Below are positions 1 through 25,778 of a DNA stretch of 25,778 bases, piece after piece. The position numbers and the translations under genes were made by a program. The stretch spans positions 1 to 25,778 of the IMG/VR virus record IMGVR_UViG_3300035698_006192; one strand, written 5' to 3'. Under the pieces are notes generated by a model. That model did no database searches. It worked only from the letters and a program-made list of their open reading frames with translations, and had not been told where the DNA came from. This stretch comes from a virus. Position 1 is the stretch's first letter. Each line of letters opens with the position of its first letter.

Positions 1-162
1 CAGCGCCAATGTAACCTGAGTTGGATGCAGCGCCACTGTTACCTGAGTTGGATGCAGCGCCACTGTTACCTGAGTTGGATGCAGCGCCACTGTAACCTGA
101 GTTGGATGCAGCGCCACTGTAACCTGAGTTGGATGCAGCGCCACTGTCACCTGAGTTGGATT
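1..162. repeat. Six 27-bp tandem repeats
   Basis: Six head-to-tail 27-bp units begin at 1, 28, 55, 82, 109 and 136, possibly continuing beyond the left edge. On the coding (minus) strand each encodes nine residues, so the frame is preserved. The copies are almost identical. Differences fall on the first base of one codon (GAC, TAC, TAC, AAC, AAC, TAC in coding order), with one further change in the edge-most copy (AGT to ATT) and a change at the boundary of the first unit. There are no spacers, so this is not a CRISPR array. Confidence 0.95.
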
Positions 163-493
163 TTTCCTTCTTTGTTTTTATCGCTGAAAACACATAATCA
201 ATATGGGCTTTAACTAATCCGATAATTCCTATTTCTGCCGAGACTTTTAATTCACTGCTAACCGTTTTTACTTCATCTGATTCGTTATCTCCAGATTGTT
301 CAACCTCGAAAAATCTATTATGCGCAGGTTCGTAGAATCGAAAAACATCAAGCGGCGACTGACACGCGTGGAATCCACTATTGCATAATTCTATTTGGTC
401 TTTTGTTTTATATTCGCCACCAATTTCGTATTGGTAGTTTTTGCATTGCATGTTCTTGTCCATACCCTTGTAGGCTTTTATCGGTTTGTCCAT
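1..493 (-). CDS. DUF7666-like protein with 9-residue tandem repeats (partial, runs off left edge)
   Basis: The frame is open from the ATG at 493 to the window edge, giving 164 complete codons and no stop. The N-terminus reads MDKPIKAYKGMDKNMQCKN, followed by an ELCNSGFHACQSPLDVFRF segment and the EIGIIGLVKAHIDYV segment. This order of motifs (KAYKG, then a cysteine-containing G-F-H-A-C segment, then an acidic linker, then repeats rich in G, A, S and N) matches the phage/bacterial family I know as DUF7666, whose function is unknown. From about residue 111 the protein enters a perfect 9-residue repeat, SG(D/Y/N)SGAASN, encoded by six 27-bp units. A strong ribosome binding site (AGGAGG, complement 501-506) lies 7 bases upstream and overlaps the stop of the preceding gene, suggesting coupled translation. 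Family assignment is from memory of sequence patterns; the C-terminus is not visible. Confidence 0.75.
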   Translation of the reverse strand, partial: MDKPIKAYKGMDKNMQCKNYQYEIGGEYKTKDQIELCNSGFHACQSPLDVFRFYEPAHNRFFEVEQSGDNESDEVKTVSSELKVSAEIGIIGLVKAHIDYVFSAIKTKKEKSNSGDSGAASNSGYSGAASNSGYSGAASNSGNSGAASNSGNSGAASNSGYIGA

Positions 494-504
494 TTGTTTC
501 CCTC

Positions 505-714
505 CTAGCTCAAATTCCCCCAAATTTCAGATTCAATGTCTTCTTTCGTTTCTTCTGTAAGTTCCCCTGAAAATTCCTTACCATCACACGATATACCAAA
601 AAGCTCAATGTACTCTGGTGATCCAGGGTAGTCGCGTGTGGCCTTCTCTCCGGCGTGAAGGATGAATTCAACCGTTACTGGAAGATCAGTATAGTATTCT
701 CTTATGTCAGGCAT
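505..714 (-). CDS. Small hypothetical acidic phage protein (69 aa)
   Basis: I do not recognise this protein. Starting at the ATG at 714 it begins MPDIREYYTDLPVTVEF and ends with an acidic helix-like tail (ELTEETKEDIESEIWGN). An in-frame ATG at 729 would add five residues, but 714 is preferred because GGAG (complement 722-725) lies 7 bases upstream of it and because it then overlaps the preceding gene by only eight bases (ATGCCTGA). The protein has no signal peptide or membrane segment. It is one of a run of short genes downstream of the giant virion protein and is translationally coupled to both neighbours, so it is expressed late with them. Function unknown. Confidence 0.65.
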   Translation of the reverse strand: MPDIREYYTDLPVTVEFILHAGEKATRDYPGSPEYIELFGISCDGKEFSGELTEETKEDIESEIWGNLS

Positions 715-919
715 CGCTTTTCTCCACATATCCAGGCTTGAGAATCAGGGAATCCTTCCAGTCGCCGGAGAATTCAGGGGCGTAGGCTGTGGGGATTTCG
801 ATATGATCGTCATCAGTATCAAATTTTTCGGCAGCCCTTACTGGTTTTTTCTCATACTGATACCACTTCAAGTTCATATCCTGTGCAGCCGCATTCATCT
901 TCGTCGGTTCAAAATGCAT
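707..919 (-). CDS. Small hypothetical phage protein (70 aa)
   Basis: The product contains LKWYQYEKKPVRAAEKFD near residues 17-34, then an acidic stretch and FSGDWKDSLILKPGYVE. The KKPV...A..FD opening followed by a G-D-W is faintly reminiscent of the widespread small phage proteins that begin KKPVVVEA-QWD and contain a PGDWIV segment, but the match is too weak to name a family. The ATG at 919 has GGAG five bases upstream (GGAGACCAAATG). That ribosome binding site follows immediately after the T-run of the hairpin at 930-986, so this gene could be expressed separately or at reduced level compared with the large upstream operon. Function unknown. Confidence 0.6.
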   Translation of the reverse strand: MHFEPTKMNAAAQDMNLKWYQYEKKPVRAAEKFDTDDDHIEIPTAYAPEFSGDWKDSLILKPGYVEKSDA

Positions 920-929
920 TTGGTCTCCT

Positions 930-986
930 AAAAGCCGCCACCGCCTATCTCGCGTCCAAGCAAGAGGAGGGTAAGGCGGCGGCAGC
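930..986 (-). terminator. Strong hairpin with T-run at the 3' end of the 102-residue gene
   Basis: On the minus strand the arm at 986-974 (GCTGCCGCCGCCT) can pair over all 13 positions, two of them G-T wobbles, with the arm at 946-934 (AGGCGGTGGCGGC). The loop is 27 bases and TTTT follows at 933-930. The stop codon of the upstream gene (945-947) lies at the foot of the descending arm, and the ribosome binding site of the next gene follows the T-run directly. This looks like a rho-independent or partially read-through terminator, or an RNA-processing hairpin. The loop is longer than usual for a terminator, which lowers confidence. Confidence 0.55.
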
Positions 987-1253
987 TAGGGGAAAGTCAA
1001 AAGTTGTTCTCTCGCTGGACAATGAGATAATACCACCATGGCTTTCCATTGTCAAAGGGAAATAATTATTTTTATTGAAGTTTTTTATTGACATGACCTC
1101 ATGGTCACGTGTTGTCAAGTTCTTTTCGAGATGAATTGTGTGACCCTCGTAATATGTTAGCCCGTTACAGAGTGCGCCAGAATCATCCCTGAGGTCTTCT
1201 TTTTCTATTACCGTCCATTTTTTGCGCTTGAAGGTAAATGTGAAGTCTTTCAT
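945..1253 (-). CDS. Small hypothetical phage protein (102 aa), possible remnant metallopeptidase fold
   Basis: The product opens MKDFTFTFKRKKWTVIEKE and continues GLTYYEGHTIHLEKNL, then TTRDHEVMS. The pattern of an early beta-strand, a G-x-T-I-x-L strand and a following DHEV segment recalls small phage zincin-like proteins, in which the third element would be a helix carrying HExxH. Here the closest match is HEVMS, with Ser in place of the second His, so a working zinc site is not supported. The C-terminal 20 residues (SERTTFDFPLAAAALPSSC) are encoded by the GC-rich ascending arm of a hairpin and may be low-information sequence. The ATG at 1253 directly follows the TAA of the giant upstream gene (TAAATG), with AAGG six bases upstream. 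Family unknown; the peptidase idea is speculative. Confidence 0.55.
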   Translation of the reverse strand: MKDFTFTFKRKKWTVIEKEDLRDDSGALCNGLTYYEGHTIHLEKNLTTRDHEVMSIKNFNKNNYFPLTMESHGGIISLSSERTTFDFPLAAAALPSSCLDAR

Positions 1254-4200
1254 TTATCGCCTTGCGTTCCTGAGCGTGTCGATGTTTACACGCTGGATGC
1301 GAGCGTTTTCCTTCTCTGCCTTGTCCAGCAGGATTTTTAGATTGTCCTGCGTTGGGTTCTTTGAGGTACGCCGTAGGGAGTCAATGAACGCCCTGTGTTC
1401 CTTACGTCTGGTAATCCCCTTTCCCTTAGCGTTACGCAATACATTCTGTACGCTTTTAAGTGAGTATGGAGATGTGGTCTTCAGAAACCCGCTCTGCTTG
1501 ACAAGGGTGGTCGTGTATCGTTCGTCTTTAGTTGACGTTAGATCGGCTACAGCACGACCGAATCCAGCGAATTGACTCCTTAATAAATGGTCTATCTTTC
1601 GTGGATCATCAGTAAATGACGTAAATCCGATGACTTCTGAGAGAATCTTACTTACTCGGCTCGCGCGCTTGGCTCCCTTGCGAAGGCTTGGGTCAAGATC
1701 ATTCTCCCATGGCGGCACGATATACGTGTCCATGAATATATTGCGGTTTGTCGCAGTCTCTATAAGTGGCTTAAACGGTCCCGCAATGTCTGGGGTAGAG
1801 AATGGTGCCAGTGCGTCCAACGAAGATCCAGCAAGGCCGTCAAAAGCGCCTAAATCGCCGCGTATGCCTGCGTCCATCGCGCGTTCGACTACCGTTCCGG
1901 CAACTCCTACCTCAAAAGGCTTGGGGATTGTTATCCATGTGCCACCCGGGGCGGGTATATTCCAGTAGAAGTCACGCCTGTATGCTGGTAGCTGGCGGTA
2001 TTCCTTACCGCGGCCTGTTGCTTCCGCGAGCATGTAATTGGATACAGACGCCCCACCGATAAGGCCGAAGGTATACAGGGCTGCTTGCTTTGGGTTACGT
2101 CCCGCGGCCTTAAAGAGGTTCATTGCACCCTGGATGCGCGGATTGAGGAATGGGATATACGGGTTAAGTTTCCTGGCGAATGAACCCATCTGGTGGAAAT
2201 CAAGGAGCTCGTTTGCTGCTCTCGCCGCCATCAGGTCTATTTGATGTTCTGTTATTCCGGTTGATTCGGGATACATTAACCTGATTTTTTTACGTGCTGC
2301 TGATGCCTCTGCGAATCTATTGCGTAATTCAGAGCGTTTAGTTAGGTTTTCAACGCCCCTTAATCCACCCTCGCTAAGTTCCTTGACCTTCTCCCATGTC
2401 GTGAGCACAACGTTGTCTTGCCTGATGAGCTTTTTGGAATAGGACATCTGCAAGTCGTTGAATTTCTGTCCCGCCGGAGTGTGCTGCCAGCCACCGGTTA
2501 TCATTCCGGAATTGGCAAGGCTATCGAAGTCTGCATCACTCATCTTGGCAACAACATCACTGATGCCGCTGTCATGCTTGCTCAATACCGGCCTCATGAA
2601 AGTATCTCTTATCACGTTTCTACCAGAGAAGAACGGATCATGAGCAATTGACCATCTCAGCACCTTTGCGTGTGCCTGCAACATCTGGGAGACGATTGTG
2701 TTATCCCCGTACTTTTCCGAATTCCTTATCTGTTTTACAACAGCAGGGTCTGCTATCGCGATATGAACCTGCTTGCCGTCAACGATTGCAGTTACTGTGT
2801 TGGTTCCAGGCTGTTTAACGATTTCCATCATGTCTGCAAATAGTTCTGGGTCTTGCTCCAATGCGGTTGCCGTAACCTTCCACGGATCGTTGTGCGCCGT
2901 CTTTCGGACGATCTTGTCGAAGTTATCGAAGGTCGCTTCCATTGGGTTTATGATTACGCGCGCGCTTCCCTTGTACGTTTTGAATGATCCCAAGGCGTCA
3001 GTTTTACCAACCGCCTCTGATTCGTCAAACATACGCTTTAACGGTGTGTAGAAATCGCCCTTACTGCGATAGTAAAGGAATGATTCTTCGCTTATAAGTC
3101 CAGAACGATATCCGAGTTCGAGGCCAGCGTGATTGATTTCATCCATAACGCCAATGGTCTTTTTGATTGCGGCGCTCTCGGCGCTATTGTCGATCCTGGC
3201 AATGAGGTTCTTGGCATGGTCAATGTCACTGCTGGCCTCTCCACCCATGCCCGTCATACCGCTGTCTGACCATTGCTGAAGGTTTGCCCTTAGTTCTTTC
3301 GCAGTCCCGGACCTGTCTGCGTTTATTTCTTTTATCCCGATCCCCACATCTACCTCATTGCGCTTGCTTATTTTGTGTAGTGGTCTTAAATCGGTTGGGG
3401 TAATTTCAGCACCGGATTCTATCTTCCCAATAACTGAGTTGAGTTCGTTGTATTCCCCAACGGTTCTACGGCTTACAGCATAGCCATTAACGTATTCCAT
3501 AAATGTATCAAGCGCTTCCGGGGGTACTGTCTCCCCGTACTTGTTCTTGAGGAAATCAATTGCTGGCTCGAATAACCTATTCATGTGTTTTCCGCGCTTC
3601 AGAATTTCGTGTCCACCATACATCAGTGAGTGTTCACCACTGATTACTCCAGCGGCTCTACCTGCTAGTGCTGGTGAATTTCGGTCAAGTATTTCGGGAT
3701 TCATGTTTGACTCGAAGGCTTTGAATATATCATTGTCAACGGCACGGTCAAATAGTTCCTTCTGCGTTTTATGCTTGAGGTTTTGATCGTCGTCAATGAA
3801 CGTTTCGAGCGCGCTTCCCTCATAATGCTTCCTTACTCCGGCCCTGCCTTCAGTCACAATGTCATGACCGATGTCCTGGGCGTGTTTCATTACGCCCTTT
3901 ACGGTTGTTTTTTCTCTTACTGAACTGGTGATATGCTTTAATGACGGGTCTGGTCCAGCGTCAAGTACGCTCTCTTCCTTCAGGCTAAATCTCACGCCAC
4001 CGGGCTTCGCGATATCATCACCACCAAGTACCGATTTCTTCCAGTATTCACCGCGCGTGATATCTCTGATTATTCCTGAGTCTGTTTTCTTGCCAGTCAG
4101 CTTTTCGTAGATGGATATGAGGGTATCCCATATCTTCTTTGATAGCGAGTCTTTAGCAAACTTGCCGTGTTTAAGTCCCTTCACAACCGCCTCTTCTGCC

Positions 4201-5696
4201 TGCACTGCGTCTGATATTCCACTGGCATATTTCTTCAATAGCATGGGCATGTCATCGTCGAGAAGTCCGGTTCTGACAAGACCGTGTGTGAATTCCTCAA
4301 ACACGTCACTTACGTCTGTGTCTGGGGTGAACTGTATTCTGAATGCGCCTGTGTTGTCAACGAAAAACTTCCCGCCTACTACCTTCTCGGCTTCTGGAGT
4401 AACTATTTGTTGCCCGAGTTCAACAATCATCCGTTTACCGTTATCCATTGTAACGCTGATCGCGCCGCCTTCAAGGTCATTGATCTGACTGACGCCGGGG
4501 AATTTCTTTAGCGCCTTCCTCACGTCGAGCGCTTGCGCTGGTTTAGTGCGCTTCAGACTGAACATTTCGCCACTTGGTTCGGCAAATACGTCCTCGTATC
4601 TCGCAAGACCTACATCTTCACTGCCGGGGATGCCGGTAATCCCACCAGGGTGTCGCTTCGCATCGCGGATTGAATGCTTAATATGGCCGCTAAGTGTGCT
4701 CCTAAGCTTGCCCTTGGCATTACCACCAGCCTTTGCCTGCATGGTCCCAACTGATTCCCAAGTCCTTGCTACGGCGTCCTGTGCAACCTCATCGGCAATG
4801 TCACCGTAAAGCCCATGCTTTCTTGCCATCTGTGCGGCTTCGCTCATGATCTGTTCGTCTGGAAGTGATTGCCATACGGTTTTGGCGTCTGGATCGGCAA
4901 GGACATTGTCTATCTTTGTTGGCGCGGATTCGAGTATATCATCTAGCTTTGGTGCCGCGGCGTCAACTGGTATTCTGGTTTCAGACGGTAGTACCCCAAC
5001 GGTTCTACGGCCAGCATCGAATATTGCCTTCCGTCCCTTACCGAAAACGTCAAGCGCCGGATCAAGGCCGCGATTAAATACCTTACCCTTGGTGAAGTAG
5101 TCATGTGGGGTTTCTACGCCGAGTATTTGCGATAGCATCCCCGCACGTTCGCCAACTTGTTTCTCTACCCATGTCGCTACGCTTGCCTTGTTCACGCCGA
5201 GGTCGAGCATCTGTTTGGCGGTGCGCCGCAAGAGTCTACCCTTGACTGCCGCCTTTGCTCCCAACCCAAGTCCAGTGAATGTTAATGGATCAGTACCGAT
5301 TTCTCCAGCAATCTGTCCGTATTTGAATACTGCGCCGGGTATTGGGATGTCGCCGAACGTGTCACTTGCGATTACCGCTTCCCCCTTAATTCCGTGTTCC
5401 CACAACTTAGGTTTTTGTGCCTGAAGTAAGGCACCATATTTAGTAAATGCTGATTCTGTGTGTCTTACTGGTTGGCCTTCAACGGTAAGGCCAGTACGTC
5501 GATTCATGCCAAGCGCACCGCTTATTCCAGGCAGACTTAAATCAAATGATGTTTTCTTATTATAGGAGTCTGTAATGTATGGTAATGCTTGGGCGGCTAT
5601 GCCTGTGCCAACCGTTTGGGCTAACTCAAATGGTGCAAATAGCGGATTTCCACCACTGATCTTTTCATTAACCATGCTATCGAACATCTCGCCCAT
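1254..5696 (-). CDS. Giant LPD38-type virion protein, probable DNA-ejection/internal virion protein (1480 aa)
   Basis: The C-terminal third matches the pattern of large polyvalent protein-associated domain 38: HDPFFSGRNVIRDTFMRP near residues 1019-1036, NPYIPFLNPRIQG near 1178-1190, a hydrophobic stretch near 1203-1224, YWNIPAPGG and ITIPKPFEVG near 1243-1264. Earlier parts are a helical region (1-280), a segment like sigma-70 region 2 (about 284-350), and a zincin-like helix VFEEFTHGL (465-473) with a second acidic/helical part AEEAVVKGLKHG. Two FSLK motifs (379-382 and 569-572) separate modules, as is common in polyvalent proteins. Large size and position after the tail fibre and two small helical virion proteins fit a T7 gp16-like role, carried in the capsid and ejected with DNA. 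The ATG at 5696 has GGAG six bases upstream. Exact function is inferred, not shown. Confidence 0.75.
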   Translation of the reverse strand: MGEMFDSMVNEKISGGNPLFAPFELAQTVGTGIAAQALPYITDSYNKKTSFDLSLPGISGALGMNRRTGLTVEGQPVRHTESAFTKYGALLQAQKPKLWEHGIKGEAVIASDTFGDIPIPGAVFKYGQIAGEIGTDPLTFTGLGLGAKAAVKGRLLRRTAKQMLDLGVNKASVATWVEKQVGERAGMLSQILGVETPHDYFTKGKVFNRGLDPALDVFGKGRKAIFDAGRRTVGVLPSETRIPVDAAAPKLDDILESAPTKIDNVLADPDAKTVWQSLPDEQIMSEAAQMARKHGLYGDIADEVAQDAVARTWESVGTMQAKAGGNAKGKLRSTLSGHIKHSIRDAKRHPGGITGIPGSEDVGLARYEDVFAEPSGEMFSLKRTKPAQALDVRKALKKFPGVSQINDLEGGAISVTMDNGKRMIVELGQQIVTPEAEKVVGGKFFVDNTGAFRIQFTPDTDVSDVFEEFTHGLVRTGLLDDDMPMLLKKYASGISDAVQAEEAVVKGLKHGKFAKDSLSKKIWDTLISIYEKLTGKKTDSGIIRDITRGEYWKKSVLGGDDIAKPGGVRFSLKEESVLDAGPDPSLKHITSSVREKTTVKGVMKHAQDIGHDIVTEGRAGVRKHYEGSALETFIDDDQNLKHKTQKELFDRAVDNDIFKAFESNMNPEILDRNSPALAGRAAGVISGEHSLMYGGHEILKRGKHMNRLFEPAIDFLKNKYGETVPPEALDTFMEYVNGYAVSRRTVGEYNELNSVIGKIESGAEITPTDLRPLHKISKRNEVDVGIGIKEINADRSGTAKELRANLQQWSDSGMTGMGGEASSDIDHAKNLIARIDNSAESAAIKKTIGVMDEINHAGLELGYRSGLISEESFLYYRSKGDFYTPLKRMFDESEAVGKTDALGSFKTYKGSARVIINPMEATFDNFDKIVRKTAHNDPWKVTATALEQDPELFADMMEIVKQPGTNTVTAIVDGKQVHIAIADPAVVKQIRNSEKYGDNTIVSQMLQAHAKVLRWSIAHDPFFSGRNVIRDTFMRPVLSKHDSGISDVVAKMSDADFDSLANSGMITGGWQHTPAGQKFNDLQMSYSKKLIRQDNVVLTTWEKVKELSEGGLRGVENLTKRSELRNRFAEASAARKKIRLMYPESTGITEHQIDLMAARAANELLDFHQMGSFARKLNPYIPFLNPRIQGAMNLFKAAGRNPKQAALYTFGLIGGASVSNYMLAEATGRGKEYRQLPAYRRDFYWNIPAPGGTWITIPKPFEVGVAGTVVERAMDAGIRGDLGAFDGLAGSSLDALAPFSTPDIAGPFKPLIETATNRNIFMDTYIVPPWENDLDPSLRKGAKRASRVSKILSEVIGFTSFTDDPRKIDHLLRSQFAGFGRAVADLTSTKDERYTTTLVKQSGFLKTTSPYSLKSVQNVLRNAKGKGITRRKEHRAFIDSLRRTSKNPTQDNLKILLDKAEKENARIQRVNIDTLRNARR

Positions 5697-5707
5697 ATCA
5701 ATCTCCG

Positions 5708-6448
5708 TTAGTCCAGAACTTCAAGGTTTGGTCCGGTTCCGGAAATATATCTTGAGGCACGATCAATAAGAAGTTGGAATCGCTTGCGTTCTTTTGGTGA
5801 TGCAGTTCCGTTACGCATTTTTCTCTCAAGTGTATCGACTTCAATACCAAATTTCTCAAGGAATTGAGACCGCCTTTTTCTTTGTGGGAGGCCAACAAAC
5901 GGAATATGTTCATAGGCTGTTGATCCGCGTGGCATATCACCAACAAGCAATCCTTGATTGCTTTGGTCATATTTTCCTGGGTCTTGAACTGGAACGTCAA
6001 GACCCATCATGTCAAGCGAGTTCTGTGCCGATCTGTCTCCCCCTTCAGCACGGATTCTAAGGTCTGCCACTTTCTGGGCATCGTCAATCCCTAATCGACC
6101 TTGTCCTTGCTGCGGCATCATTCTCCTTAAATCCATTTGTTTCCGGATTTCAGCCAGTTGACTCTTTTTTTCCGCTTGCGCTCTGCGGTTATACGCATCC
6201 CACTCGTAGTTCTGCATTAGCTGTTTCTGCTTTACCCCGGCATTGTATGCGTTCCAACTGTATTTGTCGGTCCGTGCCTGCTCGCGGGACGTTATTTGAT
6301 CCTGCTGCTGAAGCATGTCGAATGAGCGAGAGTAGTCCTGCTGCTCTTGCATACGCTTCAATCGCTCTGCCTCGTTTGCTCCACGCGCGCTACCCGCAAG
6401 GGCATCCATATACCCGGCGATTCCCGTGCCGTAAATTGGATTTGCCAT
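5708..6448 (-). CDS. Helical virion protein, probable ejection protein (246 aa)
   Basis: The product opens MANPIYGTGIAGYMDALAGS and is then strongly helical and rich in Gln, Arg and Glu (about residues 25-115, with EAERLKRMQEQQ and AQAEKKSQLAEIRKQ), followed by a more globular part and a basic C-terminus (RKMRNGTASPKERKRFQLL). I do not recognise a named family. Composition, length and position just upstream of the giant internal-virion-like gene resemble the T7 gp14/gp15 class of core or ejection proteins. GGGAG lies seven bases before the ATG at 6448, and the stop is 11 bases before the next start. No membrane segment is evident apart from the mildly hydrophobic N-terminus. Confidence 0.65.
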   Translation of the reverse strand: MANPIYGTGIAGYMDALAGSARGANEAERLKRMQEQQDYSRSFDMLQQQDQITSREQARTDKYSWNAYNAGVKQKQLMQNYEWDAYNRRAQAEKKSQLAEIRKQMDLRRMMPQQGQGRLGIDDAQKVADLRIRAEGGDRSAQNSLDMMGLDVPVQDPGKYDQSNQGLLVGDMPRGSTAYEHIPFVGLPQRKRRSQFLEKFGIEVDTLERKMRNGTASPKERKRFQLLIDRASRYISGTGPNLEVLD

Positions 6449-6483
6449 GTTTTTACTCCCTTATTTAACTGAACTCATTCCTT

Positions 6484-7659
6484 TTACGCGCCAGGCCAAG
6501 AGAATGGATCATTCCTGCCGAGTGGCTGGTGTAGGAGGTTCATCTGTGGTCGCCCTTGCTTCCACCATTCATCCCCCTGGTCATCTGGCCACGAGAATGG
6601 ATCATTCCTGCCGAGTGGCTGTTGTAGGAGGTTCATCTGTGGTCGCCCTTGCTTCCACCATTCATCCCCCTGGTCATCTGGCCACGAGAATGGATCATTC
6701 CTGCCGAGTGGCTGTTGCATACTGCCCTGCCGAGTGACTGCAAACGCATTCTTGAATTGCACCCCTGAGTTCCATCCGACGGATGGCATGTGTTGCGGCT
6801 GCTGGCCTGGGAACATACCTTCATACGGATTCGTAGTGGGTGAGTCCGTGCCGTAATACGGATTCGCGTATATCTGCTGCATGGCATCGTATGTATTCAA
6901 CGGTGCGACTTGTGGATTGTAGCTTGTAAGTAGGTTTGAATATCTGTTAGCCATTCCACCGAGTTGCCCGTAATACTGATTCATCATCGCGCCGCCAGCG
7001 CCAATTGCCTGTGACCGACCGCTCTGCTTCATCCGCTCGTTTTGCAAGTCAATGTCAAGCATCGCGCGATTAAGGTTACTCCCGCTACGGCTTCTCGCCG
7101 ACCAGTCTGCATCCTCAACCTGCTCTCCACGCAACCCATATCTTGATGCGCGTGACCTGATTGCTCCACGTCCACTTGCCAATTCAGCCGCTGCCTTCGC
7201 CTGCGCACGTCCCTGTAGCCTACGCATTACTGAATTGCTAAGTCCTGGGTTATCCATCCAGCTTGTGATATTCTTTCGTAGCGAAGAAAACATCGGGTCG
7301 TCTTTGTATTGATCCATCATACCCGAAAGCGTACTTTCAGCCCGTTGCTGCCTTCCCTCGATTTGCTGGTTAGCCTTGTTCTGTAACGCCGTGTGCTGGT
7401 CAATCGACATCTCAGCTAACGCCCTCGCGCTTTGCTGATTAAGCCTTGCATCGCTTTGGGCAGACTGTCGTTGAGTGACAACATCTCCCGCCGCTATTGA
7501 TCGTCCACGGATAGCGTTGCTAGTGCTTTGGTCTCCTGGCGTAAACGTTGGCGGCTGAAGTTGCGCGTATGGATTTGGTTGCTGTTGCTGGAAAGGCTGA
7601 CGATATTGGTCAAGCCCTGGTCCCTGAACCATCCAATTATTATCAGCAGGATAAGCCAT
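6484..7659 (-). CDS. Gln-rich virion protein with C-terminal tandem repeats, probable ejection protein (391 aa)
   Basis: The N-terminal 60 residues are rich in Pro and Gln (YRQPFQQQQPNPYAQ) and look unstructured. Residues 60-245 are helical and rich in Ala, Gln, Ser and Arg, with SRASRYGLRGEQVEDADW and a glycine stretch (AIGAGGAMMNQYYGQLGGM). From about residue 315 the tail holds two identical 31-residue repeats beginning QQPLGRNDPFSWPDD and a third truncated copy that ends the protein (HQPLGRNDPFSWPGA). The helical middle resembles small virion proteins encoded beside internal core proteins in podovirus-like phages. The ATG at 7659 has GGAGG six bases upstream. The repeats look recently duplicated, so C-terminal length may vary between relatives. 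No family name can be given. Confidence 0.65.
   Translation of the reverse strand: MAYPADNNWMVQGPGLDQYRQPFQQQQPNPYAQLQPPTFTPGDQSTSNAIRGRSIAAGDVVTQRQSAQSDARLNQQSARALAEMSIDQHTALQNKANQQIEGRQQRAESTLSGMMDQYKDDPMFSSLRKNITSWMDNPGLSNSVMRRLQGRAQAKAAAELASGRGAIRSRASRYGLRGEQVEDADWSARSRSGSNLNRAMLDIDLQNERMKQSGRSQAIGAGGAMMNQYYGQLGGMANRYSNLLTSYNPQVAPLNTYDAMQQIYANPYYGTDSPTTNPYEGMFPGQQPQHMPSVGWNSGVQFKNAFAVTRQGSMQQPLGRNDPFSWPDDQGDEWWKQGRPQMNLLQQPLGRNDPFSWPDDQGDEWWKQGRPQMNLLHQPLGRNDPFSWPGA
6492..6717. repeat. 93-bp tandem repeat, 2.4 copies, inside the 391-residue gene
   Basis: The motif GAGAATGGATCATTCCTGCC starts at 6500, 6593 and 6686, a period of exactly 93 bases (31 codons). The two full units in coding order encode identical residues. 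The partial third unit at the 3' end differs by Q to H and a silent Ser change, then runs into the stop. A short related fragment (CCTGCCGAGTGACTG, about 6725-6739) lies at the outer edge and could have seeded the duplication. Confidence 0.95.
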
Positions 7660-7713
7660 TATTAACCTCCCGGCACATATGCGCCGCTATTTCAACACAC
7701 GGAAATTCATTCC

Positions 7714-8067
7714 TTATTGTTCATTTATTTTCGTGTCCAGCAGTGAAAGTTTATCATCCTGCACAGAAATCCTCTCATTTATCTTAACTACTGCGTCGAG
7801 TTTTGATTTCCCTATCGCTATTTGCTTTGCGCGTTCAAGATTTGTCTTTATTACTTCGGCCTCGGCCATATCAATACATTCTTTGGCTTCTCGCTCTGCA
7901 ATCATTTCCGCGAATATCCCGGCTTTATGTAAATACACCTCTTCTTTTGTCTCGTAGTTGGTATACACACTTCCGAGTCCATCTTTGAGTGTACCGTTAA
8001 ACGTGGCTGCGCCCTCAATGAAATCCACGATATCGCCAGAGTTTAAGTTCATTACAACAGTATTCAT
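7714..8067 (-). CDS. Small hypothetical virion-associated protein (117 aa)
   Basis: The first 45 residues look like a small beta domain (MNTVVMNLNSGDIVDFIEGA, then GTLKDGLGSVYTNYETKEE). The rest is helical and charged (residues 50-115, HKAGIFAEMIAEREAKECI and LERAKQIAIGKSKLD), probably a coiled coil. I do not recognise a family. It lies directly downstream of the tail fibre gene with a ten-base gap, a position that in other phages often holds a fibre chaperone, tail-fibre assembly protein or first ejection protein. Nothing in the sequence decides between these. GGAG lies seven bases before the ATG at 8067. Confidence 0.6.
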   Translation of the reverse strand: MNTVVMNLNSGDIVDFIEGAATFNGTLKDGLGSVYTNYETKEEVYLHKAGIFAEMIAEREAKECIDMAEAEVIKTNLERAKQIAIGKSKLDAVVKINERISVQDDKLSLLDTKINEQ

Positions 8068-8077
8068 TCTTTCTCTC

Positions 8078-11000
8078 CTAACTTATAATGCGCCCACCGT
8101 TAGTCGCTGATTCGTTAGCAGTGCTTCCGGCTGGTTGGGTTCCAGACTTGCGAACAGTTGCGGCGATGGCGGTTATTCCGTATGCCGGATCAGTACCAGT
8201 TTCGTCATTGCTGTTTGAATATATATCACTACTAACGTAGGCGAATATTCCGCGCTCCAAATTACTAACGTAATTTCCCTTAAGGACACCATGCGAACCA
8301 TACCGACAGTCAATGCCCCTGCCGTATGAAACCCCATTCCCATAAACATAATTAAACTGTATAAACATTTCCGGACAAGCGATTACAGACATGCATTTCT
8401 GATGCGCTGCGGTAGTCTTGGCGGCTATTTTGAATCCCTCGAATATGCAAAAAGCAGTTACCTCCTGTAAAATCACCGCGTTAACATCTGATGCCGAGGC
8501 ATCAAAAAAAACATCCTGTGAGGTGCTTAGTATTGATATTGTTCCGTCTCCAGTTATTGTTAAGTTGCCGTTTCCAAACCCACCGAAATATAGTGTCACG
8601 GTGATCGTGTACGTTCCGGTGGCAAACTCTATAGTCAGTGTATTCCCGCCAAGGTCTTTCGGAGCGCATGCTAACCAACTGTTTAATATTGCGTTGGTCA
8701 TTGAATTGTCAAGATCAAGTGTTTCGTCTGCGGTAAGAGAATTTACCTTTGTAATTGTCTGCCAATTTGTTCCGTCACACTTTAATATCAAAACTTTATC
8801 TGAATGAATACACTCAAACGCCAGCCCACCAATGGTTTCGGATGCGTTCGGGGCTACCTTGATAAATCTAGTGAGGTTAGTAGACGAATCACCGTATATG
8901 CCGATAAACTTTCCGCCGTTTGTGGCTGGTGCCGGTAGGGTGACGGTGTACTGCGTCGATGAACCGTCGTCTGCAATCTTATGAAATATCCCGAAAGAAG
9001 CTGACGTTAATGCTGTTGCTTCAGTAATGCTTACCTCGGACTCTACAAGTTCTGCAAGGATGTCACCGCTGCCGCCACCGGCGTTATCATCCACATATTT
9101 CTTTATGCTTTGCTGTGTTGCGAGCTTGGTTGCGCTGTCAGAGGACATATCATCTTGATCGAGGACTTCAAACCCGTCAACTAGGTCGCCGTCTACATTC
9201 CACTTTGCCGTATAATTTTCCGTTCCAGTGGTCCCAGACAAAACTGTTGCGTCTGCACCTGACAATGATAGTGCCGCTACATTTCCACCGGTAACTCTCC
9301 CGACAACTTCTTGCTCTGCGAGTGTCAATGCCGCTGGTGTGTCGTCTGTGGTTGCCGCGAGTACAGTCTGGGCGTTAAAGTCAACCTCCATCACCGCACC
9401 GGCTGAGTCAACATTCGTTGCGTCGGTTACGTCAGCCGCATCTTCAACGTTAATCAATGTGCGTACTGCCGTAGCAGTCAATGAGTCAATGTTCCCGCTT
9501 GTGATGCGTCCGACTAGGGACTGTTCGGCCACGGTTAGAACCACTGGCGTGTCGTCGGCTGTCGCTGCCAAGATAGTGTTGGCATCGAAGTCTATTGCCA
9601 TGACGGCACCAGCCGCATTGACGTTCGTCGAGTCGGTCACGTTGGCGAGCGCTTCAATACCGTCTAGCTTGGTTTTGTCTGCTCCGGTCATGAGTCCGGC
9701 ATTACCAGCCGCTATTGCATCTGCTATGATATCTGAACTGCCGGTAACATGCGTACTGGCGTGTGCGTCTGGGGTTCTACTGTCTCCTGAGTCGTCAAGT
9801 GTGGCATCAGACACGGCTGCATTCAGTTCAGACAGTGTTCCTGTACCAAGGTTTTCAATGTCAGTAGCGTGTGGGTTGGCTAGGTCAGCAAGGTGAGTAG
9901 ACAAATCAGCGTCAACCTCAACTATCGCCGCCTGTACCTCAGTCGCTACCACTTCCCCATCCGGGGTAAACGAAATAGCTGCCGCCGGGTGCTGTGATGG
10001 GAGACTGCGGTCAGTGAGTGCGGCGTGGCTACTACTTGTTGGCACCCCAGCAGGACCAGTAGATATGAGCCGCTTATCATTTGCCTCAATGTAATCCGGT
10101 GTCCCGCCAGCATTTTTATAAATAACCTGATAAATCAATTTCCATTCGACATTCAGAGTGTCTGGTATTGTCGGGAGATCCTCTGCCCTGCATGAATTAA
10201 GTCCACCCGTATTGCCAGCGTATTGCGCTTGCCCAACCACAACTGCTATCGGATAATCAATATCCGGAGTTGCGTAAACATATGACGCGACATAGTAGTT
10301 ATTTGTCACGGTTGTTAATGTGCCGGCATCGTCGTATTTAATGTCTCCCGTGACTATTTTGTACGGCGTTGTAATTGCCGACTCGAATGTCATTGAAGCA
10401 GCGCCGACGTTTCTATACCAAAGCCTAGATTCGGTTAGTGTTCCTCCAGTGTCAGTCGGGAGGTCTTCGTCGCGGATCTCTCCCTGTGTTATTGATAGGG
10501 TTGTGTCTGTAAATGTTCCAGTAAGGCCATTGTAATAACGGCATCCTACGGTGTAATGCGCCCATTCGTGCCACTGACGATTTCTATCATAGTGATGTCG
10601 TTCTTCAAACAGTGCGTATGCGTCCCCCGTTTTGTAAACAAACGCGGTCGGTACGTTTTCGGAGGTTAGATCCCAGGTCGCTGTTGATACGGCCAGAACT
10701 CCACTTGTATTGAAATAAACGTAGTGTAGGGTGTTATCGTTTGCTATTCCTACTGACCTTGTGTCGTCAACTACATATTTCACGTTACCGGTATAAATAT
10801 CGAAGCTGGTGACTGCTGGCGCGATTGTGAAATCAGAGCCGTCCATTACCATAGTGCTGTCGGTTTGGTTTACGAACCCGGTTAGTTTCGCAGACTGGTC
10901 AACGTAAATTTTCGTGGCTGCATCTTGGTCTGATACGGGATCAAGAACACTTGAAATCAGTCCGGAATCGGCAATGATTACGACACTATCTTGTAGGGCT

Positions 11001-11404
11001 GCTCCGGTTGTCCCATCCCATTTTGCTACCGCGTTGTCAGTACTTGACGATATTTCTGGTATTGCGACTGCCTGAGCCGCGGTAACTGAATGAGGATTCT
11101 CTGTATCTGCCTCGTGGGTTGCCAGGTCAGTGGCAACATCTGAAGCATCATCAACCGCCGCCTCGATGCCACTTGCTATGTCCGTCCTTGTCCCGTCGGC
11201 ATCGGTATACGGCATTTCATCAGCAGCGCGCGATTTGTTATTAAGCACATCCGAAAGCAGTATATTAACCCTGTCAGTAAGGGTTTGCAGTAATTCGTTA
11301 CGTTGTGGGTCTTCATCTTGAAACGGCTTATCAACAGCAGAGTTGTTGAGAATGTTGGCAGTTCTTGCCTTAGCATTGTACGGCAGTCCCGTATATTTAG
11401 ACAT
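8078..11404 (-). CDS. Tail fibre / tail spike protein (1108 aa)
   Basis: This is the host-recognition fibre. The N-terminal 60 residues are a probable attachment segment. Then come fibre-type elements: THEADTENPHSVTAAQ (96-111), a KIYVDQSAKL segment, a second STHLADLANPHA (502-513), GADKTKLDGIEALANVTD (574-591), and two copies of a 70-residue repeat starting at 587 and 657 (VTDSTNV, AVMAIDF, ILAATADDTPVVLT, then the diverged copy). ATQQSIKKYVDDN (763-775) closes the shaft. The last ~190 residues (GNGNLTITGDGTISI; IFEGFKIAAKT; GIDCRYGSHGVLKGNYVSN) look like a right-handed beta-helix, as in pectin-lyase-fold spikes that bind or cut host polysaccharide. No catalytic residues can be assigned. The ATG overlaps the upstream TAA (TAATG). 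The protein is expected to be trimeric at the tail. Confidence 0.88.
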   Translation of the reverse strand: MSKYTGLPYNAKARTANILNNSAVDKPFQDEDPQRNELLQTLTDRVNILLSDVLNNKSRAADEMPYTDADGTRTDIASGIEAAVDDASDVATDLATHEADTENPHSVTAAQAVAIPEISSSTDNAVAKWDGTTGAALQDSVVIIADSGLISSVLDPVSDQDAATKIYVDQSAKLTGFVNQTDSTMVMDGSDFTIAPAVTSFDIYTGNVKYVVDDTRSVGIANDNTLHYVYFNTSGVLAVSTATWDLTSENVPTAFVYKTGDAYALFEERHHYDRNRQWHEWAHYTVGCRYYNGLTGTFTDTTLSITQGEIRDEDLPTDTGGTLTESRLWYRNVGAASMTFESAITTPYKIVTGDIKYDDAGTLTTVTNNYYVASYVYATPDIDYPIAVVVGQAQYAGNTGGLNSCRAEDLPTIPDTLNVEWKLIYQVIYKNAGGTPDYIEANDKRLISTGPAGVPTSSSHAALTDRSLPSQHPAAAISFTPDGEVVATEVQAAIVEVDADLSTHLADLANPHATDIENLGTGTLSELNAAVSDATLDDSGDSRTPDAHASTHVTGSSDIIADAIAAGNAGLMTGADKTKLDGIEALANVTDSTNVNAAGAVMAIDFDANTILAATADDTPVVLTVAEQSLVGRITSGNIDSLTATAVRTLINVEDAADVTDATNVDSAGAVMEVDFNAQTVLAATTDDTPAALTLAEQEVVGRVTGGNVAALSLSGADATVLSGTTGTENYTAKWNVDGDLVDGFEVLDQDDMSSDSATKLATQQSIKKYVDDNAGGGSGDILAELVESEVSITEATALTSASFGIFHKIADDGSSTQYTVTLPAPATNGGKFIGIYGDSSTNLTRFIKVAPNASETIGGLAFECIHSDKVLILKCDGTNWQTITKVNSLTADETLDLDNSMTNAILNSWLACAPKDLGGNTLTIEFATGTYTITVTLYFGGFGNGNLTITGDGTISILSTSQDVFFDASASDVNAVILQEVTAFCIFEGFKIAAKTTAAHQKCMSVIACPEMFIQFNYVYGNGVSYGRGIDCRYGSHGVLKGNYVSNLERGIFAYVSSDIYSNSNDETGTDPAYGITAIAATVRKSGTQPAGSTANESATNGGRIIS
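9266..9646 (-). repeat. Two diverged 70-residue repeats in the tail fibre shaft
   Basis: Residues 587-656 and 657-713 of the fibre align with the same order of motifs: (A)xVTDxTNVxxAGAVM, then DFxAxTxLAATxDDTP, then LTxAEQxxVGRxTxGN. DNA identity is only partial, so this is an old duplication that built the fibre shaft and not a recent slippage event. Confidence 0.85.
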
Positions 11405-11892
11405 TAAGACTCTCTTGCGCCATAACTTGGGCCACTAAGCCTTATTTCAAGGCCGAAGTTCCTCAATTCAAGTCTCTGGTTTTGTCCGCTTCCCTCAATC
11501 TCCCACTGGAACCAATGACCGCGCCGATTAGTGGGAATTCTGATTCTGGTTTCATCCGTATCGAAAGTGGTGGTTTCCCAATCGGCATCGTAATCGGTTT
11601 TCCATTTAACCGTGAAGTCATCTCCGGCTCCAGTGCTTGTAACTCTCTGGAATAGGAAATTACCAATGCCAAGCAAGTCACCGGCTGCATCGTAATAAGA
11701 CGATGTTATCAGATATATTAGCCCGGGCGATATAGTCACGCTGTTAGCACCAGACGTCAGCGCCTGCGTAGACTCGGTACCAGTAGCGTAATCTATCAGG
11801 TGTAGCGTTGCAGATGATTCAGTCGAAGCCGGAACATAATATATGCTCATGGTGGTTCCAGAAGAACTGGAATAGCTTATCGTACCCATCAT
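11404..11892 (-). CDS. Tail protein resembling the C-terminal part of nozzle proteins (162 aa)
   Basis: The first ~85 residues are a Ser/Thr-rich beta domain (TMSIYYVPASTESSATLHLI, then SVTISPGLIYLITSSYYDA). Residues 90-155 (VKWKTDYDADWETTTF, RIRIPTNRRGHWFQWEIEG, LRNFGLEIRL) look like the final blade/C-terminal strand set of podovirus nozzle (P22 gp10-like) proteins, in which a tryptophan-containing strand and an aromatic-x-W-x-I strand precede a hydrophobic end. The adjacent 589-residue propeller protein ends in the very similar LAEFGLEVSEL. Two adjacent ATGs (11892 and 11889) are possible; the second is better spaced (six bases) from GGAG at complement 11896-11899. The stop overlaps the fibre start (TAATG). 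Nozzle relationship is an inference from pattern. Confidence 0.65.
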   Translation of the reverse strand: MMGTISYSSSSGTTMSIYYVPASTESSATLHLIDYATGTESTQALTSGANSVTISPGLIYLITSSYYDAAGDLLGIGNFLFQRVTSTGAGDDFTVKWKTDYDADWETTTFDTDETRIRIPTNRRGHWFQWEIEGSGQNQRLELRNFGLEIRLSGPSYGARES

Positions 11893-11912
11893 TTACTCCG
11901 TTTGTTTCATCT

Positions 11913-12057
11913 CTAGTATTCGCGTCCTATTCTCACCCAATCGATATGCGCATCAGCGTCAGCACCAGAGGTTTCCAGAAAAACGGTGGTCTGATCCGAA
12001 GGTAATATCCTCAGTGATTGACTCGAAAAAGTGTGTGATAGATTCGAATACGTTCAT
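11913..12057 (-). pseudogene. Frameshifted small tail gene (47 aa if joined)
   Basis: The ATG at 12057, with GAGG eight bases upstream, starts a frame reading MNVFESITHFFESITEDITF that would end after 32 codons at 11959. In the +1 frame from about 11997 a coding-like sequence continues, DQTTVFLETSGADADAHIDW then VRIGREY, to a TAG at 11913, just before the ribosome binding site of the next gene. Removing one G from TTCGGATC (complement 11993-12000) joins the two into one 47-residue protein with even beta-strand character across the junction. So this is a real small gene carrying either a one-base error in the read/assembly, an inactivating mutation, or a +1 frameshift site. Function unknown; its position within the nozzle-like genes suggests a tail role. 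Confidence 0.6.
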
Positions 12058-12091
12058 GATTGTTTCCTCTTATTGCGTACTGGTTTCAGAA

Positions 12092-13861
12092 TTACAATTC
12101 GCTTACTTCTAAACCAAATTCAGCAAGCCTAAAAGTTTTTTCATCGTGTGGCTTCCCAATCGTCTCCCGCTTGCTCCTGCACCTGTATCTCGGCACACCG
12201 ATAACATACGTGCTCGTGGTGTCTGGGATTGTATCCCATGCTGATTCAAGCGTGAGCGCTGTAGCGGTATTGCTTTTTATTCTGCGCTCCTGTTCGAGAC
12301 CAGTTCCCGTTCTGATATATACGTTTACTCCTGCAAGACCGGCACCCCCGGTTACAAATGCCGCGTCAGAATCGGTTAGTGAGTTGGCGGTAGCCAATGT
12401 TACCGTACCGCTGTAATCATTGTTGTATGCGCCATCGTTATAAAAATCCCAATCAAAGTAAGAAAGTGCATAATTGTCTCCTGTTTTGTGAGTGAATTGC
12501 AAGTAGCGCTTTCCTGTGGTGGTAGATACCGCGTTGTGCATGTCAATTATTTCGAATGTCTTCCACGGTAAATCCCACTGCTTTGAAATGAGATCGTATA
12601 TTAGTAAGCGGTCGAGGTATGTGTTACTGTCATACGGGACCGCGAAGTGAATCTTATTGTCGTGATAACAACCAGAAATGTACGGTAAAAGGTCTTCCTT
12701 CATATCCCTATGTATCTCGCCGAGCGCGGGCTCACTGATATTGACTGCCGTGTTATTGGCGAAAACATAGAACCCGTCACCACCCCAGAAGAATAGTGCT
12801 CCATTGGCCACAACCATACTGCGGTAAGCAGTGCATCCTACCGGGCTGTTGGTGCGCCTTACGCCATACGGATTGTATTCGCTTGCCGTGCGGTAGATAC
12901 TGAATAGCGCGCGGTCCGTGGAGGCTATCAGGTCATTGCCTGTCTTCTTAAGGCCGGTAATGACGCCGCCTTCGTCACGCCCGATGTTGAAGCTGTTTAT
13001 CGACGCGAAGTATTCCGGCTCGTTCTGTTCAGAGAATATTATTTCATGAACCTGCCCGGTGATGGTGTACTCTACGGAAGAAGGATCGGCTGCACGCCAT
13101 GCTGGGCGGACGTAATTACGGTCAATTTTGAATCTCCGTGGCGTATAAACAGTCTCGATTTCATATGACGTGTTTTCGTTGTGTAGCGTGATCCATTTTC
13201 CCACGTAATTTGAATTGATTGACATGGCGCTATTGCCGGTGATTATATCGCTTGCAGAAGTAGCGCTTGCCAAGCCGCCGGTATAGGCCAACTCCCCGGC
13301 GCAGAAAATCCTGTCGTCAAAAACCTCACAGAAGCGCTTTAATGCTGGCTTTCTGTATCTGAATGCACCGGCAAGTGTGCCAGCGAAGTCAGTCGTAAGG
13401 TATCCGGGCTCAAGGTAATCCGTTAAATCCCAATTGTCTGTGTGACTATTGATCGTTAGGGTTGTAGTTCCGTTAGCCACCGCGCCCACGTAGTAAAATG
13501 GGCTGTCTTCCCCCGGCGTGGTCATGTAAATATATACGTGGCTAACCTGTGTTTCGCTGCTTGATGGAATGGCAGTTAGATTTATCTTGTAATTGGCACC
13601 CGAGAGTGTGACGCTTACAGGACCGTCACTTCTCGGATTGCCAAGTGTCCCCCATTTATTCCTGAATACCGTGTGGAATTTATATACCCCAGCCGCCATT
13701 GTGCCGCTCGATGCACCTGCCGCGGTCGGGTTTTCGCCAGGTACAGGAACACCCCATATATATGAGGAAATCCCTATGTCCTTTATCATCTTGCGCCCGT
13801 TCGTTCGATATCTCACGCCCTCGAACAGAACTGCGCTTGGTAAGTTATCGTAAACGCTCAT
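12092..13861 (-). CDS. Tail nozzle-like protein, FN3 plus beta-propeller core (589 aa)
   Basis: Residues 9-30 (SAVLFEGVRYRTNGRKMIKD) match the strand-NG-strand element that precedes the FN3-like domain in P22 gp10-like nozzle/stabilisation proteins. Residues 40-150 are that FN3-like domain (AAGVYKFHTVFRNKWGTLGN, VSVTLSGANYKINLTAIPSS, VSHVYIYMT). Residues 175-470 carry propeller blade motifs: FCEVFDDRIFCAGE, ITGLKKTGNDLIASTDRALF, SPVGCTAYRSMVVANGALFF, WGGDGFYVF, YISGCYHDNKIHFAVPYD, LLIYDLISKQWDL. The end (IGKPHDEKTFRLAEFGLEV) matches the strand after the propeller. What is missing is the usual N-terminal RPG-containing segment, which is found on the 518-residue protein two genes upstream. The protein probably forms the tail channel. 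A weak AGGG lies seven bases before the ATG. Confidence 0.78.
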   Translation of the reverse strand: MSVYDNLPSAVLFEGVRYRTNGRKMIKDIGISSYIWGVPVPGENPTAAGASSGTMAAGVYKFHTVFRNKWGTLGNPRSDGPVSVTLSGANYKINLTAIPSSSETQVSHVYIYMTTPGEDSPFYYVGAVANGTTTLTINSHTDNWDLTDYLEPGYLTTDFAGTLAGAFRYRKPALKRFCEVFDDRIFCAGELAYTGGLASATSASDIITGNSAMSINSNYVGKWITLHNENTSYEIETVYTPRRFKIDRNYVRPAWRAADPSSVEYTITGQVHEIIFSEQNEPEYFASINSFNIGRDEGGVITGLKKTGNDLIASTDRALFSIYRTASEYNPYGVRRTNSPVGCTAYRSMVVANGALFFWGGDGFYVFANNTAVNISEPALGEIHRDMKEDLLPYISGCYHDNKIHFAVPYDSNTYLDRLLIYDLISKQWDLPWKTFEIIDMHNAVSTTTGKRYLQFTHKTGDNYALSYFDWDFYNDGAYNNDYSGTVTLATANSLTDSDAAFVTGGAGLAGVNVYIRTGTGLEQERRIKSNTATALTLESAWDTIPDTTSTYVIGVPRYRCRSKRETIGKPHDEKTFRLAEFGLEVSEL

Positions 13862-13878
13862 GTTGTACCCTTTTTAGC

Positions 13879-15102
13879 TTATCCGAAAACTAGATCAGTT
13901 ATTTCGAGCGCACGTTTTTTAGTAGTCGAAGACCACTCTGGAAATCCGCTGTTATTTTTATCAACCGTTGCAATCGCCCAGAGGTATACGTCATTGTCTC
14001 CGCTTATCGCACTTGATCCATCAAAGTACCCTGTATCGCCTGTTTGTCCGGTACTTATGGTAATTGACGTTAGGAGGCTTCCCCCAAGTAAATCATTACC
14101 GGTTGAGGGAGCCGAATTACTGCATCTAACTTGTATTTGTTGCGGGTCCGTTGCGTCTACTGCCGCATTCTTTTCCCAATGAACTGTCAGGGAAGTATAA
14201 GCATCCATGTCGGTTGCTTTTCTGCCGCCACGAGTTATAGTAAAGCCGTTATAGTATCCACTGTAAGCTATTCCTCCCGAAGCTGCCGTTGTAGCTATTG
14301 AATCTCCGTTGCAAGTGGTTCGTGCGTCAGCCCATGTTGACTCGTACAGGTCTGATGTAGCAGATATATTACTGATCGTTGGTTGTGTCATATCAATCTT
14401 AAATGCGGGGGTTGTATCAGACACGTATCCTGTGGCGGTTACGGTTATTGTAACATCCTCTTCTGTGCCAGCGCCGCCCGTTATTTGTTCAGTTGTGGTA
14501 CTCCATTCTCCACTCGAAAGACTTGCAGTATAACTTGTTGCGTCTGGGGTTGGGGAAGTAAATAGGTCACTTGCGTCTGCCCCCACAAGCGTAATCGTAA
14601 TGGTGTCTGTCATTGTCGAAAGCTGATTTCCGCTTCCGTCTTGTGCCTGAACCGTTAGACCGAAATCTAAATCTCGCTGTATGCCCGAAGGTTCGGCAGT
14701 AAAGACAAGTGTTTTTGTCCCAAGCGCCACGCTATCCACGCCATACACAAAATAATCATTTATTGCGACTGAAACTTTCGCGGCAACATCAATCGCTCCG
14801 GTTGCTCCAACCGGGAGATTAAAGTAAATCGTTCCGCTATACACACCGCTTGTAGGAGTGACGGTAAGGGAATTTGAATAGGTTATTCCATCGGTACTTA
14901 ACTGAACCGTTACGCCGTCGTCGTCTTGTGCTGAAAAAACGAATTTGTCGGAATATGTCGTGACCGCGCTGTTATCTACATCCTTGATCGTCGCGGTTAC
15001 GGCGTTTGAAAGCTCGTCGATAATTGTGCCGGTAACGGACACGTCAATCCAATGAGCACCGTTAAGTGTGATACTGTCAATTGTGCCAGCATATTTAATC
15101 AT
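13879..15102 (-). CDS. Ig-like multidomain virion protein (407 aa)
   Basis: The whole protein is beta-rich with Thr, Ser, Val, Gly and Asp. Three or four Ig-like or invasin-like units can be drawn: 1-110 (ITLNGAHWIDVSVTGTI, KFVFSAQDDDGVTVQLSTD), 110-240 (ALGTKTLVFTAEPSG, LDFGLTVQAQDGSGNQLS, TEEDVTITVTATGYVSDTTP), and a C-terminal domain 240-407 (GYYNGFTITRGGRKATDMDA, DVYLWAIATVDKNNSGF, KRALEITDLVFG). It has no signal peptide, consistent with a virion protein and not an exported one. The ATG overlaps the TAA of the upstream gene (TAATG), so the two are coupled. Phage Ig-like domains usually decorate the virion and aid attachment; here the position between nozzle-like pieces suggests tail decoration. 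Confidence 0.65.
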   Translation of the reverse strand: MIKYAGTIDSITLNGAHWIDVSVTGTIIDELSNAVTATIKDVDNSAVTTYSDKFVFSAQDDDGVTVQLSTDGITYSNSLTVTPTSGVYSGTIYFNLPVGATGAIDVAAKVSVAINDYFVYGVDSVALGTKTLVFTAEPSGIQRDLDFGLTVQAQDGSGNQLSTMTDTITITLVGADASDLFTSPTPDATSYTASLSSGEWSTTTEQITGGAGTEEDVTITVTATGYVSDTTPAFKIDMTQPTISNISATSDLYESTWADARTTCNGDSIATTAASGGIAYSGYYNGFTITRGGRKATDMDAYTSLTVHWEKNAAVDATDPQQIQVRCSNSAPSTGNDLLGGSLLTSITISTGQTGDTGYFDGSSAISGDNDVYLWAIATVDKNNSGFPEWSSTTKKRALEITDLVFG

Positions 15103-16658
15103 TATAGTATCCTCGCATCAACATACATAACACCGACACCACTGTTACTGTCTTGGCTTTCGGTTTCAAGGTTCTCGTCAACTTTGTACTTCGCCATCCT
15201 AACCTTTACGCTTGCCTGCCCGGTATCGTCTGCCAGGAAGTAAGCTGCCGCAACTGTCGCACCGCCAACTGCGGTAGCTGCCGTTGCCGTTGCTGCGCTA
15301 TAGGTGGCATTACTGTCAATGCCAAGTGAATATCCGCTTAAATCTTCATCGTCCCATTCGGTCCCATATGTTCCAGACGGTTCCTTGAATGAGAACAATA
15401 AATGAACGTCCTGATTAAAGGTAGTGTCAGTGGCGCCGGCTGCGGTTTTTGCCGTCAGCGTAAGATAGAACTCCCACACAAGATACTCAACCCCAGATAT
15501 GGTTTCGACGGAAGTCCAATCTATTGAAGTAATCCCCGTCCCGGCTGCATTTACAACCTCAACGAGAATCTGATACCCTGCGACATCCCACGTTCGTTCA
15601 GCGGTAAGGCCGCTCATCTCCTGCATTGCCAGCAATGTAATTGTGCCTTCATCGACATTGCTGTCGAGAGCAACCTGCAAGACATCAGAAGCGCTACTCG
15701 CGGCTGAAAATGTCACCGTGGCAATTGGGAACTCCGAAGACAATGCCGCCCCGTCTTCGTCCATGAGCGTTGCGTTACCGGAAATCTGTGTGACGTAAAC
15801 ATCGTTGGTTGTGTTTGTAAGGACGTACGCCCCGGTAGTGCTTTTGACATAGTTTTCCACCGTAAGGGTGAAGTTTTCCCCCTCCGGGAGAGTTGCCAAG
15901 TCTGGCGCGGTTATCACTATTCGTCCATCAAGCGGCTCTGTCGGCGCTGTCTCATCCCTGTTTTCAATTGATATTGGTGCGCTATCGAAATAAACTATAC
16001 TGTCACTTCCGGTTCCCCTTACAACCGCGTTGAAGTTCACGTCCCTGCTTGAGTATGCAGATAAATCAGACGTGCCGTAAGCATGCGATGTACTTTTGCC
16101 AGCGGCAGTACTATCAGCCGAAAACGCACCACCGAGAATGTAATCCCATTCGTAAGTCGCGATTGTAACGCCTGTCGGAAGATCCTCCGTGATGGTGAAA
16201 GCAACCGTCATGTCCGTACCGGTAACGACAAAGCCGGAATTCGGTACTGCGTGAAGCTCAATAGCACCAACCGTTATCGGATCATCGTCGTCGTGTTCTT
16301 CCTCTTCGTCGTCACGAGTCGAAAATGTCGTGGTTCCAGGGTCGTCCTCAAGGGGATCGCCAGTCTGTGGATTTTCTGTCGCCGGCAGGGTAGTCGGCGG
16401 CGTGGTTATGCCGTCAATGTTACCACTACCAGGCAAAATCACAATAGGCTGCGGATATACCAGGCCGTAACCGTCATCATCTACAGCCCAATGGTTGTGT
16501 CCCGGGCGAGTCGTCACAACCCCCGGCTTCTCAGTACAGACAAGATTTTCACCATCAACGAAATATCCGTCAGGAATATCCTCCTCATCGGCATATTGGT
16601 TTATACCAATGAATCGCGACATGTGGATATGTTGATAGTTTTCAGCGTTCCTTGTCAT
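15102..16658 (-). CDS. Nozzle N-terminal signature joined to Ig/PKD-like domains (518 aa)
   Basis: Residues 16-53 (FIGINQYADEEDIPDGYFVD, then GENLVCTEKPGVVTTRPG) closely follow the N-terminal signature of P22 gp10-like nozzle/stabilisation proteins: G-I-N, acidic-proline turn, x-x-N, a glycine, and R-P-G. Instead of a propeller it continues into a Pro/Thr linker (GITTPPTTLPATENPQTGDP), an acidic run (RDDEEEEHDDDDP, about 134-146), and three beta domains of Ig/PKD type (IELHAVPNSGFVVTGTDMTV; GRIVITAPDLATLPEGENFT; TWDVAGYQILVEVVNAAG). The C-terminus is Ala-rich, then KVRMAKYKVDE. The start shares ATGA with the adaptor stop. Likely a tail protein docked to the adaptor by its N-terminus, with decorative domains projecting outward. 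The exact role is inferred. Confidence 0.65.
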   Translation of the reverse strand: MTRNAENYQHIHMSRFIGINQYADEEDIPDGYFVDGENLVCTEKPGVVTTRPGHNHWAVDDDGYGLVYPQPIVILPGSGNIDGITTPPTTLPATENPQTGDPLEDDPGTTTFSTRDDEEEEHDDDDPITVGAIELHAVPNSGFVVTGTDMTVAFTITEDLPTGVTIATYEWDYILGGAFSADSTAAGKSTSHAYGTSDLSAYSSRDVNFNAVVRGTGSDSIVYFDSAPISIENRDETAPTEPLDGRIVITAPDLATLPEGENFTLTVENYVKSTTGAYVLTNTTNDVYVTQISGNATLMDEDGAALSSEFPIATVTFSAASSASDVLQVALDSNVDEGTITLLAMQEMSGLTAERTWDVAGYQILVEVVNAAGTGITSIDWTSVETISGVEYLVWEFYLTLTAKTAAGATDTTFNQDVHLLFSFKEPSGTYGTEWDDEDLSGYSLGIDSNATYSAATATAATAVGGATVAAAYFLADDTGQASVKVRMAKYKVDENLETESQDSNSGVGVMYVDARIL

Positions 16659-17308
16659 GCGGTCGCGTATATCCTCCGGGTCAATGTTTCGTTACTCCGC
16701 GAGTGGTCGGCTTCCATGCTGGCGTATATCTCCATGGCCTCCATCTTGCATCTGTCTATCAAACTCGCCCGTTCCTCATCCGAAAGTAATAGCATCTGGA
16801 GCGCCCTCCAATAGAGGTAGTCATGGAATTCCTCCGGAAGATCTGGTTCATCTGTGTCGGAAGACAATGCCGTTGGTAGACGATAATACCAGAGAACGTA
16901 ATCGCCAGCAGAGAGTAAATATGGCATCCAGAGTATTGTTTTCACTCCGGTCGTGCTGCTGATACCACCCATGGCATATGTCTGGCTGCTACCATCCCTG
17001 ATATTCGTCGGGTAGTGGAGTTGGCGGGTTGGTGTTTTAGGCTCTACCGGGTCGTAATCAGAGTCGAGAATACATTCAATATGCCCCATTGCAGAAGGCA
17101 GGTTTGAAGTCTCCGTAGATGCCGTTAGGCTCGCCAGAGTGGTCGTGTCTTCTGTCAGCCACCAATACCACTTGCGCTTGCGTGAAAGCCCCCTGAGCGC
17201 ATCATTGAGCGCGTCAAGGGCATGTCCCTGTACGTCTGTAGTTGGGACAGCACCGTATAGTCCGAGGCTTCTTTCAAGACGTGTTCTCAACTCTGACAAG
17301 GTAGACAT
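16655..17308 (-). CDS. Head-tail adaptor protein (217 aa)
   Basis: The protein opens with a helix (MSTLSELRTRLERSLGLYG) and then DALNDALRGLSRKRKWYWWL, the helix-plus-W-rich pattern seen in gp4/gp11-type adaptors of podovirus-like phages. A mid-protein beta region includes DYVLWYYRLPTALSSDTDEP followed by DLPEEFHDYLYWRALQMLL, again typical of this family, in which a YxxxPxxL strand precedes a P-E-x-x-H helix. It would form the ring below the portal and above the nozzle. Length (217) is normal for the family. Its position, after small conserved virion genes and before the nozzle-like genes, agrees. The ATG at 17308 is three bases after the previous stop, and the stop overlaps the next start (ATGA). 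Confidence 0.78.
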   Translation of the reverse strand: MSTLSELRTRLERSLGLYGAVPTTDVQGHALDALNDALRGLSRKRKWYWWLTEDTTTLASLTASTETSNLPSAMGHIECILDSDYDPVEPKTPTRQLHYPTNIRDGSSQTYAMGGISSTTGVKTILWMPYLLSAGDYVLWYYRLPTALSSDTDEPDLPEEFHDYLYWRALQMLLLSDEERASLIDRCKMEAMEIYASMEADHSRSNETLTRRIYATA

Positions 17309-17311
17309 ATA

Positions 17312-17716
17312 TTATTCTCCGGAAATCGTCTGCGAAAGCTGCTCTTTCGTGATACCATGACGCTTCATGAGCGCTTTGAGATCGTCAGCGGGTGTCATTT
17401 TCTTCATAACACTAAATCCATCCGGGCCACCATGATTGAACATAATATGGCCCTTGAGGAATTCGATCTCTTCCTTGTTGTCGGTAGTGTACATGCCGTT
17501 CTTGACACGCAACCGGATTGGCGGGTTGTCCTGGTCGCTTATTGCACCAGCCTCAGTAAAGCGGGTTTTGGCAGAGCGCATTATAATTACCCGCTCTTTC
17601 GATGACCGGTTCCAGAAGAACGTTACCGACTCAGGATACTTGGGTTCGTCCTTCTTAATTTTGTCTTCTGCCACCTGGGTGGTCGCGCCACCCTTCTTGA
17701 TTTTTGCTTGCTTCAT
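17312..17716 (-). CDS. Small conserved virion-associated protein (134 aa)
   Basis: The first 30 residues are lysine-rich and probably disordered. Residues 30-100 form a small beta domain (SVTFFWNRSSKERVIIMRSA, then IRLRVKNGMYTTDNKEEIE and FLKGHIMF) whose K-N-G-x-Y-x-T-D-x-x-x-E-I-E-F-L pattern occurs in many short phage structural-region proteins of unknown role. A C-terminal helix (PADDLKALMKRHGITKEQLS) follows. I cannot name a function; such proteins usually lie among head and neck genes, as here. Its ATG overlaps the end of the radical SAM-glycosyltransferase gene by four bases (ATGA), so the modification module and the neck genes are one translation unit. Confidence 0.6.
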   Translation of the reverse strand: MKQAKIKKGGATTQVAEDKIKKDEPKYPESVTFFWNRSSKERVIIMRSAKTRFTEAGAISDQDNPPIRLRVKNGMYTTDNKEEIEFLKGHIMFNHGGPDGFSVMKKMTPADDLKALMKRHGITKEQLSQTISGE

Positions 17717-19638
17717 TTCTCAACTCCTTCAATCAATCCGTTTGCCCTCAAAAACTCGTCCGCGTAAACAACGTGTACGCGATCCATGTTTTCGGAAAAT
17801 GGTGTACGGTATGGGAAAATAGTTCCCATCTGTCCGATGTGTCCACAAATCAGTCCGGTATCTATGTGACACCTGATCCCAGCCTCATTCATTTTCCGGA
17901 AGAAGTATACGTCTTCGGTCAACCCATCCGGCAACTCAAACCACGGGCGCGGGACTCTCTCGAATACGCTGGTTTTGAAAAGACAGCATCCCAATCCAGT
18001 TGAATCGCAACTAATCAGCGTATTCCGCTGGTCTTTATTGGGCATGTACATACTGTGGTGATCCGTTTCGCCTTGTCGGAACATGATAAACGGTTCGTAA
18101 GGTGGGCCACGTCTGCAATACAACCCGCCGACGCAATCCAGGTCGTATTTTTCTGCCGCCCCGATCAGCCGCGTCATCGTATTTTTCGGGAAAATCATGT
18201 CGTCGTCCAGGAACATGAGATAGTCTGCGTTGCTGTCTAATGCCGCCTCGACGATTGACCTACGTGCGAAATGCACAAACATGCGTTTCGCCAGTGCGAA
18301 GTTATAGATGTGTGAGGTCGTGCGCATGGAGTGTGATACGATCTCGAAAAAGCTTGCGAAACACTCCATTGCCGGTCCACTCCCACTTGGCATCCCGATT
18401 TGGATTTTTAGTTGCCCTGGGCTACGAGATATCTGTGATGCGCTAACTTGGAGCTTTCTTCGCAGGTCGCTCCAAAGATCGATTATTTCACGCAGGTCTC
18501 CCGCTGTCATGCCATCTGGGATAAACGGTATATTTTCGTTATTAAAGCCTTTATACGCATCGCCAACCGTCTTCCCGTGTTTTCCTTCAGCGATTTCATC
18601 GTAAAACACAGTCCCAGGATATGGCTTAAACATCTGCACGAAAACGTTCCCGCCGATCTCTTCTGCCATCTGAAGCGTTGCCATGGCGGTCTTTTTCGTC
18701 TCTCCCGGAAGTCCGACAATGTATAGGGCGTCGAGCGCGATACCGCTTTTGATTATTTTTATGCATCCTTCCTTCGCTTTGTCTGGGGTTACGGTCTTTG
18801 CGCATAAGGTTAGAATGTTTTGGTCAGCGCTTTCAACCCCGACTGTAATTCCCACGCACCCAGACTTCTTCATGATCTGTAGAAGTTCTTCGTCCACAGT
18901 ATCAGCCCGGCTCTGACACGTCCACTTCCAGTCATGGGTTGCTATCGCTTCACACATTTCAATGCACCGCTTCCGGTTCATGGTGAAGCAGTCATCCCAT
19001 ATTCTGAAGTAGCTGAGTCCAGTCTGGTCCTCGAGCATTTCCATGTTTGATATCACGTCTTTAATATCGTATGGAGTCCAGCGGCTTCCGCAAGCAACAG
19101 GGCCACAGCAGAATTTGCATTTACCCACGCATCCCTCTGATGTCAGCATTCCAAGCGCTGGCTTATTCTGGATAGGCCAGCCAGTGAAAACCCCCGCCCA
19201 TCGCATATCAAACGGGACGTATTCTTCCAGCTTGGTGCCTTGGACCACCTTGTCTTTATGGAATCCCTCTGCGATTTCCCGCATAGCGTATTCGCCAGGC
19301 CCGACAACAACGTGATTGAATGGAAGGCTTTCTTGGACTGGTACTCCGAAAAGACCTTGCCCACCGACAACGGTTATCTTTTCTGGGTATTTATCCATAA
19401 TCTTCTTCGACAACTCTTCGGCTCTAAGAAGCTGCATTGTCGTGCATCCGAATCCGATAATATCAGCCCACTCAATTGCATCGTCCAATTGCTTCTCGGT
19501 GCATTGACTGTCGAGTTTCACGTCCACTTCATATCCGGAGTCAAGCAGGTATCTTGCTATTCTGAGGAGGCCAAGCGGCACCCACGAGCCGTTAATGAGT
19601 TGCTTACACTTCGGATCAAGCATCAGGATTTTTACCAT
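17713..19638 (-). CDS. B12-binding radical SAM enzyme fused to a GT-A glycosyltransferase (641 aa)
   Basis: Residues 1-130 form a cobalamin-binding-type Rossmann domain (MVKILMLDP, WVPLGLLRIARYLLDSGYEV, ADIIGFGCTT, KITVVGGQ, HVVVGPGEYAMREIAEG). Residues 160-395 are a radical SAM barrel with the 4Fe-4S motif C170-x3-C174-x2-C177 (TSEGCVGKCKFCC), GVESAD, and ALYIVGLPGET. Residues 410-641 are a GT-A glycosyltransferase: IQIGMPSG, ARRSIVEAALDSNADYLMFL, the metal-binding D478-D480, YCRRGPPYEPF, and TEDVYFFRKMNEAG with GHIG near the end. B12 radical SAM enzymes commonly methylate unreactive carbons; GT-A enzymes transfer sugars from nucleotide sugars. The ATG at 19638 is used; a TTG at 19686 is rejected because it lies deep in the upstream gene. 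The start overlaps the previous stop by seven bases. Cytoplasmic. The substrate is unknown. Confidence 0.82.
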   Translation of the reverse strand: MVKILMLDPKCKQLINGSWVPLGLLRIARYLLDSGYEVDVKLDSQCTEKQLDDAIEWADIIGFGCTTMQLLRAEELSKKIMDKYPEKITVVGGQGLFGVPVQESLPFNHVVVGPGEYAMREIAEGFHKDKVVQGTKLEEYVPFDMRWAGVFTGWPIQNKPALGMLTSEGCVGKCKFCCGPVACGSRWTPYDIKDVISNMEMLEDQTGLSYFRIWDDCFTMNRKRCIEMCEAIATHDWKWTCQSRADTVDEELLQIMKKSGCVGITVGVESADQNILTLCAKTVTPDKAKEGCIKIIKSGIALDALYIVGLPGETKKTAMATLQMAEEIGGNVFVQMFKPYPGTVFYDEIAEGKHGKTVGDAYKGFNNENIPFIPDGMTAGDLREIIDLWSDLRRKLQVSASQISRSPGQLKIQIGMPSGSGPAMECFASFFEIVSHSMRTTSHIYNFALAKRMFVHFARRSIVEAALDSNADYLMFLDDDMIFPKNTMTRLIGAAEKYDLDCVGGLYCRRGPPYEPFIMFRQGETDHHSMYMPNKDQRNTLISCDSTGLGCCLFKTSVFERVPRPWFELPDGLTEDVYFFRKMNEAGIRCHIDTGLICGHIGQMGTIFPYRTPFSENMDRVHVVYADEFLRANGLIEGVEK

Positions 19639-20444
19639 AATTCTCTTTGCTTTCCTGTTTGCGGGTTCACTATGACCCTGGGCCAATTCGTTATTGTTGT
19701 CTCGTCTGTGACGGTGTAGAGTTCCAGTTCCCCGGGGAGAAGCCCGAATAGTGGCTGGAAAATACTACAGTCGTGATCGAGCTTTACGATGTCCTGGAAT
19801 TCAGGACGCGCTGCAACTCTATGAGCGATTCCCTGCTCATCGTTTGAGAATCCCTTGGTGAAGTCTTTTGCCTCCTCGAACATGGCCTCGAAAAACTTAA
19901 TCAATTCGGCAGTTTCCCCGATAAATCCACCGCTATTCAGGTAGCGGAATCTGCCAGAATATACGCTCTCTTCGTATTCCTTTGTCGTTTCTTCGTCCGG
20001 CCAGTAATTAGTTTCAGCCGTATACAGGATACCCTTCCCGCCGTGTTTGGTTTTGAATATGTCAAGCGCCCTTACTGGTGATTCCAGCATGATCGCATCA
20101 TATGCGTCATTAGCCATCGCGTATTTCGTCTTGATTGATTTGAGAAGTGGAAGCGTAAGGAAAATTTGATGTCGGTGCCACTTCTCAACCCCCTTGCCTA
20201 ACTTGTAATATGGCGCTCCGAGATTGTCGAAGCTTTCCTCAAGCAGGCTTTTTTCCTCCTTTGTGTTCCACGTGAATACTGACAGTTCATCTTCGTATTT
20301 CGGTGCCTCGATTTCTTCGTCGCTTATTGTCTCGCGCCACTTGTTCACAATTGATTCCCATGCTGCTGTTTGGGCGTAGGAATTTGCATGGAGAATACAT
20401 GGCGCTGTGTTCGTGCATCTATTCCTTGCGATAAGACGACTCAT
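19632..20444 (-). CDS. PLOD-like glycosyltransferase (270 aa)
   Basis: The sequence follows the glycosyltransferase domain of procollagen lysyl hydroxylase/glucosyltransferases (PLOD/LH3) in order: VFTWNTKEE, LGKGVEKWHRHQI, the metal-binding NDAYDAIML (D113-x2-D116), GKGILYTAETNYWPDEETTK, RYLNSGGFIGETAE (167-180), NDEQGIAHRV, and LDHDCSIFQPLFG (222-234). The N-terminus also has PCILHANS (15-22). Viral relatives exist, for example in giant viruses. The enzyme would transfer a hexose from a nucleotide sugar, probably in the cytoplasm. The ATG at 20444 is chosen because GGGAG lies five bases upstream; a longer frame from 20588 would run back over the hairpin and into the preceding gene. Its stop overlaps the radical SAM start (TTATGGTAA), so the two enzymes are coupled. 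No collagen Gly-X-Y protein is visible in the window. Confidence 0.82.
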   Translation of the reverse strand: MSRLIARNRCTNTAPCILHANSYAQTAAWESIVNKWRETISDEEIEAPKYEDELSVFTWNTKEEKSLLEESFDNLGAPYYKLGKGVEKWHRHQIFLTLPLLKSIKTKYAMANDAYDAIMLESPVRALDIFKTKHGGKGILYTAETNYWPDEETTKEYEESVYSGRFRYLNSGGFIGETAELIKFFEAMFEEAKDFTKGFSNDEQGIAHRVAARPEFQDIVKLDHDCSIFQPLFGLLPGELELYTVTDETTITNWPRVIVNPQTGKQRELW

Positions 20445-20449
20445 TGTCG

Positions 20450-20454
20450 CTCCC
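20450..20454 (-). promoter_or_regulatory. Ribosome binding site fixing the start of the PLOD-like gene
   Basis: GGGAG on the minus strand, five bases before the ATG at 20444. It decides against the longer in-frame extension to 20588, which lacks a comparable site, overlaps the upstream gene and adds residues with no relation to the family. Confidence 0.75.
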
Positions 20455-20467
20455 TTATAAAGTAGGC

Positions 20468-20486
20468 CGGGGGCGAAATGCCCCCG
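20468..20486 (-). terminator. GC-rich hairpin between the head genes and the glycosyltransferase module
   Basis: A perfect 7-bp stem (CGGGGGC at 20468-20474 with GCCCCCG at 20480-20486) closes a 5-base loop, in the 58-base gap after the stop of the 240-residue gene. On the minus strand no clear T-run follows (CTACTTTATAAG). It may be a leaky terminator or an RNA-processing/stabilising hairpin that lowers expression of the enzymes relative to capsid proteins. The ribosome binding site of the glycosyltransferase begins 13 bases beyond it. Confidence 0.5.
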
Positions 20487-20502
20487 ACCGTTGGCTTTGT
20501 TG

Positions 20503-21225
20503 TTACCCGTCGATAGCCTGACGAGCCCTATTGATACTCTTGCCGCGAACCTGTAAAGATCCACCGCCAGTCTGATGCACATGTTCACAGACCAAGCGAG
20601 CGCCGACTTGCGGATCAGCCGCAGTGATCGGAATTACATCGTCGGAAAAGAGCGTTTGTTCCGTGCTGGTCGCCGTGCCATCAATTGACTGAATCAACGT
20701 CTCAGTCGTTCCATGGCACTTGTAGACGTTCAGCGTGTTTGTAGCCGATGAGTGAGTCACGGTTCCCCTGACCTGGAAAACCTGATTCTCAATACCATCA
20801 TCGCTCACGTCTGAACTTCCGGATGTTGCAGCGAGGCTCGGTAAATCCTCTTCCTGAATGGATATGCTCTGGAATCCAGCAAGGGAAGTATCCCAGAGAA
20901 TAGTCATACCGTTTGTGCCAGTCGCATTCTGTGCAGAGGTCGTGGCAGTTGTAGTCGTCGCGTTAATACTGTTCGCGCGCCGACCGTCAACGATTACTGC
21001 CTCGATGTCATCAATTGCGTTCAGGTAATCTGCGACTTCGCCGAGCGTATTATAGGCAGTCGTGGTAAGATCAATTGTTGCAGATGAACCATCGATATTA
21101 TACGCAAGCGAAGTATTGGTCGCCAACGTAATAGTACCGGTAGTGTCAGCAGATGTGATCTTAACGCGAAGCGCTACGGCCTCATCATCTGCCCTTTTGA
21201 TTATCTTGCTATATTCGTGAAGCAT
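20503..21225 (-). CDS. Ser/Thr-rich head protein, possible decoration protein (240 aa)
   Basis: The product starts MLHEYSKIIKRADDEAVALR, then is beta-rich and unusually Thr/Ser/Ala-rich (TSADTTGTITLATNTSLA; NSINATTTTATTSAQNATG; ATSGSSDVSDDG), then a second beta part (QVFQVRGTVTHSSATNTL, TAADPQVGARLVCEHVHQTG) and a basic tail (GKSINRARQAIDG). I do not recognise a named family. Position directly after the major capsid gene, 14 bases away, is typical for decoration or head-fibre proteins. GGAG lies eight bases before the ATG. Its many Ser/Thr residues and its position just before two glycosyltransferase domains make it a candidate sugar acceptor, which is inference only. Confidence 0.6.
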   Translation of the reverse strand: MLHEYSKIIKRADDEAVALRVKITSADTTGTITLATNTSLAYNIDGSSATIDLTTTAYNTLGEVADYLNAIDDIEAVIVDGRRANSINATTTTATTSAQNATGTNGMTILWDTSLAGFQSISIQEEDLPSLAATSGSSDVSDDGIENQVFQVRGTVTHSSATNTLNVYKCHGTTETLIQSIDGTATSTEQTLFSDDVIPITAADPQVGARLVCEHVHQTGGGSLQVRGKSINRARQAIDG

Positions 21226-21239
21226 GGTAGATTCTCCTT

Positions 21240-22436
21240 TTAGGCAGACGCAACGTTGTAGATACGCGCGAAACGTTCAGCATGCCGAAATTGCAGGCCC
21301 TCTTCGACGAAGTACTCATATTTGATTCCATCTTCGCCATTGTCCTGTAGTCCATTGCCGCCAGGTCCAGTGTTGAGATGCGGAGTACTGCGCTGACCCG
21401 CAAGTCCACGTCTGGTGAGAGACGGAAGATCGACTACCCAAGCTTCATCATCAAGACCGAGTTCAGTGAATAGTTTGTGATGAAGAATTCTGAGGGTTCC
21501 ATCAGGCGTATCATAAACCTGAATCTTGAGACCCCATTTTGCGATATCCATGTCAAGCGTGAGGTACTTCTTAGCGAAGCCGTTAATGTACGCTGGTACA
21601 TTCCGACCGGTAATCAAGAGCTTTTCTGGGCCGGAAGCATAGTACATCGCGTCCTTCAAGAAGTCATCCCACTCGGCATGACTGAGCACAAGACCACTCA
21701 TATCGCGCTGGTGACATGAGCTACCCGCGGCATCCATGAAGTATTTCAGTCCACCGCTGGCAGTTACATTGGAGCTTGCCTGCAAGCCACGATTACCCCA
21801 AAGCAGCCCCATTTCGCGTTCACGATTGAACGCACGGAAATGGTCTGCATCAAGGAATTCAATTTCGCTCGGGCCAATCAGTTCGTTAGCGGCAACTCGC
21901 CCAGACACACCGAAGGGATTCCGGAAGGTCTGAATGTAGTTGTACTTCGCCGACGGCGTAGAACTGAGAAGCTGTCTTACGTCACTGAATTCATCCTGTG
22001 CATTGCCAAGCAGGTAAAGCGAATCACCCGCATCAATGGCGCTTGCACCTGACGTACTCGGCCAGTTGGAGGTAACGTCAACCGTGGAATCCATCGTGCC
22101 ACTGGTTGTAACGCGGAAATGCACGTCGGTTCCGGGATGATAAAGGATATCACCCAGACGAAGCCGGACATAATCCGTAGCCATCGTCATAGTTGCGGCG
22201 TCCGCTGTATACGCGGTACTCAAATCAACGGTATTCTGGTAATCGTCTCGCTCCATCCATTCAAACTTCCGGCCAGTACATGACTCAAAAGCGCCCATCA
22301 TATCAAGAATGACGGTAAATGGAGCGTTCATCTCGAGCTTACGGGTTATGTCAGGAGACATGTCGATGGGAATTCTGTTAGACAGAAGATCCCCGGTCTC
22401 GACGCTTCCCGCAACGAGAGTTGCGTCCATAGCCAT
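21240..22436 (-). CDS. Major capsid protein, SU10-like HK97 fold (398 aa)
   Basis: The length and motif order fit the SU10 major capsid family (HK97 fold). It opens MAMDATLVAGSVETGDLLSN with PFTVILDMMGAF (39-50), then a strand-rich middle with DILYHPGTDVHFRV (96-109) and YLLGNAQDEFSD (141-152). Residues 165-179 (YNYIQTFRNPFGVSG) are the family's characteristic NYxQxF-x-x-x-F-x-VSG segment, followed by EIEFLDADHFRAFNREREMG and LLWGNRG. The C-terminal part has LLITGRNVPAYINGFAKK, GLKIQVYDTPDGTLRIL and RILHHKLFTEL strands and ends FRHAERFARIYNVASA. The protein assembles the icosahedral shell on the scaffold encoded upstream. The ribosome binding site GGGAG lies eight bases before the ATG, next to a small hairpin. 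Confidence 0.85.
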   Translation of the reverse strand: MAMDATLVAGSVETGDLLSNRIPIDMSPDITRKLEMNAPFTVILDMMGAFESCTGRKFEWMERDDYQNTVDLSTAYTADAATMTMATDYVRLRLGDILYHPGTDVHFRVTTSGTMDSTVDVTSNWPSTSGASAIDAGDSLYLLGNAQDEFSDVRQLLSSTPSAKYNYIQTFRNPFGVSGRVAANELIGPSEIEFLDADHFRAFNREREMGLLWGNRGLQASSNVTASGGLKYFMDAAGSSCHQRDMSGLVLSHAEWDDFLKDAMYYASGPEKLLITGRNVPAYINGFAKKYLTLDMDIAKWGLKIQVYDTPDGTLRILHHKLFTELGLDDEAWVVDLPSLTRRGLAGQRSTPHLNTGPGGNGLQDNGEDGIKYEYFVEEGLQFRHAERFARIYNVASA

Positions 22437-22449
22437 TTTAATTTCTCCC

Positions 22450-22468
22450 TATTCCGCATTCCGGAATA
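22450..22468 (-). promoter_or_regulatory. Hairpin in the scaffold-capsid gap
   Basis: TATTCCG (22450-22456) and CGGAATA (22462-22468) form a perfect 7-bp stem with a 5-base loop. It lies between the scaffold stop (22471) and the ribosome binding site of the major capsid gene, ending right beside that site. It could stabilise or process the capsid message or tune capsid against scaffold translation. There is no T-run, so it is not a normal terminator. Confidence 0.45.
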
Positions 22469-22470
22469 GA

Positions 22471-23328
22471 TCACACATTCCAAGTTTCAGGTAACTTCCT
22501 GTTGGTTTGTGCATTCGTATTCGCCGGTTGCGGCTGTACGGGATTTCCACCTCCTGGTGCCATCATGAACTGGTTTGCTTGCGTGTTGCTTTGTGCATTG
22601 TGTTCCTGAGCCTGAGGGTTCTGTTGCTGTTGCAATACGGCGTTTGCGTATTCCATCAACTTCCTCTGGTTCTCTGGGGTTCCATACTGCAATTCGTTCA
22701 CGATATGATCTGGAGTGGGGGAAAATCCCTGTTGCTGATATGATGCGACTGCCTGTCGGAAGACACCGAATTTCTCGTCACCGAGTTCGTCACGTATACT
22801 CGATAGTCTATCACGAGTCTGTGATTCTATTCGGTGGCGGTCGATTTGAAGCGGTATTTGTTCCATGATGCGTTTTTCTGCCTGTTGTTCGGCTGCTGAT
22901 ACAATTTTCCTAACAGCCTCATCAGGGTCATCGCGCAACATGGTCAAAAACTGGTCTCCGGTTATGCCGAGATTTTTTGCCGCGGTAGCTTCTTGGTTTG
23001 ACAACTGAGGGGCGGGATTTTCCGTCCTGGTGCCCTCTGGTTCCGTTGCCGCTCCCTGCTGAACTTGAACCCTCTTGAGCTTTTCGATGTTTTGCCCGAT
23101 ATTTCTATCGGATTCGCTGAGTTCTGTTTTCAGCTTCTCAAGGTAGGCTTTTTTGTCAACAGCGCGTTTTTCGGCTGTCTCGATCTCCTTGTCCAGATTC
23201 GCTTCATCATTGGCAATGGGAGTCGCCTGCGCATTCAGGTTCGCCTCTCCCGCTTCCGGGGTGCCGTTAGGTTCCGGAATCTGGAGGTCGGCGGCTGCTT
23301 CGCCAGCGGTATTCGCCTGTGCCGTCAT
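22471..23328 (-). CDS. Scaffolding protein (285 aa)
   Basis: The composition is typical for a scaffold: acidic, Gln/Ala/Asn-rich, and mostly helical with disordered ends. The N-terminal 45 residues are low complexity (EPNGTPEAGEANLNAQATP). A coiled coil covers about 40-95 (NLDKEIETAEKRAVDKKAYL and ESDRNIGQNIEKLKRVQ). A helical domain follows (LGITGDQFLTMLRDDPDEAV, RKIVSAAEQQAEKRIMEQI, FGVFRQAVASYQQQGFSPTP), then a Gln/Asn-rich tail. The end, RKLPETWNV, may be the capsid-binding tip. No protease residues are visible, so there is no evidence for a scaffold-protease fusion. Position immediately before the major capsid gene supports the call. The ATG overlaps the previous stop (TAATG), with GGGAG seven bases upstream inside the previous gene. 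Confidence 0.8.
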   Translation of the reverse strand: MTAQANTAGEAAADLQIPEPNGTPEAGEANLNAQATPIANDEANLDKEIETAEKRAVDKKAYLEKLKTELSESDRNIGQNIEKLKRVQVQQGAATEPEGTRTENPAPQLSNQEATAAKNLGITGDQFLTMLRDDPDEAVRKIVSAAEQQAEKRIMEQIPLQIDRHRIESQTRDRLSSIRDELGDEKFGVFRQAVASYQQQGFSPTPDHIVNELQYGTPENQRKLMEYANAVLQQQQNPQAQEHNAQSNTQANQFMMAPGGGNPVQPQPANTNAQTNRKLPETWNV

Positions 23329-23609
23329 TACTTATCTCCCTTCATAAAAGAGTCGCACTGTCCCTTCGCGTCTTGCACCCATTGCAAGACTTCCTCGAAG
23401 GCTTCAGCCATGTAAAGACGTCGATTGTGCTGATTGACACTTGCAAAGTCGTTGTTTGTGAGAGGCAGTGAACGAAGCTTTAATTCCTTCGCTCGGTTCT
23501 CAAAATAGACTTTGAGGAGTTTGTATCCAGGAACCTCCTCGAGCCCATCGAGACGTGCGCGAATGTCTACCGCGCTTTCCTTGTTCAGCTTCTCAAACGG
23601 CTTATTCAT
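23328..23609 (-). CDS. Small hypothetical head protein (93 aa)
   Basis: Starting at the ATG at 23609 the product reads MNKPFEKLNKESAVDIRARL and is helical and charged (YKLLKVYFENRAKELKLR, RRLYMAEAFEEVLQWVQDAK). I do not recognise a family. A longer frame reaching 23768 is rejected because it enters the portal coding region, and because GGAG (complement 23616-23619) lies six bases before 23609. It is 13 bases after the portal stop and overlaps the scaffold start (TAATG). Small helical proteins between portal and scaffold are common in phage genomes and sometimes act in packaging or assembly; nothing here decides. Confidence 0.6.
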   Translation of the reverse strand: MNKPFEKLNKESAVDIRARLDGLEEVPGYKLLKVYFENRAKELKLRSLPLTNNDFASVNQHNRRLYMAEAFEEVLQWVQDAKGQCDSFMKGDK

Positions 23610-23622
23610 CACAATCTCCGTG

Positions 23623-25689
23623 TTATGCAGATACTTGCGCTTCGATCTCACCCTCTTCCTTCGGGTCTGCCGAAGGCATCTGGGTATTAAGTCCCGATGT
23701 TCCACTACCGCCCTGCTGTGGCGTGTTATCACCTTGCACCTGGTTGTACCTGCTTTGGTGCATACCATAGTGCATCATGGCGTTGTTGATAATCTGCTGA
23801 TCCATTCCCTCATTTGCCATAAAGAAGATCATGTTTTGGTGCTCAACAATATGACGGAAGTCGTCATCATTCGGGTCTACCTTGACCGGCATTCCCATAG
23901 CAAGCATTTCGTTTTCCTGCACGGGGTCATTACCAGGTGTTCCGCGTTCAGGATAAATCTGGCTGACATCCATGCTGCCGCCATACTTGGTTTCAAAGTA
24001 TTTGCGCATGAACGGAGTTGGGTCACCACCAGTCTGCATTATAATCGCGGCTTCATTAAGGGCTTGCTGTGTGAAATACGAGTTGCTTCCCTCGACCGGA
24101 TACCCGGTGGGGATCAAGTCCTTACCGGCAACCCCGAATAGATCGCTGCCCTGAATCGGCCTCCACGCGCCCTGCTCATCGGTGATTCTTGCCGCGGTTG
24201 TTTCTTTAAGGTATTTCTGGTTAAGCAATAAACCGATGGCGTCATAATCCCTGCGGAATTTCCTTCCGCGCCTCGCCATGCTTTTCATGCGATAATTCGA
24301 CTGCTCAAGAAGCTGATTGACAGACGTAGCGGTCTGATTCGCGCTGGTCTGCTGTCCGCGGATAGGCTCCGACATGCCTGAAATCAAATCCGTGACTTCG
24401 TGCTTTATGTATGACATAGCCTGAATAGCGTTATTGCTGACATCTGGGAATGGGATTGTGTGTATATTGTTCTTTGGGTCTTGCATTGGGTTGACAAAGC
24501 CAGGTTTGGGGGAATCGTCGCCCCCATACGCGCTTGGGTCTCCGAACATAAGTCCGAGCGCCGAGCGCGCGAGATTGCCCATCATCATGTAGCTTATCGA
24601 ATTAACCATGTCCTGACTGTCGAGCATCCGATATACGGCAGAATCTCCATACTTACTCAACGTCTTGCGGATCGGTGTATAAATTGCGGAAGGATAGCGA
24701 AAAATCCCCTCATCCTTGGGAACCGGGTTCTCATGCACTCCGATGACGAGCTTATTGGCTCGATAGACCCACCTCTCGACGCCCTCACGCTGCATAAAGA
24801 TGTCAAGGGCTACAATCTCATGGTGGCGGTTCGTCTGTGCGTCCAGGGGGAGCCTTGACCTATTTCTCTTCATTGAGATGCGGGGCTCGCCCTTGGTGTA
24901 GCCTCTTGCCCGGGCGTCGATATTTCTGACTACCGCCGCTTCGATGTCATCGTCGGCGAATAGGAACATCCCTGCTTTACGGAATTTCAGTAATTCGCCT
25001 AGTGTTGGGTATCTGCGCCAGTTATTCCAGCGGTCCTTGTGATGGTATGCGCCCTGCGGATCGAACCAGTAATCGAGAATATTTACGGTTTCGTCGTCTG
25101 GGCAGTTGCGCTCGAAATCCCACTGTCTGGCGACGATACCGGTTCCCTCTACCAGTGCGGAGTTTACAAGATCGTCGGCAATGTCCTCGGTGGGGATTTG
25201 CCATTCCTGCTGATAGTTTGATATTTCCTCGTATATCTTTGCCCCGGGTACGTCATTCCGTTCGCGCCCAAGAACCTCGGTATATTTCGGGCCACTACCG
25301 AAAACACGCTCTACAAGCCGCGCCTGCTGCTGCTGAACTGCCTCGAATACAAGCGGGTGAACCAGCGCGTGACGCTCAAGGTCAAGTTCTTTATCTGATT
25401 CTTGCTCCGAATAGGCAAATATGCTGGAGAGTCGTTCCTTATCGGCCTTCTGCTTTGAGTCCATGTTGTAATATTCACGACACAATTGCCACCGTGACTC
25501 AAGTTGGGAGCGGTCATCTTTCATGAACTGATGTACGCGGTCGCAATAGGTTTCGATTTCCTGCATACCATCACTGAATGACATACCGCCCTGATGATCC
25601 CATTCAGGCATCAATTGAGGGTTGAATGACGGGGGCATCTCCCCAGCCATCAAGTGTTTATCCATGAAATCGTATTTATAGACTGCCAT
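23623..25689 (-). CDS. Portal protein (688 aa)
   Basis: This is the dodecameric DNA-entry ring at the capsid vertex. Length and motifs fit large podovirus/SU10-type portals: a helical N-terminus (QLESRWQLCREYYNMDSKQK), HPLVFEAVQQQQARLVERVF, PTEDIADDLVNSALVEGTGI, NILDYWFDPQGAYHHKDRW, a wing region (YRANKLVIGVHENPVPKDEG; FRYPSAIYTPIRKTLSKYGD), the crown-stem helices with MLDSQDMVNSISYMMMGNLA, GMSEPIRGQQTSANQTATSV and MARRGRKFRRDYDAIGLLL, and a C-terminal NDDDFRHIVEHQNMIFFMAN segment. The tail is Gln/Gly-rich and disordered. The ATG at 25689 is chosen because GAGG (complement 25695-25698) lies five bases upstream; a TTG at 25719 would add ten residues that include this site. It is the first full head gene in the window, so terminase would be expected upstream. 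Confidence 0.85.
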   Translation of the reverse strand: MAVYKYDFMDKHLMAGEMPPSFNPQLMPEWDHQGGMSFSDGMQEIETYCDRVHQFMKDDRSQLESRWQLCREYYNMDSKQKADKERLSSIFAYSEQESDKELDLERHALVHPLVFEAVQQQQARLVERVFGSGPKYTEVLGRERNDVPGAKIYEEISNYQQEWQIPTEDIADDLVNSALVEGTGIVARQWDFERNCPDDETVNILDYWFDPQGAYHHKDRWNNWRRYPTLGELLKFRKAGMFLFADDDIEAAVVRNIDARARGYTKGEPRISMKRNRSRLPLDAQTNRHHEIVALDIFMQREGVERWVYRANKLVIGVHENPVPKDEGIFRYPSAIYTPIRKTLSKYGDSAVYRMLDSQDMVNSISYMMMGNLARSALGLMFGDPSAYGGDDSPKPGFVNPMQDPKNNIHTIPFPDVSNNAIQAMSYIKHEVTDLISGMSEPIRGQQTSANQTATSVNQLLEQSNYRMKSMARRGRKFRRDYDAIGLLLNQKYLKETTAARITDEQGAWRPIQGSDLFGVAGKDLIPTGYPVEGSNSYFTQQALNEAAIIMQTGGDPTPFMRKYFETKYGGSMDVSQIYPERGTPGNDPVQENEMLAMGMPVKVDPNDDDFRHIVEHQNMIFFMANEGMDQQIINNAMMHYGMHQSRYNQVQGDNTPQQGGSGTSGLNTQMPSADPKEEGEIEAQVSA

Positions 25690-25768
25690 CTGGTCCTCGC
25701 TTGTCAATTGTGCAATCAACGATAATCAAAAACACGCAGACGATAAAAATAATTCCGATAGCGCTCAT
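25676..25768 (-). CDS. Possible small membrane peptide (30 aa) overlapping the portal start
   Basis: From the ATG at 25768 a frame reads MSAIGIIFIVCVFLIIVDC and then TIDKRGPDGSL before a TAA at 25676. Residues 3-17 are an uninterrupted hydrophobic run, long enough for one membrane helix, followed by a charged tail. It overlaps the portal start by 14 bases, in line with the tight packing here. No ribosome binding site can be seen in the ten bases available upstream. Small membrane peptides are common near phage late genes (holin- or spanin-like), but no function can be assigned. The frame could be chance or the tail of a longer gene starting beyond the edge. Confidence 0.35.
   Translation of the reverse strand: MSAIGIIFIVCVFLIIVDCTIDKRGPDGSL
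25695..25698 (-). promoter_or_regulatory. Ribosome binding site fixing the portal start
   Basis: GAGG on the minus strand, five bases before the ATG at 25689. It lies inside the overlapping 30-codon reading frame and decides for ATG over the upstream in-frame TTG. Confidence 0.6.
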
Positions 25769-25778
25769 TTTATGTATG

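What the first reader, a model, noticed from the sequence alone, without database searches (positions are those of the whole stretch)
17713..20444. Modification module inside the head-tail block: PLOD-like glycosyltransferase plus B12/radical SAM-glycosyltransferase
Two glycosyltransferase domains and a cobalamin-binding radical SAM domain sit between capsid and neck genes, with overlapping starts and stops on both sides (TTATGGTAA between them, ATGA into the next neck gene). Seen: motifs D113xxD116, RYLNSGGFIG, LDHDCSIFQ in the first; CxxxCxxC, GLPGE and LDDDM in the second. Known: PLOD-type enzymes glycosylate hydroxylysine; B12 radical SAM enzymes often C-methylate; GT-A enzymes transfer sugars. 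Inferred: the pair makes a methylated or otherwise altered glycan on a virion protein, or alters a host glycan, in step with virion assembly. I know of no described phage system with this combination.
Basis: partly seen in the sequence, partly recalled or inferred. Interest (0 to 1): 0.85.

Follow-up and report, generated by a model that had tools for sequence, protein, structure and literature searches.

The report
Phage capsid-side glycan cassette with radical-SAM enzyme
Right after its capsid gene this phage carries two sugar-attaching enzymes, one of them fused to a vitamin-B12 radical enzyme that probably reshapes sugars, and several other phages carry similar sets in the same place, so some phages may coat their own particles with chemically unusual sugars.

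Summary
Between the SU10-type capsid gene and the SU10-type adaptor lie a PLOD-type glycosyltransferase (GT) and a 641-aa fusion of B12-binding, radical-SAM and GT-A domains, as overlapping genes. Linkage holds in relatives. A phage with a 41%-identical capsid protein carries both GTs in the same slot, but with UDP-galactopyranose mutase in place of the radical-SAM part. Five further SU10-type phages carry GTs, a stand-alone B12 radical-SAM enzyme and (four of them) a nucleotide-sugar enzyme there. An unrelated 176-kb phage has a radical-SAM enzyme, a sugar epimerase, GT-As and a PLOD-type GT between capsid-like and connector genes; one more SU10-type phage has the slot empty. Best reading: a swappable virion-glycan cassette in which the radical-SAM enzyme tailors the sugar. 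'Methylated' is not shown: no NCBIfam subfamily cut-off is reached and the best hits mix methylating and non-methylating enzymes. New here: the PLOD-type GT is apparently circularly permuted (sequence evidence). Acceptor, sugar and radical chemistry are unknown; a host-surface or DNA target is not excluded. No paper found describes this combination; B12 radical-SAM–GT2 fusions do occur in Elusimicrobiota.

The parts
19632..20444 (-). PLOD-type GT (270 aa), apparently circularly permuted
   Evidence: PF25342 5e-17; LH3 and mimivirus R699 by profile; permutation test
20382..20426 (-). N-terminal RNRCTNTAPCILHAN: equivalent of the C-terminal HxNG segment of canonical PLOD GTs (H19 = LH3 His253, an Mn ligand)
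   Evidence: LH3 residues from PMC6082870
20097..20108 (-). DxxD metal motif D113-A-Y-D116 (LH3 Asp112-x-Tyr114-Asp115)
   Evidence: alignment; PMC6082870
17713..19638 (-). Fusion protein: B12-binding + radical SAM + GT-A (641 aa)
19273..19593 (-). B12-binding domain (residues 16-122)
   Evidence: PF02310; residues 1-127 mostly high pLDDT in the model
18667..19146 (-). Radical SAM core (residues 165-324) with CxxxCxxC at 19108-19131
   Evidence: PF04055 1e-15; AprD4 structure 6fd2 7e-24
17827..18408 (-). GT-A domain (residues 411-604) with DDD (478-480) and ED (575-576)
   Evidence: phrog_1574 2e-12; model vs STIV A197 Z 19.0 (rmsd 2.3, 172 aligned) and LH3 accessory domain Z 19.5 (rmsd 2.9, 186 aligned)
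20503..21225 (-). Conserved Thr/Ser-rich 240-aa protein after the capsid gene; candidate virion acceptor (inference)
   Evidence: 32% identical to the protein in the same place in L005; no family hit within cut-off
21240..22436 (-). SU10-type major capsid protein (context; alternative acceptor)
   Evidence: PF17236 3e-25
17312..17716 (-). Small conserved protein closing the slot (context)
   Evidence: 41% over 73 aa with L005
16655..17308 (-). SU10-type adaptor/neck protein (context)
   Evidence: PF24175 4e-14

Best explanation
This is a capsid-side glycan cassette. The GT-A domain probably attaches a first sugar to a virion protein (capsid protein or the 240-aa protein beside it), the permuted PLOD-type GT probably adds a second sugar to that sugar, as LH3 and mimivirus R699 do, and the B12 radical-SAM domain, tied to the GT-A domain in one chain, tailors one of the sugars (C-methylation, deoxygenation or ring rearrangement). 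Shown: domains, motifs, slot, recurrence, and exchange of the radical-SAM part for other sugar-tailoring enzymes. Inferred: virion acceptor, order of transfer, sugar identity, radical reaction.
For: L005 has the same PLOD-type GT (39%) and GT-A (32%) in the same slot with UDP-galactopyranose mutase (PF03275 1e-45) and no radical-SAM match. L111-L115, all with an SU10 capsid protein, have GTs and a B12 radical-SAM enzyme between capsid and adaptor genes, with a UDP-glucose/GDP-mannose-type dehydrogenase in L111, L113, L114 and a GDP-mannose 4,6-dehydratase/epimerase in L112. The unrelated 176-kb G001 has B12 radical-SAM, SDR-epimerase-like, GT-A and canonical PLOD-type GT genes between capsid-like and connector-like genes. 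L109 and L110 have B12 radical-SAM genes among GT, aminotransferase, methyltransferase, UGM and Gfo/Idh/MocA genes. The window's radical-SAM lies outside the phage clade of L111-L115 and G001 in the quick tree, its own place unsupported, so separate recruitment is likely. GT-A relatives lie downstream of capsid genes in most lineages sampled. The GT-A model resembles STIV A197, an essential viral GT suspected to glycosylate its glycosylated capsid protein.
Against: No virion glycan has been measured. Gene position need not tell the target. The radical-SAM subfamily is undetermined, so its substrate could be a peptide or another metabolite. In G001 and L111-L115 the radical-SAM enzyme is not fused to a GT. 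About six other phage lineages with a B12 radical-SAM enzyme showed no GT-A, UGM or PLOD gene nearby by profile.
Confidence: 0.5

Rival explanations
1. The cassette alters the host surface polysaccharide during infection (superinfection exclusion or release), not the virion.
For: GTs and NDP-sugar enzymes in pelagimyophages have been read this way (PMC7029224); L109 carries such genes near a primase/helicase-like gene.
Against: Position between capsid and adaptor genes in at least six SU10-type phages and, between capsid-like and connector-like genes, in an unrelated one; no membrane flippase or polymerase was recognised in the slot; late expression would be poor timing for exclusion (inference).
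Confidence: 0.22
2. The radical-SAM domain modifies the acceptor protein (for example C-methylates a residue), and the GTs act separately.
For: Peptide-modifying B12 radical-SAM families (ApyD, RiPP C-methyltransferases) also match the phage enzymes; no lysyl hydroxylase-type oxygenase was found to make a hydroxylysine acceptor.
Against: The domain is fused to a GT and stands where relatives have NDP-sugar enzymes; for the window the best matches are HpnJ and AprD4, which act on sugar-containing substrates (own knowledge).
Confidence: 0.13
3. DNA hypermodification: GT and radical-SAM enzyme act on phage DNA bases.
For: Phage DNA glucosylation exists (own knowledge); one GT-A of G001 has a weak match to TET-associated GT (PF20691, E 0.04, below cut-off).
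Against: No thymidylate-synthase-type gene in ten records, which may be fragments; no TET/JBP match, though that search had no ringing control; position in the structural block; a PLOD-type partner.
Confidence: 0.07

Closest known systems
STIV A197 (viral GT-A) and the glycosylated STIV capsid protein B345
   Same: Virus-encoded GT-A; strong structural match (Z 19.0, rmsd 2.3 over 172 residues); suspected capsid glycosylation (PMC10551542)
   Different: Archaeal virus; no additional domains on the GT; donor and acceptor also unknown there
LH3/PLOD3 and mimivirus R699 collagen glucosyltransferases
   Same: First gene shares the PLOD GT motifs; LH3 and R699 pair a PLOD GT with a second GT-like domain, and the fusion's GT-A domain resembles that second domain. 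R699 glucosylates a sugar acceptor (PMC9546862)
   Different: Phage GT is permuted and on a separate chain; the GT-A keeps DDD and ED motifs whereas the LH3 accessory domain is regarded as non-catalytic; no hydroxylase domain or collagen was recognised
Mycobacteriophage virion glycosylation (Che8, Rita)
   Same: Phage-encoded GTs; glycan on major capsid protein (cited in PMC11256854)
   Different: In Maravista, a close relative, the GT genes lie near the genome 3' end; a radical-SAM part is not mentioned in the paper read
BchE/HpnJ/AprD4/PhpK-type B12 radical-SAM enzymes
   Same: B12-binding plus radical SAM, CxxxCxxC; best NCBIfam and PDB matches
   Different: Far below every subfamily cut-off; fused to a GT-A
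Elusimicrobiota B12 radical-SAM–GT2 fusion (L130, L131)
   Same: Same domain order in one chain; radical-SAM part 28% identical for L130
   Different: GT is a different, polyprenyl-phosphate-mannose-synthase-like GT2 (read from sequence); cellular MAG contigs

Membership tests
PLOD-type GT (PF25342) | Score over Pfam cut-off | tested here: met
   62.4 bits vs cut-off 27
PLOD-type GT (PF25342) | DxxD with Tyr, and Trp145, as in LH3 | tested here: met
   D113, Y115, D116, W148
PLOD-type GT (PF25342) | Mn-binding His (HxNG) at the C-terminal end of the domain | tested here: not met
   The segment is at the N-terminus (H19) in window and L005; 0 of 5000 shuffles reach its score in 5 of 6 comparisons. 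Filed as a permuted variant, not a canonical member
Procollagen lysyl hydroxylase/GT (LH3) | 2OG-Fe(II) lysyl hydroxylase domain | tested here: not met
   No such domain in either protein; no PF13640 match in this record or four related ones, three controls rang, records may be fragments
B12-dependent radical SAM superfamily | B12-binding domain and CxxxCxxC radical-SAM core | tested here: met
   PF02310 42.1 bits and PF04055 58.4 bits, both over cut-off; motif at 170-177
HpnJ, AprD4, BchE, PhpK subfamilies | NCBIfam subfamily cut-off | tested here: not met
   Best 122.9 bits vs 577.6 (HpnJ)
B12-dependent radical SAM superfamily | Actual cobalamin binding and methyl transfer | not testable with these tools
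   Needs purified protein
GT-A glycosyltransferase | GT-A fold with DxD and ED motifs | tested here: met
   DDD 478-480, ED 575-576 conserved in phage relatives; GT region of the model mostly pLDDT about 90, Z up to 19.5; caveat: the model's alignment mixed in misplaced rows
SU10-type phage head module | SU10 portal, capsid and adaptor proteins | tested here: met
   PF23899, PF17236, PF24175, all over cut-off
Virion glycosylation system | Sugar covalently on a virion protein | not testable with these tools
   Needs mass spectrometry of virions

The most novel reading that the evidence does not exclude
Phages build virion glycans containing sugars altered by B12 radical-SAM chemistry, using a fused radical-SAM–GT enzyme and a circularly permuted PLOD-type GT; the capsid-adaptor slot is a recurrent landing site for such cassettes across unrelated phages.
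Probability: 0.4. Interest if true: 0.85.

Novelty: new variant of a known kind. Interest (0 to 1): 0.7.

Why it matters
Virion glycosylation by phage enzymes is known in few cases, and none that I found includes radical-SAM chemistry. The recurrent slot gives a set of phages in which the idea can be tested, and a possible marker (GT genes between capsid and adaptor) for predicting sugar-coated phages from sequence. The permuted PLOD-type GT, if its fold is confirmed, is a new topology in the family of collagen-modifying glycosyltransferases.

Tried and rejected
(1) Single-protein scans with either gene found no relatives; the capsid protein found L005. (2) AlphaFold of GT1 with two sequences gave pLDDT 41; its Foldseek best hit R699 (E 0.016) is too weak to use, so the permutation rests on sequence. 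(4) 'Same enzyme everywhere': not supported by the quick tree; the window's radical-SAM is not in the phage clade (the careful search was not finished). (5) DNA modification: no supporting genes found. (6) An assembly artefact for the fusion cannot be excluded without reads, but the frame is continuous and GC is even across it. (7) Literature: two searches of the open-access library found no description of the combination; subscription papers are not covered. (8) Bias: L111-L115 came from a motif partly derived from G001, so G001 and those five are one radical-SAM clade, not independent recruitments; their capsid slot and GT neighbours were not part of the query. G001 itself was found through its GT-A. 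The count of 'about six' lineages without GT neighbours is by eye.

Full report
Observation. The two genes exist as described: 20444-19632 and 19638-17713 on the minus strand, with a 7-base overlap (ATGGTAA) between them and an ATGA overlap into a small gene at 17716. Pfam gives GT_PLOD (5e-17) for the first; B12-binding (9e-11), Radical_SAM (1e-15) and Glycos_transf_2 (5e-5, just over its cut-off) for the second. The flanks are an SU10-type portal, capsid protein and adaptor. The record is a 25.8-kb virus fragment.

Same slot in relatives. The closest capsid relative found in viral contigs is L005 (41% identity). Its gene order is capsid, 240-aa protein, PLOD-type GT, GT-A, UDP-galactopyranose mutase, small protein, then the gene in the adaptor's place. 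PLOD-type GT 39%, GT-A 32%, small protein 41% over 73 aa, 240-aa protein 32%. The GT-A stands alone there and no radical-SAM match was found in the 44-kb contig. A weaker relative, L009, has no enzyme in the slot: capsid, small protein, adaptor. L006 has an MptE-like protein (PF01973) there. So the slot takes exchangeable cassettes. L005's adaptor is inferred from position only, as PF24175 did not match it.

Other B12 radical-SAM phages. In 50,697 annotated phage records, tblastn with the radical-SAM part found only Streptomyces phage SF3 (two records), where the gene sits beside kinase and NUDIX genes. A degenerate scan of IMG/VR found 19 loci. Five, L111-L115, have an SU10 capsid protein followed by a long GT (541-627 aa, with a GT-A match by my profile and a GT2 match in Pfam for L111-L114; L115 by my profile only), then a stand-alone B12 radical-SAM enzyme; then a UDP-glucose/GDP-mannose-type dehydrogenase (L111, L113, L114) or a GDP-mannose 4,6-dehydratase/epimerase (L112), then the adaptor (L112's adaptor). 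L110 holds GT2, radical SAM, GT, UGM, B12 radical SAM, Gfo/Idh/MocA and GT1 genes in a cluster; L109 holds two B12 radical-SAM genes with GT2s, a DegT aminotransferase and a methyltransferase. About six lineages (L116, L117, L118/119, L121-125, L126, L127) lacked GT-A, UGM or PLOD neighbours by profile.

An unrelated phage. A GT-A scan, independent of radical SAM, led to a 176-kb record, G001. Across its contig ends lie a capsid-like protein, GTs, a B12 radical-SAM gene, an SDR epimerase-like gene, GT-As, a canonical PLOD-type GT and later connector-like proteins (capsid, connector and SDR roles read from sequence and order; the ends do not overlap and a short piece may be missing). GT-A relatives also follow capsid genes in annotated phages and in most IMG/VR lineages sampled.

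Relations of the radical-SAM parts. In a quick tree, L111-L115 and G001 form one clade (SH-aLRT 100) on a long stem; the window falls outside it with unsupported neighbours. So the same kind of enzyme probably entered capsid-side cassettes at least twice. A B12 radical-SAM–GT2 fusion also exists in two Elusimicrobiota MAGs, with a different GT, so the architecture has a cellular precedent.

Permuted PLOD-type GT. LH3 binds Mn through Asp112, Asp115 and His253 (PMC6082870). The first two align with D113 and D116; the His253 segment aligns with the N-terminus of the phage protein (RNRCTNTAPCILHAN, H19), in both window and L005, and no equivalent follows at the C-terminus. Shuffle tests against LH3, R699 and the G001 enzyme gave 0 of 5000 in five of six comparisons and 71 of 5000 in one. 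G001 has the canonical order. The structure model was too poor to test this.

Mechanism. LH3 and R699 add glucose to a sugar already on the protein (R699: PMC9546862; LH3 partly own knowledge). The GT-A domain resembles the second GT-like domain of LH3 and R699, COLGALT1 and STIV A197, and keeps its DDD and ED motifs. I therefore propose: GT-A first sugar, PLOD-type GT second sugar, radical-SAM domain as sugar tailor. Since relatives carry UGM, sugar dehydrogenase or epimerase genes in the same slot, tailoring of the sugar is the most economical role for the radical-SAM domain. Methylation is one option. The window's best matches, HpnJ and AprD4, are to my knowledge non-methylating enzymes on sugar-containing substrates, PhpK methylates phosphorus, and none reaches its cut-off.

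Verdict. Real, linked to capsid genes, recurrent. A new variant of phage glycan cassettes; virion target and radical reaction remain inferences.

Noticed in passing
L106:11910-13952 (G001): Apparent intein inserted exactly at the first Cys of the radical-SAM CxxxCxxC motif (SRG|CLEAGTQ...VHN|CPYGCRFC), with a Vsr/HNH-like endonuclease frame nested in another frame (12766-13515).
   Followed up: partly
L130:5911-8112 and L131:3120-5315: Elusimicrobiota proteins fusing a B12 radical-SAM enzyme to a polyprenyl-phosphate-mannose-synthase-like GT2.
   Followed up: partly
window 2-523, minus strand: Protein with tandem (N)SGxSGAAS repeats running off the record end.
   Followed up: no
window 6484-7659, minus strand: C-terminus carries three near-identical copies of QPLGRNDPFSWPDDQGDEWWKQGRPQMNLL (last one partial).
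   Followed up: no
L118:5888-8816: A phage contig with split transketolase-like genes directly before a B12 radical-SAM gene: another possible sugar pathway.
   Followed up: partly
L013 (MW202524.1): Podovirus record with a GT-A flanked by two methyltransferases and further GT genes among structural genes.
   Followed up: no
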